A stretch of DNA of 64,000 nt from the NCBI RefSeq assembly GCF_002007645.1, contig NZ_CP019791.1, forward strand, positions 3,340,593 to 3,404,592. Reading direction: 5' to 3'. Both the position numbers and the translations under genes were made by a program. The stretch comes from Anaerohalosphaera lusitana (GTDB taxonomy: Bacteria > Planctomycetota > Phycisphaerae > Sedimentisphaerales > Anaerohalosphaeraceae). Below, in pieces: positions 1 through 64,000 of the stretch; position 1 is the first letter of the stretch, and every line of letters starts with the position of its first letter. The notes beneath the pieces are model-generated. The model had not been told where the DNA came from. It saw only the letters and a program-made list of their open reading frames with translations, and did not search any database.

Positions 1-307
1 CCATTTCATGGCAATCGCAACCCGGACACGGTTTGAGCCTGCATTTATGCTTAAGTGCCCGCTCGATCTGCTCAGCCAGCTCATGCCTTACCCGGCAAAC
101 GATGTCGCCAACCGTATACCTTATGCTGTCTCGTGCAATGCGTCTCTTGCCTGTATAACCAGGAAACGCAATTTCCATCAGCATGTCAAAAATCTCTACG
201 ATCTTGCTTTTTACAGGCAAATTCGTAACATCGATAAAATTTATACCGGAGTCCCCTTCATAGGTCTCCAGTATTGAGTCTACCAGTTTATTGGTGGCCT
301 TGTCCAC
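1..307 (-). CDS. cysE: Serine O-acetyltransferase (CysE), N-terminal part, cut by window edge
   Basis: The enzyme acetylates L-serine to O-acetylserine, the substrate of the CysK encoded just upstream. About 102 codons are visible, from a GTG start at 305-307 with GGAG seven bases before it. The reading continues past base 1, so the hexapeptide-repeat catalytic domain lies outside the window. The visible part is the helical N-terminal domain, with a segment like LPVKSKIVEIFDML followed by FPGYTGKRR, typical of the EpsC/SrpH-like serine acetyltransferases. It lies 17 bases after the cysK stop on the same strand, which supports the assignment. Only the N-terminal domain is available to judge. 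Confidence 0.8.
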   Translation of the reverse strand, partial: MDKATNKLVDSILETYEGDSGINFIDVTNLPVKSKIVEIFDMLMEIAFPGYTGKRRIARDSIRYTVGDIVCRVRHELAEQIERALKHKCRLKPCPGCDCHEM

Positions 308-324
308 GATGCATCTCCTGTCCT

Positions 325-1245
325 TTACTTGAACAACTCGGTTGAAATATATCTCTCGCCGGTGTCGGGAAGTATAACGACGATCGTCTTGCCCTGCAGC
401 TCTTTTCGCTTTGAGACCTCTATTGCAGCATATAACGCTGCTCCCGAACTGATCCCTGCAAGAATACCTTCCTTTGCCGCGAGCTCACGGGCGATCTCCA
501 TAGATTTCTCATTACCGACTCGAAGAACTTCATCGTAAACATCTGTGTTAAGTATACCAGGCACGAAGCCGGCACCAATCCCCTGTATCTTGTGGGGTCC
601 GGGCTGATCCCCTGAAAGAACCGCAGAGCTTTCAGGTTCGACAGCCACAACGCGAAGCTCAGGATTACGCTCTTTGAGCACCTGTCCACAACCGGTTATG
701 GTTCCACCGGTGCCGATACCAGCTACCAGGATGTCAACCTGTCCATCCGTATCCTGCCATATCTCCTCAGCCGTAGTCTTTCTATGGATCTCCGGATTCG
801 CCGGATTTTCGAACTGCTGACACATAAAAGCATTGGGAGTCGAATTGACTATCTCATTGGCTTTTTCGATAGCTCCTTTCATACCCTTCTCAGCAGGCGT
901 GAGCACGAGCTCGGCACCAAGCATCTTGAGCAGACGGCGTCTTTCCACACTCATAGATTCGGGCATCGTAAGCATCAACCGATAACCCTTGCATGCACAT
1001 ACGAATGCCAGACCGATGCCTGTATTGCCGCTCGTAGGCTCGACCACTATTGTATCAGGCTTTAGCTTGCCGGCATCCTCCGCGGCCTGGATCATTGCAT
1101 ATGCAATTCGATCCTTGATGCTGGCACACGGATTAAAACTCTCGATTTTCGCCAGGATAGTAACTCCAGCCGCACCGAGCTTGTTGATGCGAACCAAAGG
1201 CGTCTTTCCGATCGTTTCGACTATATTTTCATAAATCTTTGCCAT
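325..1245 (-). CDS. cysK: Cysteine synthase A (O-acetylserine sulfhydrylase)
   Basis: This PLP enzyme makes L-cysteine from O-acetylserine and sulfide in the cytoplasm. The protein is 306 residues, the normal family length. It shows the PLP lysine in SIKDR (K44), the substrate loop TSGNTG (71-76), the phosphate-binding loop GTGGTITG (178-185) and the conserved AGISSGAA near 263. It sits between an Rrf2-type regulator upstream and cysE downstream on the same strand, so the three probably form one cysteine-biosynthesis operon. CysK and CysM are hard to separate by sequence alone. The neighbouring cysE favours CysK. Confidence 0.95.
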
Positions 1246-1316
1246 GCCAACACCCTTTCCTGAATACTCATTAGTGTTTCACTCCCCGGGCACTCAAGAA
1301 TTCTAAAGCTGCCGGA

Positions 1317-1751
1317 TTAAATCTGGAAATCCAGCTTCTTCTTGGATTTCGCCCTGTCAACCAGATCCTGAAGAGTCGTCGATTCCAGAACAGTCATAAT
1401 GGCCTGATGTATCTCTATCCAAACCTGGCGGGTGATGCAATCAGTACACCTCGAACAATAATCCGTGTGCTCAACGCACTCTACCGGCGTCATTGGCCCT
1501 TCCAGCGTCACAAATACATCGCTAAGTCTGATCTCTTCAGGCTTCTTTGCAAGCATATAGCCGCCTTTAGGACCGCGAACGCTTCGTACCAGACCGGCAG
1601 ATTTCAAAATCGCCATCAGTTGCTCAAGATATTTACTGCTGATGTCTTCACGGTCCGCTATGGATTTTATCTGCAACGGTCCCTCATCGACATGCTTTGC
1701 CAGGTCCAGCAAAGCCCTTAATCCATATCTGCTTCTTGTAGATAACTTCAT
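1317..1751 (-). CDS. Rrf2-family transcriptional regulator (IscR/CymR-like)
   Basis: A 144-residue DNA-binding regulator with the Rrf2 winged-helix fold. It starts MKLSTRSRYGLRALLDLA, the recognition region is SSKYLEQLMAILKSAGLV (38-55) and the wing is RGPKGGY (59-65). Four cysteines at 92, 99, 102 and 105 fall where IscR and NsrR bind an iron-sulfur cluster, while the CymR cysteine regulator lacks such cysteines. The gene is first in an apparent operon with cysK and cysE, so it probably controls cysteine supply and may sense Fe-S or redox status. A palindrome overlaps its own predicted transcription start, suggesting autoregulation. The exact signal cannot be told from sequence. Confidence 0.85.
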   Translation of the reverse strand: MKLSTRSRYGLRALLDLAKHVDEGPLQIKSIADREDISSKYLEQLMAILKSAGLVRSVRGPKGGYMLAKKPEEIRLSDVFVTLEGPMTPVECVEHTDYCSRCTDCITRQVWIEIHQAIMTVLESTTLQDLVDRAKSKKKLDFQI

Positions 1752-1768
1752 ACATATCTCCTAAAATC

Positions 1769-1811
1769 CTAGTACTATACTAGTTTTACTGTGGAAAGTT
1801 TGCCATGTCAA
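1769..1811 (-). promoter_or_regulatory. Promoter and palindromic operator of the rrf2-cysK-cysE operon
   Basis: Read on the minus strand, TTGACA (1806-1811) and TAAAAC (1783-1788) are separated by 17 bases. Directly after the -10 lies a perfect palindrome, CTAGTA-CTA-TACTAG (1769-1783), covering the expected start of transcription and ending 17 bases before the ATG. This arrangement suits repression by the Rrf2 protein of its own operon. The -10 is weak, and the binding protein is inferred. Confidence 0.6.
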
Positions 1812-1879
1812 GCCCTGCACTAAAAAAAACCAATGCTAAAATTAACAGAAGAAAATTACACAACAATATCGTTAGACCA

Positions 1880-1908
1880 TTGACAGACGAAACTATCTGC
1901 ATTAGAAT
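1880..1908 (+). promoter_or_regulatory. Sigma-70-type promoter before the GT-toroid fusion gene
   Basis: TTGACA at 1880-1885 and TAGAAT at 1903-1908 are separated by exactly 17 bases. Transcription would start near 1915, giving a leader of about 80 bases before the chosen ATG at 1995. Confidence 0.65.
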
Positions 1909-1994
1909 TTGAAATAGACTATTGGGGAATAGCTTAATGCGGGCGTTGTTGACGAAAAACCCGAATGGGGGCTAAGGCCAAGGGAGGCACAGGA

Positions 1995-4376
1995 ATGACG
2001 AGAAACTCAAAAAAAGTAGCTTTTATTGCTTCGTATTTGCCTAAAAAGTGCGGTATTGCAACATTCACTTCTGACCTGATCTCAAACATTTCTTTGGCCG
2101 CCGGCAAAAGCTTCGACCCGCTGATTGTGGCAATGCAGGCCGAGCAAGACTGCCGTTACAAGGATCCCGTCAAGTTCGAAGTAAGGCAGAAGGTCAAAAA
2201 CGACTACATTTGCGCTGCTGACTACATAAACTTCAGCCATGTCGACCTGGTTTCCGTCCAGCACGAATTTGGCCTCTTTGGTGGAAGCGCTGGGTCATAT
2301 CTCAATCTGCTGCTCGATCGCGTAAGTGCACCTGTAATTACTACCATGCATACCGTACTCGAGGAACCGGACAAAAACTATTTCCGTTCAACAGTCAACG
2401 TGTGCAACGCATCCCACCGCATCATAGTCATGAACAAACGCGGGATCGAAATGCTCCACGAGATTTATGGGATCCCCAGGGAAAAAATACTTCTCGTACC
2501 TCACGGCATTCCGGATCTGCCTTTCGTGGACAGCAGCTACTACAAACACAAATTTGGCATGGAAGGCCGAAAAACGATCCTCACATTTGGTCTCCTAAGC
2601 AAAAACAAAGGCATAGAGCTGATGCTCAGAGCATTGCCGGAGATCGTCAAAAATGACCCGAGCGTACTATACATCATTCTCGGAACGACACATCCCAGTG
2701 TTCTGGCACATGAGGGCGAAGAATACCGCACAAGCCTGCAGCGTCTGGTAAATGAGCTCGGACTGCAGGATCATGTCCTATTCCACAATCAATTCGTAAA
2801 TGACGAGGACCTGCACAATTTCCTCTGTGCCGCCGATATCTATGTAACGCCCTATCGAAACAAAGAACAGCTCACCAGCGGCACTCTGGCTTTTGCAGTC
2901 GGCACCGGCAAGGCCGTTGTTTCAACACCATATTGGGCAGCCCAGGAACTGCTCGACGAAGGTCGAGGCCGTCTGGTGGACTTCGAGGACCACCACCAGC
3001 TCGCTGAAACAATAGTTGAACTAATCAAAAGTGAAGAGGTTTTTTACTCGCTCAGACGCCGAGCTTACGAATATGGCCGAGACCTGACATGGCAGCAGAT
3101 CGGTACCAGATACTGGAAAGAGTTCAACTCCCCATCCTTACCGGTACCCATACCTGTAAGAGCAACACAAGACACCCAGGAAAGCGTATCAGTGCTGGAC
3201 GTCCCTGAACCCCCGCTCGACCATCTAAAAAGACTAACTGACGACACCGGCCTTTATCAGCACGCAAAATTTATCTTGCCCAACAGACAGCACGGCTACT
3301 GCACCGATGACAATACACGGGCACTTATTGCCATGACAAGATATTACGCCCAGTACGCAGAACCTGAAGCATTGAGGCTTTTCAACGTCTATCTTTCTTT
3401 CGTGTTTGACTCACAGCGTCCCGACGGCACGGTCAGGAACTTCATGACCTTCGAACGACGCTGGATCGAGGACGAACCCGAACACGATGCTCTTGGCCGG
3501 GCACTGTGGGCATTCGGCGCGATCATCAATAAACCGCCGCTGCCGCGGTATCTGCCCGTAGCTAAGGACTGTTTTGACAAATCCGTCAAACATATCGCAG
3601 GCCTTTCACTGCGAGGCAAGGCCTATGCGATCTTCGGGATATCTCACTATCTGAGCCAGTTCCCCGGAGCAAGCGATATAAAACGCTATCTCGCGGTGGC
3701 TGTTGAACATATAGCTGCGAGTTTTGAAACCTATAGTGAGCCCGGCTGGGAATGGTTTGAGGAAAAGCTATCCTATGACAACGCCGCCCTTCCCCACGCT
3801 ATGTTCGAGGCCGCGATCTGTACCGGCAAAAAGCGATTCCTGGACATCGCATTGAAAAGCTGTCAGTTCCTGATCGATAAGACATATGACGGAGACCATT
3901 TCAGCTTTATAGGATGCAAGGGATGGCACAAAAAAGGCAGATCAAGAGCCATATTCGACCAGCAGCCTATTGAAGTCGCCGGCACCGCGCACATGCTCAG
4001 AAGTGCATACGACGCCACTGCGGACAGGGACTATCTTAAGCTGCAGCGCAAGGCCTTCGACTGGTTCCTCGGAGAAAATGACCTGCATATCCCCGTATAC
4101 GATTTTAAGACTAAAGGCAGTTGTGACGGCCTTCAGCAGAACGGCGTAAACATGAACCAGGGCGCAGAGAGCATGGTAAGCTTTCTGCTGAGCCTTCTAT
4201 GCATCGTTGAGAGTTACAGCACACGCACCACTTACGAACCGCAGCAAATGCTCTTTCCAGAGCCTGTCGAAAACCTCACGACTCCCAAACACCAGCAAAT
4301 ACGAGAGATTTTTTTACAAAGTAAGTCTTCAAAGAATGGTTTAAAAAAGCAGAACTCAAAAGTATCAGAGTCCTGA
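1995..4376 (+). CDS. GT4-type glycosyltransferase fused to an alpha/alpha-toroid domain
   Basis: The protein is 793 residues. The first half (about 1-390) is a GT-B glycosyltransferase of the GT4/group 1 type, with an N-terminal Rossmann start (KKVAFIASYLPKKCGIATFT), VQHEFGLFGG, the domain junction ILTFGLLSKNKGIELML, and the donor-site stretch LTSGTLAFAVGTGKAVVSTP. The second half (about 415-770) has repeated helical hairpins with HGYCTDDNTRAL, EHDALGRALWAFG and LSYDNAALPHAMFEA, like a six-hairpin glycosidase or epimerase fold. The sugar donor and acceptor are unknown. I chose the ATG at 1995 because GGGAGG precedes it by seven bases; an in-frame ATG at 1965 has no such site. It stands alone behind its own promoter. 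Confidence 0.85.
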   Translation: MTRNSKKVAFIASYLPKKCGIATFTSDLISNISLAAGKSFDPLIVAMQAEQDCRYKDPVKFEVRQKVKNDYICAADYINFSHVDLVSVQHEFGLFGGSAGSYLNLLLDRVSAPVITTMHTVLEEPDKNYFRSTVNVCNASHRIIVMNKRGIEMLHEIYGIPREKILLVPHGIPDLPFVDSSYYKHKFGMEGRKTILTFGLLSKNKGIELMLRALPEIVKNDPSVLYIILGTTHPSVLAHEGEEYRTSLQRLVNELGLQDHVLFHNQFVNDEDLHNFLCAADIYVTPYRNKEQLTSGTLAFAVGTGKAVVSTPYWAAQELLDEGRGRLVDFEDHHQLAETIVELIKSEEVFYSLRRRAYEYGRDLTWQQIGTRYWKEFNSPSLPVPIPVRATQDTQESVSVLDVPEPPLDHLKRLTDDTGLYQHAKFILPNRQHGYCTDDNTRALIAMTRYYAQYAEPEALRLFNVYLSFVFDSQRPDGTVRNFMTFERRWIEDEPEHDALGRALWAFGAIINKPPLPRYLPVAKDCFDKSVKHIAGLSLRGKAYAIFGISHYLSQFPGASDIKRYLAVAVEHIAASFETYSEPGWEWFEEKLSYDNAALPHAMFEAAICTGKKRFLDIALKSCQFLIDKTYDGDHFSFIGCKGWHKKGRSRAIFDQQPIEVAGTAHMLRSAYDATADRDYLKLQRKAFDWFLGENDLHIPVYDFKTKGSCDGLQQNGVNMNQGAESMVSFLLSLLCIVESYSTRTTYEPQQMLFPEPVENLTTPKHQQIREIFLQSKSSKNGLKKQNSKVSES

Positions 4377-4506
4377 ATCGCTGAATTGCTCACAAAAAAT
4401 CAAAGATGAAAAAACGCGGAAAATGTGGCTTTTTTTGCTTGCAGAAACCACTTTCAGGCATTACATTTCTCAGTTCCCGGGGGGATAGTATTCGCTTTTT
4501 CCATAT

Positions 4507-4579
4507 GGGAGTGTAGCTCAGTTGGCAGAGCAACGCCCTTTTAAGGCGTGGGTCCTGGGTTCGAGTCCCAGCGCTCCCA
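4507..4579 (+). tRNA. tRNA-Lys(UUU)
   Basis: A 73-base cloverleaf. The acceptor stem is GGGAGTG paired with CGCTCCC (one G-U), the anticodon stem is ACGCC/GGCGT, the anticodon loop CTTTTAA carries TTT, and the T-arm is CTGGG-TTCGAGT-CCCAG. The discriminator base is A and CCA is not encoded. It lies just before the surface-glycan operon. Confidence 0.97.
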
Positions 4580-4684
4580 TATTTTTCTTGCCCCCGCCAA
4601 TCTCAACCTTCAACCTCTTGACGCTGGGCAATAAGGGAGTCCTCAAACCACGCCAGTTGTCGTTGTAAGACTTAGAAAATATAC

Positions 4685-4711
4685 TTGAAAATAAACATAT
4701 TTAGGTATAAT
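4685..4711 (+). promoter_or_regulatory. Candidate promoter of the WbpB/WbpD glycan operon
   Basis: A consensus TATAAT at 4706-4711 follows TTGAAA at 4685-4690. The 15-base spacing is short, so the real -35 may sit one or two bases upstream. Transcription would begin near 4718, leaving a leader of about 165 bases before the gene at 4886. Confidence 0.5.
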
Positions 4712-4768
4712 TTTAAGCCAGTTAGAATAAGTCACGGCGTCCTCGGTCAAAATTGCATTTCAGCAAAA

Positions 4769-4830
4769 CGGTGCAACCGAAGGGGACGGAGTACGCCTAT
4801 TTTTACTGCACGGTTGCAGTTTTAGCGTAC
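4769..4830 (+). promoter_or_regulatory. Structured 5' leader of the glycan operon
   Basis: The leader RNA can fold in competing ways. A stem GTACGC (4791-4796) with GCGTAC (4825-4830) encloses a hairpin CTGCA-CGGT-TGCAG (4806-4819). Alternatively GCAACCG (4773-4779) can pair with CGGTTGC (4811-4817), which would break that hairpin, while CGGT-GCA-ACCG (4769-4779) can also fold on itself. I recognise no known riboswitch consensus. The mutually exclusive pairings are seen directly; a regulatory role is inference. Confidence 0.35.
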
Positions 4831-4885
4831 AAAGCGCTTATTTTTCCAAATGGGTTCGAAACGCCACAGCAGGGAGGTATGGCAA

Positions 4886-5860
4886 ATGGAAAACACAAAA
4901 CCCTATCGTTTTGCTCTTATTGGGGCTGGGGGTTATATTGCGCCGAGACACTTAAAAGCAATCAAGGAGACAGGAAATGTTCTCGAGGCAGCACTTGACA
5001 AGAGTGACTCTGTAGGAATTCTCGACTCTTATTTTCCCGAGGCTAGCTTTTTCACCGAATTCGAACGCTTCGATCGGCATATTGAAAAATTGAGGCGAGA
5101 AGATGGACACGCAGTCGACTATGTATCTATCTGTTCACCCAACTATCTGCACGATTCGCATGTAAGGTTTGCCCTAAGAATAAAGGCCCACGCGATCTGC
5201 GAAAAACCCTTGGTGCTAAACCCCTGGAACGTCGAAGCTCTCGAAGCTATCGAACAGGAGGACACCAACAATGTTTACACCATTCTGCAGTTAAGGCTGC
5301 ACCCCACAATTCTAAAGCTCAAACGCGAGATCGAATCAGGACCAGCCGATCGCATCCACGATATAGAATTGACCTACATAACGTCCCGAGGCAAGTGGTA
5401 TATGCACTCATGGAAAGGAGATATTACCAAATCCGGAGGGATCGCAACAAATATCGGCGTGCACTTCTTTGACATGCTGTCCTGGATATTCGGAGCAGAA
5501 AAGGACAACAAGGTTCACTACTACACACCCCGAAAGGCCGCGGGCCTGCTCGAATTGGAAAAGGCACGCGTAAGATGGTTTTTGTCACTCGACAGCGAAG
5601 ACCTGCCGTTCGAACCTGAACCGGACAAACCAAAGACATACCGCTCCATAAACATAGACGGCAAAGAAGTAGAATTTTCGGGCGGCTTCACGGACCTTCA
5701 CACCCTCAGCTACAAGAAAATACTGGCTGGCGAAGGGTTCGGTCTGAAGGACTCCTTGCCTTCGCTGCGTATTGTTTCGCAGATCAGAAACCTCAACCCT
5801 ATAGGGCTCAAAGGTGATTACCACCCATTTTTAAAGAAAGCGTTTGTAAGTGATGACTAA
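4886..5860 (+). CDS. wbpB: Gfo/Idh/MocA oxidoreductase, WbpB/WlbA-like (UDP-GlcNAc-uronate 3-dehydrogenase)
   Basis: By family, this enzyme uses NAD(H) to oxidise C3 of UDP-N-acetylglucosaminuronic acid on the way to 2,3-diacetamido uronic acids of surface polysaccharides. The 324-residue protein has the Rossmann loop LIGAGGYIAPRH (11-22), the catalytic-site EKP (106-108, K107) and the WbpB-typical stretches LTYITSRGKWY (162-172) and IATNIGVHFFDML (186-198). The start at 4886 has GGGAGG eight bases upstream; an in-frame ATG at 4850 does not. It overlaps the WbpD-like acetyltransferase, the partner two steps later. The intervening aminotransferase (WbpE) is not in the window. Confidence 0.85.
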   Translation: MENTKPYRFALIGAGGYIAPRHLKAIKETGNVLEAALDKSDSVGILDSYFPEASFFTEFERFDRHIEKLRREDGHAVDYVSICSPNYLHDSHVRFALRIKAHAICEKPLVLNPWNVEALEAIEQEDTNNVYTILQLRLHPTILKLKREIESGPADRIHDIELTYITSRGKWYMHSWKGDITKSGGIATNIGVHFFDMLSWIFGAEKDNKVHYYTPRKAAGLLELEKARVRWFLSLDSEDLPFEPEPDKPKTYRSINIDGKEVEFSGGFTDLHTLSYKKILAGEGFGLKDSLPSLRIVSQIRNLNPIGLKGDYHPFLKKAFVSDD

Positions 5861-6509
5861 AGACTATTTTGTTCACAAAACCAGCATAGTAGATGAAGGT
5901 GCCTCGGTCGGAGAAGGCACCAATATCTGGCATTTTTCACATGTAATGAAGAACGCTCGAATAGGTAAAAACTGTATCTTCGGGCAAAACACCTGTGTTT
6001 CACCTGATGTCATCGTCGGCAACAGTGTAAAAGTGCAGAACAATGTTTCCATCTACACGGGCACGGTCATCGAAGATGATGTGTTTCTGGGCCCTTCTTG
6101 CGTTCTGACAAATGTCACCAATCCACGCTCTCAGGTAGTCAGGCGCGACCTTTATGAAAAGACGGTCATCAAACGCGGCGCCACAATAGGGGCCAACTCC
6201 ACGATCGTATGCGGAATCGAGATCGGCCGCTACGCCTTCATCGGCGCAGGCGCTGTAGTGACTCAAAACGTCCCTGATTACGCTCTCATGCTCGGGGTCC
6301 CCGCCAAACAGTCCGGGTGGATGAGTCGACACGGAATCCCGCTTAAGGACCCAGACGAAAACGGCGTGATGACCTGCCCTGAAAGCGGCTACAGATACAA
6401 AGAGGTTCAGCCCGGCAAGATGAAATGCCTCGACCTTGACGAAGAAGCTTGCCTACCCGAGGAAAAATCGGTGGGAAAAGCTCCGTATGACGACTTCAAA
6501 ATTAGCTGA
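5853..6509 (+). CDS. wbpD: Hexapeptide N-acetyltransferase, WbpD/WlbB-like
   Basis: The family acetylates the 3-amino group of UDP-2-acetamido-3-amino-glucuronate. The 218-residue protein is a left-handed beta-helix of hexapeptide repeats (about 8-165) with VKVQNNVSIYTG, FTNV-like LTNVTNPR, RGATIGANSTIVCG and GAGAVVTQNVPDYALMLGVPA, all close to WbpD. A C-terminal tail of about 45 residues beyond the usual end contains CPESGYRY. The start overlaps the wbpB stop; GTG at 5850 is an alternative to the ATG at 5853. The pairing with a WbpB homologue strongly supports the assignment. Confidence 0.88.
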   Translation: MTKDYFVHKTSIVDEGASVGEGTNIWHFSHVMKNARIGKNCIFGQNTCVSPDVIVGNSVKVQNNVSIYTGTVIEDDVFLGPSCVLTNVTNPRSQVVRRDLYEKTVIKRGATIGANSTIVCGIEIGRYAFIGAGAVVTQNVPDYALMLGVPAKQSGWMSRHGIPLKDPDENGVMTCPESGYRYKEVQPGKMKCLDLDEEACLPEEKSVGKAPYDDFKIS

Positions 6510-6536
6510 TAATAAAGTCCAAATTTCAGAAAACAC

Positions 6537-7346
6537 ATGCCATACGAAAAACGCATTATAATAGGAGGTCTTCCCCGTTCTGGGTCAACCTTACTTAGGT
6601 TTATGCTTGATGCCGCTTCCACAATTATTTCGGGTCCGGAGACTGCTTTCTTCACTCAGCCCCTGTTTCAACAGCAGGCCACAATCGCTCGTCTTGCCCA
6701 AAGACTTGCCGATAAACTAAATATATGTCCCGAACGCCTCACAGAGGCCGTTATAACCGCGCCAACTTCCTGCCAAGCATATGATTCTATCTCCGATCTG
6801 ATGGGTGAAAACGCTGGCATCTCAAAACCTTGCTGGGCAGAAAAGTCCCCCCGCAACTGTTTCTCTTATCACAGGCTACATGCCGAGAATCCTAATTTTT
6901 ATTTCATAAGCACCATTAGGCACGGCCTTGACGTAGTAACTTCTGTGGTAAAAAACCATCCAAACAATGCAAATCAGTATTGGTGCCCCATCCAACGCTA
7001 TGTCGACACCATGCTTGCGATCTACTCGTTCAAGAGCCCACGTCATTTAATTGTAAAATACGAAGACATGGTCACCTCACCACAAAAAACAATGAATCAA
7101 ATATTTGCCTTTTTGGGGCTTAAATACGAGGACCATATAATTCAAAGCTTCCGCCAACCAGCTTCGACTCGTGATCTCACAAAGGTGCACCAGCCAAAAT
7201 TGAAGCAGGAAATCAGTTCAGACTGGATTAACAGATGGAAAGCCCTGCAGCATAGTGAACGTGTGAATGAATTCATGCAACATTCCAAAGCGGTGTATTG
7301 GCTTGAACATTCAGGCTATGAACTCCCACAAAGATCTTATACATGA
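6537..7346 (+). CDS. Sulfotransferase family protein
   Basis: The 269-residue protein is of the usual length for PAPS-dependent sulfotransferases. It carries the 5'-phosphosulfate loop GLPRSGSTLL (11-20), a 3'-phosphate site in FISTIRHGLDVVTSVVKN, and the late helix IVKYEDMVTSPQKTMNQIF. It probably sulfates the glycan made by this operon, or another carrier; the acceptor cannot be read from sequence. It lies 27 bases after the WbpD-like gene. Its stop overlaps the ATG of the short gene broken by the first insertion sequence. Confidence 0.85.
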   Translation: MPYEKRIIIGGLPRSGSTLLRFMLDAASTIISGPETAFFTQPLFQQQATIARLAQRLADKLNICPERLTEAVITAPTSCQAYDSISDLMGENAGISKPCWAEKSPRNCFSYHRLHAENPNFYFISTIRHGLDVVTSVVKNHPNNANQYWCPIQRYVDTMLAIYSFKSPRHLIVKYEDMVTSPQKTMNQIFAFLGLKYEDHIIQSFRQPASTRDLTKVHQPKLKQEISSDWINRWKALQHSERVNEFMQHSKAVYWLEHSGYELPQRSYT

Positions 7347-7431
7347 CCGACCCTTATTGGAGCGGATCATGTAATGATTTGGAACGAAGACGGGAACAGG
7401 CCAACTGGTTCGACAAAGGCGTAAGACACTA

Positions 7432-8329
7432 GAAGCTGTTTCAAAACTAACTTCATTTTAAACTTGCGCTATTAAACGACTTATGTAAACTTTGCTGTAA
7501 AACGGAAATGTTTTTTCAGCAAAGGATTTGCCGATGGTCACGGATGACAATGGAAAAAGATTGAGCCGTTGCTGCCGAAGCACAAACAGTCGCCCAAAGG
7601 CGGACGCAAGCCGCGTAGCAACCGGGAAGTTTTCGAAGGCATTTGCTGGGTCCTTCGAAGCGGGGCCAGGTGGAAGGACCTGCCCGACAGGTACCCCTCA
7701 GCGAGCACCTGCTGGCGTAGATTGCAGCAGTGGGAAGAGCAGGGAGTGTGGCTCAAAATGTGGCGTAAGTTCTTGTCAGAGCTGGACGAACAGGGCCAGC
7801 TCGAATGGGAAGAGACCTTCGCCGACGGCTGTTTCGCCTCGGCAAAAAAAGGGGGCCACAGATTGGAAAAACCAAACGCGGAAAGGGTACGAAGTGGATG
7901 GTGGTGGTCGATGGCCAGGGAGTCCCTCTCGGTGCTCACCTCGATTCGGCCTCGCCTAGTGAGATAAAGCTGCTGGAGCCGACTATCGAAAAGATTGCTG
8001 TGCCGCGAAGAGGCCGCGGGCGTCCGCGAAAAAATCCGACTCGCATCGTTGCTGACAAGGGCTACGACAGCGACCCGCTCCGTGAGAGACTGGCCAGACG
8101 CAACATTGAATTGATTTGCCCGTACCGGAAAAACAACAAGCAGAAGAAATATCATGATGGCCGAAAAATGCGGCGTTATAAGCGTAGATGGACGGTTGAG
8201 CGGACTTTTGCCTGGCTGGGCAACTTCCGCCGACTGGTCGTTCGGTATGAAAGAGAGATTAAAATGTATCAGGCGTTTTTTCATATCGCATGCTTGATTA
8301 TTACGCTAAGGCAGTTTTGAAATGGCTTC
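7432..8329 (+). mobile_element. IS5-family insertion sequence (IS427-like), 898 bp
   Basis: Terminal inverted repeats match at 16 of 20 positions: GAAGCTGTTTCAAAACTAAC at 7432-7451 and, reversed, GAAGCCATTTCAAAACTGCC at 8310-8329. A TA dinucleotide flanks both sides (7430-7431 and 8330-8331), the usual target duplication of this subgroup. One transposase gene in two overlapping frames fills the element. It interrupts a short reading frame. Confidence 0.9.
7534..8320 (+). CDS. IS5-family (IS427-like) transposase, frame broken in two places
   Basis: Together the frames give a DDE transposase with LPKHKQSPKGGRKP, SGARWKDLPDRYP, FADGCFASAKK, the IS427 signature GKTKRGKGTKWMVVVDG, VADKGYDSD and RRWTVERTFAWL. 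Frame one runs to 7967 and frame two from 7805 to 8320. The switch is a -1 shift at a run of seven A followed by G near 7845-7852, a classic slippery site that this subgroup uses on purpose. A second break lies near 7549: the ATG at 7534 gives MVTDD, and restoring one base would continue as QWKKIEPLLP. That looks like a true deletion, unless translation starts at TTG 7569. The element may therefore be inactive. Confidence 0.85.
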
Positions 8330-8539
8330 TATTCAGAAAACAACTGCTTGGCGGTTTTGAAGAAATCCACAAGACTCAAAACTGTAAATAAGGCTGCCTA
8401 TGAATGTGGATTTTGCTAGCTCTTTTTTTAGGATATATGACTGGCCAACGTATAATAAGACTTAGGGATCTAATCGTTTTTAAAAGAGTAACAAGTCACA
8501 TTAACCCAGATACCGCCTTCCTTTTTCACTATTAATAGA

Positions 8540-9836
8540 GGGTTCCTCTAAAAATCAGTTAGATTCGTGCAATTTATTGCCCTTTTGTTATAATTAGCTC
8601 ATTGACAATTACATTACGGTTATTCGACTCATAATCAAAGGATTGATCATGATGCAAGTAGGACTTTTCGACTGGCAGACTCGTTTTGAACAACTCGACA
8701 ACAGCGGCGACCCACTTGTCAAGCTTAATGAAATAGTCGACTGGGAGCAATTTCGCAAAACCCTTGAGATTGTCAGAGATAAAAAACGAAAGTCCAACGC
8801 AGGCAGAAAACCCTTTGATGTTATACTCATGTTCAAGATATTGATACTTGATTCCCTGTACAATATATCCGACGATCAGCTCGAATTTCAGATAAGGGAT
8901 CGTATTTCCTTCATGCGTTTTCTCGGTCTGGGTATTGGCGACAGAGTGCCTGATGCAAAGACCATATGGCTTTTCAGAGAACAGCTCACCGAAGCCGGCC
9001 TTGTCGAAAACCTTTTTACTCAGTTCGACGAGTTTCTGCGTAAAAACGGCTTTTCTGCCAAAAAAGGCCAGATCGTGGATGCCAGTATTGTAGCGGTTCC
9101 AAAGCAGCGTAACACCAGAGATGAGAATAAATCCATCAAGAACGGCGAGGTTCCCGAAAACTGGAGCGATACCAAGAAACGCCAGAAAGACACCGATGCA
9201 CGCTGGGTGCAGAAGAACGGCGTAAACTACTATGGCTATAAGAACCATATTGATATTGATGTTAAGCACAAGTTTATTCGCAGCTGTGAAGTAACGCCTG
9301 CCTCTGTTCATGACAGCAATGTCTTTGAAGACTTGCTTGATGCAAACAACAGCAGCAAGGATGTATGGGCCGATTCTGCCTACGGCTCGACGGAAAAACG
9401 GGATAACATTAAAGAAGAAGGCTACCGCGGCCATATTCAACGAAAAGGCTGTCGTTATAAAAAACTGACTCAGCGTCAGATAGAAGCTAATTATAAACGT
9501 TCGAAAACTCGCAGCCGAGTTGAGCATGTCTTCGGCATACAGAAGATGCGGGCGGGCAACTTGATCATTCGAACTATAGGAATAGCCAGGGCCAAGACGA
9601 AAATTTGTATGCGAAACCTTGCGTATAATATAGACAGATACTGCCTGCTGGCTCGACTTTAGCCGCCAACGGTGCGGCACTACGGCCGCAAAGCCAGTCG
9701 GTGCCGCTTGACGCCAGTACTGAATGCCGTCATATTGAGACAAATAATCGTAATTGTGCAACAGTGAGTTCAATTTTAACTCAAAATATTGTTAATTTAA
9801 TACGTGAGCCGCTAATCTTGATTTTTAGAGGTGGCC
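8540..9836 (+). mobile_element. Complete IS5-type insertion sequence, 1297 bp, TAGA target duplication
   Basis: The ends are GGGTTCCTCTAAAAATCA at 8540-8557 and, reversed, GGCCACCTCTAAAAATCA at 9819-9836, identical over the inner 13 bases. TAGA occurs immediately outside both ends (8536-8539 and 9837-9840). A single intact transposase gene occupies the middle. The ends closely resemble those of the small fold-back elements at 46152 and 48528. Confidence 0.9.
8649..9662 (+). CDS. IS5-type DDE transposase, intact
   Basis: A 337-residue transposase. The N-terminal region (MMQVGLFDWQTRFEQL) and AGRKPFDVILMFKILIL are typical of IS5-group enzymes. DDE-type landmarks are GQIVDASIV (first Asp), VWADSAYGS (second Asp) and SRVEHVFG (Glu). 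The ATG at 8649 has AAAGGA six bases before it; a TTG at 8643 is in frame but less likely. Nothing in the frame suggests damage, so the element may still move. It lies in the same direction as the glycan operon around it. Confidence 0.92.
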   Translation: MMQVGLFDWQTRFEQLDNSGDPLVKLNEIVDWEQFRKTLEIVRDKKRKSNAGRKPFDVILMFKILILDSLYNISDDQLEFQIRDRISFMRFLGLGIGDRVPDAKTIWLFREQLTEAGLVENLFTQFDEFLRKNGFSAKKGQIVDASIVAVPKQRNTRDENKSIKNGEVPENWSDTKKRQKDTDARWVQKNGVNYYGYKNHIDIDVKHKFIRSCEVTPASVHDSNVFEDLLDANNSSKDVWADSAYGSTEKRDNIKEEGYRGHIQRKGCRYKKLTQRQIEANYKRSKTRSRVEHVFGIQKMRAGNLIIRTIGIARAKTKICMRNLAYNIDRYCLLARL

Positions 9837-9891
9837 TAGACTTTGTCCAACTGAATTGCATCTAAATTACTCTATATGAAAAGAATTAATT

Positions 9892-10581
9892 ATGAGCGTG
9901 CCAGTATATAAAAATCCTAAACAAGCACTGAAGGCTACCGACCAGTTTTATGCAAATCAGGCGGGCTTCCAATATACCGAAGAGCTCGTCACCGACTGGA
10001 CTCGCAAATTCGTAAATATTCCCGCTAAAGGAAACGTACTCGATCTCTGCTGCGGTGACGGCATCTGGTCCAGAGGTTTTCAGGTCAATAATCCACAACT
10101 CGATCTTTACGGCGTCGACATTTCCGAAGGAGGCATTGAAAAAGCAAAACGCCTGCTCGATACTGACGACGAGCATTTCTTCGTCTGCAACGTAGAAGTC
10201 GAATTGCCGTTTTCTGATAATTTTTTCGACCTTATTTTTGCCCGAGGTCCCGGACTCTACAACCAGCATAGCATGGATCGTCCCCAGACGATCCGCGTCA
10301 TCGAACAGTGGCACAATAAGCTGAGTGACCGCGGGCTTTTTTATTCCATTTTTGCATCTCGGCCCGAAGTAATGGGCACTTATACCCCTATGAAAAATGT
10401 GAAGCTTCCTTATAACCGCTCACCACGCAAAAGCGATACCATAGATTTCTCCGGGGGCAAGTACCACCATACGATTCAGTCTTTTTTGACGCCATTCTGG
10501 AAGGCGAGCAATGTCGAGGTGAAAAAGTACTCCTTTTTCAACAATCTGCACGTCCTTATCACCCGTAAAAAAGTCGACTAG
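9892..10581 (+). CDS. Class I SAM-dependent methyltransferase
   Basis: A 229-residue cytoplasmic protein with the SAM-binding motif VLDLCCGDG (49-57), a following acidic turn in LYGVDISEGGIEKAK and a post-motif FFDLIFARGPGLYNQ. It belongs to the Methyltransf_11/25 type. The substrate is unknown; in this operon a sugar or lipid-linked intermediate is plausible. It resumes the glycan operon just after the second insertion sequence, 55 bases beyond its right end. Confidence 0.8.
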   Translation: MSVPVYKNPKQALKATDQFYANQAGFQYTEELVTDWTRKFVNIPAKGNVLDLCCGDGIWSRGFQVNNPQLDLYGVDISEGGIEKAKRLLDTDDEHFFVCNVEVELPFSDNFFDLIFARGPGLYNQHSMDRPQTIRVIEQWHNKLSDRGLFYSIFASRPEVMGTYTPMKNVKLPYNRSPRKSDTIDFSGGKYHHTIQSFLTPFWKASNVEVKKYSFFNNLHVLITRKKVD

Positions 10582-10658
10582 AATTTAGATGATTTTGCTC
10601 CGCTTTTGTTCTGCATCGGAATCCTGTTTTTACAAAATCCTGACGTAGAAAAGATAGA

Positions 10659-12491
10659 TTGCTAAATTCCCCTTCCACAACTAAACGACTGAAACAGTTC
10701 AAGGCTATTTTGCAGCGTTATGCACAGATCGCCGGCTGGATTGCCAAAGACGGGCTATTAAAGTATAAAGTTCGCGCTGCTGCGACTGTGGTCGCCGGCA
10801 CTATGAGCGGAATGCTTCAGGCTGCAGCTCTTGGGCAGGCGGTTTACTACGCCAAACTCCTCGAAAGAGGGAACACAGTTGCATTTTTTGGGTTTTATTT
10901 TGATCCGCGCAAATCGCTCGTTTTGATAACTATAGCATCCATCGGCGTTCTCATCACTTTGCTCGTATCATCCCTGCTTCAGTTCTTCTCGAGATATCAA
11001 GCAATTAGAATAAACACAATTTACGAGGAATTCTGCGTTAAAAGAGGCATAAAAACAGCAGCAAATTTCCAGGTTTTGCATAGCACAAACGTTTCCTGTC
11101 CCCCTGACGAAAAGATCGTCAGACGCATCTGCCACAGCGACTGTCGTCTGGCGGGCAGAGCCCTGCGGCTGCTCTTGTGGGCCGTAGGACCTTTCACTCA
11201 ACTGGTGATATTCGTGTCCATCCTCTTTTATCTGGACCAGATCGCAACCATTTTTGCCGGCCTGGCCGCTCTCGCAACAGGGTATTTTCTCTACCGGATA
11301 AATCAGTCTGCAACTGCTGATTCACGCATTTACGAAGATTCGGGACCGGGCGCCGCAACTGAAAAAGCTCAACTTATTCACCAGGCCTGTTCCATAACAC
11401 AGTTTGGCCACGTGCCTTCCTGGTATGAAGACGTTTACTCAAATGGACAGATCGACGTCAATCGAAAAGCCTATGAAGCCCGCTTGTCTGTAACAGAACG
11501 CAGCCGCCTGGTCGTAGGCATCCTTTCCGCTATCATCATAGGGGTTGCTATCGTTTACTTCGGCGGCAAAAGTATAGTGGCCGGAACCAGTTGGGGTGCC
11601 CTCCTAGCGTATATCTATATGCTCAAACGTTCCACTCAACTAACGGAGCAGATCGCAATCACGATAACCTCAGTAAACAGGTTCTACCCTCAAATTAAGC
11701 GATACTATGAATTTATAACACACAGCAACACTCCGCCAAGTTCAAAGCAATGTCTATCCGGTCCCGACGAAGTGCCGACAGGAAAACTTGGCTCCGAGGC
11801 TGTAGCGGGCACTGAGAGCGAATATATCCTGAAAGCGGGCCGGCCCATAGCATTGCTGTCACCTTATCAGATCAACCGCTATTCACTGGCACACACGATT
11901 GAGTCCCTGTTATCAGAGTCATATATTACTTCAGTGCTCCCCAGCACTTGCTTCATAAGCAAAAACTACAGCATTCCGCCTTTCACCTTGAGAAACTTCC
12001 TGTACCTTTCTGATGATGTCACCCGCACCGAGCTTAGTGACCAGCTGGCCGCCGCCGGTCTCAAACCGGAATCATTACAGACGCTACCCCAAAATATAGA
12101 CAGCGTTATTTACCCCGATCAATGGCAAAATCTTGATCCGACGCTGCGATATGCGATCGCAATGCAGGCAGTCTGTAATTCATCTTACAAATGGGTTTTG
12201 ATCGATCGGATTGTTGTCACGACCCTGCCGAAGGCGACTTACGATCATTATCTCAACCGGTTAGAAAAGATATTTATTATAGTAGTGGATTCACCCAAAA
12301 TCGACTACAAGAAGATAGGCTCTTACAACGAAGAAAGAGTAATAGTACTGAAAAATTCAGCTATCGCAGGTATTGGGTCGCCGGAATGGGCTTTGGATAA
12401 CAAAGAGCAGATCGAATCGGTTATCGGTCCGCAGTTCGCGATCGAAGCCGCCCAAATAGCAGAAGCTGATATTTCTGCAATGGAAGAATAG
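10659..12491 (+). CDS. ABC exporter-like protein with a degenerate ATPase domain
   Basis: The 610-residue protein has the layout of an ABC exporter half: about six hydrophobic segments (roughly 40-66, 86-110, 168-191, 194-212, 285-303, 311-322) then a C-terminal domain (about 385-600). The C-terminal domain keeps the order of an ABC ATPase but lacks its catalytic motifs. RPIALLSPYQINRYSL (395-410) stands where the P-loop should be, with no GxxGxGK; QNLDPTLRYAIAMQAV (490-505) replaces the LSGGQ region; WVLIDR (512-517) has Arg in place of the catalytic Glu; FIIVVDSP (539-546) lacks the switch His. It cannot plausibly hydrolyse ATP alone. The start is a TTG at 10659. It may pair with an active partner elsewhere or serve a structural role. 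Confidence 0.65.
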   Translation: MLNSPSTTKRLKQFKAILQRYAQIAGWIAKDGLLKYKVRAAATVVAGTMSGMLQAAALGQAVYYAKLLERGNTVAFFGFYFDPRKSLVLITIASIGVLITLLVSSLLQFFSRYQAIRINTIYEEFCVKRGIKTAANFQVLHSTNVSCPPDEKIVRRICHSDCRLAGRALRLLLWAVGPFTQLVIFVSILFYLDQIATIFAGLAALATGYFLYRINQSATADSRIYEDSGPGAATEKAQLIHQACSITQFGHVPSWYEDVYSNGQIDVNRKAYEARLSVTERSRLVVGILSAIIIGVAIVYFGGKSIVAGTSWGALLAYIYMLKRSTQLTEQIAITITSVNRFYPQIKRYYEFITHSNTPPSSKQCLSGPDEVPTGKLGSEAVAGTESEYILKAGRPIALLSPYQINRYSLAHTIESLLSESYITSVLPSTCFISKNYSIPPFTLRNFLYLSDDVTRTELSDQLAAAGLKPESLQTLPQNIDSVIYPDQWQNLDPTLRYAIAMQAVCNSSYKWVLIDRIVVTTLPKATYDHYLNRLEKIFIIVVDSPKIDYKKIGSYNEERVIVLKNSAIAGIGSPEWALDNKEQIESVIGPQFAIEAAQIAEADISAMEE

Positions 12492-12520
12492 CAGAGCATA
12501 GGGGTCAGCTAAAGAGACTT

Positions 12521-14545
12521 ATGTCTATATCACCAACGTACTTCGAATATCTAACACACTTCGGGCAGACAGAAACACTGTATCAACTCCACAAACAACC
12601 TGCTTCGAACATGATCGCGCTTCGACATGACGTTGACCACGACCTCGACTTGGCCCTGGAAATGGCCTGGCATGAACATGACCGGAATTGTGCCGCTACA
12701 TATTTCCTGCTCCACACTGCTCCATACTGGCAGGATCCACACTTGATTGAAAAGTGCCTTCAACTGCAAGACTTTGGACACGAAGTCTCGCTGCATATAA
12801 ACGCTCTTACAGAGTGGTACGCCGGCACAATAGACGACGTTGCAAAAAGTCTGCAAAATATATTGATGCCGCTTGCAGAAGCAGGTGTCAAAGTAAAGGG
12901 TATAAGTGCTCACGGCGATAAAGCCTGTTATCACCAAAGTTTTATTAATTACTGGTGTTTTGCAGAGTTCAAACCCGATGATCCATCTATCTCCGAAAAC
13001 GGACTTTCCGCCGAGGGCATCAAGGTTATTGATCCAGCATTCCAAATTCCATATCCCGAATCCGAAATACTGAGACGTGCGGACGGACAAACATTTGATC
13101 TTTGGTCCTTATCTGCTTCAGAAATCGGTATTGAGTACGACGCATGCCATTTACAATTTGATAAATACTTCACCGACTCAGGAGGCAATTGGATTAGGTC
13201 GGAGAACCCGCTGAGCATCGATCTGAGCGAGGACAGGCACCAGATTCTCATGCACCCCATCCATTGGCGAGGTCCCCAAAAAGTATTTTTCTTCTTGTCA
13301 GCAGCCAGGAGCGGCTCAAAATGGCTTACCAATATGCTCGATCAAGCCACGCCCCTGTCAGCCAGGCACGAATTCACTCTCAATCATTCATTTGCCGAAG
13401 GCGAACCAAAGCTGGTTAAACGTACGGGTCCGGGCTTTGTCCAACTCGCGGAAAATAAAGAAAAGATTAGAGAGCTTCTTGGCGAATCACATACTTTTGT
13501 GCAAAAACTGCCAAATGATTACGCAGAAGCGAACGTGTACCTGGAACAGTTTATTCCGGAGCTGCAGGAGGAGTTCCCCGAGGCCCAGCTCATCCATCTT
13601 TTTAGGCAGCCCAGAGATGTAGTTCGTTCTATTATGAATCGCGACTGGTACGCGGCACCTGAAGACAACGCTCACCCGCGTCTGGATGTCCCTAATTTTG
13701 AACAACTCCCACAGTTTGCGAAAGCCTGCTGGTACGTCCGCAAGGCAAATGAGACTCTAAGCAAAGTTTGTAAACGACAAATCAAGTTTGAACGCATGGT
13801 CAACGACGAAGAATATTTACGAGAAAAACTGAAACTACTGGACATCCCCTACTACCCACGGTTGGCCGCACGCGAGTTCCAGAAGGTCATAAACGCCAAC
13901 CAGAATAACCAGCTCCCCGTATATGATCATTGGTCACCCAGACAAAAAAGGATTTTCGACTCTATACTTGGCAAAATGGATTCTGCCTCGTATGGCTGCA
14001 CTCTCGATTTTATTGAAAGTGCAGCGATCTTCATTGAAAATGCAAGATTCTCGCTCATTTCGCTTTTCCGGAAAGTTTTGGGAACCAGGGCTGTTGCAAT
14101 TCCTCTGGACCTCTCTAGAGAAGGCATAACCTGCAAGAACTGTGATGTAGAGCATCGCGCAGACGGGCTCTTTATTAAGCCTGACGGAAAAGGACACGCA
14201 CATGTTCTGATGGCTGGAGGCTCCTGGAAAAAGACTTCGCCTCCTTCGGGGTTCGAAATTAAGAGCGGCCATTATTACAAAGGATCACTATCTTCAGCCA
14301 CACCGAACCAAAATCATCAGGCATCTATAATGTGCCTGGTATACAACAAGTCCGGCAACCTGCTTTCCAAACAAAATCTTGCTGCCGTCAGTCATGAGTC
14401 ACCGCGGGCAGATTTCGCTTTTCGACCAAAAGTCAATGCTGGTAGATTCAATCTGGCAATTTACATACCGGTTGGCAAGATGCAACAAGGACTGACAGTC
14501 AATGACATAGATTTGCACGCTGTACCATACTTGGAAAAACTATAA
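12521..14545 (+). CDS. Polysaccharide deacetylase-like / sulfotransferase fusion protein
   Basis: A 674-residue protein of three parts. Residues 1-250 resemble a NodB-type carbohydrate deacetylase: HDVDHD (36-41) supplies metal-binding Asp/His, with GHEVSLHIN (86-94) and SAHGDK (129-134). Residues 252-480 are a sulfotransferase with the PAPS loop LSAARSGSKWL (259-269) and the 3'-phosphate region LIHLFRQPRDVVRSI. Residues about 550-674 look like a beta-sandwich, perhaps carbohydrate-binding. A logical activity is removal of an N-acetyl group followed by sulfation, as in heparan N-deacetylase/N-sulfotransferase, but no homology to that enzyme is claimed. The gene follows the ABC-like gene by 29 bases. 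Confidence 0.7.
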   Translation: MSISPTYFEYLTHFGQTETLYQLHKQPASNMIALRHDVDHDLDLALEMAWHEHDRNCAATYFLLHTAPYWQDPHLIEKCLQLQDFGHEVSLHINALTEWYAGTIDDVAKSLQNILMPLAEAGVKVKGISAHGDKACYHQSFINYWCFAEFKPDDPSISENGLSAEGIKVIDPAFQIPYPESEILRRADGQTFDLWSLSASEIGIEYDACHLQFDKYFTDSGGNWIRSENPLSIDLSEDRHQILMHPIHWRGPQKVFFFLSAARSGSKWLTNMLDQATPLSARHEFTLNHSFAEGEPKLVKRTGPGFVQLAENKEKIRELLGESHTFVQKLPNDYAEANVYLEQFIPELQEEFPEAQLIHLFRQPRDVVRSIMNRDWYAAPEDNAHPRLDVPNFEQLPQFAKACWYVRKANETLSKVCKRQIKFERMVNDEEYLREKLKLLDIPYYPRLAAREFQKVINANQNNQLPVYDHWSPRQKRIFDSILGKMDSASYGCTLDFIESAAIFIENARFSLISLFRKVLGTRAVAIPLDLSREGITCKNCDVEHRADGLFIKPDGKGHAHVLMAGGSWKKTSPPSGFEIKSGHYYKGSLSSATPNQNHQASIMCLVYNKSGNLLSKQNLAAVSHESPRADFAFRPKVNAGRFNLAIYIPVGKMQQGLTVNDIDLHAVPYLEKL

Positions 14546-14573
14546 TTCCTTCAGCTCCATAGGATTTCTCACA

Positions 14574-16343
14574 ATGCCGTTAAAAATCTGTATGTTTGTT
14601 TTTAATAACTGTCAGCATGATTCAAGAGTACTCAAAGAAGCAGGTACTTTGGCCAGGGCAGGACATGATGTAAGAATAATCGCCCTGCTCGACAAAGACT
14701 CTCTGCCTCTTGAAGAACGCGACGGGTTCAAGATCATCCGCATAGAACGCGACCCGATCCATTACCGTATACTTCGGGCAATACGCATAGGCACGTGGAA
14801 ACATACTTTAACCCGGCCGCTATCCTGCATCCGTCGTCTACTGGTCCGCATTCCCAAAGCTGCGGTTCGCACTTCACGCTCATTCCTGTCCAAATTTAAG
14901 CGACGCCGCCTCAAATCTTCAGCAAAGCTAAAAGCTTCTTTTTTACGGCGATCCTTTAACAAAACAGTAGATGCGGCCCTCGACTACCACAACCACGTAA
15001 AAACAATCGGCGCGCGAACACATATTCGACAAAATTTCAAAAAACATCCGATCTACTTTTTAATAATAGGCTGGTTGATCATTTCTGCTTATCTATTCAC
15101 GCGATATGGCTATGTGATTGCAAAAATTTCTATTTGCCGCCCATTAATAATCTTGTGGGCTCGGCATCTTAGAAGTATTCTAAAACTTCATATCATTCGA
15201 TTCTTAAAGATACTGTGGGCCCGACACTTGCGAAGAATATATAATCTCGGAATCTGTCGCCCTTTTATAGTCTTAGAAACTCGATTATCACGCAGTCTGA
15301 ACAATTTCTTTTATGGGTGCTGCAAGAAACTTCTAATGAGATTTCACCGCCCTCTTTGCTTTTTAGACTATTATAATCGCAGTTATCCTCGTGTCCTCAC
15401 TGACCCGGCAGATGTATATCATGCTCACGATCTCAACACACTGCCCCTGGCCTACAAGTTACACAAGAAAACTGGTGGCTCTATTGTTTACGACTCCCAC
15501 GAGTTTTACGTTGAGCGAAACAGAGCGAACAAGACAACTCCGTTTCATAAGTTCCTTCTCAAAAGATTCGAAGCCTTTTACGTCAAAAACTGCGAACACG
15601 TTATAACCGTCAGCAGCTCCATAGGTAAAGAACTGAAAAAACGGTACTCGGTTAAACAACTGTCAATCATATTGAACGCGCCGCAACGTACCGATTCTGC
15701 TTGTTTGACAACGAACGAAAACATAACTTTACGATCACAGATCGGCATCGATGCAAATAAGAAGATAATCCTCTATGTGGGCAACATCAGCCTTAACAGA
15801 GGACTCGAAAATCTGATACAAAGTCTTTCGTATTTAGACAACTGCGTTCTCGTTATGATGGGCAAAGCAACGCAAACCTACGCCGACAAGCTATGCGAAG
15901 TGGCAGTTGATTCAGGCGTCAGCGACCAGGTACATTTTTTCGGACCTGTACCGCAAAAACAGGTAATAAAGTATGCATCATCCGCAGACATTGGGGCAGC
16001 TCCTATTCTCAATGCATGTCTGAGCTATTATTACTGCCTGCCGAACAAGCTCTTCGAGTGCATGTCTGCTGGCCTGCCGACAATCGGCAGCAACTTCCCC
16101 GAACTTAAAAAAGTCATAGAGGGCTACGGTATAGGAAAAACATTCGATCCGGAAAGCCCCCAGGACATTGCCGACGCCGTTAAATACATCCTTGCCGATG
16201 AAAATGCACTCAACGAAATGCGCAAAAGATCCCTCGAGGCTTCTGAAGTATTTAACTGGCAAAATGAAGCCGAAAAGTTGCTGGCAATTTATGAAGCCCT
16301 AGATTTCAAACCGGAAGTTTACCCGCAAATAGTTTCAGCTTAG
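14574..16343 (+). CDS. GT4-family glycosyltransferase with a long basic insert
   Basis: A 589-residue GT-B enzyme. The N-terminal fold begins KICMFVFNNCQHDSRVLKEA (4-23) and continues after an insert at DVYHAHDLNTLPLA (280-293). The C-terminal donor domain has ILYVGNISLNRGLENLI and LPNKLFECMSAGLPTIGS. The insert, about 65-265, is very rich in Arg, Lys and Leu and contains a hydrophobic segment (161-177) and three tandem 20-residue repeats (187-246). Ordinary GT4 proteins of this type are near 400 residues. The insert could attach the enzyme to the membrane. It lies in the glycan operon, 29 bases after the fusion gene and 4 bases before the next. Confidence 0.85.
   Translation: MPLKICMFVFNNCQHDSRVLKEAGTLARAGHDVRIIALLDKDSLPLEERDGFKIIRIERDPIHYRILRAIRIGTWKHTLTRPLSCIRRLLVRIPKAAVRTSRSFLSKFKRRRLKSSAKLKASFLRRSFNKTVDAALDYHNHVKTIGARTHIRQNFKKHPIYFLIIGWLIISAYLFTRYGYVIAKISICRPLIILWARHLRSILKLHIIRFLKILWARHLRRIYNLGICRPFIVLETRLSRSLNNFFYGCCKKLLMRFHRPLCFLDYYNRSYPRVLTDPADVYHAHDLNTLPLAYKLHKKTGGSIVYDSHEFYVERNRANKTTPFHKFLLKRFEAFYVKNCEHVITVSSSIGKELKKRYSVKQLSIILNAPQRTDSACLTTNENITLRSQIGIDANKKIILYVGNISLNRGLENLIQSLSYLDNCVLVMMGKATQTYADKLCEVAVDSGVSDQVHFFGPVPQKQVIKYASSADIGAAPILNACLSYYYCLPNKLFECMSAGLPTIGSNFPELKKVIEGYGIGKTFDPESPQDIADAVKYILADENALNEMRKRSLEASEVFNWQNEAEKLLAIYEALDFKPEVYPQIVSA
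15132..15311 (+). repeat. Three tandem 60-bp units inside the GT4 gene
   Basis: The coding sequence repeats in units of 60 bases (15132-15191, 15192-15251, 15252-15311), each encoding 20 residues. The first two units share ILWARHLR and the first and third share ICRP at the unit start. The copies have diverged at the DNA level, so the duplication is not recent. Confidence 0.65.
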
Positions 16344-16346
16344 CTC

Positions 16347-17408
16347 ATGACGATTTCTATAAAACCTTCACAAGATCACCCCGACGTTTCCATCGTAATG
16401 CCCTGCCGAAATGAAGAGGCGCACATCGCCCAATGCATACAATCCGTGCTCGACCAGGACTATCCTGCGGACAATTACGAACTGTTGATCGTGGACGGCA
16501 TGAGTGACGATCAGACCCGCAAGATAGTACACGATAATTTCGGAAACACCGAAAATATCAGAGTTATTGACAACCCGGCAAGAACTACACCCCACGCCCT
16601 CAATGCGGGCATCAAAAACGCACGGGGGCAGATCATAATGATCATGGGAGCTCACGCACACTACGCAAGCGATTACGTCTCTAAGTGTGTGAAATCATTG
16701 CTCTCAACAGACGCAGACAATGTTGGAGGTATCTGCCGTGTTCTCTGTGATGACAAAAACCTTCTGCACAGATCGATTGCTGCCGCTCTGAGCTCCCCCT
16801 TCGGGGTGGGCAATTCCTATTTCCGGATCGGCACTGCCGAAAGGCGATATGTCGACACAGTCTTCGGAGGCTGCTATCGCAAGGAAATCTTCGAAAAAAT
16901 CGGTCTTTTCGACACCGACCTCCTTCGTGGACAGGATACTGAGTTCAACGCAAGACTGCGAAAAAATGGCGGAAAGATACTGCTCGACCCTCAAATTGTT
17001 TCCGCTTATGTAGCAAGAGACACGCTCAAAAAGCTCGTCAAGATGGAATGGCAGTACGGATATTTCAAGCCGCTGGTAATCAAAAAAGTCGGCGGGCTCT
17101 TTACCCTTCGGCAAACGGTCCCCCCGGCATTCGTTTTGACATTGGGCATTTTGCTCGTCACGTCTTTTTTCTCCCTGCTGTCCTTCTATATCTTACTTTC
17201 ATTACTTCTTTTGTATCTCTCGGTCAATATCCCTGCCTCTACCTCAATAGCCCTTAGAAAAGGAATAGGCCAAATTTTATTTTTACCTGTCATCTTTGCC
17301 ATCATCCATTTTTGCTGGGGCACAGGTTTTCTTGCAGGCACAATAGATTTCATTCTGCTTTCCAAAGAATCAAAGGAAGGCCTCACAGACATTTCACTTA
17401 CCAGATAA
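16347..17408 (+). CDS. GT2-family glycosyltransferase with membrane tail (ExoA-like)
   Basis: A 353-residue enzyme with a GT-A domain opening VSIVMPCRNEEAHIAQCI, the acidic VDGMSDDQT, and NPARTTPHALNAGIKNARGQ, much as in succinoglycan ExoA. The donor-site region is IMIMGAHAHYASDYV, where the usual DxD is replaced by AHA. The acceptor end is RGQDTEFNARLRKNGGKI. Two to three hydrophobic segments near the C-terminus (about 255-345) anchor it in the inner membrane. It probably extends a lipid-linked oligosaccharide. It starts 4 bases after the GT4 stop. Confidence 0.85.
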   Translation: MTISIKPSQDHPDVSIVMPCRNEEAHIAQCIQSVLDQDYPADNYELLIVDGMSDDQTRKIVHDNFGNTENIRVIDNPARTTPHALNAGIKNARGQIIMIMGAHAHYASDYVSKCVKSLLSTDADNVGGICRVLCDDKNLLHRSIAAALSSPFGVGNSYFRIGTAERRYVDTVFGGCYRKEIFEKIGLFDTDLLRGQDTEFNARLRKNGGKILLDPQIVSAYVARDTLKKLVKMEWQYGYFKPLVIKKVGGLFTLRQTVPPAFVLTLGILLVTSFFSLLSFYILLSLLLLYLSVNIPASTSIALRKGIGQILFLPVIFAIIHFCWGTGFLAGTIDFILLSKESKEGLTDISLTR

Positions 17409-17427
17409 TCATCAAATCCGAATCCTC

Positions 17428-18705
17428 ATGCGAAGTGCTTTAAAAGATCTGGGCATTCAATTCAGCTTACTAATAGCTGACACAGTATTGATTGAGATTG
17501 TGTTCCTGGCTTCCTTTCTGATCAGATACGGCTTACCTCTGCCCGAAAGAAACATACTCGCCTATGAGAGCAGCTCGCCACTTCTTACATTGATCTATAT
17601 ATTAATGTTTGCGATCTGCCGGGCCTTCAAACGGCGGTTTACCTGCCATTGGGATGTCTTCAAACATGTCGCTTGCGCAATGGCAGTGGGTACCCTCTTC
17701 AGTTTCATGGCTGTCTATCTGTTCAGATTTAAATGGATGGCATTCCCGTCCAGCATCTTCCCAATATCCCTTGTCCTGGGTACGATCGTAATATCAGTTA
17801 GCAACATGGTAATCCTGCGTTTGACTGGCAGAATAAAAAAACGGGTCCTCGTTCTCGGCAGCAAGGGGCAAGATTTTTTCTTTGGAGGTAAAAAAAGGCT
17901 CGTACTCATTCATACCCATAACATTGTCGATATGCCCAAGTACAAGGACATTGATGAAATACTGATTTGTGAAAAAATCCACGAGGACTCGCAGCTTAAC
18001 CTGCTGATTTTTCTTTTTCTAAAATCTAAAGTGGATGTAATTTTCAGCCCAGACTTATACGATGAGCTGCTTAGCAATAATTTGACAGAAAAAACTTCTA
18101 TTCAGTTTCTTTCAACATTCCTCGGCAAAAAATCCGGCTGGGAGGAATTTCTGATTTGGTCCGTAGACATTATCTCCAGCATTGCGCTTCTCATACTCAC
18201 CCTGCCGATAACCATTCCAACTGCCATGCTGATCAAGTTGACGTCGCCGGGCCCTGTCTTCTACCTGCAAAGACGAGCCGGGAAGGACGGTAAATTTTTT
18301 ACGTTGATCAAGTTCCGCACAATGGTTGACGATGCCGAGCACAAGACCGGACCTGTCCTCGCACAAGAAAATGACCAGCGGGTTACAAAACTGGGCCGTT
18401 TCCTTCGCCAGACAAGAATAGACGAACTGCCGCAGCTAATAAATATAATCAAAGGAGACATGAGTATGGTGGGCCCAAGACCTGAGCGGCCTCATTTCGC
18501 CAAGCTGCACAAAGCACTCAGAGGCATCAGACTCGCTGTCAAACCGGGACTTACAGGACTTGCACAGATAAGAAGCTCCTACGACATAAAGCCCGAACAC
18601 AAGAAGAAATACGATTACCTCTACATTCAGCGGCGCTCCGCACTGCTGAACATTTACCTGATGATCAAAACCCTTCCCATAATTTTGCTTCGCAAAGGTA
18701 TCTAA
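17428..18705 (+). CDS. Undecaprenyl-phosphate sugar-1-phosphate transferase (WbaP-like)
   Basis: This enzyme would start the repeat unit by moving a sugar-1-phosphate from a nucleotide sugar to undecaprenyl phosphate. The 425-residue protein has four hydrophobic segments in its first 135 residues, a middle soluble region, and the bacterial sugar transferase domain (about 235-420) with LTSPGPVFYLQRRAGKDG, FTLIKFRTM, RFLRQTRIDELPQLINI, MVGPRPERP and KPGLTGLAQI. It is the last gene of the plus-strand glycan operon. Its stop overlaps the stop of the minus-strand gene that follows by four bases. No Wzx, Wzy or Wzc is visible nearby. Confidence 0.9.
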   Translation: MRSALKDLGIQFSLLIADTVLIEIVFLASFLIRYGLPLPERNILAYESSSPLLTLIYILMFAICRAFKRRFTCHWDVFKHVACAMAVGTLFSFMAVYLFRFKWMAFPSSIFPISLVLGTIVISVSNMVILRLTGRIKKRVLVLGSKGQDFFFGGKKRLVLIHTHNIVDMPKYKDIDEILICEKIHEDSQLNLLIFLFLKSKVDVIFSPDLYDELLSNNLTEKTSIQFLSTFLGKKSGWEEFLIWSVDIISSIALLILTLPITIPTAMLIKLTSPGPVFYLQRRAGKDGKFFTLIKFRTMVDDAEHKTGPVLAQENDQRVTKLGRFLRQTRIDELPQLINIIKGDMSMVGPRPERPHFAKLHKALRGIRLAVKPGLTGLAQIRSSYDIKPEHKKKYDYLYIQRRSALLNIYLMIKTLPIILLRKGI

Positions 18706-20192
18706 CCCCCCTCCTCAGCTCTAAGCTTGTACACATACACCCCCTCCTTTTCTGCATCACCTGAAAACGTCTTCACCCTCCTTGCAGACGGATTTTCCAT
18801 TCTGTCGTAATCCTTTGCCTCTATTGCAACATAGTCTGCGTCTGACGGAACATCTCGCACAAAAACTTCCCACTGGCGGCTTGAATAAAACCCAAGCCTC
18901 GCATCCAGGACCCCTATTAACGCATCCTCCGGACAGTTTTCGTCAAGCCACTCTGCAGCCTGTAAAAACTGCTGTTTATCGAAATTGATCGGCCGAAACA
19001 GTCGCGGCAAGCAAACAGCGATTGCAGCAGCCAGAAGAAACAGGGCATACATCCGGACAGAAGCAAAGTTCAGCTTGGAGTGCAGCCATTTAGCAATATC
19101 TATCCCGCCCACAGGAACAAAGAACACTGCAAATGCGATCATCGGCAGACAATGCCTGGAGCTGACATACCCATGCGTTACGTGCAGAAGCACCAGCATG
19201 CCAAAGTAAATGCCCATCAAACACCAGATGAAAAACCATTCATCTCTAAGCAGGTCTTTACCTCGTCTGAATGATTTTGCTGCCCCAAGCAGCAACGGTA
19301 CCACAAAAACGTAATTTACAGTCTGCCCAATTACTTCCAGCACTTCCCATGAACTTTCCAGCACACCAGTCTGTGTCTGAGCACAAACCCACTGCAAATG
19401 CCCCGAAACATGCGATAGATTTCGATTCATCTGGCAAACAGCAAACAAGCCCCTCAACTGCGGAGCAACAAGGTCGCCCCCTACTTTCACATAAAAAATA
19501 GAAGGAATAGCAAATCCCGCCAAGGCGGCTAAGGCCATCAACGCCGTCTTTCCTTTCCCGGTTCCCTGATTTAGTCCTGCAAAAACAGCTACCGCCCATC
19601 CCCCGACAACCAGCATCAACAGCACTGCCTCCGGACGGATCATCTGACCTACTCCAGCGCAGATCCCCGCACCAGCAAAAGCCCAGATGTTCTGTCTGCG
19701 GCTGCCAAGCATCAGAAGCAACAGTCCCAAACCCAGAAACAAAATGTAAGGCCACTCCCTGAGTACGTCACTTCCATACTTCGCCGGGGCTGGCAAAATC
19801 AACAGTATTAAAACTGCCCAGAAGCTCTTCCCCGCACCCACCACCAATTTACCCACAAAATACAACGGGATAATTGCGGCAATCTTGCAAAGCAGGGTAA
19901 CCGACTGCGCAGCCGTGGTCCAGCCTACCAGACTGTCTGGCATAACGACAAAACCAAGCACACGATACCATGCACTTATCATGTAGGGATATCCGGGTCC
20001 GTACACTCTGCTTCCTAGCGAGCCCGTTGCAGCCAGATCTTTCGCATCCTCTATGTACCCAACCCCGTCTTTTGCTATAACTACGGTTGTCGCAATGAGA
20101 TATAAACCTATCGCAAGTGCGACACAGATCAATATGGTGATTTTGAGTGAATCGCCAGACTTCTCTATTTTCAGATCGTTAAAAGCGTGCAT
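18702..20192 (-). CDS. Multi-pass membrane glycosyltransferase (GT39/ArnT-like)
   Basis: The 496-residue protein has about ten hydrophobic segments and a large first periplasmic loop starting with AKDGVGYIEDAKDLAATG, where the Asp resembles the catalytic acidic residue of GT-C enzymes. GSRVYGPGYPYMISAWYRVL follows, as in the dolichyl/undecaprenyl-phosphate-sugar glycosyltransferases of the GT39 group. A soluble C-terminal part follows the last segment. The likely role is to add a sugar from a lipid carrier on the periplasmic side. Donor and acceptor are unknown. Confidence 0.75.
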   Translation of the reverse strand: MHAFNDLKIEKSGDSLKITILICVALAIGLYLIATTVVIAKDGVGYIEDAKDLAATGSLGSRVYGPGYPYMISAWYRVLGFVVMPDSLVGWTTAAQSVTLLCKIAAIIPLYFVGKLVVGAGKSFWAVLILLILPAPAKYGSDVLREWPYILFLGLGLLLLMLGSRRQNIWAFAGAGICAGVGQMIRPEAVLLMLVVGGWAVAVFAGLNQGTGKGKTALMALAALAGFAIPSIFYVKVGGDLVAPQLRGLFAVCQMNRNLSHVSGHLQWVCAQTQTGVLESSWEVLEVIGQTVNYVFVVPLLLGAAKSFRRGKDLLRDEWFFIWCLMGIYFGMLVLLHVTHGYVSSRHCLPMIAFAVFFVPVGGIDIAKWLHSKLNFASVRMYALFLLAAAIAVCLPRLFRPINFDKQQFLQAAEWLDENCPEDALIGVLDARLGFYSSRQWEVFVRDVPSDADYVAIEAKDYDRMENPSARRVKTFSGDAEKEGVYVYKLRAEEGG

Positions 20193-20400
20193 CTATTCGT
20201 CTCCGGTTACTGCTGCAGATGTAGATCATCATTTTAAGTTTATCTCGGGTGTTCGCAAATATAAAACATGCTAACCTGTTTTTTGCCGGGCAGCGTCGAC
20301 CAAAAAATCTCTTAAAATTTAACCTTGCCTCTTCACGGATATCCTTCATAATGGACTTCGAAAGGCAGTAAATTAATTGGGTTTCGCTGGAGGACCTGCC

Positions 20401-20841
20401 ATGACGCCACAGGAGCTTACAAATAAGCTGGACGAGATAATCGATCACTCACGCACTGCGGTACTGGCTACCACAGACGCAAACAAACAGTCCCACATGC
20501 GATGGATGACCCCAGCAATGCTAAAATTCCGCCCCCGGGAGATATTCGCCTTCTCCATACCCGGCTCAGCCAAACTTGACCACATCCACACAAACCACAA
20601 CGTCCAGTGGATGTTCCAAAGCCGCGACCTTCGCGAGATAATCACCGTCGAAGCCTCTGCGAACATAATAGACAACCCTTCCATCAAGACCGAACTCATG
20701 GAAATCATCGGTCACAGACTAGGCATCTTTTGGAAAGCGAATGTCGGTGCCGAAGAATTTGTCGTGCTCGAAACCGCCATCAAGCACGCAACATACTTCC
20801 TGCCCATGAAAGGCATTCGCCAAAACGTAAACTTCGCTTAG
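20401..20841 (+). CDS. Pyridoxamine 5'-phosphate oxidase-fold protein
   Basis: A 146-residue flavin-binding split-barrel protein of the general PNPOx type, with AVLATTDANKQSHMRWMTPAM near the start, KLDHIHTNHNVQWMF and the strand IITVEASANII. It is shorter than true PdxH and lacks its C-terminal segment, so the specific reaction is unknown. The ATG at 20401 has GGAGG eight bases upstream; a TTG at 20377 is in frame but unsupported. It ends 11 bases before pdhA, its stop sitting within the ribosome site of pdhA, so it is cotranscribed with pyruvate dehydrogenase. Confidence 0.75.
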   Translation: MTPQELTNKLDEIIDHSRTAVLATTDANKQSHMRWMTPAMLKFRPREIFAFSIPGSAKLDHIHTNHNVQWMFQSRDLREIITVEASANIIDNPSIKTELMEIIGHRLGIFWKANVGAEEFVVLETAIKHATYFLPMKGIRQNVNFA

Positions 20842-20852
20842 GAGATTTCTCC

Positions 20853-21836
20853 ATGGCACAGACACCTGACGTCAAGAAGTATGACAAAAAGTTTCTGATC
20901 GGCCTTCTCGAACAGATGGCCCTCATCAGGCGTTTCGAGGAAAAGGCCGCCCAGCAATACGGCCTCCGCAAAATAGGCGGTTTCTGCCACATCTACATAG
21001 GCCAGGAAGCCGTCGCGACCGGCGCAGTCTCAGCAGTCGACCTCGCCAAAGACTACGTACTCACAGCATACCGCGACCACGGCCACGCCCTCGCCGTCGG
21101 CATGGACCCGAAATCCGTCATGGCCGAACTTTACGGCAAGAAAACCGGCTGCAGCCGTGCAAAAGGCGGCTCGATGCATATGTTCGATGCGAGCAAAAAC
21201 TTCCTCGGCGGCAACGGCATCGTCGGCGCACACATCCCCGTATCCACGGGCGTAGGCCTCAAGATAAAATACCGCGAAGAAGACGGCGTGGTCCTCTGCT
21301 TTTTCGGCGATGGCGCCATCCACCAGGGTTCTTTCCACGAGTCCCTTAATATGGCGGGCGTTTGGAAGTTGCCCGTTGTCTACATCTGCGAAAACAACCA
21401 GTACGGCATGGGAACCGACTACAGACGCGTATCAGCCGAGCCCGACCTCTGGAAACTGGCCGGCTCGTACAAAATGCCCGGCACCTTCGCAGACGGCATG
21501 AACGCCCTCGACGTACATGAAAAAGTCAAAACCGCCGTCGAACGGGCCCGCTCCGACTCTCAGCCCAGTCTCATCGAGGCCCGCACCTACCGCTACATGG
21601 GCCATTCAATGAGCGACCCTGCCAAGTACCGCACCAAAGAAGAACTCATGGAGCAGAAAGAGCAGGACCCGATTATCATCCTGCAAAAACAGATGAACGA
21701 AGCCGACATGCTCACCGACGACGAATACAAGGAAATTGACGACAAAGCGAAGGAAACGGTCAAAGAAGCGATAGACTTCGCAGAGAACAGCGAAGAACCC
21801 GAAATCGACTCATTATATGAAGACGTACTTGCTTAA
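20853..21836 (+). CDS. pdhA: Pyruvate dehydrogenase E1 component, alpha subunit
   Basis: With E1-beta this thiamine-diphosphate enzyme decarboxylates pyruvate and loads the acetyl group onto E2. The 327-residue protein is the normal size for the heterotetrameric type. It has FCHIYIGQEAVATG (44-57), the ThDP/Mg motif GDG (152-154) ending at ENNQYGMGT (180-188), and the conserved TYRYMGHSMSDPAKYR that carries the regulatory serines in mitochondrial E1. The ATG at 20853 has GGAG upstream. It is followed by pdhB at 15 bases and pdhC. Acetoin or branched-chain enzymes are close relatives; this sequence looks pyruvate-type. Confidence 0.92.
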   Translation: MAQTPDVKKYDKKFLIGLLEQMALIRRFEEKAAQQYGLRKIGGFCHIYIGQEAVATGAVSAVDLAKDYVLTAYRDHGHALAVGMDPKSVMAELYGKKTGCSRAKGGSMHMFDASKNFLGGNGIVGAHIPVSTGVGLKIKYREEDGVVLCFFGDGAIHQGSFHESLNMAGVWKLPVVYICENNQYGMGTDYRRVSAEPDLWKLAGSYKMPGTFADGMNALDVHEKVKTAVERARSDSQPSLIEARTYRYMGHSMSDPAKYRTKEELMEQKEQDPIIILQKQMNEADMLTDDEYKEIDDKAKETVKEAIDFAENSEEPEIDSLYEDVLA

Positions 21837-21851
21837 CCCGGGGACAAAAAC

Positions 21852-22835
21852 ATGGCTGTGATAAGTTACAGAGACGCACTTAACCAGGCTCTTGACGAGG
21901 AAATGACCCGCGACGACAGCGTCCTGCTTATGGGCGAAGAAGTCGCACAATACAACGGAGCGTACAAAGTCAGCCGAGGTCTGTGGGACAAATACGGCGA
22001 CAAACGCGTCATCGACACGCCCATTACAGAAGAAGGCTTCACAGGTATCGGCGTCGGAGCCGCGATCGCGGGCCTGCGACCAGTCGTAGAATGGATGACC
22101 TTCAACTTCAGCATCCAGGCACTCGATCAGATCGTCAACAACGCCGCCAAAATGCGCCACATGTCCGGCGGACAACTCAAGGTCCCCATCGTCTTCCGCG
22201 GTGCCAACGGCCCTGCCGAATACCTCAGCTCCCAGCATTCCCAGGCACTTGCGACCTATTACGCCCACGTACCGGGACTCAAAGTCGTCGCAGCAGCCAC
22301 CCCTTACGACGCCAAGGGCCTGCTCAAATCCGCCATTCGCGACGACAATCCCGTCGTCATGATGGAAGCCGAACTGCTCTACGGCATCGAAGGCGAAGTC
22401 CCCAAAGACGAATACCTCGTCCCAATAGGCCAGGCTGACATCAAGCGTCCCGGCGACGAAGTCACCATCATATCCTTCGGCAAAGTCGTCCACAAGGCCC
22501 TCGACGCAGCAAAACAACTGGAAAACGAAGGCATAAGCGCTGAAGTCATCGACCTTCGCAGCCTCCGCCCCCTCGACGAGGAGGCCATCATCAAGTCCGT
22601 CCAAAAAACCAATCGCTGCGTGATCGTCGACGAATCCTGGCCGGTCTGCAGCTTCGGCTCATACGTATCCCACATCGTCGCGCACAACTGCTTCGACGTC
22701 CTCGACGCACAAGTCGAGCTCATCTCGAGCATCGACGTACCCATGCCCTACAACCACACACTCGAACTGGCGGTCCAGCCGTCGGTCAAGAAGATAGTAC
22801 GAGCAGCAAAGAAAGTTCTCTATATCGAAGACTGA
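21852..22835 (+). CDS. pdhB: Pyruvate dehydrogenase E1 component, beta subunit
   Basis: The beta subunit completes the E1 active site. The 327-residue protein has the expected RDALNQALDEEMTRDDSVLLMGEEV opening (split here only for description), ITEEGFTGIGVGAAIAGLRP, the ThDP-contacting EWMTFNFSIQALDQIVNNAAK region, and GANGPAEYLSSQHSQALATYYAHVPGL read as two adjacent motifs, then the C-terminal transketolase domain with VIDLRSLRPLDEEAI. It sits between pdhA and the E2 gene with gaps of 15 and 10 bases. Confidence 0.93.
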   Translation: MAVISYRDALNQALDEEMTRDDSVLLMGEEVAQYNGAYKVSRGLWDKYGDKRVIDTPITEEGFTGIGVGAAIAGLRPVVEWMTFNFSIQALDQIVNNAAKMRHMSGGQLKVPIVFRGANGPAEYLSSQHSQALATYYAHVPGLKVVAAATPYDAKGLLKSAIRDDNPVVMMEAELLYGIEGEVPKDEYLVPIGQADIKRPGDEVTIISFGKVVHKALDAAKQLENEGISAEVIDLRSLRPLDEEAIIKSVQKTNRCVIVDESWPVCSFGSYVSHIVAHNCFDVLDAQVELISSIDVPMPYNHTLELAVQPSVKKIVRAAKKVLYIED

Positions 22836-22845
22836 GGAGTAATCC

Positions 22846-24132
22846 ATGGCTGAAAAAGTCCCAATGATCGCACTTTCACCAACTATGGAAGACGGCCACA
22901 TCGTCAAATGGGTAAAAGAGGAAGGCGAACAGGTCGATACCGGCGAGGTCCTCTGCGAGGTCGAAACCGACAAGGCTACAATGGAGTACGAATCGACGTT
23001 CGAGGGCACCCTTCTCAAGATCGTCGTCCCAGAAGGCGAAAGCGCCAAAGTCGGCCAGATGATCGCCGTCATCGGCGAAGAAGGCGAAGACATATCAGAA
23101 CTCCTCAAAGAAGAGCCCTCCGAACCCGAAGAAAAAGAAAAAACCGAGGCACAGAAACAAGAGCCCGAAGAAACAGCCGAAGAAGAACCTATCGAAGAAG
23201 GCGCAGAAGAGCAAACAGAACCCAAAGAACAAAAAGAAGAACCGAAAGAAAAACCCAAACCTCAGCCCGCCGCAGCCAAAACCAAATCCAGCCCGCTCGC
23301 CCGCAAGATCGCCCAGGAACACGGCATAGATATCGAGCAGATCGAAGGCTCCGGCCCCGACGGACGTGTCGTAGAAGCCGACGTCAAAAAAGCCGTCGAA
23401 CAAGGCACCACAGGCAAAACCGCCCCCGCTGCCGCAGCACCAGCAGAATTCACCGAAAAGACAGAAAAAGTATCGCAAAAACGCTGGCTCATCGCAAAAC
23501 GCATGACCGAATCAAAATTCTCTGCCCCCCACTACTACCTCAAAGTATCCGTCCAGATGGACGACCTCATGGCAAGCAGAAGCCGCATAAACGAAAAACT
23601 CGACGGCAAAATATCGCTCAATGCCATCCTCCTCAAGCTCATCGCCCAGACACTCACAAAACACCCCACCGTAAACGCAAGCTGGAACGACGACTCCATC
23701 ACCATGCACGGCCGAGTCGACATCGGCGTAGCGGTCGCCCAAAAGGACGGCCTCATCGCCCCCGTTGTACGAAACTGCGAAACCAAAACCATCCGCCAAA
23801 TCGACAGCGAGTTGCGTGACCTCATCGACAAGGCCCGCACCGGCTCGCTTTCCTCCGGCTCCTATTCCAACCCCACCTTCACAATCTCCAACCTCGGCGC
23901 GATGGGCATCGAAGAATTCACCGCCATAATCAACCAGCCCGCTTCCGCAATACTAGCCATCGGCCAGATCACCCCCACCCCGATCATAAACGGATCAGGC
24001 GAGTTCGACGCTGCCAAGATCATGAAGCTGACCCTCGCATGCGATCACCGCGTTATCGACGGCGCAGTAGGTGCGGCCTTCCTCAGCGAACTAAAGCAGA
24101 CCCTCGAAAACCCGCTACAGGCCGTCTGCTGA
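22846..24132 (+). CDS. pdhC: Dihydrolipoamide acetyltransferase, E2 of pyruvate dehydrogenase
   Basis: E2 carries the lipoyl arm and passes acetyl to CoA. The 428-residue protein has one lipoyl domain (1-78) with the modified lysine K43 in ETDKATM, a linker very rich in Glu, Lys, Gln and Pro (about 85-145), a peripheral-subunit-binding domain (146-185) with SPLARKIAQEHGID, and the catalytic domain (about 205-428) with DHRVIDGAVGAAF, His401 being catalytic. The linker is unusually acidic. No dihydrolipoamide dehydrogenase gene follows, so E3 must come from elsewhere. A small gap separates it from an unrelated gene with its own promoter. Confidence 0.93.
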   Translation: MAEKVPMIALSPTMEDGHIVKWVKEEGEQVDTGEVLCEVETDKATMEYESTFEGTLLKIVVPEGESAKVGQMIAVIGEEGEDISELLKEEPSEPEEKEKTEAQKQEPEETAEEEPIEEGAEEQTEPKEQKEEPKEKPKPQPAAAKTKSSPLARKIAQEHGIDIEQIEGSGPDGRVVEADVKKAVEQGTTGKTAPAAAAPAEFTEKTEKVSQKRWLIAKRMTESKFSAPHYYLKVSVQMDDLMASRSRINEKLDGKISLNAILLKLIAQTLTKHPTVNASWNDDSITMHGRVDIGVAVAQKDGLIAPVVRNCETKTIRQIDSELRDLIDKARTGSLSSGSYSNPTFTISNLGAMGIEEFTAIINQPASAILAIGQITPTPIINGSGEFDAAKIMKLTLACDHRVIDGAVGAAFLSELKQTLENPLQAVC

Positions 24133-24197
24133 CGTACACCGGATACTTCTTAATCAGCAGGGTACACAGTGCGCACCGGCAATATTTAAACCGCTCC

Positions 24198-24226
24198 TTG
24201 TCCCCACCCCTGCGCTCATATATAAT
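24198..24226 (+). promoter_or_regulatory. Promoter of the creatininase-family gene
   Basis: TTGTCC (24198-24203) and a consensus TATAAT (24221-24226) with a 17-base spacer, 39 bases before the ATG. It shows that the gene is not simply an extension of the pdh operon. Confidence 0.65.
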
Positions 24227-24264
24227 CGAAGGCTTTAATTCAGCAATTTTATAGGAATAACAAT

Positions 24265-25056
24265 ATGTCTTCGCAAAAACCCACAATCAATGACTGGGAC
24301 CTCAGCACAACCAACCTCCGCCGTCTCAAGAACGTCAACTACGAAGTAGCCGTCATCCCCGTAGGCGCAACCGAGGCCCACAACTGGCACCTGCCCGAAG
24401 GACTCGATTTCATGCACGCAGGCCACGTCGCCCGCGAAAGCTGCCGCAAAGCATGGCAGAACTGTCAAAACATCGTCTGCCTGCCGCCCCTCCCCTACGG
24501 CGTCGACTGCAATCAAATGTCCTTCCCCCTCGCCATACACCTCTCGCAGTCAACCCTCGACCAGGTAATGCGCGAAATAATCACATCCCTCAAACATCAT
24601 GGCATCCGAAAAATCGTCATCGTCAATGGCCACGGCGGAAACAATTTCGAACCGTTCGTCCGCCAGGTCCAGAGCGACCTCGATGTCCACGTATTCCTCT
24701 GCAACTGGTGGAAGATCGGCTTCGACAAATACGACGAGATCTTTACCCGACCCGACGACCACGGCGGCCAGATGGAAACCTCCGTCGCAATGGCCCTTTG
24801 CCCCGAACTGGTCGAAATAGAAAATGCCGGCACAGGCCACGCCCCGCCCTTCCGCTTCGAGGCACTTAACAAAGGATGGGTCAAAACCAGCCGCGACTTC
24901 GGCAAGCTCAACGATCACTGCGGCGTAGGCAACCCAGAAGGCTCAACACCCGAGCGTGGCCGGCAATACCTCGAACTCGCATGCGACCGGCTGAGCGGCT
25001 TCCTGACCGACCTCGCGACCACCCCCATCGACGACAACTTCCCCATGCAGCCGTAA
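24265..25056 (+). CDS. Creatininase-family amidohydrolase
   Basis: A 263-residue metal-dependent hydrolase. The family signature IPVGATEAHNWHLPEGLD (31-48) supplies Glu37, His39 and Asp48 as metal ligands, and VNGHGGNN (120-127) supplies His123. DDHGGQMETS carries a further Glu. Members include creatininase, formamide hydrolases of riboflavin metabolism and MftE; the substrate here is unknown and no mycofactocin or creatine genes are nearby. It has its own promoter and a strong terminator after it. Confidence 0.85.
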   Translation: MSSQKPTINDWDLSTTNLRRLKNVNYEVAVIPVGATEAHNWHLPEGLDFMHAGHVARESCRKAWQNCQNIVCLPPLPYGVDCNQMSFPLAIHLSQSTLDQVMREIITSLKHHGIRKIVIVNGHGGNNFEPFVRQVQSDLDVHVFLCNWWKIGFDKYDEIFTRPDDHGGQMETSVAMALCPELVEIENAGTGHAPPFRFEALNKGWVKTSRDFGKLNDHCGVGNPEGSTPERGRQYLELACDRLSGFLTDLATTPIDDNFPMQP

Positions 25057-25084
25057 ACCGCTCACAGCATAACCCAGCGCAAAC

Positions 25085-25123
25085 AAAAACGGGCCGCCCA
25101 CCTCGATGAGCCGCCCGTTTTTT
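25085..25123. terminator. Bidirectional intrinsic terminator
   Basis: A nine-base-pair perfect stem AAAACGGGC (25086-25094) with GCCCGTTTT (25113-25121), flanked by A and T runs on the two sides. It sits between the convergent creatininase-family gene and the GH31 gene and can serve both. Confidence 0.85.
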
Positions 25124-25145
25124 CATTCATATTCTGCCAGATCTG

Positions 25146-28100
25146 CTATTCACTGCCTTCCAGAACCAGCTTCGCGTCAACCCAGTCACCGTGGTCCTTG
25201 TCGCTGGTCTCGCCCGTATCGATCAGTACAAGACGCACTTCCTCGACACCGCGAATATCCAGATCCATAAGCTGCTTGACGTTATCACCAGTCATATCAG
25301 GGCTCTCAAAGATCAGCTTGCCGTCAGCGAAGACACGGAACATCGCACTGCCGCCCGAACCGACCTCGTCATCGAGACCAACATGCCCGGTCAACTTATC
25401 CCAAGGCCCGTCCAGCTTGTAAACCAGCTCCGAACCCGAGCTCACGCCGATACCCTTACGATACGTCTGATCGTTAACCGTGATCGTCCTGCCGCCGATG
25501 CTCTTATCCATGCGGTATTCGCCCTTGACACTGGCAGGCTCAAGATCGCTCAGATAAACAACCTTGTCCGGCAAAGGCTCAGCATTGAGATCACGCAAAA
25601 CGTTGAACTCCGCCGCCGAACCGAACTTATTGCCATTGAACCCGTTCAGTATCTTGATCCGAACGAACTCTCCCCACGTAACAGGCAGATCCACATGCTG
25701 CATTTCTTTGATAGGCTCAAAGCTGCCCTTGTAAACAGGCTCGCCGTAATCGTCCTTGCTGCGACCGATATACAGCTCAAAATCCTTGATCATACCGTTA
25801 CCAAGATTCTGCCTCGCCATATATTCTAACCCGTTGATCGCATACAGACCGTTCAGCCCGATATCGATAATGTACGGATGCTCGGTCACATCATCGCCCG
25901 GATTCTTACTGTAATTCGAATGCCAGATAGTCTCAGGCGTACCGTCGAACGCGTTATTGATAGAGTTACCCTGTTGCGAATTCGTAGTAACCGTAAACTC
26001 GGACTTATCCAGATCAGGCCTTACCTCCGGCACCGGATAGTCCGGCGAAGCAGGTATCTCAGCATCCTCATCGATGTCCAGATGCAGCTTAGCCGACTCA
26101 TCCGTCGACCTGCGTGCAAGCCTTATATGCACGATACCGCGTCTGTCCTCGGCATCATAATACCACGCCTGCCTCGCGCTGTCATACGCCTTCGGCTCAG
26201 TCAGCTCGAGCACCTCTTCGCCGTCCACCGTAATAGAATCAGGCTTGACCTCCGAGTGTATCGTGAACTGATAGACCCGCGAATCCAGCTTGCCGTCAAA
26301 CTGACCAACGCTCGGACCAACCGTCACTTCAACATCACCCGCAACGCCCTTCGGCGCCTTAACCTCGATAAGCTGCGTTGCAAATTCGCCGTTCTGATAC
26401 TCACGCGTCTTACCGTCATCCTCATACATCTCAAACGACGACTCGCCGTACGGATAGATATCGAACGTTAGCGGATCATAAGCCTTCTGACCGGTATACA
26501 GCATCTCCGGATACATCGGAATTATCGCACCGGCCTTGACAATAACCGGCAGCTTCTCGAGCGTAACCGGATACGCATCGATCGTCTTTGGGCCTTCGAT
26601 CCGCCTGCCGTCCCAGTAATCGATCCACTGACCGTCAGGCAGATAAATATCTTCCTTCCGCCATCCCTTGCTCACGTTCATGCTCGTATACACCGGCGCG
26701 ATCACCATCCAGTCACCCAGCATATACTGATACTGCGTAGTCTTATCCCACGTCTTCTTATCCTCAGGATAGTTCCAGATCATTCCCCGCACGATCGGAG
26801 CACCCGTATCGTAAGCCTCCTTCGTATACTTATACATGTAAGGCATCATACGATTCTTCAGCTTCAGATACTTGCGGTTGATCGAAAGGTAAGGCTCCTC
26901 ATAGCTCCACGGACTCTTGTTCATCCTGCTCCAGCCGTTCATCGCATACAGCACAGGCGTAAAGCACTTCCACTGCAGATCACGCGTATACGTCTCCGGA
27001 CTTCCGCCGAAGATACCGTCCACATCCGTCGTCGCATAAGCCTGCCCGGACATCCCCGAACCGATCAGCGTCGGAATATGATAGCGGATCAGATCCCACG
27101 AGCCTGCCTGATCACCGGTCCAGCAAACAGAGTACCGCTGAGTCCCCGCCCAGCCCTGCACGGTCCACACAAAGCCCCGAGTTTCCGAATTACTCACCAG
27201 CGATTCCCACGCCTGCTTGTTCGCATCCAGCGACCACTGATAAGCCGGTCCCGTCCATGCGACGTCCAGCTTCTGCAGTCTCGTCCCTGCCGTACCGACT
27301 TCCCATTCCGTCTTCGCCAGCCCCTTCTCGGTCCAAAGCCCCGTATAAAATCCAAGAGCCTCCAGACTATCAACAACATAAGGCAGCTCGACATAACCAC
27401 AGCCGTACCCGTCATTGACCAACAACCACCCGCCCGGCATATCGTGCTTGCGATACTGCTCGGCACAGCGATCTATTACGTCCGTGGTGATCTCCACAAA
27501 ATTGCCGTCTTCATCTTTGAGAGGCTCCCCCGTTTCCTTGTCACGCGTCATCCACGCATCCGCTTCGCCAAGCTGCAGCGCCCACAACGGAACGAAATTA
27601 GGCCTGCCCGTAAACTTCGTGTACAGATCAACCACACGATGGAAAGAATCACCCACGAAATAATATGCGTCAAAACGATCCTCGTTGTGCATCAGACTGA
27701 TCGACTGATTGGATGTAAAATCGTATGCCCCAGTCGCAAAGGTATTCCGCAACACGCCGTAGCCCTTACTGCTCAGATAGAACGGAGCAGGATTCGGATG
27801 TCCGCCCTCGTTCCAGTTACCGTCCGCACGGATGTCGATCTTAGTACCCTTGTGCGAAAAATAACCGTTCTGCTGACCGCCGCCGTAAAAGTACTCGTCA
27901 ATTTCGGTACTCAGTTTCTGAACCGTCTTCTCGCCAAACTGCAGCGGCTCCATCTCTTCCCACATAAGCTCGCCGTCACTGTCCTTGAGCTCAAACCGAC
28001 AGTTCTGCTTATCCATGCTCAATTCCAGCACATCTGAAGTGAACGTCACGGAATCGTCCGTCTCCGTAACCTTGATCTCCGCACCATCGCGTACATGATT

Positions 28101-28385
28101 AATAACGATCTGCGCCTTCTCAGGATTGTTCCTCGGATCGGCAAAATCACCCTCATATGCCGCACTGATACGGAACACGTCCGCCTGGTAGAATATCACC
28201 CTGACCTCATACCCATTATCCGTCTGAGCTGTATACTCCTTGATCGCGGGCCTCTGAGTAAACTTCTCCACGGCCCCAGGCTTTGAAGCATGCTCATCCG
28301 CAACAGCCGTAAAACCAGCCGCCAAACACAAAAGAAAAACAAATACGACTTTAACCAATTGATTCGATGCAAAACCTGTTTTCAT
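25146..28385 (-). CDS. Secreted GH31-family glycosidase with discoidin and NPCBM domains
   Basis: The 1079-residue protein starts with a signal peptide (hydrophobic core about 11-28, cut likely after TAVA). Then come a GH31 N-terminal sandwich (to about 265), the barrel (about 265-590) and distal sandwiches. Candidate catalytic acids are Asp374 in KLDVAW and Asp425 in CWTGDQAGSWD; the WxDMxE signature of common alpha-glucosidases is absent, so alpha-galactosidase- or xylosidase-like specificity is possible. A discoidin (F5/8 type C) domain follows at about 792-932 and an NPCBM domain at about 941-1079, both carbohydrate-binding. It acts outside the cytoplasm, perhaps exported by the type II system. 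The ATG at 28385 seems better than a GTG at 28400. Confidence 0.88.
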   Translation of the reverse strand: MKTGFASNQLVKVVFVFLLCLAAGFTAVADEHASKPGAVEKFTQRPAIKEYTAQTDNGYEVRVIFYQADVFRISAAYEGDFADPRNNPEKAQIVINHVRDGAEIKVTETDDSVTFTSDVLELSMDKQNCRFELKDSDGELMWEEMEPLQFGEKTVQKLSTEIDEYFYGGGQQNGYFSHKGTKIDIRADGNWNEGGHPNPAPFYLSSKGYGVLRNTFATGAYDFTSNQSISLMHNEDRFDAYYFVGDSFHRVVDLYTKFTGRPNFVPLWALQLGEADAWMTRDKETGEPLKDEDGNFVEITTDVIDRCAEQYRKHDMPGGWLLVNDGYGCGYVELPYVVDSLEALGFYTGLWTEKGLAKTEWEVGTAGTRLQKLDVAWTGPAYQWSLDANKQAWESLVSNSETRGFVWTVQGWAGTQRYSVCWTGDQAGSWDLIRYHIPTLIGSGMSGQAYATTDVDGIFGGSPETYTRDLQWKCFTPVLYAMNGWSRMNKSPWSYEEPYLSINRKYLKLKNRMMPYMYKYTKEAYDTGAPIVRGMIWNYPEDKKTWDKTTQYQYMLGDWMVIAPVYTSMNVSKGWRKEDIYLPDGQWIDYWDGRRIEGPKTIDAYPVTLEKLPVIVKAGAIIPMYPEMLYTGQKAYDPLTFDIYPYGESSFEMYEDDGKTREYQNGEFATQLIEVKAPKGVAGDVEVTVGPSVGQFDGKLDSRVYQFTIHSEVKPDSITVDGEEVLELTEPKAYDSARQAWYYDAEDRRGIVHIRLARRSTDESAKLHLDIDEDAEIPASPDYPVPEVRPDLDKSEFTVTTNSQQGNSINNAFDGTPETIWHSNYSKNPGDDVTEHPYIIDIGLNGLYAINGLEYMARQNLGNGMIKDFELYIGRSKDDYGEPVYKGSFEPIKEMQHVDLPVTWGEFVRIKILNGFNGNKFGSAAEFNVLRDLNAEPLPDKVVYLSDLEPASVKGEYRMDKSIGGRTITVNDQTYRKGIGVSSGSELVYKLDGPWDKLTGHVGLDDEVGSGGSAMFRVFADGKLIFESPDMTGDNVKQLMDLDIRGVEEVRLVLIDTGETSDKDHGDWVDAKLVLEGSE

Positions 28386-28586
28386 TTGTACGCCATCCAC
28401 TCTTCACAAAAAAGTTAAATTTCCCGCACGAAATGCGGTCTTATGATACAAACGCCCATTGACCACAAAAATACAAAAAACGAATGCCAATAGCAAGCAA
28501 TTTAAGCATTACACCCCGCCTCAAAAATTCCAACAATACTGCCCATCTGCCGCCATCATCAACATGCAATCACCTGAATTTATAGC

Positions 28587-30599
28587 TCAGTCACGCAGTC
28601 TTTCCTGCCGCTTCAACGCCAGTTTAAGCTGACGCGGATCAGATATGTAATAGGCCCACGCAGCATCACCCGAACCGATCACCTGCCAGTGCTCGTATAC
28701 CGTCTTCTCAACGTATTCAGGCAGTTCATGATCAACCCACGAATTGCGTTCCCACTCAGTGATTGCCGCAACAACATCGCCCACCTCATCTGATTCCATG
28801 ACCGTGGGTTCCAGTTCATCCGGATCCTCGCTCAGGTCATACGCAAAAACCTTTCGCAGATAAGGCCAGTAAATATACTTCATATCCCCCTCAACATATC
28901 CCAGCGGACTCTGGTCATACCACGACGAAAAGAAAAACCGTCTCTCAGGATCTAGCTGTCCCCCAAGTGCATTAAATCCGTCAAATTCAATACCCTGAAC
29001 CTTAACCCCCGCTAGCTCCAACAGCGTTGGCGTCACATCGAGCTGCGAACAGGGAGTTTCCACTTTCCTGCCCCCCTCCAGTCCGCCCGGCCAGTTTATC
29101 ACCCACGGAACCCTGATAACCTCCTCATGCGGTATCCACCTGCCGTTATCAAGCTCATCCCTAAAACTCGTCCCGTGATCTCCGATAACACAGAATATCG
29201 TATCCTCTGCCAGCCCCCTCTTATCGAGCTCATCCCTCATCCTGCCGATAAAATCATCAGTATACCTGACCGTTTTCAGATAACGCGAATAAGCATTTTC
29301 CTCCGCATTCGCTTCCTCGCCGGGCAATTCGTAAGGATCGTGCGCAACCGACGTCAAAACTGTCAGTAGAAAAGGCTCCTCGCTCTTATCAATCCATTCA
29401 AAAGCCGGGCCCGTCAACCGCATATCATCACCCGAGAGATACCCAAGGTTCACGGACGGATCTTCCAGATTCTCCCTGTACCACCCCCAGTCAAATCCGA
29501 AATTACTGCAAAGACTCGGTGCACACTCAAATGTACCTTTAGCCGCAACAAAAAAAGCACTTCGATAACCAACCGCTCCCAGAATAGAAGGCAAACTCGC
29601 ATAGCTATGCTCCACCGGCAATGCCTCCACATAATCCGCCCTGATAACCGGATCGGTCCCTGCAAGCGTCGCCCACAATGCCTTCGTCGTATGCGAAACC
29701 GGAACACGCGTACAATCCATATTCACCCCGGCTTCCGCCAGCTCAGCAAGATTCGGCGTTGTCCCAGCCGCCCCATCGCCCAGCGAAGTTGCCTCGTATG
29801 ACACACTTTCGAGCAAAATTACCACGATGTTGGGCCTTTGCTCACCTTCTGCACTCACACGCACCTCATCCAGCGAATAAAGCTCTCTGCCACTGTCGCT
29901 CTTCTCCTCGTCGCCGGGGTTTACACTGGAAACTATCGCTTGCCAGTGACTGCTGAAACCAAGTATTTCACATATGGCAGGAGATCTGGGCTGAGATTTG
30001 ACTTCTTGCTGAATGATCACGATCAAAGCAACAATAAGGGCGGTCCTGGCAGCAAATTTGAGATGATAAAGGCGCTCTTTTACAACCTTGGAAGGCTTCA
30101 CAAAAAACTTGGTAAGAATAATCGCGCAAATAGCCCCCAGTATCCCTAGCAGTATGAACCTGCCCCAGCCGGCACGCAAATGGGTCACCACCAAAGGCCA
30201 AAGATCCTTAAAATCCCGCGCCAACACCCTGATCAGCCCGCTGTGAAGTTGCACCCCGCTGCGTATAAGCCACCCGGTATTCAGCAAAGACCACGCACAA
30301 ACCGCCAGGGATATCGCTATGGCCCCCCTGGCCATCGTCCGCGAGGGCCTCAGCGCATACAGCATGCTTATTATTAAAAGTATAGTGCCGAAAAACAAGA
30401 GATCGGAAATTGCAACAATCCCTATTTGAGCCATACCGCCCAACTGATCCTGCTTGTAAAGCACGATCGCCTTGCCGGCCACTGTACACACCAGGCTTAT
30501 CAGCAGTATCACTGTCTCTATCCTGCAAGACACATATTCCTGCACAAACTTTGACAGCCTTGCCGTACCTTTATTCAGTTTATTTGTAGGTTTGGCCAT
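28587..30599 (-). CDS. Membrane sulfatase-fold hydrolase/transferase
   Basis: The 670-residue protein has five hydrophobic segments (about 30-48, 58-80, 93-112, 147-166, 184-198) followed by an extracytoplasmic alkaline-phosphatase-superfamily domain (about 255-590). IVVILLESVSYEA (258-270) gives metal ligands, VSHTTKALW (301-309) offers the Thr nucleophile, and VIGDHGTSF gives Asp and His. There is no CxPSR formylglycine site, so it is not a classical sulfatase; LtaS- or EptA-like phospho-group transferases share this plan. The ATG at 30599 is preferred to a GTG at 30614. It is divergent from the PocR-AraC regulator. Confidence 0.78.
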   Translation of the reverse strand: MAKPTNKLNKGTARLSKFVQEYVSCRIETVILLISLVCTVAGKAIVLYKQDQLGGMAQIGIVAISDLLFFGTILLIISMLYALRPSRTMARGAIAISLAVCAWSLLNTGWLIRSGVQLHSGLIRVLARDFKDLWPLVVTHLRAGWGRFILLGILGAICAIILTKFFVKPSKVVKERLYHLKFAARTALIVALIVIIQQEVKSQPRSPAICEILGFSSHWQAIVSSVNPGDEEKSDSGRELYSLDEVRVSAEGEQRPNIVVILLESVSYEATSLGDGAAGTTPNLAELAEAGVNMDCTRVPVSHTTKALWATLAGTDPVIRADYVEALPVEHSYASLPSILGAVGYRSAFFVAAKGTFECAPSLCSNFGFDWGWYRENLEDPSVNLGYLSGDDMRLTGPAFEWIDKSEEPFLLTVLTSVAHDPYELPGEEANAEENAYSRYLKTVRYTDDFIGRMRDELDKRGLAEDTIFCVIGDHGTSFRDELDNGRWIPHEEVIRVPWVINWPGGLEGGRKVETPCSQLDVTPTLLELAGVKVQGIEFDGFNALGGQLDPERRFFFSSWYDQSPLGYVEGDMKYIYWPYLRKVFAYDLSEDPDELEPTVMESDEVGDVVAAITEWERNSWVDHELPEYVEKTVYEHWQVIGSGDAAWAYYISDPRQLKLALKRQERLRD

Positions 30600-30788
30600 T
30601 AAAAAACGTCCCACAACTTACCCGTTAACTGGGCAATCTAACACAACAGCAGCAAAATTACAAATCATTTCTTTAATATTATCTCCGCTTTGTGTGCATA
30701 ATGCCCAAAGCAAATTAACAATTTCTAAACCCCTGAGTCCGGCTAGGCAACCTGAAACTGGCAAAAACCCATTCAGCCGAAATACTCA

Positions 30789-30817
30789 TTGATTGGCTAT
30801 GGCCGTTTTACTATAAT
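30789..30817 (+). promoter_or_regulatory. Promoter of the PocR-AraC regulator
   Basis: TTGATT (30789-30794) and a consensus TATAAT (30812-30817) with 17 bases between. It places the gene start at 30855, because an in-frame codon at 30789 would lie inside the -35. Confidence 0.7.
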
Positions 30818-30854
30818 ACTATTTTGCTGCCAACCCTGCTTAGCGAGTAGACAG

Positions 30855-32162
30855 ATGTCAAAAAGTCAAAAACTCAAGGACATGGTCCCAAAGCACGACT
30901 TCCTCAAAGTCGAACAGGCCTTCCGCAAACACGTCGGCCTTGGACTGGAGACGACAGACACAGACGGCTACGAAGTACGCCAACTCTGCTCATCTGACTG
31001 CCATCCCGAATTTTGCCGACAGATCCGTGAATCCCGCCCCGGCTCCAGCAGGTGCCGCGAAGACAGACGCCGAAGCCTTACCATGGCCTTCGAAACCGGC
31101 CAGCCCTACATATCCATCTGCCACGCCGGACTCGTCCTTGTCTGCGTACCAATAATGGAAAAGGACACACCCCTCGGAGGCCTCTTCTTCGCCAAATGCC
31201 TCTCTGAACCGGTAAATGAGGTTATCACAGAAGACATAATAAAACGTCTCCGCGGACTCAGACCATCCAAAATCAGAATGGCCCTGACCCTGGAAAAGCT
31301 GCCCGTCTGCTCGGCAAGGCAGATCCACGAAGCCGCAGAATTCCTCTTTATCCTGTTCTACGAAATCACCGGCCTTGACCCCCGGGTAGTAAAATGGCGA
31401 CGCGAAAAAGCCGACCAGCAGGCCCAGATCAGCGAATATATCCAGGAAAGCAAGAAGGTCGGCCCCAGTACCCACTACCCATACAAGAGCGAACGAAAAC
31501 TCATCAGCAAGGTCAAGATAGGCGACAGAACGGGAGCAAAAGAGATCCTCAACTCCATGCTCGCGGAAATAATCATACAAAATCCCGGCCAGCTCAGCGT
31601 CCTCAAGGCCCGCCTGGTCGAGCTTCTCAGCATCCTCAGCCGAGCAGCAGTCGAAGGCGGCGTCGACATAAACGACATGCTAAAGGACAACCTGGTCTAC
31701 ATCGAAAAAATAATGAACATCGACACTCAGGACGAACTCTGCGCATGGGCCGGCAAGGCCCTGGACGAATTCACCGACAAGGTCTACGCAAACCAGGACG
31801 ACCAGAAAATGACCCAGATCAAGCCGGCCATAGAACACATGAAGATGCACTTCGACCGAACCTTGTCGCTCGCGGAGATCGCCAAGGCCGCACACCTCAG
31901 CGTTTCCAGGCTCGCCCACATCTTCAAGGAGCAGATGGGCATGACGATCGTTGACTATCTCACTAGTCTGCGGATCGATTACGCCAAACGCCTCCTGCTC
32001 GGCACCGACGAGAGCTGCACGATGATCTGCTATAAAATAGGCTACAACAACCAGAGCTATTTCACCCGGACTTTCAAAACAGTCACAGGCATGACCCCTC
32101 GCCAGTTCCGCGAGAAAAACAAACGCCCGCCCAACCCCGAAGCAAAGGGAAAGGCCTCCTGA
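30855..32162 (+). CDS. AraC-family regulator with an N-terminal PocR sensor domain
   Basis: A 435-residue transcription factor. Residues about 15-180 are a PocR domain, a PAS-like ligand sensor, with a cysteine-rich core (Cys 45, 49, 54, 67, 89, 97, 115) and ISICHAGLVLVCVPI (87-101). Residues about 325-425 are two AraC-type helix-turn-helix units, with SLAEIAKAAHLSVSRLAHIF and CYKIGYNNQSYFTRTFK. The middle is helical. PocR domains in other regulators sense small organic molecules such as diols; the ligand here is unknown. It lies beside the divergent membrane sulfatase-fold gene, a possible target. Confidence 0.85.
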   Translation: MSKSQKLKDMVPKHDFLKVEQAFRKHVGLGLETTDTDGYEVRQLCSSDCHPEFCRQIRESRPGSSRCREDRRRSLTMAFETGQPYISICHAGLVLVCVPIMEKDTPLGGLFFAKCLSEPVNEVITEDIIKRLRGLRPSKIRMALTLEKLPVCSARQIHEAAEFLFILFYEITGLDPRVVKWRREKADQQAQISEYIQESKKVGPSTHYPYKSERKLISKVKIGDRTGAKEILNSMLAEIIIQNPGQLSVLKARLVELLSILSRAAVEGGVDINDMLKDNLVYIEKIMNIDTQDELCAWAGKALDEFTDKVYANQDDQKMTQIKPAIEHMKMHFDRTLSLAEIAKAAHLSVSRLAHIFKEQMGMTIVDYLTSLRIDYAKRLLLGTDESCTMICYKIGYNNQSYFTRTFKTVTGMTPRQFREKNKRPPNPEAKGKAS

Positions 32163-32206
32163 ACCTCAACTGACCCCTCAAAATCGTCCCCTTGCAAACT
32201 GCATTC

Positions 32207-32236
32207 TTGACACCCCCATCTTTTTACACATACTAT
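32207..32236 (+). promoter_or_regulatory. Promoter of dxr, predicting a leaderless transcript
   Basis: TTGACA (32207-32212) and TACTAT (32231-32236) with an 18-base spacer. Transcription would start about 7 bases after the -10, at or right before the ATG at 32243, where no ribosome-binding site is visible. Confidence 0.6.
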
Positions 32237-32242
32237 AGCCGC

Positions 32243-33409
32243 ATGAATAAGAAGATTGCATTACTCGGATCGACCGGATCGATAGGCACAAATACATTGC
32301 GCGTTACCGAATCACTTGGATCGCACTATGAGATTTACGCCCTCACCGCGCACAGCAAATACGAGCTGCTCGCTGAACAGGCTCGCAAGTTCAATCCCGC
32401 TGTCGTCGCCCTCACCGATCCGCAACTGGCTGATAAATTCAAAAATGCACTAGGCGACTATACAGGCGAGGTTCTTATCGGACCAGACAGCCTTTGCACC
32501 ATCGCCAAAATGCCCGAGGTGAACACCGTAGTAACCGCGATCGTCGGTGCCGCGGGCCTGCCCGCAGTCCTCACAGCCGCCGAGCACGGCAAAACCCTCG
32601 CCATCGCAAACAAGGAACCACTCGTCATCGCTGGCGAGCTACTCACCGAGGCCGCCGCCAAAAGCGGTGCGAAAATTCTCCCGATAGACAGCGAGCATTC
32701 CGCCATTTTCCAGTGCCTCCAGGCCGGAAAAACAAGCGAAGTACAGAAAATCATCCTAACTGCCTCAGGAGGCCCCTTCCGAACCGCCTCCCCCGAGCAG
32801 ATCAAAAACGCAACACTCGAAGACGCCCTCGACCACCCAACCTGGTCAATGGGTCCCAAAATAACCGTCGACTCCGCCACAATGATGAACAAGGCCCTCG
32901 AAGTCATCGAAGCTGTCTGGCTTTTCGGCGTCCCCGTAGATAAAATAGAGGTTCTGGTCCATCCCGAATCCATCGTCCACTCCCTGGTCGAATTCGTCGA
33001 CGGCTCGGTCATGGCCCAGCTCGGAGCCCCCGATATGTGCACCCCGATCCAGTACGCTCTGACTTACCCGGACCGCGAAACAGGCATCGCCAGCCACCTC
33101 GACCTCGCAAAACTCGGCCAGCTAAGCTTCGAACCGCCAAACCTCGACAACTTCAGGGCACTCAAGGTCGGATTCGATGTAGCGGCCGCGGGCGGCTCTG
33201 CACCAGTCGTTTTCAATGCAGCAAACGAAGCCGCAGTAAAAATATTTTTAGAAGGCGGCATAAAATTCGCCCGCATTACCGAACTTATCGAAGAATGTGT
33301 GGATAAACATCAAGTAAGGCAGCATATCTCCCTGGAGGAATTGCTCGAAGTAGATAAATGGGCGCGCGAATTCGTCTCAAATGCCGCATCGAAGTCGCCC
33401 ACCTTATAA
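32243..33409 (+). CDS. dxr: 1-deoxy-D-xylulose-5-phosphate reductoisomerase
   Basis: This NADPH enzyme makes 2-C-methyl-D-erythritol 4-phosphate, the committed step of the MEP isoprenoid pathway that supplies undecaprenyl carriers. The 388-residue protein is the normal length. It has the NADPH loop LLGSTGSIGTNTL, the metal and substrate site IDSEHSAIFQCLQ, SMGPKITVDSATMMNKALE and VHPESIVHSLVEF. The ATG at 32243 was chosen over an upstream in-frame codon at 32192, which would lie upstream of the promoter. The next gene, rseP, follows as in many bacteria. Confidence 0.96.
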   Translation: MNKKIALLGSTGSIGTNTLRVTESLGSHYEIYALTAHSKYELLAEQARKFNPAVVALTDPQLADKFKNALGDYTGEVLIGPDSLCTIAKMPEVNTVVTAIVGAAGLPAVLTAAEHGKTLAIANKEPLVIAGELLTEAAAKSGAKILPIDSEHSAIFQCLQAGKTSEVQKIILTASGGPFRTASPEQIKNATLEDALDHPTWSMGPKITVDSATMMNKALEVIEAVWLFGVPVDKIEVLVHPESIVHSLVEFVDGSVMAQLGAPDMCTPIQYALTYPDRETGIASHLDLAKLGQLSFEPPNLDNFRALKVGFDVAAAGGSAPVVFNAANEAAVKIFLEGGIKFARITELIEECVDKHQVRQHISLEELLEVDKWAREFVSNAASKSPTL

Positions 33410-33517
33410 ATAGCACCGTTCCCTGCAAATAGGGTCAAACAAAGGCCGATATCTGGCCGATAAACACGAATATACTTATTTAAGCGCAAAATTCATAAGA
33501 CCCGAAGGACTTAATTG

Positions 33518-35704
33518 ATGGCAGAACAGAAAAATAACTTCAGAAATATATTCAACCTGACAATCTTCATCGCCGCAGTGGCTTTCATAGGATACATGAT
33601 CCTGCACGACCCAATGAATCGCCAGACGGCCTGGAACATCCTCAAGGTCCTCATCGGCTTCGGCGGTGTTGTCGTCATACACGAGTTCGGCCACTTCGTC
33701 GTCGCCAAAATGGGCGGCATCAAGGTCAAGGCCTTCTCCGTGGGCTTTCCCCCGCTGTTTATGGGCATCAAACGCACCGAAACCGGCTTTCGCTTCCGCT
33801 TCCTGCCCATGATCTTCAACCGCAACCCCGAAAACCCCGACGATGCGGGCCTTGTTTTCACACTGCCAGGCAAATTCAAGCCAGGCGAAACCGAATACAA
33901 AATAGGCCTGATCCCCTTCGGCGGCTACGTAGGCATGCTCGGTCAGGACGACACGGGCCCGGCCGAAGAGACCAATGATCCACGCTCATTCGCCAACAAA
34001 CCAATACCGCTCCGCATCGCAGTAGTCGCAGCAGGCGTGACATTTAACGCAATAAGCGCGATCCTTATCTTCATGACAGTCTTCATGATAGGCCTCGAAC
34101 TCCCCCCTGCCGTAGTTGGAAATGTCGTACCCAACTCCCCCGCTGAGATCGCAGGACTCCAGCCTGGCGACAGGATCATCCAGATCAACGACCAGGAATT
34201 CATCGATTTCACATCGATCCCCATGAATGCGGCCATATCAGACGAGGGCGAACCTCTCGAACTGAAAGTCAAACACCTCGACGGATCTGTCGAAAGCATG
34301 GACGTAGTCGCTTCCAAACCCGCCGCATCTTCACTGCCCGTAAGGGCCATCGGTATCGAGCAGGCCGGAACTCTCAAGATCGCGGACCTGAAGGGCCCTC
34401 CCGCTGAAATGCTTTACGAACAGACCGGCTTCAAGCCCGGTGACGAGGTCGTAAAGGTAAACGGCACCGATGTCGAATACGCCTGGCAAATGGATCGTCT
34501 CATCGAAAAAACAGCGGCCCCCACGACAACATTAACCGTAAAGCGAAAAATCGATGATGGCACAGAATTCGTCGACGTAGATGTCCCGCTAAGTCTGGCA
34601 GCTACCAATCGCAACTTTGAAAAAGGCTACGATCTCGCCCACATCTACTCAATGGTTCCCAGACTCAAGATATCAGCAGTCGCTGACAGAACAAGCGCAC
34701 AGAACTGGAAAGACAAGATCAAACTTTGGTGGCGTGAGAATATACTGAGACAGGAAGTCGAAACCGCAAAGCTGCCCTTTGAAATAGGCGATATACTCGT
34801 GCAGGTGGGCGAGGTCAAGAATCCGACTTTCAAGGAACTCAGAGATGTGACCGAGGCCCACAATAACAAGCCAATGTCCGTAAAGGTCATTCGCAAAGAC
34901 GAAACGGGCAACGAAAAGCTGATGGAACTTACTGCAACCCCCTGGCAGCAGTTTACCCGAAAAGGCGACGGCCAGGTCCAGCTCGGTATCGGCGTCGAAC
35001 TCGATGCGACTCATCCCGTCGTAGCAAAAACAATAGATGTACAGAACGGCCCTGCCAACCTGAACATAGAATCGGGTGCTAAAATCACCGCTGTCGACGG
35101 CCAGAAAGTGAAAAGTTTCTACGACGTAATGCGTGTAATCCGCCAGAACCAGGGACAACGCATCACACTGGACTATCGCGTAAACGAAGAAGTCGCCACC
35201 GCGGTCAATCTGGACATCCCCGCGGGCAACGATTTCATAACCGCAAAGAACCTGATTGCCGTTAACATACCATTCAAGCCGCTCAAAGAAGTTTACAAGG
35301 CGGCCGGCCCAATCGACGCGATCGCAAAAGGCTCAAAGAAAACATATTCCTTCATCGCCCAGACTCTCTCAACTGTTTTGGGCCTTGCAAAAGGCAACGT
35401 CGACCCGACCGCTCTCTCCGGTCCTGTCGGCATCGCCACCGCAAGCTACAGCATCGCAAGCACCGACACCATGTACTACGTTTTCTTCCTCGGACTGATC
35501 AGCTCGGTACTGGCGATCATGAACCTGCTGCCGCTGCCCATTGTTGACGGCGGAGTGATAATCCTGCTGCTCATCGAGGCCATAAAAGGCTCACCTCTCA
35601 GCAGACTCACGCAGGAAATAATAAGCTACGCAGGCCTGGCATTCATAGCCTTTGTTTTCGTCTGGCTGTTCTACAACGACATACTTAACCTTATTTTGGC
35701 CTGA
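33518..35704 (+). CDS. rseP: Site-2 zinc metalloprotease RseP, enlarged form
   Basis: An inner-membrane protease that cuts transmembrane anti-sigma factors and signal peptides. At 728 residues it is far longer than the common 450. The zinc motif is HEFGH (55-59) and the second ligand lies in NLLPLPIVDGG (669-679). Between them, after SVGFPPLF, are a first PDZ domain (VVPNSPAEIAGLQPGDRI, about 190-270), a second (GFKPGDEVVKVNG, about 300) and further PDZ-like stretches near 430 and 510. AAGGA-like AAGGA lies nine bases before the ATG. Its place after dxr is common in bacteria. Confidence 0.92.
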   Translation: MAEQKNNFRNIFNLTIFIAAVAFIGYMILHDPMNRQTAWNILKVLIGFGGVVVIHEFGHFVVAKMGGIKVKAFSVGFPPLFMGIKRTETGFRFRFLPMIFNRNPENPDDAGLVFTLPGKFKPGETEYKIGLIPFGGYVGMLGQDDTGPAEETNDPRSFANKPIPLRIAVVAAGVTFNAISAILIFMTVFMIGLELPPAVVGNVVPNSPAEIAGLQPGDRIIQINDQEFIDFTSIPMNAAISDEGEPLELKVKHLDGSVESMDVVASKPAASSLPVRAIGIEQAGTLKIADLKGPPAEMLYEQTGFKPGDEVVKVNGTDVEYAWQMDRLIEKTAAPTTTLTVKRKIDDGTEFVDVDVPLSLAATNRNFEKGYDLAHIYSMVPRLKISAVADRTSAQNWKDKIKLWWRENILRQEVETAKLPFEIGDILVQVGEVKNPTFKELRDVTEAHNNKPMSVKVIRKDETGNEKLMELTATPWQQFTRKGDGQVQLGIGVELDATHPVVAKTIDVQNGPANLNIESGAKITAVDGQKVKSFYDVMRVIRQNQGQRITLDYRVNEEVATAVNLDIPAGNDFITAKNLIAVNIPFKPLKEVYKAAGPIDAIAKGSKKTYSFIAQTLSTVLGLAKGNVDPTALSGPVGIATASYSIASTDTMYYVFFLGLISSVLAIMNLLPLPIVDGGVIILLLIEAIKGSPLSRLTQEIISYAGLAFIAFVFVWLFYNDILNLILA

Positions 35705-35730
35705 TCAAAACAGAACTTATTAAAACACCC

Positions 35731-36684
35731 ATGAAAATAGCCGCCGTAATACCCGCATATAATGTTGGAAAGTATATCGGCAGGACAATAGAAAGTGTTC
35801 TGGCGCAGACCAGACCTGCAGACGAAATCATCGTCGTTGACGACGGCTCAACCGACGATACCGCCGAAAAGATCGAATCTTTCGGCGACAAAGTCAAACT
35901 GATCCGCCAGCAAAACGCCGGTGCCTCCGTCGCCCGCAACACAGGCATCGAAGCAGCTACAAGCGAATGGATCGCTCTCCTCGACGGCGACGACGAATGG
36001 CTCCCCCATCACCTGCAAAACCAGGAACATATCCTGAAAAACAACCCGGACCTGCACTGGTCAACCGCAAACTTCAAATTCTGCTACTGCGCCGACAAAA
36101 CCCAAAAAAACCAGTCAGACCCGGATGCCATGAGGACTGCCCTGTCGGACAAACAATACCTCGAAGAATACTTCCAGGCCTTCATCAACCACACCACCGG
36201 CTGCACCGACACGATCATAGTCAAACGCCAAATCCTCTTCGAAGCAGGTCTTTTCACTCCCGATCAGCCCATGGCCAACGACCTCGACATGTGGTGGCGT
36301 ATCGCATATCTCTGCCCAAGGATCGGCTGCAGCCCCGAGCCCGCCGCCATCTACCATCTGCACGTAGCAAACAGCATAACCAAGGTTCACAAGTCCCCCT
36401 CGATCCTGGCCGACCTCATCGAAAAACACATACAGATCGCGAAGGACCATAACGCATACCACCGATTCAGACCCTGCGCCGAACACCTCCTCCGCTTCTG
36501 GATTCACAAGTATTTCTTCGACGAACGCATCTCAGAAATAAGACCACTCACCGACCGTTTTCCTCACATCCTGCCGCTCGGCTACCACACTATACTCCGT
36601 ATCCTGACAATCTCACCGCGCACCACGACCGCCCTGATGCCGACGCTGCAAATGATCAACCGCCTTCTGCGTTTGAAAGTTTAA
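35731..36684 (+). CDS. GT2-family glycosyltransferase, first of three tandem paralogues
   Basis: A 317-residue GT-A enzyme. IAAVIPAYNVGKYIGRTIES opens the domain, VDDGSTDDTAEKI gives the nucleotide-binding acid, NAGASVARNTGI follows, and the DxD site is LLDGDDEWLP. The C-terminal half is predicted soluble with an acceptor site around ANDLDMWWRIAY. No membrane segment is evident. It starts 26 bases after rseP and is followed at 14 and 16 bases by two close relatives, all in one direction. Sugar and acceptor are unknown. Confidence 0.88.
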   Translation: MKIAAVIPAYNVGKYIGRTIESVLAQTRPADEIIVVDDGSTDDTAEKIESFGDKVKLIRQQNAGASVARNTGIEAATSEWIALLDGDDEWLPHHLQNQEHILKNNPDLHWSTANFKFCYCADKTQKNQSDPDAMRTALSDKQYLEEYFQAFINHTTGCTDTIIVKRQILFEAGLFTPDQPMANDLDMWWRIAYLCPRIGCSPEPAAIYHLHVANSITKVHKSPSILADLIEKHIQIAKDHNAYHRFRPCAEHLLRFWIHKYFFDERISEIRPLTDRFPHILPLGYHTILRILTISPRTTTALMPTLQMINRLLRLKV

Positions 36685-36698
36685 TCAGGTCTATATAA

Positions 36699-37694
36699 GT
36701 GCCCGACCAATACGATAAAACAACGATCAGTATCGTCATAGCTGCCTATAACGCAGCCGAGCACCTCCCCCGCGCCGTCAAAAGCGTCCTGGCACAGACC
36801 ATACAGCCGAACGAAATCATCGTCGTCGACGACGGCTCCACCGACAATACAAAACAGGTCCTGGAACAATTCGGCGACCGCATCAAATATATCTATCAGA
36901 ACAACGCTGGCCCGGGCGCCGCCCGAAACACAGGCATCCAGACCGCAACTTCCGAATGGATATCCTTTCTCGATGCCGACGACGAATACCTCCCCAACAA
37001 ACTCGAAACGCAACTGGAAATACTCGCCAGACATCCGGACCTGCACTGGATCACAGGCAACTACATACGATGTCTCTGCGACACCCAAACCAGAGTCCCC
37101 CTGCGTACAAAGGACGAGATCAATCAAATCCTTAATGGAAGCGACACCTACGATGACTTCATGCAAGCCTTCACTATCGGTGTTTTCGGCTGGACCGGAA
37201 CCATGCTTATCAGACGAAACGCCATCCTCAAAGCGGGCATGTTCCCAACCGACATCTACCTCGCAGAAGACATCGACCTCTGGCTCAAAATTGCCTATAA
37301 CCACCCTCGCATCGGCTTTGCTTATGAACCGCTCGCAATTTACCACATGGGCGTCCAGGGCAGTCTCGCCCGCAACAAAGCCAGTTACGCAGATACGAAT
37401 AATTTCTTGAGTCACCATCTCAAACTCGCAAAACAGCACAATTGTGAAGACGCGTTTCAACCATGCGCCCGCCGAATACTCGTAGCTTGGATACGCTCGG
37501 CCCTCTTCGACGACCGCGTCAAAAACGTTCGTTCTGCAATAAATGACTTCCGAAACCTGCTGCCCCCCGGGCTCTATCTGTTTTTCTACGTCCTGTCCAT
37601 ATTCCCGCAGCTAACGATGAAAACCTGCTTGCTCCTTTCCGCTATTTCTCGTAAGCTCCGATTGCGCAAGAGAGTATGGCATCCGACCGACTGA
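36699..37694 (+). CDS. GT2-family glycosyltransferase, second of three tandem paralogues
   Basis: A 331-residue enzyme starting with GTG at 36699. It shares with its neighbours the VIAAYNAAEHLPRAVKSVLA opening, VDDGSTDNTKQVLEQFGD, NAGPGAARNTGI and the DxD site FLDADDEYLPNKLE. The acceptor region LAEDIDLWLKIAYNHPRIG matches the first paralogue. It ends with a basic tail. Closely similar genes in tandem usually arise by local duplication and then add different sugars. Confidence 0.87.
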   Translation: MPDQYDKTTISIVIAAYNAAEHLPRAVKSVLAQTIQPNEIIVVDDGSTDNTKQVLEQFGDRIKYIYQNNAGPGAARNTGIQTATSEWISFLDADDEYLPNKLETQLEILARHPDLHWITGNYIRCLCDTQTRVPLRTKDEINQILNGSDTYDDFMQAFTIGVFGWTGTMLIRRNAILKAGMFPTDIYLAEDIDLWLKIAYNHPRIGFAYEPLAIYHMGVQGSLARNKASYADTNNFLSHHLKLAKQHNCEDAFQPCARRILVAWIRSALFDDRVKNVRSAINDFRNLLPPGLYLFFYVLSIFPQLTMKTCLLLSAISRKLRLRKRVWHPTD

Positions 37695-37710
37695 CAAGAA
37701 CGAAAGGCCT

Positions 37711-38721
37711 ATGACAAAACCGTCATCAAAACCCGTTTCCGTCATCTTACCCGCTTACAACGCTGCCGAACACATTCAAACAGCCGTCAGCAGTGTCCTC
37801 GCCCAGACCGCACCGCCCCAGGAAATAATCGTCATCGACGACGGCTCCACCGACAACACAGCCGAGATAGTCAAATCCTTTGGCGAAAAAGTAAGATACA
37901 TCCATCAGCCAAATGCAGGCGTAAGCGCAGCCCGCAACACTGGCATAAAAGCAGCATCCGCAGAATGGATCGCCTTCCTCGACGCAGATGATGAATGGCT
38001 GCCGGAAAAACTCGAAAAGCAGTTCGCCCTTCTCGATGCCGACCAATCCCTCGCATTCTGCTCCGCCAACTATATCCGAATATCTCATGACCGCACCCGC
38101 TCCGCACCAGATGTCGACCCGGAAAAATGCCGCACGCTCACATCCTCTGACAACCGCTTCGACAGCTACTACACCGCCTTCGCAAACGGCATCACCGGCC
38201 ACACCGATACCATGCTCATCCGCAAAACTATTCTCGAACAGGTAGGCATGTTCAACGAATCAATCTCGCGTTTCGAGGACCTTGACCTGTGGTTCCGCAT
38301 CGCAGCCGTCACCGAAAACTTCGGCTTCATATCCGAACCGCTCGCGATCTACACCGTTGAAAACCCCGAAAGCCTTTCGCGTTCAACCTGCCCGATTGAA
38401 ACATACGCCGACTTCATCCGCCGCAATCTCGCCTTCGCCAAGCAGCACGACAAGCTCGATCAGTTCACTCCCTGCGCCGCCAAACTCCTCCGCCAGTGGA
38501 TCCGCTCGATGCTTTTCGATGCCCGCAAAAACGATATCCGCCTGCTCCTTGACGAATTTCATAACCTTCTACCGAACGCTTACATACGAAACATGAAAAT
38601 AATGACAGCATGCCCAAACACAACCGCCAACCTCTGCCGACTCGCCTCAAGGATCATCAGAACCTTCAACCTGCGCAGCCGCGTAGTCGCCAAACCAACC
38701 CCAAAACAGAGCAGACATTAA
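37711..38721 (+). CDS. GT2-family glycosyltransferase, third of three tandem paralogues
   Basis: A 336-residue enzyme with VSVILPAYNAAEHIQTAVSS, VIDDGSTDNTAEIVKSFGE, NAGVSAARNTGI and the DxD site FLDADDEWLPEKLEKQ. The acceptor region is RFEDLDLWFRIAAVTENFG. The ATG at 37711 has GAAAGG six bases upstream. It is followed after 4 bases by a GT4-type gene, so the four transferases are probably translated from one transcript with rseP. Confidence 0.88.
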   Translation: MTKPSSKPVSVILPAYNAAEHIQTAVSSVLAQTAPPQEIIVIDDGSTDNTAEIVKSFGEKVRYIHQPNAGVSAARNTGIKAASAEWIAFLDADDEWLPEKLEKQFALLDADQSLAFCSANYIRISHDRTRSAPDVDPEKCRTLTSSDNRFDSYYTAFANGITGHTDTMLIRKTILEQVGMFNESISRFEDLDLWFRIAAVTENFGFISEPLAIYTVENPESLSRSTCPIETYADFIRRNLAFAKQHDKLDQFTPCAAKLLRQWIRSMLFDARKNDIRLLLDEFHNLLPNAYIRNMKIMTACPNTTANLCRLASRIIRTFNLRSRVVAKPTPKQSRH

Positions 38722-38725
38722 ACTC

Positions 38726-39742
38726 ATGACGCAAAAACACATCAAAATCGCAGCCCTGACCGCCGGCAAAAATACTCCCTCAACACGCTTCCGCATTCGG
38801 CAATATGCAGAACGGCTCGAATCGCACGGCGTAACGGTAGAAGAACACATACCATTCTTCGAAAAAAGCTGCGGCCTGCCAAGCCCCTTCAAAGCCGCCG
38901 CACGCATCCCCGCCCTCTTCCGCTCACGTTCCGCTGACCTCATCTGGATCGGCAAAGAGCTCGTCCAGGGCTACCCCACGTTCGAAAAACTGCTTAAACG
39001 TCCCCGCGTCCTCGACGCCGACGACGCCATCTGGCTCAATTTCCCCCTCGGACGAGTCGCAGCCCCCTTCATCGCCCGCAACATGGACACGGTCGTCGCA
39101 GGCAACTCCTACCTCGCAGATCACTTCAGCCAGTACAATCAAAACGTCCACATCGTCCCCACCGCCATAGACCTGAACCGCTACACACCCCGGCAGATCG
39201 ACACGGAACCGGAAACTTTCACAATAGGCTGGACAGGCCTGGCCTGCAACAACAAGTATCTCGACGACATCGAACAGCCGCTCAAAGAGTTCCTCACCGC
39301 GCACCAAAACACCCGCCTGGTGGTCCTCTCCAACAAACCCTGGAAGCATAACTCGCTGCCCCCGGATCAGGTCGAATTCATCCGCTGGACACCCGAAAAC
39401 GAAGCAACCACTCTCCACCGATTCTCCGTCGGCATCATGCCCCTGCCCGACAACAAATGGACCCGCGGCAAATGCTCCTTCAAAATGCTTCAGTACATGG
39501 CCGCCGCCCTGCCCGTCATCGCCTCACCTGTCGGCATGAACAAAGATGTCTTCCAGAAAGGCGAAATAGGCTTCCCCGCCGACACCCCCAAAAAATGGCG
39601 TCAGGCCCTCGAAGACCTGTACAAAAACTGGAACGCACAAAAACAAATGGGCCAAACGGGCCGCCTGATCATCGAACAAAACTACAACGCCGACACCATC
39701 GCTGCCCAACTAGCCAAAATATTCCACACCCTCACCGACTAG
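38726..39742 (+). CDS. GT4-type glycosyltransferase
   Basis: A 338-residue GT-B protein. The N-terminal part has NTPSTRFRIRQYAERLESHG and VLDADDAIWL, and the C-terminal donor domain has FTIGWTGLACNNKYLDDIE, VGIMPLPDNKWTRGKCSFK and LQYMAAALPVIASPVGMNKD. This is the arrangement of group 1 transferases that compare the sugar donor in the GKCSFKMLQYMA helix. It ends the plus-strand transferase group; the next gene is on the other strand. Confidence 0.85.
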   Translation: MTQKHIKIAALTAGKNTPSTRFRIRQYAERLESHGVTVEEHIPFFEKSCGLPSPFKAAARIPALFRSRSADLIWIGKELVQGYPTFEKLLKRPRVLDADDAIWLNFPLGRVAAPFIARNMDTVVAGNSYLADHFSQYNQNVHIVPTAIDLNRYTPRQIDTEPETFTIGWTGLACNNKYLDDIEQPLKEFLTAHQNTRLVVLSNKPWKHNSLPPDQVEFIRWTPENEATTLHRFSVGIMPLPDNKWTRGKCSFKMLQYMAAALPVIASPVGMNKDVFQKGEIGFPADTPKKWRQALEDLYKNWNAQKQMGQTGRLIIEQNYNADTIAAQLAKIFHTLTD

Positions 39743-39851
39743 CCAGACCACACCGTGCTAACCCATGAAAAAAACATCTGCGGGTATGGCCCCAACACAA
39801 GTTCACGCCACCAATTGCAGCACTGCAGTCACTTGGAATAATTAATAATTA

Positions 39852-40871
39852 CTATTGTTTGCGCCGCAAGATTGCCCCCACACCAACCCCAAACAAGGCA
39901 AGTGTCGCCGGTTCTGGAATTAGTGAGATACGGCTTATCGTCACTTTATCGCTGTACCAGGCTCGCGTCGCTGCATAAATCGCCCCGTCAGGCCCGAATG
40001 TAAACACATTCAGATGCATATCACCGCCCGTTGCAAAAAGACTGTAGGTGCCGTCTTCTTCTATCTTATACAAACTCCAAAGCCCAGGATGTTCCCGACT
40101 AATGCCAGTCGCAAAAAGGCTGTTGTCAAAATCACCAACGTCGTCAAACCCCAACCTGAAAGATGTCAGTATACCTTCAGCCACTCGGCTCGCTGAGCCG
40201 TTTTCGTCTAGCTTGAACACACCGCTGTAGTTCTCGCCTTTCCCATCATTGGAAAGATACATGTACCCCGGGTATTTGTCACCATTATTAATGTCTATCC
40301 CAGCCGGACCGCCGCCGTTCATCCCATAGGGAAACCCGCTGAAAAGCTGCGTTGAACCATCACTCAAAACTTTGTCTAAATGGTCATCGCCCCTCGTACC
40401 AGCAAACATCATCCCAACCTCTTCGTCAAACCCAAGTGCATAAGGCTCATTACCGGCAGTAGCGAAAGGAGAAATATTGCCCTGCATATCAACACGGTAA
40501 ATACCACCACGACGGCCATTCGTGGGCCTCGTCCCGTCGCCCACGTAAAGGTAGTCTCCATAATCCGTACCACCGGTCCACACCATATTACCAGGAAAAT
40601 GAAGTCCACTCACGAATTCGTTTGCGTTACCATCAGGCGTTATCTTGTAAATAGAACCGTCATTGCCCTCAAACTCAGCACCATAATGAGATACAAAGAG
40701 ATTGCCCTCGGAATCGAATTCCATCCCCCCAACCTGGCCCAGGCTCTTCGAAGACGGATATGTCGCGTAAACTTCTGACCTGTAATTAGAATCAAAAACA
40801 ACCGCTGTACTACAAAATGCATTAGCTGAAACAACGACCAGAACAAACAGACTAAAATTAGCAACTTTCAT
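39852..40871 (-). CDS. PEP-CTERM-anchored secreted protein with beta-propeller-like repeats
   Basis: The 339-residue protein has a signal peptide (about 1-22, VANFSLFVLVVVSANAF) and ends with IPEPATLALFGVGVGAILRRK, the exosortase-recognised PEP-CTERM signal: PEP motif, hydrophobic stretch, basic tail. The middle repeats sequences such as GGMEFDSEGNLFVSHYG, DGSIYKITPDGNANEF and GFDEEVGMMFAGT, like NHL or SMP-30 propeller blades. It would be moved across the membrane and processed by an exosortase, commonly linked with exopolysaccharide. The ATG at 40871 follows GGAGG by five bases. No exosortase lies in the window. Confidence 0.88.
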   Translation of the reverse strand: MKVANFSLFVLVVVSANAFCSTAVVFDSNYRSEVYATYPSSKSLGQVGGMEFDSEGNLFVSHYGAEFEGNDGSIYKITPDGNANEFVSGLHFPGNMVWTGGTDYGDYLYVGDGTRPTNGRRGGIYRVDMQGNISPFATAGNEPYALGFDEEVGMMFAGTRGDDHLDKVLSDGSTQLFSGFPYGMNGGGPAGIDINNGDKYPGYMYLSNDGKGENYSGVFKLDENGSASRVAEGILTSFRLGFDDVGDFDNSLFATGISREHPGLWSLYKIEEDGTYSLFATGGDMHLNVFTFGPDGAIYAATRAWYSDKVTISRISLIPEPATLALFGVGVGAILRRKQ

Positions 40872-40915
40872 CATTACCTCCATAAGCTATAAAACCAATT
40901 ACAACTAGAAGAGGT

Positions 40916-40945
40916 AGATTACACTATCCCGACCACTTTTGTCAA
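40916..40945 (-). promoter_or_regulatory. Promoter of the PEP-CTERM gene
   Basis: On the minus strand TTGACA (40940-40945) and TAATCT (40916-40921) are separated by 18 bases, about 45 bases before the start codon. The gene thus has its own promoter behind the glycan operon. Confidence 0.6.
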
Positions 40946-40971
40946 CCATAAACCGAGCATTCCTGTCTATT

Positions 40972-42078
40972 TTAGTCGACATTGCTGCGTATTAACCGCC
41001 TGAATATGTCTTTATAAACCTCCACGATCTTGCGAACATCATGATGCTCCTCTACATACTTACGCCCCTTCCTGCCGTATTCCAGATACTCTTCACCATC
41101 AAGCAGCCTCCCCAGTTCCTCCGCCATTAGCTTTTCATTACCACCGCAACTGACTCCGCAACCATGCTCTGACAGAAATCCGTCAGGATCGACGTTCAGC
41201 GACAAAATTGCAGTTGAACACTTGCATGCTTGTATGAATGTATTTGGAAACCCCTCAGCTTCACTTGTATTCACAAGCACTTTCGCCCTTGCGAAATATC
41301 CCTCTATTTCATGAAAGGGGACCTGCTCGACGAATTCAAGATTCTCGATTTCATCCGCCTCCGCTTTCAATTCAGCGTAACCAGTATCCCCAGTCGCCCG
41401 CTGACATATCATCACGAACCGTACAGTCCCGAACCGCCTTGCCAGTTCGAAAAACTTCCTCGGCTGCTTAAAACCGATACTCCTGCCTACCCACAAAACA
41501 AATTCTTTCTCTCCCGGCTTTACCCCCAGCATACGATGGCCATTCGGCACAACTGCAGACTCAAGCCCGGTCGTCTTCCTTAGTTCTTCCGCATCTGCAT
41601 CATTCTGTGCGAAAATACGGTCAGCATGTCTCAAGGCCCAAATAAAGGCCCTACCCAAAAATGTGTGCTTTCGCAGATAGGTCCCGTCACATTCGAACCG
41701 ATGCGCGGTCCTGTAAACGAATTTGCGACCATACAGCAGACAAAAAAACCTCACCAGCGGAACCCCAGGCGAAGCGGTCTTTATCACATACACATCCGCA
41801 TCAGCACGCTTCAAGGCCCGCCATACTTTCATAGCGCCGGCAAGGGAGTTCTGCGAAAAATCCAAACTCTTGAGAACCCTGATCCCCTCCCAGCTCTCTT
41901 CTTCTGCCTGCCCAAAATCAGCAGCCACAAAGCTGACCTTAAAATCATCATCCCTCGCCATCTCAGTACCAAGATAATACAGATCGACCTCAGCCCCGCC
42001 AATACATCCTTTCGCATCATGATTGAACAGACAATATGACTTGGGAGAAACAAAACACACTTCTATGGGCTCGTTCAT
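40972..42078 (-). CDS. GT4-family glycosyltransferase
   Basis: A 368-residue GT-B enzyme. The first domain includes GCIGGAEVDLYYLGTEMARD and VYVIKTASPGVPLV. The donor domain has FVLWVGRSIGFKQPRKFFEL and VLVNTSEAEGFPNTFIQACKC, where the Glu of EGF(P) contacts the donor. It is the last gene of the minus-strand glycan group before the PEP-CTERM gene and ends 41 bases after a second GT4. The sugar is unknown. Confidence 0.88.
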   Translation of the reverse strand: MNEPIEVCFVSPKSYCLFNHDAKGCIGGAEVDLYYLGTEMARDDDFKVSFVAADFGQAEEESWEGIRVLKSLDFSQNSLAGAMKVWRALKRADADVYVIKTASPGVPLVRFFCLLYGRKFVYRTAHRFECDGTYLRKHTFLGRAFIWALRHADRIFAQNDADAEELRKTTGLESAVVPNGHRMLGVKPGEKEFVLWVGRSIGFKQPRKFFELARRFGTVRFVMICQRATGDTGYAELKAEADEIENLEFVEQVPFHEIEGYFARAKVLVNTSEAEGFPNTFIQACKCSTAILSLNVDPDGFLSEHGCGVSCGGNEKLMAEELGRLLDGEEYLEYGRKGRKYVEEHHDVRKIVEVYKDIFRRLIRSNVD

Positions 42079-42119
42079 GTGTCACAACTCCTAAATGCTC
42101 GGATAAATCAAAGATGCTT

Positions 42120-43256
42120 TTATGATTTCGCCAAAATCTCATTGTATAAACTCATATATTGAGCAGCAGAATCCTGCCAGGAAAACCGCAGTGCACGCTC
42201 ACGTGAAATCTCCGACATTGACTTCAGCATCTCCGGCTGCGCTATAAGCCTCTCAACCGCATCAGCCAGGGCCCCGGGATTCGCATCAGCAACGGCAATG
42301 CCGTTCCCGTCAAGCAGCTCTTCAAGCCCCTCACAATCTGTGCTTATCAAGGGCAGGCCGCACGCCATCGCTTCCAGCATAGAATTACTCATACCCTCCG
42401 ACATAGTGCCGCTTATGTAAGCATCGGACTTACGATACAGCCTGCAAACTTCCTTCGGCTTTAAGTGCCCAGACAATTCTATAGCATGCTCCAGGCCCTT
42501 CTCAGCAACATCCTCCCTGAGTTCATTCTCGAGCTGACCCGTTCCAACCACAGAAAGCCTGACATCATGCTTTTTGTCTCTGAGAATTCCAACAGCTTCA
42601 ACCAGAAGGTCGAGCCGTTTCGTAGCACTGAGTCTCCCCACCGTGATCAGGTTAAAGGTCCCATCAGAACAGTTCCGGCCGGGCTTAAAAAGATCAGTAT
42701 CCACACCATTGCAAATGACAGTGTAGTCGGCTTCGGGCATAAAATTTTTCGCTCGCTCTTTTAGTCCATTACTGCACGCAACAAGCAATTTAGAGTTCTT
42801 CCATATCCGCCTGAACAGCGGCGCAAGCAACTTGTAATCAAGCTTAAAACGGGGATTCAAACCGGGCACGTCAGAACCACGCAAAGACACCAGATAAGGC
42901 AGCTTGCCACGGTTACGATAGCATAACCAGCCGCTAGGAAACGCAAAAAACGCGTGAGCCAGATCGTAATCATTACTGCGCACCATTTGCCTGCAAACCT
43001 TGTCCGCCTTCATGAGCCATTCTATAACTTCTATTTTCCGCCAGCACTGGAGTGACTTCTTATGCACTCCAACCCGGGTCACCTTGACATTCGGAGCAAA
43101 CTCTTCGGTAAAAACACCAGGCTCAGGCGCAGAGGTCAAAAGATCTATCTGCAGTTCTGGATTACCCGCAAATTGCTTGAGCAACTGCAGATTGGCATTC
43201 GCACCGCCACCACCAATGGGCGGGAACTCATAGTTTATCATAAGAAGTTTGATCAT
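42120..43256 (-). CDS. GT4-family glycosyltransferase
   Basis: A 378-residue GT-B enzyme with the glycine-rich acceptor loop YEFPPIGGGGANANLQLLKQ (10-29), the junction FNLITVGRLSATKRLDLLVE, and the donor loop AYISGTMSEGMSNSMLEAMA with its catalytic-region Glu. It is of ordinary length. It lies in the minus-strand operon, 18 bases after the methyltransferase gene and 41 before the next GT4. Confidence 0.9.
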   Translation of the reverse strand: MIKLLMINYEFPPIGGGGANANLQLLKQFAGNPELQIDLLTSAPEPGVFTEEFAPNVKVTRVGVHKKSLQCWRKIEVIEWLMKADKVCRQMVRSNDYDLAHAFFAFPSGWLCYRNRGKLPYLVSLRGSDVPGLNPRFKLDYKLLAPLFRRIWKNSKLLVACSNGLKERAKNFMPEADYTVICNGVDTDLFKPGRNCSDGTFNLITVGRLSATKRLDLLVEAVGILRDKKHDVRLSVVGTGQLENELREDVAEKGLEHAIELSGHLKPKEVCRLYRKSDAYISGTMSEGMSNSMLEAMACGLPLISTDCEGLEELLDGNGIAVADANPGALADAVERLIAQPEMLKSMSEISRERALRFSWQDSAAQYMSLYNEILAKS

Positions 43257-43274
43257 CTTGCCTGCACCAAAATC

Positions 43275-44012
43275 CTATTCTTCTTTCCGTGCCGCAACAT
43301 AAAGATTTGTCTGCATGAAAAGAGGCAGCCGTCTGAAGCCGATACTCGAAAACAGCTTCGCTGCTGCACCACCGAACACTCTGCGAACTTTGATGATATT
43401 GTAATCATTAACAGGACTGATCTTAACAAAACTAACACCGAAACCATGCTTCTCCAATCGTTTCTTCAACTGTCCAGGACTGTGCAGCGAAGGATGAAAG
43501 CGTTTCCACCTCAACGACCTTGACGAGATTGTCTCAAATAATGCGTTGCTGTACTTGTTCGGTGTTTCAAACAAATAGTACCCGCCATTTCGAAGCACGC
43601 GTTTGACCTGCTCGATGTGCAAATCAATCTCGGATATGTGCTCAAAAAGATCGAAGCTCAGCACCAGGTCGAATGATCCATCGGCAAAAGGAAGTTTTTC
43701 AGCAGCCTGAACGTTCAGCTTCACACCCGGATATTCTTCGCGCCCATAACGAATAGCAGTCTCAGAAATGTCAACTCCCTCAGCATCATGCCCCTGCTCA
43801 CTGAGCCGGCTCACAACCGATCCTATACCGCAGCCGATCTCAAGTATTTTGCACGGCTTCTCCAACAGCCCCGTTTTCTCTAGAAAGCTCAAATTGCTCT
43901 GCAGATCCCCCCGCTGTTTCTTCCCCTTTGCAAGACCTTTCTCCCAGGTATTTTCATAAAACCTCTGCTGGCCTTGCAAATCTTCTTCGAGTTTCGATTC
44001 TTTCTGGCTCAT
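43275..44012 (-). CDS. Class I SAM-dependent methyltransferase
   Basis: The 245-residue protein has the SAM motif ILEIGCGIGSVVSRL, the acidic GVDISETAI, and the downstream FDLVLSFDLFEHISEID, typical of the Methyltransf_11/UbiG type. It starts at an ATG overlapping the stop of the membrane transferase before it (ATGA), so the two are translationally coupled. In this operon it probably methylates a sugar or a lipid-linked chain; the substrate cannot be read. Confidence 0.85.
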   Translation of the reverse strand: MSQKESKLEEDLQGQQRFYENTWEKGLAKGKKQRGDLQSNLSFLEKTGLLEKPCKILEIGCGIGSVVSRLSEQGHDAEGVDISETAIRYGREEYPGVKLNVQAAEKLPFADGSFDLVLSFDLFEHISEIDLHIEQVKRVLRNGGYYLFETPNKYSNALFETISSRSLRWKRFHPSLHSPGQLKKRLEKHGFGVSFVKISPVNDYNIIKVRRVFGGAAAKLFSSIGFRRLPLFMQTNLYVAARKEE

Positions 44013-46129
44013 CCCTTCGTCCGTTCAAACAAAACATGAGGACCAAAGGTCTTCACGGGTTTATAGTTCTCCCTGACATACTTCCGGAAAGCTCCCATAA
44101 CCTCAAACCGTTCCGCTTCTTGCTCCTCAATTTGCTCAGCCAGAAACCTGGAATACTCCGTCTCGAACCGCTCAACAACATCCGACCTTTTAGGCAGCAA
44201 GCCTTTCTTCGTAACAGGCCAAAGCTCCAAAGGAGGCCGATCATTCGGAAAATGCCTTTTTCTGGAATCCACAATAAACTGCGGAGGATCCTCTTTGAAC
44301 TGCTCGATTAATTGCGACACCTCTTGTTGAAGCCTGGAAGGACTCATCACATGCATATTACCCTCAAACGCCGACCTCGCCGGGCTGAACCGCTGCGCCT
44401 CCACATAAATGCCCGGATACCATCCCCAGACATACATCTCCGCATCCTCATCGCTGTTCTGCCTGATATACCTGCCGACTTGCTGCCACGCACTCACGCC
44501 CCCCCGCCGCTTCTGCTCACCGAGCTGCTCAAGTTTCGTCAAATACCCCCTCCTCCGCTCACCGCCATAATCGTTCCCCGTCCACGGACTCTTGCGAACA
44601 CCCGCAAACACCGGCGTAATCATCACAAGCATCGCGACCAACGCAACCGCACCGCTGCCGACCCACACACCCTTCCTGCCCCCAGCAAGCAGCCCCCAGT
44701 GCCGCCATACCAGGTATCCCCCGCACATAGCAGCCGAGGCATTCAACGGCAGAAAATACTGCTCGTAAGGCCTCGGGCTCAGCCACAGCAAAGCCATATC
44801 CCCAACCCACCATACAAACAAAAACACCGCTACCGCATCCCGCGTTTCAAAAGTAAACGATTTCACGAAACGCCGAACAGCAGCCGCCGCCCCCGTCAAT
44901 ATCCCCATCAGCACCGGAAGTATCAACACACCGTAAAAACGTAAGACAAACTCCGCCTGCTCCGAAAAACTTCTGACCGCCCGGCTGGAACCTACATATG
45001 AACCCAATCCTAACCCTCTATGCAAGGTCCCCTCGACGCTGTAAACGACATTCGCAACCGCTCCGATAAACGGCACGTCCAGCAGATAATAAAACCCCTC
45101 ACCCTGAGCATAGACACGACCATCGGCTACGTGGGTCTTATCAAAATAAACGTAAAAGCTGGTCAGCACGATCAAGCCGATCAGGACTCCGACACCGGCA
45201 AATATCCAGACAGGCTTGTGGATCTGACGAACACCCGACCTGACCCCTGCAACTATATGACCCCTGCAAACGATCAGTTGGTGCACAACAAACACAGCTA
45301 CTGTCAGCATCACCGCCAGCTCTACCCTGCCAAACGGTATCTCACGCTCGAAAAACAGCCCCGCCTGCCCCTGCCATACATACAATAGCAAAAATGGAAC
45401 CAGACCTGCAGCACCTCCCGCCGCAAACAACCCCAGCTCCTTAACTGCCTTGAGCCAGTTTATGTGTCCGATAACCGCACCGCCCACAAGCCACAGCCAC
45501 ACCGCCGCCGAAACAGACAAACCGGTCGGCTTGAAATAATACGATCCCATAGCAAAAAAGCCGCAAACCAGCATCAGCCACCAGCCGCCACCGTACCGCC
45601 GGAGCACGAAACAGCACGCAGCCGCTATCATCAGAGCGATCATGTACTGCTCTTTAACATTGCCGAACTTGGCCAGAATGGGCGCTGAAAGATAAAAAGA
45701 CGCAACAAACACCCCGAAAACCGCAGCAAGCCCCCCGAAAACCCGCCACAGAGTATAGAACATCATCGCAAAAGCCAAAACCTGGAATATCCCCTGCAGT
45801 ATCTTCGGACCCGTATCGTTGTACCCGAACAGCGCCACCCCGATCACGTTCACCAGCAACGTCCCGGGCCGCGCCGAACTCATCTCGTCAACACCCAGCT
45901 TCGCCCCGTCCAGAAGATGCGCAGCCGAATACACATACGCCCCGCTGTCAAACGGCCCCGGCGTACTGAGCTCAAGGTACTTGCCCATCGAAAAAGGAAT
46001 GCCTGCCAGTATCAACGCAATAACCGCCCACGCCCATACTGGGATGTCACGGTTTTTCATACCTTGCGTCTGAACCTTGGGCTCGCTGCCTTTAACCCTG
46101 TTTCTGCGTCTGCTTTTGTTACGCCCCAT
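44009..46129 (-). CDS. Large multi-pass membrane glycosyltransferase (GT39-like)
   Basis: A 706-residue protein. A basic N-terminal tail (MGRNKSRRRNRVKGSEP) precedes the first membrane segment; about twelve segments follow, then a soluble C-terminal domain from about 515. The first outer loop contains PGPFDSGAYVYSAAHLLDGA and SSARPGTLLVNVIGVALFG, the position of the catalytic Asp in GT-C enzymes of the ArnT/GT39 type. It would use a polyprenyl-linked sugar on the periplasmic side. It overlaps the methyltransferase gene by four bases. A 53-bp mobile remnant lies just upstream. Confidence 0.78.
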   Translation of the reverse strand: MGRNKSRRRNRVKGSEPKVQTQGMKNRDIPVWAWAVIALILAGIPFSMGKYLELSTPGPFDSGAYVYSAAHLLDGAKLGVDEMSSARPGTLLVNVIGVALFGYNDTGPKILQGIFQVLAFAMMFYTLWRVFGGLAAVFGVFVASFYLSAPILAKFGNVKEQYMIALMIAAACCFVLRRYGGGWWLMLVCGFFAMGSYYFKPTGLSVSAAVWLWLVGGAVIGHINWLKAVKELGLFAAGGAAGLVPFLLLYVWQGQAGLFFEREIPFGRVELAVMLTVAVFVVHQLIVCRGHIVAGVRSGVRQIHKPVWIFAGVGVLIGLIVLTSFYVYFDKTHVADGRVYAQGEGFYYLLDVPFIGAVANVVYSVEGTLHRGLGLGSYVGSSRAVRSFSEQAEFVLRFYGVLILPVLMGILTGAAAAVRRFVKSFTFETRDAVAVFLFVWWVGDMALLWLSPRPYEQYFLPLNASAAMCGGYLVWRHWGLLAGGRKGVWVGSGAVALVAMLVMITPVFAGVRKSPWTGNDYGGERRRGYLTKLEQLGEQKRRGGVSAWQQVGRYIRQNSDEDAEMYVWGWYPGIYVEAQRFSPARSAFEGNMHVMSPSRLQQEVSQLIEQFKEDPPQFIVDSRKRHFPNDRPPLELWPVTKKGLLPKRSDVVERFETEYSRFLAEQIEEQEAERFEVMGAFRKYVRENYKPVKTFGPHVLFERTKG

Positions 46130-46151
46130 CGGTACCTTCCAAAAAAATAAA

Positions 46152-46204
46152 GGGGAGCTCTAATAATTGCTTTTGAGCGGCAAAATGAATTGTTAGAGGT
46201 GCCC
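46152..46204. mobile_element. 53-bp fold-back mini-element with TAAA duplication
   Basis: The unit starts GGGGAGCTCTAATAATT and ends (reversed) GGGCACCTCTAACAATT. Both are nearly identical to the ends of the 162-bp element at 48528. TAAA flanks it on both sides (46148-46151 and 46205-46208). It equals the longer element with about 109 interior bases missing. It lies between two glycan genes on the minus strand. Confidence 0.8.
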
Positions 46205-46227
46205 TAAAGCGTTGCCCCCTCTCCCGA

Positions 46228-47187
46228 TCATCCCATGATCTTCTCTATAGTATAGATCCTGCGGCCCTGCGATTCATGATATGTTCGCACAAGTATTTCC
46301 GCCAAAAGTCCCATAAGCAAAAACTGGAACGAAGTTATTATCAGCATCGCCGTCAGCAGCAGCAGCGGATTGCGGTTCATCGAAAGATGGTCCGGCGAAA
46401 TGAATTTCTGCCACAATACCGTAAAGAACGACAGCATCGCAGCTACACCGGACAAACCGCCAATACCGCCAAAAACATAAATTGGCTTAGTCGAAAACGA
46501 CGCCAAAAACTTGACCGTGATCAAATCCAGAACAACCTTAAATGTCCTGTTCAAGCCGTACTTGGCTACGCCAGTAGTCCTCGGCCTATGATTTACGACC
46601 ATTTCCTCAACGCGTTCACCGCCCCAGCTCGCCAGAGCCGGAATAAAACGATGCATCTCGCCGTAAAGACGTATTTCCTTGATCGAATCCCACCGGTATG
46701 CCTTCATGGTGCATCCATAATCATGCAATGACACACCCGTTATCTTCGAGATCATCCAGTTCGCAACTCGAGAAGGTAAAACCCTGCTCAGCCACTTATC
46801 CTGCCTGTCCTTTCGCCATCCGCTGACTATGTCATACCCTTCGTCCAGCTTATCCACCAGTTTCGGGATGTCAGCAGGGTCATTCTGCCCGTCGGCGTCA
46901 AGTGGTACTACTACCCTGCCCCGGCAATGTTCAAAACCAGCCGCCATCGCCGCCGTCTGACCGAAATTTCTGCGGAATTTTATGATCCGAACCCGTTCAT
47001 CGCCCTCGCGTAAGGATTGCAGGACCTCGAGGCTCTTATCAGTACTGCCGTCATCGATAAATATTACTTCATAGCCGTCTCTGTCCCTCAAGGCTGAGGT
47101 GATCTCATCGTATAACGGACGAAGACTTTCCTCTTCATTGAAAACAGGTATGACAAGTGACAGTTCAAGGGCAGCAGAATTTTCCAT
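46228..47187 (-). CDS. GtrB/DPM1-like undecaprenyl-phosphate glycosyltransferase
   Basis: The 319-residue protein resembles dolichol-phosphate mannose synthase: LSLVIPVFNEEESLRPLYDE, the site VIFIDDGSTDKSLEVL, and the DxD-type PLDADGQNDPADIPKL. Two hydrophobic segments near the C-terminus (about 240-265 and 275-305) match the bacterial GtrB type. It would move a sugar onto undecaprenyl phosphate at the cytoplasmic face, supplying the lipid-linked donor needed by GT39-type enzymes such as the one at 44009. The pairing of the two is the best clue to function. Confidence 0.9.
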   Translation of the reverse strand: MENSAALELSLVIPVFNEEESLRPLYDEITSALRDRDGYEVIFIDDGSTDKSLEVLQSLREGDERVRIIKFRRNFGQTAAMAAGFEHCRGRVVVPLDADGQNDPADIPKLVDKLDEGYDIVSGWRKDRQDKWLSRVLPSRVANWMISKITGVSLHDYGCTMKAYRWDSIKEIRLYGEMHRFIPALASWGGERVEEMVVNHRPRTTGVAKYGLNRTFKVVLDLITVKFLASFSTKPIYVFGGIGGLSGVAAMLSFFTVLWQKFISPDHLSMNRNPLLLLTAMLIITSFQFLLMGLLAEILVRTYHESQGRRIYTIEKIMG

Positions 47188-47282
47188 AATATGCTCCTGA
47201 AAAGGGACTTACATTTGGCGGCGATTCTAAACCGATTCAAATCCTATGTAAAGTCCTATCTAAACGTCGCCGAAAAAGGTTA

Positions 47283-47311
47283 TTGATAATAAGAATTTGC
47301 TTTGCTAAATT
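47283..47311 (+). promoter_or_regulatory. Promoter of the DUF1573 lipoprotein gene
   Basis: TTGATA (47283-47288) and TAAATT (47306-47311) separated by 17 bases, 56 bases before the ATG. The ribosome site is GAGAGG seven bases before the start. Confidence 0.55.
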
Positions 47312-47367
47312 ATGTATCGGCAATCAACGCTCATAAATAATTCCATTTGACTATTTGAGAGGTAAAA

Positions 47368-48471
47368 ATGAGGACATCTCACGTTTTGTCATTAGTAATT
47401 GTCGCCCTGCTCATCCCCGCCATCGTTGGATGCCAGGAACCTCAGGCAGCGAAATCCACCACAGTAGAAACCCAATCCCAGCAGCAGATCGTCTCACCGG
47501 ACCAGGCTGATCAGACACAAACCGACGCCCCCGCGACCGGAGATACAGCCTCAGCCGAAAAAAAGGACGCCCCCAACGTTACAGTTGAGGATAACGAGCA
47601 CAATTTCGGGATCGTCGGCCCCGGAACCGTCCACAAAACAGAATTCGAATTTAAGAATACCGGCTCCAAACCTCTCAAGGTCATTGACATTAAAAGCACC
47701 TGCAGTTGTACCGTACCCGCATTGAAGAAGAAAACATATGAGCCGGGTGAATCGGGTAAGTTTTCGGTCACTTACACTGCCTCGGAACATGAAGGCACAG
47801 ACAAAAAGCACCTCTACATCCTCAGCAATGACCCTGATGAACCAAGAAAACAGGTCACGATCCAGGCAAAGATCGAACTCGACATAGAGTACGGTCCACA
47901 GCGGATGAACCTCTCGCTCAAAGAAGATAACGCCGGCATCCCCAATATCACCCTGAAAAGCAAGGACGGCGAGAAATTCGCAGTAAAAAGCTTCAGCACC
48001 GTAAGGGACGTCATTACAGCGAACCTGGACCCGGACAAAAAGGCCTCGGAATTCACGATCAAGCCCAAAGTAAACCTGGAAAAACTGTCCAAAAACCTCA
48101 CCGGCTCCATAACTTTGACGCTCGACCACCCAACGACCAAACGCCTGAGAATATTCTACACCACTCAGCCGCTCTTCGAGGTCACTCCCGCCCGCATCAT
48201 CTTCCAGAATGCCCAGCGCGGCGAGACCATGAAACGCACAATCCTTATCAAGAGCAATTATGCCGAAAACCTCAAAGTCGAATCGGTCGAATCACGCGAC
48301 GGCCAGATCGAAGTCGTAAACCGCAAATCACTCGGCGACCGGGCTCAGCTCGAAGTTGAGTTCACCGCACCCGAGGACAACAAGGGCAGATTCTTCTCAG
48401 ATAAACTGACCATCAATCTTGAAAATGGCGAAAAACTTGAAATAAATGCCAGCGGCTGGATCAAAAAATAA
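47368..48471 (+). CDS. DUF1573-domain lipoprotein
   Basis: The 367-residue protein has a lipoprotein signal: hydrophobic stretch and lipobox IVGC with Cys22. A Gln/Thr/Ala-rich linker (about 25-65) leads to a DUF1573 domain (about 68-170), an immunoglobulin-like fold with HNFGIVGPGTVHKTEFEFKN and the conserved CSC near 120, then further sandwich repeats to the end. DUF1573 proteins are frequent in Planctomycetota and Bacteroidota; their job is unknown. It has its own promoter and terminator and so is a single transcription unit. Confidence 0.88.
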   Translation: MRTSHVLSLVIVALLIPAIVGCQEPQAAKSTTVETQSQQQIVSPDQADQTQTDAPATGDTASAEKKDAPNVTVEDNEHNFGIVGPGTVHKTEFEFKNTGSKPLKVIDIKSTCSCTVPALKKKTYEPGESGKFSVTYTASEHEGTDKKHLYILSNDPDEPRKQVTIQAKIELDIEYGPQRMNLSLKEDNAGIPNITLKSKDGEKFAVKSFSTVRDVITANLDPDKKASEFTIKPKVNLEKLSKNLTGSITLTLDHPTTKRLRIFYTTQPLFEVTPARIIFQNAQRGETMKRTILIKSNYAENLKVESVESRDGQIEVVNRKSLGDRAQLEVEFTAPEDNKGRFFSDKLTINLENGEKLEINASGWIKK

Positions 48472-48483
48472 CCCGATCACATC

Positions 48484-48525
48484 AAAAAGGGGCAAGTTTA
48501 AACACAACAGACTTGTCCCTTTTTT
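48484..48525 (+). terminator. Intrinsic terminator after the DUF1573 gene
   Basis: A 14-pair stem AAAAAGGGGCAAGT (48484-48497) with ACTTGTCCCTTTTT (48511-48524), one G-T pair only, a 13-base loop, and a run of six T. It lies 13 bases after the stop codon. Confidence 0.9.
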
Positions 48526-48527
48526 AT

Positions 48528-48689
48528 GGGTAGCTCTAATAATTGCTTTTGAGCGGCAAGTAGAAGATTTTCGCGTTCCGGCAAGGAAGACAAAAACCGC
48601 TTTAGTTGTAGCTAAAGCGGTTTTTGTCTGACGCCGTTCGGAACCAAAAAGATTCGCTTGTCCGCCAAAATGAATTGTTAGAGGTGCCC
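48528..48689. mobile_element. 162-bp fold-back element with TTAT duplication
   Basis: The whole unit is an imperfect palindrome of two 78-base arms around a 6-base loop (TTGTAG). The outer 17 bases of the arms match at 14 positions. The innermost 18 bases match exactly (AGACAAAAACCGCTTTAG and its complement). TTAT flanks it on both sides (48524-48527 and 48690-48693). The insertion point is the T-run of the terminator above. It carries no gene and its ends resemble those of the IS at 8540. Confidence 0.85.
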
Positions 48690-49043
48690 TTATGCATTTT
48701 TGTCCATCTTTCACCCATGATTGCCCCGTTTTGCTCACTTTTGGACCATTTTCGAAGCACTTCTGAAACGGCTTCTGAGCATAAATTTCGAACTTTTGCT
48801 CCACGCCCGCTGTACAACACCCGGGCATAACCCGAAAAATGCGATATTTTTGCATTTTCTCCCAGCCAAACGGGAACAAATACTGTTTTTCAATGTCAAA
48901 TTAAACACAACAACACTGCCCGTAGCAACACGGACATACGCAGCTTGTGCAGATGCAATACTGCCGACACGAATTAGCGTTAAGTTTCGTGAATAATTGT
49001 GGACGGTAAAGTTAAGTTACTACTGCTCGGATTCCGATATCTC
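48690..49043. other. Intergenic stretch, no gene seen
   Basis: The 354 bases between the fold-back element and the palindrome before gspC hold no reading frame with coding character. A 160-codon minus-strand frame crossing the element and a 91-codon plus-strand frame have no recognisable motifs and contradict the element boundaries. I see no clear promoter. Confidence 0.6.
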
Positions 49044-49066
49044 GTTGTAAACATTGTTTTTACAAC
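49044..49066. promoter_or_regulatory. Inverted repeat upstream of the type II secretion operon
   Basis: A perfect inverted repeat GTTGTAAA (49044-49051) and TTTACAAC (49059-49066) with a 7-base spacer ends 29 bases before the gspC ATG. It could bind a dimeric regulator. A -35/-10 pair is not obvious around it. Confidence 0.4.
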
Positions 49067-49095
49067 GCCTGATCGTTGATCATACAGGAGTTTCA

Positions 49096-50070
49096 ATGAT
49101 ACGATTACTAAGAATTGCTACTTTCATATGTATTATCCTGGCCGTGGCCACCATGGCATGGGTTGGTTTTAATGCCTTCAAATACAAACCTGCTGAACAC
49201 GCTATCATGCAGGAACCCGGACCAGTGGAGATAATGAAAAAGATCGCCCTGGACACAGGCAATAAAGACACGGTTTCACCCCTCGTAAAGCAGGCCAAGG
49301 CCTTCAAACTGAGGATCGACCCGCCTGAACCGCCCAAACCCGACCCCGAGGAGCGTACACAGAACAGGCAGATCGCAGAAAATCCCAATCCAGAACCCCA
49401 ACCTCGGCCGGAACCAAAACGCGTCAACGTCACCCGCGCCAATTTCAAGCTGGTAGGCACATGCAGGTACATCGATCAGCCGCAGAAATCCCTCGCCCTG
49501 ATCGACTTGCCCGCAGAGGGTCAGAAATGGGTCCGTCTGGGCGAAACCGTACGCCACCATGTGATCGCTGAGATAGGCGATGACATGGTCGTACTCGACC
49601 AGAACGGCAGGAAGAGCAACCTCTACGCTCCGGAAAAGAATTCCGTTTCCCTGCTGAAAAATCCCCCCGCCGACTCAACAACGACCTCAACAGTCACCGC
49701 CAAAGCGGCCAATATCGAACACAAAGCCGTCCCGAACCAGACACGACCCAGCACACAAGCTAATGCAAATCGGTCGCGGGGCAGAAAACCACCCGTTTCA
49801 GCACGCAAGGCACCTGTTAAAAGACAAACGCCCCAGGAACGCAAAAAGATGCTGGACTCGAACATCGCCGATATTCAGCAGGTCATGAAACGTTCTTCCA
49901 ACGTAGACGCGACACCCGAACAGAAAAAACAGGAAATGCAGGCCTGGAGCTCGCTGCTCAAACTGCTCGAAGAGGACCGCAAAAGGGTCGAAAAGCAGAC
50001 TCAGCAGTCAGACAATGACAAGGAGCAGCCCGAACCCAAACAGGCCGAATCGGAGGATAAGGACAACTGA
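49096..50070 (+). CDS. gspC: Type II secretion protein GspC-like
   Basis: The 324-residue inner-membrane protein links the assembly platform to the secretin. It has one membrane segment (about 4-23), a proline-rich periplasmic region (70-110), then a homology-region-like domain (about 113-190) with NFKLVGTCRYIDQPQKSLAL and GETVRHHVIAEIGDDMVVLD, as in GspC/PilP proteins. No PDZ domain follows; instead the C-terminus is basic then charged and likely helical. The start at 49096 has GGAG five bases upstream. Its place directly before gspD supports the call. Confidence 0.75.
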   Translation: MIRLLRIATFICIILAVATMAWVGFNAFKYKPAEHAIMQEPGPVEIMKKIALDTGNKDTVSPLVKQAKAFKLRIDPPEPPKPDPEERTQNRQIAENPNPEPQPRPEPKRVNVTRANFKLVGTCRYIDQPQKSLALIDLPAEGQKWVRLGETVRHHVIAEIGDDMVVLDQNGRKSNLYAPEKNSVSLLKNPPADSTTTSTVTAKAANIEHKAVPNQTRPSTQANANRSRGRKPPVSARKAPVKRQTPQERKKMLDSNIADIQQVMKRSSNVDATPEQKKQEMQAWSSLLKLLEEDRKRVEKQTQQSDNDKEQPEPKQAESEDKDN

Positions 50071-50121
50071 TCCGGCGAACCGGCAGGCTATCGACGGACC
50101 ACTGATTATGGGACCACAAAC

Positions 50122-50161
50122 CGTGCCAAGCACACTTTAATGGCTCCTGGCACGCCTTTTT
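50122..50161 (+). terminator. Possible terminator or attenuator between gspC and gspD
   Basis: CGTGCCA (50122-50128) pairs with TGGCACG (50148-50154), followed by CC and five T. The 19-base loop is large. It could partly uncouple gspC from the rest of the operon. Confidence 0.45.
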
Positions 50162-50277
50162 ATGACAATAGACGCATCGACGTGATTAAATCGGAAAACC
50201 TGCTCAGTCGGCCCCGAGCAAATCCGATAAATAAAAAACTGTTCATTCAAAATACCTGACAAATAGTTGGAGTAAAA

Positions 50278-53200
50278 ATGCTTACAGGATGGTTATCTTG
50301 CTACCGAAGGAATCGGCTCAATCTGATGATAGTTCTTGTGATCCTCACCGCCCTGCCGACACTGCTTAGTGCCGCAGAGGACAGCAAAACAAAGAAAGCA
50401 GCTATCCGCAGGAACATTTCCAAAAAGCTGATCAACGTCCCGGCAAAACAAGCCGCCGAGATTCTCAAATCTCTCGATATCGGTCAGGATGTCAACGACC
50501 TTACCTCCAACATCATTCTTGTAACCGGCCAGGACGCTGAGGACACTCGAAAGGCCCGCGAAGTCCTAAAGGTCATCGATTCGAAAAGACCTTACAGCTT
50601 CCGAAAGATCACATCCGCTGAGAAAGCGGAACAGCTCCCCGACTTCACGGCCATAGAAGACGAGATCGGAAACATTCGAATCGGCACGTTCACCGATCCT
50701 CCATTCGGTGAAACCTCCCCGCTGGCGATCGTGGACACACACGGCGACAGCCTTATCGTCATCGCACCTGAGGACCTTCTCGGAACCATCCAAAGCAAGG
50801 TCAAAACAGCACTTAGTGAACAGCAGCAGGCCAAAGAAGATGCGGACCTACCCGCCGCGGCCGAGCACCCCGAACTCGTCGCCGCTCTTGAAAAACTCAA
50901 GGACAAACAGCAGGCCGATAAGAAACAGGATCAGCCCGAAAAAGCAGTTGACGAACAGCCTTCACAGAAGAAAAAGACCGACGAAGACTTCATGCAGAAC
51001 GAGCTCTTCGCCGCACTGGCGGAAGCTGAGACCGCTGCCGAAACAGAACCAAACAAACCCGCACGCCAGTCACAGCAGGTTGTAACAGAACAGAAGATCG
51101 TAGAGGCACCTGCAGAAGACGAAGCTCAGCAGGCTGAAAAGCAGGACGAGGCCCAGCAAAATCAAGAGTCTGGACCCATGCCCGGCATAAATACCGACAA
51201 AGTTATGGATCCGACGCTGCTGGAAGCATTGAAAAAACTCGCCGAACAAGGCCGCCCCCAACCCGACCAGCAGGAGCAGGAGCCCACCCAACTGGAAAAA
51301 CAGCAGCCGCTAGACACCGAGACACAACCAGCCGACGAAGATTCCAAGATCGTCGAAGATATCGTACAGGAAGAACCCTCTCCTCGCGACAGATCAGGCG
51401 ACACTCTTGACTATCTCCAGCAGGAACTCAGCGAGGAAGAACTCGAAACCACCCTGACACTGCCTGAAAAGGTCGAGCTCACCGCACTGATCGAACTGGT
51501 CGGCAAACAGCTCGGACTCAACTATATTTACGACCCCGTCAAGATCAAAGGCGTCGTCACACTCAAGCTTCACGAGGGCAAGATCAAAGTAAGGGACACC
51601 TACGCCCTGCTCGAAACCGTCCTCAAGTTCCGCGGCTTCGTCATGACCCGTCGAGGCGATCTCGTAACCATCGTCCCCGAAGCAGAGGCGCTCGCACAGG
51701 ACCCGGCCTTCCGCACACCAGACGACGGCCTGAGACCCGGCGATGTCATAGCGACAACCATCTACAAACTCGACTACGTCGACACCCAAAGCGCAGCGCA
51801 ACTACTCCAAAACATGAAACTCACCGTCGACATACAGCAGATACCCGAGACCAACACACTCATCATCACTGAGTACGCCTATCGCATCAACAGGGTAGAA
51901 AAGCTGCTCAAGATGATCGACGTGCCCGGCAAGCCCAAGACATTCGCCTATCGTCAGCTCAAATATACCCTGGCCGCGAATCTGGTCACAAAACTGGAAA
52001 GTCTCGCCGAAAAACTCGGAAGCGTAACTGTTACGATAAGCCCCGAGGCCTCCAGCCCTCAGCAGCCCGCGGGCAGAACCCCAGCTAGAAGGCCCACTCC
52101 GCAGCGCAGGCCGCAGCAACGAACTGCAAATCAGGGTGGCCAGCAGCCGGTCGAAGGTATATATCTAGACGTTGACGAACGAACCAACCGCATACTCATG
52201 ATCGGTGTCGAAGAAGATATCGACGCAGTTGATGACCTCATCGACGCCCTCGACGTTCAGAAACAGGACCTCCGCGAAATACGCCAGTACGAGATCGAAA
52301 ATGTTGGTGCCGAAGAGGTTCAAGGTACTCTCTCCGAACTGGGAATCATAAGCGGCACCGCCGGGCAGTACGGCGGCAGGTCCAGAACCGCCACCAGAAG
52401 AACCCCAGCAAGGCCCCAGACCAATCAGCGACAGCCGCAACCGCAAACCACAACCACAACTGGTGCGGGCACCGGCGAGGACATACTCAGCGAAGAACCG
52501 CAGGTCGTAGTCCTCGAAGCGACCAACTCACTGCTCGTAAACGCCTCACCAGAACAGCACGAACAGGTCGCCCTGGTCATCGCATACGTAGACGCAAAAC
52601 TCGAAAAGGCGGCAAATCCCTACGTCATATACAGTCTGGAAAACCAGAAACCCGAAGAGCTTGCGACAGTGCTCGAAAAGATACTCGATGCAACTTCAGT
52701 CGAAAGCAAAGGCGTCGCCCAGGAAGGCGGGGTCCAGACTGAACAGCAGATGGAAGAAGAGGAAGTGATAATCGTACCCGATGAAAAATCCGCTTCTCTG
52801 ATTGTCTACGCAAACCGCAAAAAGCAGGAACAGGTCGCGGAAATGATCGAAATACTCGACAGACTCAGACCGCAGGTCTTGATCGACGTGACCCTCGTAG
52901 AGATCAGCAAGGATGAGACATTCAATTACGACCTCGAACTGGTCAGCGCATTCCCCGACCTCGACCATACGTCAGGACTGCTCAATAACATTGGAAACAC
53001 AACTACAGACGATGTACTTAATGATCTGAATACCAATGCCTGGGACAGAAGCAACTTCCTTGATCTAAGGTCATCCGGCGGCAGGTTAGACGCATTCTAC
53101 GCCGACAACCAGATTCAGGGCCTGTTGACTTTAATTCAAGAAAAAGGCTATGGCCGAGTGCTCGCACAGCCAAAGATACTCGTAAATGACAATGAAGAAG

Positions 53201-53802
53201 GCGTAATAGATGCCACCAATACCATCTACGTAGCCAGAACCTCTTCGGAAAGTTCCGGCGGCGATAATGATTTTGTCGCGGAAACCACTACGTTTGATGA
53301 ATTTGAATCCGGCATAAATCTCACGATCACTCCACATATCAGCCAGGGTGATTTGCTCAGACTTGAACTCGAACTTGATCGATCAAACCAGGATCCACCC
53401 TCTTCATCAGATGAGAACGTTCCACCCGGACCAAAACGCGCCAATACTATCGGTACCACTGTGACAGTACCGAACAGCAGCACCATCATACTTGGCGGAA
53501 TATTGCAGCTCAACCAATCCAAGGGAACCGAAAAGGTCCCATTCCTCGGCGACTTGCCGCTGGTTGGAGGCCTTTTCAGAGGCATTAACAACAGCGACCA
53601 ACAGACAAAGCTATACATCTTTGTCAAGGCCCACATCGTAAGACCAAATCAGGAAAGTACAGGCCTGCCTGACCTGGAAAACATTTCTAAACAAAAACGT
53701 GATGCCTTCGAAGACGCGGAGCGCGAGTTCCAGGAATACCAGAGCTGGCCAGGCATCGAACCCGAACCTGTCGACCCGCTCAAGGTACTTGATGCAGAAT
53801 AA
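50278..53802 (+). CDS. gspD: Type II secretion secretin GspD, enlarged
   Basis: GspD forms the outer-membrane channel. At 1174 residues it is much longer than the common 650. A signal peptide (to about 32) is followed by an unusual region to about 395, the second half of which (about 180-390) is rich in Glu, Gln, Lys and Pro. Then come the N0-N3 domains (about 395-860), including LTALIELVGKQLGLNYIYDP and three ring-building repeats separated by Thr/Arg/Gln-rich loops (about 590-625 and 700-735). The secretin domain (about 865-1122) has VPNSSTIILGGILQLNQSKG and VPFLGDLPLVGGLFRG. A ribosome site GGAG precedes the ATG by seven bases. Confidence 0.93.
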   Translation: MLTGWLSCYRRNRLNLMIVLVILTALPTLLSAAEDSKTKKAAIRRNISKKLINVPAKQAAEILKSLDIGQDVNDLTSNIILVTGQDAEDTRKAREVLKVIDSKRPYSFRKITSAEKAEQLPDFTAIEDEIGNIRIGTFTDPPFGETSPLAIVDTHGDSLIVIAPEDLLGTIQSKVKTALSEQQQAKEDADLPAAAEHPELVAALEKLKDKQQADKKQDQPEKAVDEQPSQKKKTDEDFMQNELFAALAEAETAAETEPNKPARQSQQVVTEQKIVEAPAEDEAQQAEKQDEAQQNQESGPMPGINTDKVMDPTLLEALKKLAEQGRPQPDQQEQEPTQLEKQQPLDTETQPADEDSKIVEDIVQEEPSPRDRSGDTLDYLQQELSEEELETTLTLPEKVELTALIELVGKQLGLNYIYDPVKIKGVVTLKLHEGKIKVRDTYALLETVLKFRGFVMTRRGDLVTIVPEAEALAQDPAFRTPDDGLRPGDVIATTIYKLDYVDTQSAAQLLQNMKLTVDIQQIPETNTLIITEYAYRINRVEKLLKMIDVPGKPKTFAYRQLKYTLAANLVTKLESLAEKLGSVTVTISPEASSPQQPAGRTPARRPTPQRRPQQRTANQGGQQPVEGIYLDVDERTNRILMIGVEEDIDAVDDLIDALDVQKQDLREIRQYEIENVGAEEVQGTLSELGIISGTAGQYGGRSRTATRRTPARPQTNQRQPQPQTTTTTGAGTGEDILSEEPQVVVLEATNSLLVNASPEQHEQVALVIAYVDAKLEKAANPYVIYSLENQKPEELATVLEKILDATSVESKGVAQEGGVQTEQQMEEEEVIIVPDEKSASLIVYANRKKQEQVAEMIEILDRLRPQVLIDVTLVEISKDETFNYDLELVSAFPDLDHTSGLLNNIGNTTTDDVLNDLNTNAWDRSNFLDLRSSGGRLDAFYADNQIQGLLTLIQEKGYGRVLAQPKILVNDNEEGVIDATNTIYVARTSSESSGGDNDFVAETTTFDEFESGINLTITPHISQGDLLRLELELDRSNQDPPSSSDENVPPGPKRANTIGTTVTVPNSSTIILGGILQLNQSKGTEKVPFLGDLPLVGGLFRGINNSDQQTKLYIFVKAHIVRPNQESTGLPDLENISKQKRDAFEDAEREFQEYQSWPGIEPEPVDPLKVLDAE

Positions 53803-53838
53803 TCGAACCAGACACCCGTTACCTTTGTATAAGTTGCG

Positions 53839-55530
53839 ATGAAACAATTACTAATAAATACAGCCAAAAGAACCGGAATAGTAAATCCCGATTCGCTGGC
53901 TCAGTATCTGGAGGACACCGCACAGGACTCCAGACGCATCGACCAGAAACTGCTCACCGCGCCCAATTTTACCGAGGACGCGGTACTGCAGCTCTTCGCC
54001 GATGCGCTCGGGCTTGAATACTATTCCGAAATAACCGCAGACGATGTGCCCTCGAAGTTCGTCGAGACCGTCCCTGCTACCTACGCCCAGCACCATTACC
54101 TGATCGGAATCCAGAACGGCACCGACGAGCTGTCCGTGGTAACCGCGTCACCGCTCGATACCGCAGCGGTCGACAACGTCTCGAAACTAACGGGCCTGCC
54201 CACAAAGCCGGCCCTGGCGTCCAAGACGACCATCACCGCGGCCATCGACGTCGCATATGAGCAGAAGACGACCGTCATCGAAGAAGTCGCTGAAGAACTC
54301 GACTCGCAGAACCTCGACGATCTGGCTGACGAGGTCCAGAGCTCCGACGACCTGCTCGACGTCGTAAACCGTCCGCCGGTCATCAGGCTCGTAAACGATG
54401 TCCTCTTCCGCGCACTGCAGATGCGTGCCAGCGACATCCACATACATCCGTTCGAAACAAAAATACAGATACGCTACCGCATCGACGGCATACTATACGA
54501 CACCCTCAGCCTCAATCGCAACGTCCTCTCACTGGTCATCTCCCGTATCAAGGTCATGGCCGGCATGGACATCGCTGAGCGACGTATGCCCCAGGACGGC
54601 CGAACATCCGTCCGCCTCGGTCAGCGTGAGATCGACCTGCGTGTCAGCACCGTCCCCACAAGCTACGGCGAACGTGCTGTACTGCGTATTCTCGACAAAA
54701 CCACCGGCCTGCTGGACATGAAGGACCTCGGGTTCGCGGAAAACGACCGAAAACGATTCGACGGCATGATCAACCGTTCCCACGGCGTGATCTTCGTAAC
54801 AGGTCCCACGGGTTCGGGTAAAAGTACAACGCTCTACTCATGTCTCAACCGTATCGACTCGACTCAGAAAAACGTCATGACCGTCGAGGACCCGATCGAA
54901 TATCAGCTTCCGGGCATCAGTCAGATGCAGGTAGCGAGCAAAAAAGGCGTTACCTTCGTAAACGCCCTTCGGCACATCCTGCGTCAGGACCCCGACGTGA
55001 TAATGGTCGGTGAGGTGCGTGACCAGGAGACAGCCGCTACCGCGATCCAGTCCTCTCTGACCGGTCACCTCGTATTCAGTACGCTGCATACGAACGACTC
55101 GGCAGGTGCCGTCTCGCGACTGCTCGATTTCGACATCGAGCCGTATCTCGTCAGCTCGTCGCTGCTGTGCATACTAGCCCAGCGTCTAGTAAGGCGTATC
55201 TGCCCCGAGTGCCGCCAGGCGTACGAACCCAGCGCACACGAGCTTCGCGAACTCGGCATAGGACCGGGCAATGAAAATACGAAATTCTACGTCGGCACAG
55301 GCTGCTCGAAATGCTTCGACACAGGCTATCGCGGCCGTATCGGCATCTACGAGCTGCTCACAGTCGACGAGGACCTTCGCGAAATGATCTACCGCCGTGA
55401 CTCATCAGGCGTCATAAAGAAAAAAGCGATCGAAAACGGCATGCGAACACTGCGAATGGACGGTTCAGATAAAGCGGCACAGGGTGTGACAACAGTCGCA
55501 GAGGTCCTCAGAGTGACCCAGCCCGACTAG
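53839..55530 (+). CDS. gspE: Type II secretion ATPase GspE
   Basis: This cytoplasmic hexameric ATPase drives pseudopilus assembly. The 563-residue protein has an N-terminal MshE/GspE-N domain (about 1-150), then the ATPase with Walker A GPTGSGKST (322-330), the Asp box TVEDPIEY, Walker B-type DPDVIMVGEVRD and the His box TLHTNDSAGA. Four cysteines at 455, 458, 489 and 492 form the zinc site typical of GspE. PilB is a close relative; the surrounding gsp genes decide the call. Confidence 0.95.
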   Translation: MKQLLINTAKRTGIVNPDSLAQYLEDTAQDSRRIDQKLLTAPNFTEDAVLQLFADALGLEYYSEITADDVPSKFVETVPATYAQHHYLIGIQNGTDELSVVTASPLDTAAVDNVSKLTGLPTKPALASKTTITAAIDVAYEQKTTVIEEVAEELDSQNLDDLADEVQSSDDLLDVVNRPPVIRLVNDVLFRALQMRASDIHIHPFETKIQIRYRIDGILYDTLSLNRNVLSLVISRIKVMAGMDIAERRMPQDGRTSVRLGQREIDLRVSTVPTSYGERAVLRILDKTTGLLDMKDLGFAENDRKRFDGMINRSHGVIFVTGPTGSGKSTTLYSCLNRIDSTQKNVMTVEDPIEYQLPGISQMQVASKKGVTFVNALRHILRQDPDVIMVGEVRDQETAATAIQSSLTGHLVFSTLHTNDSAGAVSRLLDFDIEPYLVSSSLLCILAQRLVRRICPECRQAYEPSAHELRELGIGPGNENTKFYVGTGCSKCFDTGYRGRIGIYELLTVDEDLREMIYRRDSSGVIKKKAIENGMRTLRMDGSDKAAQGVTTVAEVLRVTQPD

Positions 55531-55573
55531 ACGTACGAACAGCAACCATCGTCTGTATTGACAGCGGATAAAT

Positions 55574-56779
55574 ATGGCAAGATTTGCATACACAGCAATA
55601 AACCACAACGGCAAAACAGTCAAAGGCACTGTGACCGCTGAAAGTCCGTTCTCAGCCCGAAAACACCTCCGCGCAAAGGGCATCCACCCTACGGGCATAA
55701 AGCAGGCCCCGCGCGAAGAACAGTCAGCGTCTATCAAACGCATATTCAAGAAGAACAGCAAGGCCCAGGTCACCGAATTCACCCGCCAGCTCTCGACTAT
55801 GCTAAACTCGGGCATCAAGCTCACCGAGGCGATCTCGGTACTGGTCCAGCAGCTATCGGACGAAGAATTCAAGCATGCGATAACCGACCTGCGCGACCGC
55901 GTCATCAGCGGCGAATCCTTCGCGGACATCCTCGGCGAATACCCGCAGTACTTCGACGTCATCTACGTCAACATGGTACGCGTCGGTGAGGTAACCGGAA
56001 CGCTGTCCGAGTCGCTGGCCACTATCGCCGACTTCATGGAAAAACGACGTCGCGTCGAATCCAAAATGTTCACCGCGATGATCTACCCGATGATCCTCAT
56101 CACCGCCTGTACGATCGCCGTGTTCATCCTGACAGTTTTCATACTGCCCAAGATCATCGAGCAGATCCCCACAAAGGAACTGCCCTGGATAACCGAGGCG
56201 ATGATGAAAACCAGCGAAGTAATGCGAAGCCCCTGGGCACTGGCTATTTTCGGCGGTATCGCAGTCATCATCACGGCCTACAAGAAATTCGTCAAGACAC
56301 CCCGCGGAGCACGTATCAGGGACAAGTTTCTACTCTCCCTGCCGATGTTCGGCCCGCTGATCAGGCAAAGGATCATCGCGCGTTTCGCGTCGACGCTGTC
56401 AACACTGCTCGGCTCGGGCCTTTCCATGGCTGAATCGCTCAAGATCGTCGCACAGGTCAGCGGAAACACCATCATGGCCGACGCCATAACAAGGTCGCGA
56501 GAACGCATACTCTCCGGTGCCGACATCGCAACCCCCCTTCGCGACAGCGGCGTGATAGACCCCACGATCGCCCATATGGTCACCGTAGGCGAAAAGTCCG
56601 GTGAACTCGAACAAATGCTTATGTCAATTTCCCAGAACCTCGAGTCCAATTCCGACGTAGTAATCGAGCGTTTATCCGCAGCATTGGAACCCGTGATCAT
56701 CGTCGGACTGGTTATAGTTGTGGGCCTGGTGGTCTTTGCAACCATTCTGCCGATACTTCAGTATTCTTCGCAGATTTAA
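55574..56779 (+). CDS. gspF: Type II secretion inner-membrane protein GspF
   Basis: The 401-residue platform protein has two T2SSF domains (about 68-190 and 270-395), with FTRQLSTMLNSGIKLTEAIS and FASTLSTLLGSGLSMAESLK at matching positions, each followed by MVRVGEVTGTL or MVTVGEKSGEL. Three membrane segments are seen near 170-192, 220-236 and 370-395. It binds GspE and GspL. Length and order are standard. Confidence 0.95.
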   Translation: MARFAYTAINHNGKTVKGTVTAESPFSARKHLRAKGIHPTGIKQAPREEQSASIKRIFKKNSKAQVTEFTRQLSTMLNSGIKLTEAISVLVQQLSDEEFKHAITDLRDRVISGESFADILGEYPQYFDVIYVNMVRVGEVTGTLSESLATIADFMEKRRRVESKMFTAMIYPMILITACTIAVFILTVFILPKIIEQIPTKELPWITEAMMKTSEVMRSPWALAIFGGIAVIITAYKKFVKTPRGARIRDKFLLSLPMFGPLIRQRIIARFASTLSTLLGSGLSMAESLKIVAQVSGNTIMADAITRSRERILSGADIATPLRDSGVIDPTIAHMVTVGEKSGELEQMLMSISQNLESNSDVVIERLSAALEPVIIVGLVIVVGLVVFATILPILQYSSQI

Positions 56780-56825
56780 AATTTGAAAACGCAATTCAAA
56801 GCTAAACTACTTTTCAGAGGGAAAC

Positions 56826-57263
56826 ATGAGAGCCAAAAGACGTAACAGAAGAGCATTCACAATGGTCGAACTGATCGCAATCATCGTGATTCTCGGCCTG
56901 CTAAGTGCCGTCGCAATGAGAAGCTTTACCGGCGTCATGGACAAAACCCGTGTCCAGACAACCAAGTCAAGTCTTAAGACACTCCACGACGCTGTGATCC
57001 AGTTCAAGTTCGAGACGGGCCGCTATCCAAGCGAAGATATGGGCCTGGAAGAGCTGGTCGTGGAACCAACGGACGTTACCGGCTGGACGCCCGGCGGATA
57101 CCTCGAAACCACCGAAGTACCGCAGGACGCATGGGGCAACGACTTCGTCTACATGAGACATCCAGACAGCGGAAAGCCTTTCGTCATCATCAGCTATGGT
57201 GCTGACGGAGAGCCCGGCGGCGAGGACTATAACGCTGACCTCTACAGTACCGATGCAAGCTAA
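56826..57263 (+). CDS. gspG: Major pseudopilin GspG
   Basis: The 145-residue major pseudopilin has FTMVELIAIIVILGLLSAVA (11-30) as the methylated N-terminal helix, with Glu at +5 (E15). The residue before the cut is Ala10, not the usual Gly. The C-terminal part has the GspG features YPSEDMGLEELV, GGYLE, DAWGNDFVYM and ISYGADGEPGGEDYNADLYS. An AGAGG ribosome site precedes the ATG. It overlaps gspH by 11 bases. Confidence 0.93.
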   Translation: MRAKRRNRRAFTMVELIAIIVILGLLSAVAMRSFTGVMDKTRVQTTKSSLKTLHDAVIQFKFETGRYPSEDMGLEELVVEPTDVTGWTPGGYLETTEVPQDAWGNDFVYMRHPDSGKPFVIISYGADGEPGGEDYNADLYSTDAS

Positions 57264-57876
57264 AAACACGCTACATCTTGCATATGGAAACAATAAAGCC
57301 GGTGAGCACCGCTCCAGAGGGGTCGTGCTCATCGAGCTTATTATGGTCGTCGTGGTCATCGGCCTGATGACCGCTGTTGCCTCCATAGCACTGACGGGCC
57401 GCATCGGACCTGCCAAACTGCAGTCACAGGCACGCGACCTGATCAAGACCTTCGAGATGGCCCGCGACGGCGCGGCACGAAGCGAAAACCGCTACGCTAT
57501 CCGGATCGATTTCATTGACCAGACTTACACGCTTCGCGAGATACCGCCCGAGGGCATGGAAAAATCCCTCAGCGAAAATCCGATAATCAAACAGGTCGAG
57601 CTGACACCCTCCCAGGCACAGTTCGACTACGTATACTTCGATGACGGTACGGACTCAAGATTCCCAGGCCCCGGCCGAGACGCGACAAGCGCCACGTTTC
57701 TCGCGGGTCGTGCCGGGTGGCAGAACGGTGGCAAGATAGTCCTCATAGATCAGGACGGCAACCCCTGGTCGATCATAGTGAACCGTATCGGCAGAAACAT
57801 CGAACTCGTAGAGGGCGACAGCGAAATATTCGAAAACGTCCTTAAACCAAGATCGCGAACGGAACTTATATTCTGA
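57253..57876 (+). CDS. gspH: Minor pseudopilin GspH
   Basis: The 207-residue protein has a 23-residue leader ending at Gly23 and the helix VVLIELIMVVVVIGLMTAVA, with Glu at +5 (E28) and Val instead of Phe at +1. The ATG at 57253 lies inside the end of gspG in another frame and gives a leader of plausible length; a GTG at 57196 would be too far upstream. The globular part carries ARDLIKTFEMARDGAARSEN, as in GspH/FimT proteins. It sits in the tip complex with I, J and K. Confidence 0.85.
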   Translation: MQAKNTLHLAYGNNKAGEHRSRGVVLIELIMVVVVIGLMTAVASIALTGRIGPAKLQSQARDLIKTFEMARDGAARSENRYAIRIDFIDQTYTLREIPPEGMEKSLSENPIIKQVELTPSQAQFDYVYFDDGTDSRFPGPGRDATSATFLAGRAGWQNGGKIVLIDQDGNPWSIIVNRIGRNIELVEGDSEIFENVLKPRSRTELIF

Positions 57877-57878
57877 GC

Positions 57879-58865
57879 ATGAAAAGCAGAAGAACTAAAA
57901 AACACGGCTTCACACTGATGGAGGTGGTGCTCGCACTGGCCCTGCTCGCAGGGGTTATCTGCGCGATACTCGCCGCCACCAGCAATCTGCTCCAGGCCAC
58001 ACTCGATTCGAGAAATCGCATGCGGGCCTTCGAAACGGCCAGAATGAACATGGAAAAACTGCTCGCCCAGACCTCCGTTGAGGAAATGAACGAGTACGGC
58101 GCATCAGAAAAGTACCCGGAGATAAGCTGGGAAACCGTCGTGGAACCGTTCTATGAACCCATCACAAACCGCATGTGGATCCAGGCAACCTGCTCAGCCA
58201 CCTATCTCGACCGCGATGCCGAACAGCAGCAGGTCGAGCTTACCAACTGGGTCACCGACCTGTCCAAAGAGGACGTGCAGAAGATCCTCGACCAGCAAAA
58301 ACGCGAAGAAGAATTCCTCGAAGAACTCGAAGAGTACCCATACGGCGACAGCCCGGAAGGCCTCTACAAACACGCCAGCGTCCTCGCCGACACAGGTGAT
58401 TACCAGCGAACCGCGATCGTCGTCGATGAACTGCTCGAAAGATACCCGGACTCCGATCCCGCCGAGGGCATTAAGAACAAACTCCCCGAATGGTCGGAAG
58501 AAGCCGCCGACCAGGGCGATTACAGGTCAGCTTCCAGAATGGGCAGAACAGTCTTCAAATACTTCCCCTCGAGCTCCGCAGCCGACCAGATACGCCCCAA
58601 ACAATCTGAATGGGAAGAAAAAGAAAAAACGCAGCCGCGCAATGAACCCTCACAGCCGGACGAGCCATCCGACCCGCGCGATCCGACCGATGACAACCAG
58701 GACCGGGACGACCAACAGGATCAGCAGCCGGACGAAAACCAGCCTGATGACCAGCAACAGGAAAAACAAGCAATGGATATGACAGTAGAAGAGTTAATGG
58801 AAAATTACAATATAGACAGAAGTACCGCTGAGATGTTCTACAAGCTCTTCCAGTCTTTTAAATGA
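57879..58865 (+). CDS. gspI: Minor pseudopilin GspI with long C-terminal extension
   Basis: The N-terminal pseudopilin signal is G10 then FTLMEVVLALALLAGVICAI (11-30), Glu at +5. The first 130 residues are the size of a normal GspI. About 195 more follow: a charged helical region (130-160), two TPR-like helical hairpins (about 160-240, DSPEGLYKHASVLADTGDY and EEAADQGDYRSASRMGRTVF), an Asp/Gln/Pro-rich stretch (about 245-295) and a terminal helix (about 297-328). The extension is not part of the family. It sits two bases after gspH and overlaps gspJ by four. Confidence 0.82.
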   Translation: MKSRRTKKHGFTLMEVVLALALLAGVICAILAATSNLLQATLDSRNRMRAFETARMNMEKLLAQTSVEEMNEYGASEKYPEISWETVVEPFYEPITNRMWIQATCSATYLDRDAEQQQVELTNWVTDLSKEDVQKILDQQKREEEFLEELEEYPYGDSPEGLYKHASVLADTGDYQRTAIVVDELLERYPDSDPAEGIKNKLPEWSEEAADQGDYRSASRMGRTVFKYFPSSSAADQIRPKQSEWEEKEKTQPRNEPSQPDEPSDPRDPTDDNQDRDDQQDQQPDENQPDDQQQEKQAMDMTVEELMENYNIDRSTAEMFYKLFQSFK

Positions 58866-59725
58866 TCATGAAAAACAGCTATCGGCAAAACAGCAGCAAG
58901 CACCACGCAGGCTTCAGCATGCTCGAAGTCGTCACCGCCGTTGTAGCCGCATCCATCATCATGATCGCGACGCTGACCGCTTTCAACAGGATACGCTCGG
59001 CCACACATACAATGCACAAAGCCATCGGCTCACGCGACAAGGTTTCCGACGTCCTTCAACTGATCACTGAGGACCTGGACACACTCGCAATGCCCGGCTC
59101 CGATACACGACTGTCCGTAAGAAACCACACATTCCGCGGCATCACGAGAGCCAGGCTAACCATTGAGAACAGAATTTACGACAGCAGCAACAAGGCCCAC
59201 ACCTTCGAAAGCGTCACCTGGCAGACCGATTACGATCCTGACAGCCAGTCATTCATCCTCTATCGTGCCCACGGCGGCATGGCCCTTGAGGACCCTATCC
59301 TCGACACCGTCGGCACTGAAGAGAGCCCCTCGCAAGAGGACCTGCAGGACTCGGACCTGGAGCCTTTCATTCCTGTCGCCACGGGCCTGACCTACTTCGA
59401 AATACTGGGCATGGCAAACGGCAGAGAGCTGCAAACCTGGGCGTCTTCCAAACTGCCCACAGCCGTAAAAATAGTCCTCTCTTTCGCCGACCCCGTCGAA
59501 GTCGCGCCCGGCGAGTTCGAGATACTCGAAGAGGACCTCGTGACCCGAGTCATAGCTGTGGACCGTACACGCAAGATAAAATACAGCTTCATGAAAGAGG
59601 AATACGAACTGCCCGACCCGAATGATTTCTCATATGAAGAAGATCAGGAGGACCTGGACGAAGACACTGAAGGCGAAATGACGGATCAGTCGGCAGACGA
59701 ACTCGAATTTGAAGAAAATGAATAG
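58862..59725 (+). CDS. gspJ: Minor pseudopilin GspJ
   Basis: The 287-residue protein has a leader ending in G17 and the helix FSMLEVVTAVVAASIIMIAT, with Glu22 at +5. Globular motifs include VSDVLQLITEDLDTLA and FTSVTWQTDY-like ESVTWQTDYD. It ends with an acidic tail from about 255. It begins at an ATGATC overlapping the gspI stop; a second ATG at 58868 is possible. Confidence 0.88.
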   Translation: MIMKNSYRQNSSKHHAGFSMLEVVTAVVAASIIMIATLTAFNRIRSATHTMHKAIGSRDKVSDVLQLITEDLDTLAMPGSDTRLSVRNHTFRGITRARLTIENRIYDSSNKAHTFESVTWQTDYDPDSQSFILYRAHGGMALEDPILDTVGTEESPSQEDLQDSDLEPFIPVATGLTYFEILGMANGRELQTWASSKLPTAVKIVLSFADPVEVAPGEFEILEEDLVTRVIAVDRTRKIKYSFMKEEYELPDPNDFSYEEDQEDLDEDTEGEMTDQSADELEFEENE

Positions 59726-61031
59726 AAGCGCACTTATAAAATCCAATCCACGACAAAAAGGTGCAGCACTCATACTCGTTCTGCTTGTGCTCGTACTCGC
59801 CAGCACCGCTGTATACACCATAGGCTCGCGCATGTCCACGCACCGCCATCGCGAACAGTACGTGATAGACTACCAGAACGCACGCTACGCCGCCGATTCC
59901 GCCATGAAATACGCCCTGGCAACCGTCGGCGAAATGGACTTCGAACTCCGCCAGAGCGAATATGCAACCGAGTTCTGGGACTTCTCCGATCTGTTCCAGT
60001 TGAACGAAGAAGAATACAAACAACTGCAGCTATACCTGGCCGCCAACCCCGAACTGATGTTCGACAAGAGCGACATATACAAAAAGGGAACCAAACTCAA
60101 CGATCTCAAAAAATCCGGCGAGTTCAAAACCATCGACGAATTCTTCGAACGAGCCGACTACGACAATCCCGCAGTCGATCCTAACACTGTCACCGTGCCA
60201 GGCCCGTACGGACCCGAATGGCCCTACGTAACCGATCCGATGGAGATCGAAATTGGCGACGCCACCGTAAAGATCGAGATCGAGGACGAAAACGCAAAGA
60301 TGCCCATAATGTGGCCCACGATAAAAGACGAAGAATACCGTCGGCAGGCAAAAGACTCCTTCGACATCTTCTGCGGCTACATGGGCCTGAGCTGGGAAGA
60401 CGTTGACCTGCTCGAAAAGCAGCTTGACACAGTCGCCGAGTACAAAGAATTCAAACCGTCAACCAAGCCGACCGCCACAGAAAAACCGGTCAAACAAACA
60501 TCCAGACCATCCCAGCCGAACGCCCGAGATCGCAGAAGGAATACTGCAAACCGCAGCCGAACCGTAACAAGACGCCGATCCGCCACCGCCGACGCCGGCG
60601 ACTTCGCCCGTCTGCTCCATGGCTCGATAGTGGATCTCGAAAAACTTGCAGAGCCCATAGACAACACCGGCGACCGCTACGTTGCACCTCTCAAATATCT
60701 CGCTGTATGGGGCTCGCAGAAAGTCAATATAAACACCGCCCCGCGCCATGTACTCGAAGCAGCATTCGCCTTCGGAGGAAGCCCGGCAGAGGTAACCGAA
60801 GCAGTCATACAGGAGCGAAAACAGCAGCCATTCAAGGATATCGAGGACTTCGAAACCCGAATGTACGGCTTTTCGGACATAATTCGCCGCACAAAACCGT
60901 TCATAACGACGCAAAGTAAGTTCTTTTCGATAAAAGTTACTGCCGAACGCGGAAATGCAAGAACAGTATCAGTGGCAACCGTCGTAAAAGACGACAAGAA
61001 AGTCTCTACCGTCGCACAATACAGCTATTGA
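59718..61031 (+). CDS. gspK: Minor pseudopilin GspK
   Basis: The 437-residue tip pseudopilin has a leader ending in Gly15 and the helix AALILVLLVLVLASTAVYTI, without Glu at +5, as is usual for GspK. It shows an RMSTHRHREQYVIDYQNARY stretch, an alpha domain, a Pro/Arg/Thr-rich insert (about 250-295), and near the C-terminus the helix-hairpin-helix-like VNINTAPRHVLEAAF. The ATG at 59718 overlaps the gspJ stop; TTG at 59709 is in frame. Confidence 0.9.
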   Translation: MNRSALIKSNPRQKGAALILVLLVLVLASTAVYTIGSRMSTHRHREQYVIDYQNARYAADSAMKYALATVGEMDFELRQSEYATEFWDFSDLFQLNEEEYKQLQLYLAANPELMFDKSDIYKKGTKLNDLKKSGEFKTIDEFFERADYDNPAVDPNTVTVPGPYGPEWPYVTDPMEIEIGDATVKIEIEDENAKMPIMWPTIKDEEYRRQAKDSFDIFCGYMGLSWEDVDLLEKQLDTVAEYKEFKPSTKPTATEKPVKQTSRPSQPNARDRRRNTANRSRTVTRRRSATADAGDFARLLHGSIVDLEKLAEPIDNTGDRYVAPLKYLAVWGSQKVNINTAPRHVLEAAFAFGGSPAEVTEAVIQERKQQPFKDIEDFETRMYGFSDIIRRTKPFITTQSKFFSIKVTAERGNARTVSVATVVKDDKKVSTVAQYSY

Positions 61032-61066
61032 CGGCCTTCTAATGCACTTACCCGTCTACAGAACAT

Positions 61067-61093
61067 TTTTGCAGGAACTTTGAAGCTGCAAAA
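61067..61093 (+). other. Hairpin between gspK and gspL
   Basis: An eight-pair perfect stem TTTTGCAG (61067-61074) with CTGCAAAA (61086-61093) and an 11-base loop, in the 184-base gap between gspK and gspL. No T-run follows, so it is not a standard terminator; it might protect the upstream mRNA. Confidence 0.4.
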
Positions 61094-61215
61094 CGGTCTA
61101 ATATGTACGGACAGACGAATTAGAGGACTTTTTTGTATCGCTTTAGCAAAGCATTTGCCCTGAAAAACCGATACAATGATATATCTTTTTTTTGTAGTAT
61201 TGTGGAGCGATCTAC

Positions 61216-62670
61216 GTGGAACACAAAAACAGCCTGGGACTCTATATATCTAATGATTCAGCGACCGCCGTTGTGCTCGCCGGCCACACCTCCGGTGCAT
61301 CACTCGTCGGCGCGGTGAGCGTAAAGCTAACCGACCCCGAAAACGACGACCAGCCAAAGTCATACGAACAATTGGCCGTTGAGCTTTCAAAGGCTCTTTC
61401 GCAGAAGAACCTCAAATTTGATTCTGCCGCTGCTGCCGTTGACTGCTCGCTGTACACCCAGCACACGATTCGCAGCGAATTCAAGGAACGCAGGCAGATC
61501 GCCAGCACCATCAGCTTCGATGCAGAAGAAGCCGTCGCTACTGACGCAACCAGACTGGCTGTGACCTTCAACATCGTCGCCGCCGACGCCATCGGCTCCT
61601 ACGTGTCCACATTCACCGCCGGCCGCGAAGAGATGACCGACTTGCTCAAATCGCTGCTGTCAAAATCCATCGACCCGACAGCTATCGAACCAGACGTCGC
61701 ATCACTGGTGCGGTTCTTTGAACGATACATCGATGACCAGACACCGGACAACTCGCTCTACGTGATGGCCACCGAAACCGCATGCTATCTCATCAAACCC
61801 AGCACCGAATATGAAGCATCCACCAGGTCCTTCATAGTAACCCCAACACAAAATAAAACCTCGGTCCTCAAACGAGAGCTGCCCCTGACAATAGCGTCTC
61901 TCAACGAGGACGTCGACATAACCAAACTATATCTGATCGACACCACCGAAAGCATCGACACCGAATCGCTCGCAGACGTCACGACCGCTCAGATCGAGCC
62001 TGTCGACCTGCTCCAGCTTACGGGCGCATCCGGCGACCTAGCTTATGACATTCCTGAAATAGGTCACATCGCATTCGCATGGGGTGCCGCGCTTGGCGAC
62101 CTTACATTCTGCCGCCGCACTGACTTTCGCGAGGACTTCATGCCCTACCAGGGCCGTCAGAAAGCCATACGCACCTGCCTGAGAACCATGAGCGTCTGCG
62201 CAACCGTAATACTACTCGCGATAGGGGCACACTTCCATCTCAAGCTCAAAACCGCCGAATACCAGGCCGACGGCATACAAGCAAAACTCATCGAACAGTA
62301 CAAAGGCGCAATGCACGGCAAACCACCAGCCGGCAAAATACCTATCGTCTCCAAGCTCAAATCCGAACGGAATAAGCTCAAAAACCAGAAGTCGGGCCTC
62401 GCTCTTGGCGACGAAAATTCGATGCCCGCAAAACTCACATTCATCCTCTCGGCACTAAACGATGAAAACCTCAAGAATGCGGATCTTACTATTGATCAGA
62501 TCAGCATAAACGAAAACAATATGACCATCCGCGGCAACACGCCCTCGAAGATACACACCCTCAAACTATATACAGCCATAGATGAAAATGAAAATCTGAA
62601 GCGTGTGACGGACCGCTCATCACGAAGCGGCAACCGAGATGTATTCACCGTCACACTCGAACGCCAATAA
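61216..62670 (+). CDS. gspL: Type II secretion inner-membrane protein GspL
   Basis: The 484-residue protein has a cytoplasmic actin-like domain (about 1-300, opening LGLYISNDSATAVVLAGH), a membrane segment (about 313-334, SVCATVILLAIGAHFHL) and a periplasmic ferredoxin-like part (about 335-484). GspL connects GspE to the membrane. The start is GTG at 61216 with GGAG nine bases upstream. It begins a small unit with gspM, 184 bases after gspK. Confidence 0.82.
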   Translation: MEHKNSLGLYISNDSATAVVLAGHTSGASLVGAVSVKLTDPENDDQPKSYEQLAVELSKALSQKNLKFDSAAAAVDCSLYTQHTIRSEFKERRQIASTISFDAEEAVATDATRLAVTFNIVAADAIGSYVSTFTAGREEMTDLLKSLLSKSIDPTAIEPDVASLVRFFERYIDDQTPDNSLYVMATETACYLIKPSTEYEASTRSFIVTPTQNKTSVLKRELPLTIASLNEDVDITKLYLIDTTESIDTESLADVTTAQIEPVDLLQLTGASGDLAYDIPEIGHIAFAWGAALGDLTFCRRTDFREDFMPYQGRQKAIRTCLRTMSVCATVILLAIGAHFHLKLKTAEYQADGIQAKLIEQYKGAMHGKPPAGKIPIVSKLKSERNKLKNQKSGLALGDENSMPAKLTFILSALNDENLKNADLTIDQISINENNMTIRGNTPSKIHTLKLYTAIDENENLKRVTDRSSRSGNRDVFTVTLERQ

Positions 62671-62685
62671 ACCGGACATAGACAA

Positions 62686-63198
62686 ATGAACGAATTCTAC
62701 AAGAAAAAAGACTTTTACTTCATACTCGTACCCTCCCTGGCACTGATATGGGTTCTGACGACTATCGCCCTAAAGCTGCCCGCGGCCCAGAACGAGCTCG
62801 ATCGCACCGCGGACCAGTGGCAAGATGCCAAGCCCCTCGTCACAGAGATTCTCACCCATGATCCGGGCAGGCTCGAATATGCCGCAGCACAGAGCCAGGA
62901 CGGCGACTTCGATTTCGCTAAAACGATCGCCCGCCTTGCCCCGCTCAACGGCATCTCACCCTCGGCATACGACCTTCGAAGCGGCCCACCTATCACCCGA
63001 GGCGGCAACAGAACCAAAACAGCTACCCTCTCCATCGAGGACCCTGTCTCGATCGTCACACTCACCGAGTTCATGTCCACCCTGCTGTCGCAATGGCCCG
63101 ACCTGCAGTGCGATTCGGCAAAGATCGTAAAGCAAAGCGACGGCCCCGACAGATGGAAAGCCGACTTCAGACTGACCTACAACTACGGCTCCTCTTGA
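62686..63198 (+). CDS. gspM: Type II secretion protein GspM-like
   Basis: The 170-residue protein has a short cytoplasmic start, one membrane segment (about 12-31, FILVPSLALIWVLTTIAL) and a periplasmic domain with a leading helix. No strong motif is visible, as is usual for GspM; the call rests on its place after gspL, its size and topology. No GspN or prepilin peptidase gene follows. Confidence 0.7.
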   Translation: MNEFYKKKDFYFILVPSLALIWVLTTIALKLPAAQNELDRTADQWQDAKPLVTEILTHDPGRLEYAAAQSQDGDFDFAKTIARLAPLNGISPSAYDLRSGPPITRGGNRTKTATLSIEDPVSIVTLTEFMSTLLSQWPDLQCDSAKIVKQSDGPDRWKADFRLTYNYGSS

Positions 63199-63717
63199 AA
63201 CACCTCCCTGGCGTCCAAAACAAAAAAACCGACCAGAAACACATCCTGACCTGCTCACCCGGACTCATATAACGCTGGCCACATTATCCAATGATAGTAT
63301 CATGCCCAATCCGTAGCATCAAAAGATCTCAAAACGCTGAAAACCAGCAAAGCCTTGGAATCTGCCCCCGTTTTTCAGCCTGCCGACACAACATATAGTG
63401 GCCTCATCCTAAGCCCTAAGTAATACTGCTGAACCATCCTGCAGCGACCTGTGCATCCACCCTCTTGACCCTATTATGCCCAATTTAACGTCCTATAACT
63501 ACAAATAGTGATCGTTTCAATTTTTTGAAACTTCGCCTGGGATTTTTAAAGTTTTGCGAAGGCCAATGACGATATCAGTACTGTAATTCGCGTTGAAGCC
63601 TCGAAAGGAATCCGAGGAAAACTCAACATATAGTGGCTGACTCGCATGTCGGCCGCTGGGTGAGGGGCAAAAGAATGGATTTTTTGCCGCAAAAACCCGT
63701 GCTTTTATAGGTGAAAT
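63199..63717. other. Intergenic stretch with a repeated 14-mer and hairpins
   Basis: No gene is seen in 519 bases. CAACATATAGTGGC occurs twice (63389-63402 and 63624-63637). A hairpin GGCAAAA (63666-63672) with TTTTGCC (63682-63688) lies shortly before the next gene. I found no convincing promoter and no match to a known riboswitch. Confidence 0.5.
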
Positions 63718-63999
63718 ATGAATTCTACAGATTGCGACCGCGTAAAGCGTCTCCGCACTGATCCCCCCTCCGAAAAAAGACTCACGGAAGTCTTTCAGCA
63801 GGAGAGCGAGAGATTTGCGGATGAACTGCACAAAAACCTGAACCACACGCCCCTGGGCAAACTTCTGGGCATGATTGCCGCCCTTCCGGAGGTTCGGCAC
63901 GAAAAGGTTCTGCGTGCCAGGGACCGTATCGAGACAGGCGAGATCGACAAGGACCTCGACGCAGCAATGGACAGAATGCTGGAGGACCTTCTAAGCTGA
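63718..63999 (+). CDS. FlgM-like anti-sigma factor (putative)
   Basis: A 93-residue cytoplasmic protein. Its C-terminal half, with LPEVRHEKVLRARDRIETGE and then a helix ending DRMLEDLLS, resembles the sigma-28-binding part of FlgM, including the conserved R-x-E-K-V and GE spacing. FlgM holds back the flagellar sigma factor until the hook is complete. The N-terminal half is not recognisable. No other flagellar gene is visible, but the window ends one base after its stop codon. Confidence is moderate because the family is short. Confidence 0.6.
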   Translation: MNSTDCDRVKRLRTDPPSEKRLTEVFQQESERFADELHKNLNHTPLGKLLGMIAALPEVRHEKVLRARDRIETGEIDKDLDAAMDRMLEDLLS

Positions 64000-64000
64000 C

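Follow-up and report, generated by a model that had tools for sequence, protein, structure and literature searches.

Does a bacterial protein that joins a deacetylase-like domain to a sulfotransferase carry out N-deacetylation followed by N-sulfation of an amino sugar? The earlier note on this DNA had suggested so from the layout of one open reading frame in a 64,000-nucleotide stretch of the Anaerohalosphaera lusitana genome (the window). The gene starts with ATG and encodes 674 residues (Table 1). In our preferred reading, to which we give an even chance of being right, the product would work in the cytosol and have two activities: it would strip an N-acyl group from an amino sugar in the intermediate of a surface polysaccharide, and then add sulfate to that sugar, most simply at the amine so exposed.

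Table 1. Positions in the window of the fusion gene, its parts and the neighbouring genes.
Feature	Position	Strand	Basis
Gfo/Idh/MocA oxidoreductase, glycan cluster	4850..5860	+	domain match
Hexapeptide acyltransferase; relatives ≈52% identical in L042 and L129	5850..6509	+	domain match, homologue comparison
Separate Sulfotransfer_3 gene, glycan cluster	6537..7346	+	92.5 bits
Methyltransferase	9892..10581	+	Pfam
ABC-exporter-like protein, degenerate ATPase half; recurring neighbour	10659..12491	+	profile search, neighbourhood comparison
NodB-like/sulfotransferase/CBM-like fusion gene	12521..14545	+	ORF call, motifs, homologues
NodB/CE4-like domain, residues 1–250	12521..13270	+	AF2 pLDDT 95, fold matches
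Motif 1 HDVDHD, residues 36–41; D37 and D39 invariant	12626..12643	+	family alignment
H92, first CE4 metal His position; second His is Leu96	12794..12796	+	profile alignment to BC1960
H131-G-D in the motif 3 region, where strand 4 ends; possible substitute metal ligand	12911..12919	+	model, alignment
D219, motif 4 position (relay Asp)	13175..13177	+	at least 90% in 24 sequences; 11/11 fusion sequences
H245 in LMHP, at the motif 5 (catalytic acid) position	13253..13255	+	invariant
Sulfotransferase domain, residues about 251–500	13271..14020	+	Pfam PF13469 257–431; TPST/CurM profile hits
5'-phosphosulfate loop FFLSAARSGSKWL, residues 257–269	13289..13327	+	alignment
E284, aligned with TPST Glu-Glu pair; catalytic base candidate	13370..13372	+	alignment, profile hits
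3'-phosphate motif HLFRQPRDVVRS, residues 359–370	13595..13630	+	alignment
C-terminal CBM-like jelly roll, residues 519–671	14075..14533	+	predicted structure, fold matches
GT4 glycosyltransferase; homologue in 9/9 other fusion loci	14574..16343	+	Pfam, locus comparison
GT2 glycosyltransferase	16347..17408	+	Pfam
Polyprenyl-phosphate sugar phosphotransferase (Bac_transf)	17428..18705	+	Pfam, NCBIfam

The chain consists of a NodB/CE4-like barrel, a Sulfotransfer_3 domain and a jelly roll resembling carbohydrate-binding modules (CBMs), in that order. In a Pfam scan, Sulfotransfer_3 was the sole match above its cut-off (32.7 bits, residues 257–431). The N- and C-terminal parts had no Pfam match, PF01522 failing to recognise the NodB-like domain, and the protein had no match in NCBIfam. 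Since no signal peptide was evident by eye at the N-terminus (MSISPTYFEYL), the protein was taken to be cytosolic.

An AF2 model of residues 1–257, built from 18 sequences (the window protein, related loci and NodB relatives from viral contigs), had a pLDDT of 95.0 and a pTM of 0.92. A VIA search of this model against solved structures placed WbmS of Bordetella at the top (3HFT; Z 10.9, rmsd 3.5, 170 aligned residues, 16% identity), and nearly all of the matches listed after it were CE4-type deacetylases at Z 7–9. The top five Foldseek matches were all of CE4 type, at modest E-values (4.6e-4 to 9.6e-4). Two of the best were the pseudoenzyme BA3943 and 2VYO, the latter called probably inactive in a passage of PMC10967932. 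Sequence profiles of the domain gave weak CE4 matches only against solved structures (best E 0.035), a further profile search (A4) returned chance matches only, and PHROGs held no family for the 18 NodB members. As modelled, the fold of the NodB-like part is that of a NodB/CE4 barrel.

A full-length AF2 model from six sequences was poor (mean pLDDT 52.5), and only its C-terminal part (≈63–85 by blocks) was used, none of its sulfotransferase region. In this model, residues 520–670 resemble CBM22, CBM4 and CBM16 jelly rolls at Z ≈12–13. The predicted fold is therefore a CBM4/16/22-type β-sandwich; because ephrin receptors and similar unrelated jelly rolls also match, at Z 11.4–11.9, sugar binding stays putative.

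The fusion gene is the second in a tight, same-strand run of five genes separated by 3–29 nt, in the order ABC-like protein, fusion protein, GT4, GT2 and polyprenyl-phosphate sugar transferase. Upstream of the run, on the same strand, lie genes for a Gfo/Idh oxidoreductase, a hexapeptide acyltransferase, a sulfotransferase and a methyltransferase, with a transposase remnant (a DDE fragment at 7805–8320) between the last two. The earlier note had claimed NodB-type residues (HDVDHD, residues 36–41; SAHGDK, 129–134) and a PAPS loop (AARSGSKWL, 261–269) in one protein, a β-sandwich, and a neighbouring glycan operon with a sulfotransferase. All of these were borne out, with the qualifications that the NodB motif set is non-canonical and that the β-sandwich comes from a model of low overall confidence.

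Several of the neighbours have features of their own. The ABC-like protein had no Pfam match; it resembles MsbA/BmrA exporters (profile E 7.6e-8 to BmrA), and its ATPase half has no recognisable Walker A. Relatives, several with an acidic tail at the end, lie beside NodB/sulfotransferase genes in the fetched stretch of three of the nine other fusion loci (L031, L064 and L129) and on another contig of genome G784 (L093). The two halves of the GT4 are separated by a long insert, basic and hydrophobic in character; in its Coleofasciculus counterpart (L043:758-2704) the insert is, by eye, a tandem array with a repeat of ≈20 residues. On the minus strand, a sulfatase gene (28587–30614) matches SGSH_C (N-sulphoglucosamine sulphohydrolase C-terminal) above its cut-off, which is only suggestive; SGSH_C is probably widespread among sulfatases.

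The source genome is a single 4.25 Mb contig in which the fusion gene is single-copy. It has three APS-kinase matches over cut-off, so that PAPS synthesis is probably possible in the organism. Of its four Sulfotransfer_3 matches, two fall within the window. Elsewhere in the genome, a stretch of ≈5.5 kb (G000:C1:19259-24689) contains a strong Sulfotransfer_3 match along with two APS-kinase matches.

A search for the same architecture, which the earlier note had proposed, found it recurring at 39–51% identity over the chain, and in ten distinct loci in all: the window, G422 (= L040), G752, G416 (= L039), Candidatus Brocadia MAG_8 (L041 = G764/G783), G762, G763, a Thermodesulfovibrionia MAG (L042 = G784), a Coleofasciculus MAG (L043 = G785), and G1592 from a draw around the phylum of G785. 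The L042 and L043 fusions end within the C-terminal domain at contig ends. L044, near-identical to G422/L040, was counted with it as one locus, and a further fusion in G696, whose sulfotransferase is truncated and lacks the 3'-phosphate motif, was kept outside the ten. (Taxon labels come from the MAG records and may be wrong; the near-identical L044 and L040 contigs, from the casp150 and casp40 MAGs, are binned as Verrucomicrobia and Planctomycetota, probably a binning error.) Recurrence across independent assemblies ruled out chance juxtaposition or mis-assembly.

The distribution is rare and patchy. A search of 59 genomes matched the window's own genome only. The phylum draw gave full-length fusions in 3 of 392 genomes and the class draw in 3 of 397 (without the truncated G696), the window's own genome included in each; other draws, counting the centre genome each time, gave 4/62 (the order of G416), 1/200, 1/387 and 2/386, and the draws overlap one another. 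Presence in all anammox bacteria was ruled out by the count of 4/62. No relative was found by tblastn against plasmids, in a single-sequence scan of genome contigs, or in viral scans with the full protein, A2 or the NodB-GDSL set. The fusion gene would appear to be an accessory, exchanged gene.

The sulfotransferase domain looks complete for PAPS use, judged by its aligned motifs. R263, G265, E284, E336, R362, R369, S370 and R374 are identical in all ten intact fusions, and R263, G265, E284, R362 and S370 are invariant also in 13 aligned sulfotransferase domains. In TPST2, the base is the second Glu of the pair with which E284 aligns. Against the Sulfotransfer_3 cut-off of 27 bits, the window protein (32.7) and one of the two relatives scanned (P0003, 29.7) score above, and the other (P0002, 23.8) below. 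A profile of the 13 domains matched tyrosylprotein sulfotransferases (TPSTs) and CurM/Ols sulfotransferases at E ≈1e-6, with a weak NodH row; no NDST, the animal N-deacetylase/N-sulfotransferase, appeared in the sequence searches.

The NodB subfamily is often, not always, coupled to sulfotransferases, in several cases as a pair of adjacent genes. Of 19 NodB-only hits, twelve share their ORF with a sulfotransferase match or have one no more than 1.5 kb away, nine of these matches being strong and three short profile fragments (G456, and in both G437 and G381 the second NodB gene); this count leaves out G1308, G1263, G1361 and G1590. The other seven (G302, G227, G413, G253, G184, G282 and G833) had none in that range, and the later NodB hits L130 and L131 had none nearby. 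Two further single-chain layouts, both exceeding the Sulfotransfer_3 cut-off, were found: sulfotransferase then NodB (L065:3-1673, its 5' end cut by the contig), and NodB, a middle part and sulfotransferase (L036:8653-11715). That the joining recurs in different orders argues for a link between the two reactions within the pathway.

NodB relatives of the WbmS-like type or on viral contigs mostly have no nearby sulfotransferase, and sulfation therefore cannot be read from the NodB domain by itself. Of 12 viral contigs with NodB (two of them near-identical), 1 had a match within 1.5 kb, and none lay near the weaker relatives L012, L014 and L021 (loci L101, L103 and L105). The viral contigs L066–L077 carry stand-alone members of the same family, with motifs RHDVDHD, SHGDP and LVHPxWW. 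At L005 and L006 (G430 and G437), a NodB-like domain is followed by a weak GDSL/SGNH-like part, and a sulfotransferase gene adjoins; in L064, 12 kb take in three NodB-like genes together with a sulfotransferase, the ABC-like gene and an ORF that by eye looks GSCFA-like.

The predicted deacetylase fold, the conserved PAPS-site and barrel residues, the ten loci of the same order, the other NodB–sulfotransferase layouts, the GT4 gene in nine of nine other loci, the Gfo/Idh and hexapeptide acyltransferase genes, the APS kinases and the N-sulfated exopolymers of Pontiella favour the preferred reading. Against it stand the loss of the second CE4 metal His, the modest Foldseek E-values with a pseudoenzyme and a probably inactive relative among the best matches, the NodB relatives that have no sulfotransferase nearby, and the nearest solved sulfotransferases by sequence, which are TPSTs (O-sulfotransferases) and CurM/Ols types rather than NDST. 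This last point, the weak NodH row and the further sulfotransferase genes in the same clusters would suit an enzyme whose NodB-like domain de-N-acylates while the sulfotransferase acts on a hydroxyl, either of that sugar or of one next to it; separate NodB and NodH de-N-acylate and O-sulfate Nod factors. Direct fusion and repeated pairing are, however, most simply explained by a freed amine handed between the two sites, and we regard O-sulfation as rather unlikely, though a serious competitor.

H36, D37, D39, E52, H92, H131, H245 and P246 are invariant across 24 NodB relatives, and H87 and D219 are conserved in at least 90% of them. In a profile alignment to the CE4 enzyme BC1960, D37 coincides with the first Asp of motif 1, and H92 with the first of the two metal His. 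The motif 1 Asp pair is spaced D-V-D, compared to D-D in CE4, and motif 2 (HxxxH) lacks its second metal His, position +4 from H92 being Leu or Ile in 11/11 fusion sequences. The motif 4 and 5 positions are kept, with D219 and H245 in all 11 fusion sequences and H245 in 24/24 relatives. In the AF2 model, D37/D39, H92, H131, D219 and H245 are each placed at a strand end or immediately past one, where barrel active sites are expected.

The NodB-like domain is a non-canonical CE4 relative, the standard motif set being that given in PMC10967932. As passages of the same article describe NodB-like families that function despite divergent motifs (Agd3, ChbG and the deformylase ArnD), and also one metal-independent enzyme, a rewired metal site, in which H131 may replace the lost His, is plausible. 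The earlier note had held that loss of the metal ligands in an alignment would speak against its proposal; the loss proved partial, since HxxxH has become H92-x-x-x-L96, yet D37, D39, H92, H131 and H245 are invariant in the 24 sequences.

The missing His, and the existence of CE4 pseudoenzymes that rank high in the fold search, could also point to a catalytically dead, glycan-binding scaffold beside a sulfotransferase that works alone. We consider this improbable, because the eight invariant residues hold across sequences many of which are stand-alone or viral, and because the motif 4 and 5 positions are kept; such conservation would be unlikely for a dead site.

The Gfo/Idh and hexapeptide acyltransferase genes, common to the window, L042 and L129, and a DegT-type aminotransferase gene in L042 suggest an amino-sugar substrate. 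We liken the first two to WlbA/WlbB, in which case the substrate is perhaps a diamino uronic acid; their NCBIfam scores fall well short of the equivalog cut-offs. The fold matches include ArnD (8T0J), at Z 8.0, and its motif 1 reads D-V-D like that of the window domain, but removal of another N-acyl group (e.g., formyl) from a lipid-linked sugar, with the sulfotransferase acting later at a different position, is the least probable reading of all, since no formyltransferase is among the annotated cluster genes and the cluster carries a hexapeptide-type acyltransferase, a type that usually acetylates.

In the preferred reading of a de-N-acylating and N-sulfating enzyme, the CBM-like domain would hold an amino-sugar-containing, probably lipid-linked, polysaccharide intermediate, from which the NodB-like domain would strip an N-acyl, most likely N-acetyl, group. 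A metal would be bound by D37/D39, H92 and probably H131, while H245 would act as the acid, partnered by D219. In the PAPS-dependent domain that follows, E284 would serve as the base, and this domain would then sulfate the product, most simply at the freed amine. We infer the metal site, the deacetylation, the order of steps, the N-sulfation and the substrate. The earlier proposal of N-deacetylation followed by N-sulfation is thus strengthened by the three domains, the deacetylase fold, the PAPS sulfotransferase, the amino-sugar-type genes and the recurring coupling, and weakened by the lost second metal His.

According to passages of PMC7356697, N-sulfation makes up 75–80% of the sulfated exopolymer pool in Pontiella, of the same PVC superphylum; N-sulfated exopolymers occur in two isolates of this superphylum, and prokaryotic glycosaminoglycan sulfotransferases are stated there to be not known. 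None of the fusion loci was shown to be from Pontiella. N-linked sulfate is also reported in granular sludge in PMC10483923, which describes the bacterial pathways as not well known. One fusion locus is in a Candidatus Brocadia MAG. The literature searched, which covered few subscription journals, named no natural bacterial deacetylase–sulfotransferase fusion. The conserved single chain and its linked glycosyltransferase genes thus provide a specific candidate gene for bacterial N-sulfated polymers. More broadly, and tentatively, with chances that we put somewhat short of even, it may be a bacterial N-deacetylase/N-sulfotransferase of origin independent of the animal NDSTs, in which a TPST-like sulfotransferase works with a NodB metal site that has been rewired; it would start the N-sulfation of an amino-sugar polymer in Planctomycetota and others, and would be one of the enzymes behind N-sulfated glycosaminoglycan-like bacterial exopolymers. 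PMC13353177 identifies NDST that is active in bacteria as a bottleneck for heparin-type synthesis, and a natural bacterial enzyme of NDST-like kind could aid such synthesis.

Among known systems, the best structural match of the NodB part is WbmS, a putative O-antigen polysaccharide deacetylase on which no papers were found in the literature searched; 3HFT is a 242-residue chain, whereas the fusion's barrel is joined to a sulfotransferase. With BC1960 and other CE4 NodB deacetylases the protein shares the barrel fold and the positions of the motif 1 Asp, first motif 2 His, motif 4 Asp and motif 5 His, but TFDDG is replaced by HDVDHD, and neither the second His of motif 2 nor an RPPYG motif 3 is present. 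The PAPS loop, Glu and 3'-phosphate motif align with those of the tyrosylprotein and CurM/Ols sulfotransferases, which have other partner domains; the fusion's acceptor is presumably a glycan. An engineered artificial NDST in E. coli likewise joins a deacetylase to an N-sulfotransferase and acts on heparosan (PMC13353177), but it is man-made, and the relevant text of that article names no natural bacterial fusion.

The comparison with the animal heparan sulfate enzymes, which the earlier note had drawn, would hold for function only, the sulfotransferase being by sequence closest to TPST/CurM. In NDST1, as in the fusion, a deacetylase barrel precedes a PAPS sulfotransferase in one chain; NDST1 removes an N-acyl group before it sulfates the freed amine, as described in sections of PMC10864358. 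NDST1 has a non-catalytic N-terminal domain, which the fusion lacks, having a CBM-like C-terminal domain instead; its deacetylase is Agd3-like (D320/H389/H393 with D319/H529), in contrast to the H92-x-x-x-L96 pattern of the fusion. With the two-His metal motif absent, our analysis ruled out membership of the NDST family: the protein may work like an NDST and is not filed as one, and an NDST-like logic was probably reached here by a separate fusion.

Follow-up and report, generated by a model that had tools for sequence, protein, structure and literature searches.

Hairpin units and insertion sequences in the window

The window, i.e. the whole stretch of 64 000 nucleotides that was analysed, carries two gene-less hairpin units and two insertion sequences (ISs). 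The larger unit, recognized by its sequence, its fold and its copies in the genome, is a full hairpin element with type A ends at positions 48528–48689 on the + strand, with a length of 162 bp (the family norm is 161 bp). It is bounded by TTAT target duplications at 48524–48527 and 48690–48693, seen in the sequence and in the flank test. The left end, GGGTAGCTCTAATAATT, lies at 48528–48544 (+ strand) and was assigned by end comparison; the right end, GGGCACCTCTAACAATT as read on the minus strand, lies at 48673–48689 and matches the ends of an IS lineage at 13–16 of 17 positions. A conserved covarying core of 88–89 nt, defined by alignment and by the covariance model R1, spans 48566–48654 (+ strand), and the core alignment places the two strands of a conserved internal loop within it, GGCAAGGAAG at 48580–48589 and CTGACGCCG at 48628–48636 (both + strand). 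A predicted gene ends 56 bp to the left of the unit, and the nearest predicted gene start on the right is 364 bp away.

The smaller unit, identified by sequence and fold, covers 53 bp at 46152–46204 (+ strand), carries TAAA duplications at 46148–46151 and 46205–46208, and is flanked by two co-directional minus-strand genes. An earlier sequence-only reading had described both units as fold-back elements and the smaller as the larger without its centre, and both descriptions hold with exact coordinates. The end-to-end fold of the 162-nt unit is −85.7 kcal/mol compared with −40.7 ± 3.7 kcal/mol for shuffles (z = −12.1), the 53-bp unit folds with z = −4.7, and the latter equals the former minus 109 central bases, with one substitution. 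The exact 4-base duplications reported for the two units and for the IS at 8540 (TTAT, TAAA and TAGA, respectively) are also present in the sequence. The palindrome itself stands, but the proposed two equal 78-base arms and 6-base loop are refined to imperfect arms with 64 of 76 aligned bases paired and a predicted apical loop of 4 nt. Among the copies, the one at 48528 is unusual as the sole 162-bp member, the remaining copies being 160–161 bp. In its left arm, AAAAACCG replaces AAATCAG, so that this stretch is exactly complementary to the right arm. This patch of one insertion and two substitutions accounts for the unique length and, judged by the two arms, is a textbook quasi-palindrome correction.

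The first IS, at 8540–9836 (+ strand) with TAGA duplications, was assigned from its sequence, domains and ends to the IS5 family and to the lineage of the candidate type A mobilizer. The transposase was predicted to be intact, and the open reading frame at 8646–9662 (+ strand) indeed encodes 338 residues with DDE_Tnp_1 (PF01609) and DUF772 domains, matching NCBIfam IS5_4 (NF033581) with 279 bits against a cut-off of 140. Four full-length copies of this transposase with 99–100% protein identity are found in the genome, along with two truncated copies in a head-to-tail array. The array lies at genome positions 2326282–2331097 (L030–L033) with a period of 952 bp, and the left end of the next copy cuts two transposases after residue 288. 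The second IS, at 7432–8329 (+ strand), was identified by its ends and domain; it is of the NF033580 IS5_3 type, has a split frame and is flanked by TA duplications (7430–7431 and 8330–8331). Its ends resemble those of type B hairpins of other genomes.

Copies, short forms and the conserved core

The genome of Anaerohalosphaera lusitana (order Sedimentisphaerales) is a single contig of 4.25 Mb, in which copies were collected by sequence search. A gene-less palindromic family with further copies had been anticipated, and the whole-genome search with the 162-bp unit yielded 25 near-full copies with 88–100% identity to the 48528 unit, besides the 53-bp copy and a solo end at 111188. Exact 4-bp duplications flank 15 of the 26 bounded copies and 7 more differ by one base, compared with a mean of 3.2 and a maximum of 12 exact duplications when the flanks were re-paired (2000 trials). 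Chance is therefore excluded by the number and identity of the near-full copies together with the excess of exact duplications. The target sites are AT-rich, mostly T[TA][AT]A. Since the copies differ from their consensus by 1–14 bases, the expansion is not very recent. Of the 26 copies, all but two are located outside predicted genes. Their orientation is unbiased with respect to neighbouring genes (five same and seven opposite among co-directional genes), and hairpin sites between genes are divergent in seven cases versus convergent in one. No arc-related orientation bias was seen either; neither a replication origin nor a terminus stood out clearly in the sampled GC skew. The family thus has the properties of MITEs: short elements (161–162 bp) without coding capacity, in many copies including short forms, with terminal inverted repeats, target duplications and ends in common with autonomous elements. 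For type A this end match is 13–16 of 17 bases, and for type B the left 17 bases are identical to those of an IS in another genome (G026).

A size ladder, which had been guessed from the two units in the window, is borne out. Hairpins of 36 bp (L134), 53 bp (the window and L422), 70 bp (L159), 82 bp (L423), 161 bp and 172 bp (L160) were found, and longer forms of 248–344 bp contain inserts. The deletion junctions vary. Two short forms have short direct repeats at their junctions, CAA in the 53-bp copy, whose junction falls within this microhomology, and GGCAAG in L423, a pattern that deletion across a hairpin would leave; the 36–82 bp forms would then be slippage deletions. The 53-bp form L422 is from another genus and its junction is identical to that of the window copy. 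Some related elements have altered interiors. L144:2944–3020 (77 bp, with an exact ATAA duplication) and L146:1825–1926 (102 bp) combine A-like ends with a different interior. In L149:1017–1360 a type A hairpin is interrupted at its centre by an MITE-like insert of ~180 bp with ends like GCGCATRAATAA, and in the A-type elements L087 and L269, from two host families, a small extra hairpin (TCCCGAT..ATCGGGA) replaces part of the left arm. We considered insertions inside hairpins (L149, L152 and L145–L148) as built-in empty sites; these hold other inserts and are not counted as proof.

With the central 65 bases as the query, the core is detected in four families of the order (22 of 161 genomes). 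A gapless alignment of 88 columns was made from 31 distinct cores found by DNA similarity (27 A-type and four B-type), and it describes a simple three-helix hairpin. In this alignment 95.0% of the cells are paired compared with 86.7% in shuffles, two-sided changes occur at 14 of 28 pairs compared with 8.0 in shuffles, and none of 500 shuffles reaches these values on any measure. When the partner is shifted by one column, pairing falls to 56–60%. The covariance model R1, built from this alignment and with rough E-values, matches 38 of 397 sampled genomes of the class and, outside the class, a single genome of another class among 392 genomes of the phylum. As the comparison genomes are mostly metagenome assemblies, absence or co-occurrence in these counts is weak evidence, and some presences are possibly contamination. 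In 74 aligned R1 matches, two-sided changes occur at 26 of 28 pairs, with 335 such cells versus 94 in shuffles, although this class-level alignment was fitted to R1 and its pair counts lean towards the model. The most conserved part is the mismatched internal loop GGCAAGGAAG / CTGACGC, which is invariant across the class. The interior is the conserved part of the element.

The fold differs between the strands, where the + strand is defined as the one reading GGCAAGG. The + strand folds better than the − strand in 40 of 40 non-redundant type A sequences (means −67.3 and −51.4) and in all 14 representatives of types A–F. One-sided departures from Watson–Crick pairing comprise 47 G·U and five A·C cells, a non-independent count at the genome-consensus level. 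For pairs predicted on both strands only, the numbers are 12 and five distinct events (p = 0.14), and the private mutations of copies in the window's genome show no clear G·U preference (18 versus 12).

Exchanged ends and candidate mobilizers

The same core is found with different ends, and the core-bearing elements measure 158–163 bp regardless of the end kind, some copies having extra inserts. Type A ends, GGGNANCTCTAANAATT, are associated with a 4-bp duplication, and type B ends, (A)GAAGTCATCCCAAAACC, with a TA duplication. Type C, AGGCTCTGTCTGAAAAGT, probably has a TA duplication that is sometimes inexact, and type D, AGAGTCTCTAACAAAATGA, has one of 3 bp (TTA or TAA). Types E, AGAGCATTGAAAAGTTGAC, and F, AGAGCAACGAAAGA, both have TA duplications, and a further end kind occurs in the genome G779. 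The duplication length thus takes values of 4, 3 and 2 bp across the end kinds. Types E and F have 14 of 20 terminal bases in common and may be one kind; we therefore count at least six end kinds, including that of G779. Both types are so strongly diverged that their outer arms may be convergent. In G779, which belongs to another planctomycete class, at least 11 near-identical cores are present (L401–L421 and L426–L431), many of them at contig ends.

Types A, B and C match each other at only 4–8 of their 20 terminal bases, which is near chance, whereas their interiors are 61–72% and their centres 60–89% identical. The closest case is within one host family, where the type B element of G150 and one type A element of G152 have centres that are 98% identical; compared with another type A copy of G152, the terminal bases match at 4 and 8 of 20. 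In two genomes (G007 and G192) two end kinds surround the core within the same genome. The conservation of the middle together with several exchanges of the ends suggests that the middle, and not the ends, is what matters.

For type B an autonomous partner can be named: IS copies in G026 are identical to the B hairpins over 17 bases at the left end, are flanked by TA duplications and encode a transposase of the NCBIfam IS5_3 family. We rejected L325 of G093 as an autonomous type B IS, as it proved to be an rmuC-like gene flanked by a small B element on either side. Core-less mini B-type elements are also seen in L326 and L328 (56 bp), L314 and L315 (77 bp) and L325:205–280 (76 bp).

For type A the evidence concerns the lineage of the 8540 IS. 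The two 17-base ends of this IS match the hairpin right end GGGCACCTCTAACAATT at 13 and 14 positions, the same counts as first noted. Relatives of this IS with 63–76% identity occur in three other genera of the host family, and their ends (e.g. GGGAACCTCTAACAATT and GGGCACCTCTAAAAATT) match the same hairpin end at 14–16 of 17 positions. Exact 4-bp duplications flank two of three relative IS loci (ATAA and ATAT); TAGA, TTAA, ATAA and ATAT are recorded for the lineage as a whole, and the duplication length is 4 bp in both the hairpins and the 8540 IS. The hairpins are therefore linked to this lineage by their ends and their duplication length, which support their assignment as its probable MITEs. 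The transposase lineage is present in four of 39 host-family genomes and A-type hairpins in 16 of 39, many of these genomes being incomplete MAGs, and the two are clearly together only in the genome of the window. In view of this difference in distribution, the 8540 IS is only a candidate for the present mobilizer, with a slightly less than even prospect. Another transposase of the genome (L034, 34% identical) was considered as a partner and set aside, as it is without similar ends. The interior could be thought a deletion product of the 8540 IS, which we reject, since the related IS loci L094–L096 have no R1 match at any of the three and the whole-unit search of the genome gave no interior match at the IS copies. 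The initial view of the units as parasites of the 8540 IS is thus retained for their IS-lineage ends and 4-bp duplications. It does not hold for the interior, which is conserved and also travels with other, unrelated ends; a description of the elements as parasites of a single IS is therefore too narrow.

Mechanism, alternatives and related elements

We consider it probable that the family is a mobile, gene-less hairpin of ~160 bp that is mobilized in trans by IS5-family transposases, has repeatedly exchanged its ends and needs its fold for propagation. An IS5-family transposase would bind the terminal ~17 bp in trans and move the DNA by ordinary DDE transposition. Full-length pairing would keep the element inverted-repeated, so that a new end pair for another IS5-type transposase could be acquired, as appears to have happened repeatedly. 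Candidate routes for this exchange are recombination between nested or neighbouring elements and template switching inside the hairpin. The folded + strand, as RNA or single-stranded DNA, would be required for efficient propagation, and for this reason the source lineages would keep the fold while old copies drift. Selection would thus act on the fold in lineages that are still propagating rather than on each inserted copy. A bolder version, which we hold tentatively and at somewhat below even chances, is that an independently selected single-strand interior (RNA or ssDNA) drives the spread in trans and repeatedly takes the ends of different IS5-subgroup transposases, so that the passenger defines the family.

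Several alternatives bear on parts of this reading. The IS at 8540–9836 might itself have made both window units and now move them, a proposal that falls a little short of an even bet: it shares the 4-bp AT-rich duplications and 13–14 of 17 end bases with the hairpins, and the presence of four transposase copies, all intact and nearly identical, points to recent activity. However, the hairpins look older than the IS copies (1–14 differences from the consensus, and imperfect duplications at 11 of 26), closer ends exist in other genera, and the hairpins are distributed widely among genomes that lack this IS. It is also conceivable, though unlikely, that these are ordinary IS5 MITEs of one IS in which pairing persists through arm-to-arm template switching (quasi-palindrome correction) and the fold is unselected. 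The 48528 copy shows such a correction, and an MITE built from two IS ends would be palindromic from birth; however, correction would also remove mismatched loops, and the loop GGCAAGGAAG / CTGACGC is kept across the class. That G·U is commoner than A·C, that the interior is conserved across unrelated ends and that the related ISs at L094–L096 have no interior counterpart further argue against an unselected fold.

The strand specificity of the fold is compatible with two other roles. The fold could act as single-stranded DNA, for instance during excision or when exposed in the lagging strand, in the manner of IS200/IS605 elements and integron attC sites, with the IS5-like ends being secondary. 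Strand-specific stability and the conserved mismatched loop would be in keeping with a protein that recognizes single-stranded DNA in its folded form, yet duplications of 4, 3 or 2 bp and terminal repeats typify DDE transposition and are not made by single-strand transposases, and the arc-related orientation bias was not seen, with a replication origin that could not be located from the GC skew; we regard this role as rather improbable. An IS200/IS605-type or RAYT/REP hairpin was rejected as an identity for the element in view of its inverted terminal repeats and target duplications. Least likely in our assessment is a host-serving cis-regulatory RNA (a terminator, mRNA stabilizer or RNase III site) that is dispersed as a mobile element and retained at every site of insertion. 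The intergenic position of 24 of 26 copies and the strong fold on one strand agree with it, and such functions have been proposed for the ERIC and NEMIS repeats (PMC2229807). It is opposed by the lack of bias relative to co-directional genes, by the seven divergent sites against one convergent and by the private mutations, which lack a clear G·U preference. An intrinsic terminator was rejected in particular: no terminator-like site is called in either unit, and the T run is paired inside the stem.

What usually defines an MITE is a pair of ends taken from a single IS, with an arbitrary sequence between them. The hairpins differ from the MITE descriptions found in the open literature in that the interior defines the family. 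The norm is reversed: throughout a class of Planctomycetota the interior keeps its fold, and the ends and the duplication length change. The family makes it testable how a non-autonomous element switches its transposase partner, and whether a non-autonomous bacterial element is selected for a folded nucleic acid that aids its propagation. In animals, CORE-SINEs combine a conserved central part with varying partner-derived tails and are retroposons moved via RNA by LINEs. The likeness is an analogy only and not homology, but if the interior is indeed selected, the hairpins would represent, among bacterial DNA transposons, the equivalent of SINEs with a conserved core.

Of the elements with IS5-like ends whose movement has been proven, MITEPsy1 of Pseudomonas syringae comes closest to the hairpins. 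It is 100 nt long with IS5-like 18-nt terminal repeats that probably come from ISPsy2, makes 4-nt duplications (CTAG or YTAA) and has been shown to transpose (PMC3189936). The hairpins share with it the small size, the lack of genes, the IS5-like ends and the 4-nt duplications. Unlike the hairpins, MITEPsy1 has one IS partner and a restricted distribution, and the available part of the report describes neither a covarying interior nor an exchange of ends (PMC3189936). The ERIC/IRU and Correia/NEMIS repeats resemble the hairpins in size (100–200 bp), terminal repeats, duplications, an RNA-like stem from end to end and many intergenic copies; they differ in their sequence and hosts and in having a single end kind each, and the review reports no IS with matching ends (PMC2229807). 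RUP of Streptococcus pneumoniae has ends that match a resident IS (IS630-Spn1), from which mobilization in trans was inferred; it differs in belonging to the IS630 family with a TA target, and the review does not describe a covarying core with other ends (PMC2229807).

In Rfam, no family scores above the gathering threshold for the hairpin and only sub-threshold chance matches are obtained; the 161-bp consensus is without a match in plasmid and phage collections. The four pattern matches in viral contigs and those in other phyla have no matching hairpin and were taken as chance. The hairpins thus add a well-supported structural family absent from Rfam, and the conserved internal loop offers a handle for seeking a binding partner. 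The loop permits tandem G·A pairs, but extra bases separate these from the outer stem, and a kink-turn is not claimed. A more distant core (TCAAGGCGGAGG ... CGCCGACAACGC), missed by R1, is seen in B-type elements of three genomes (L316–L324, L335 and L336 in G091–G093), and this core may keep the internal loop.
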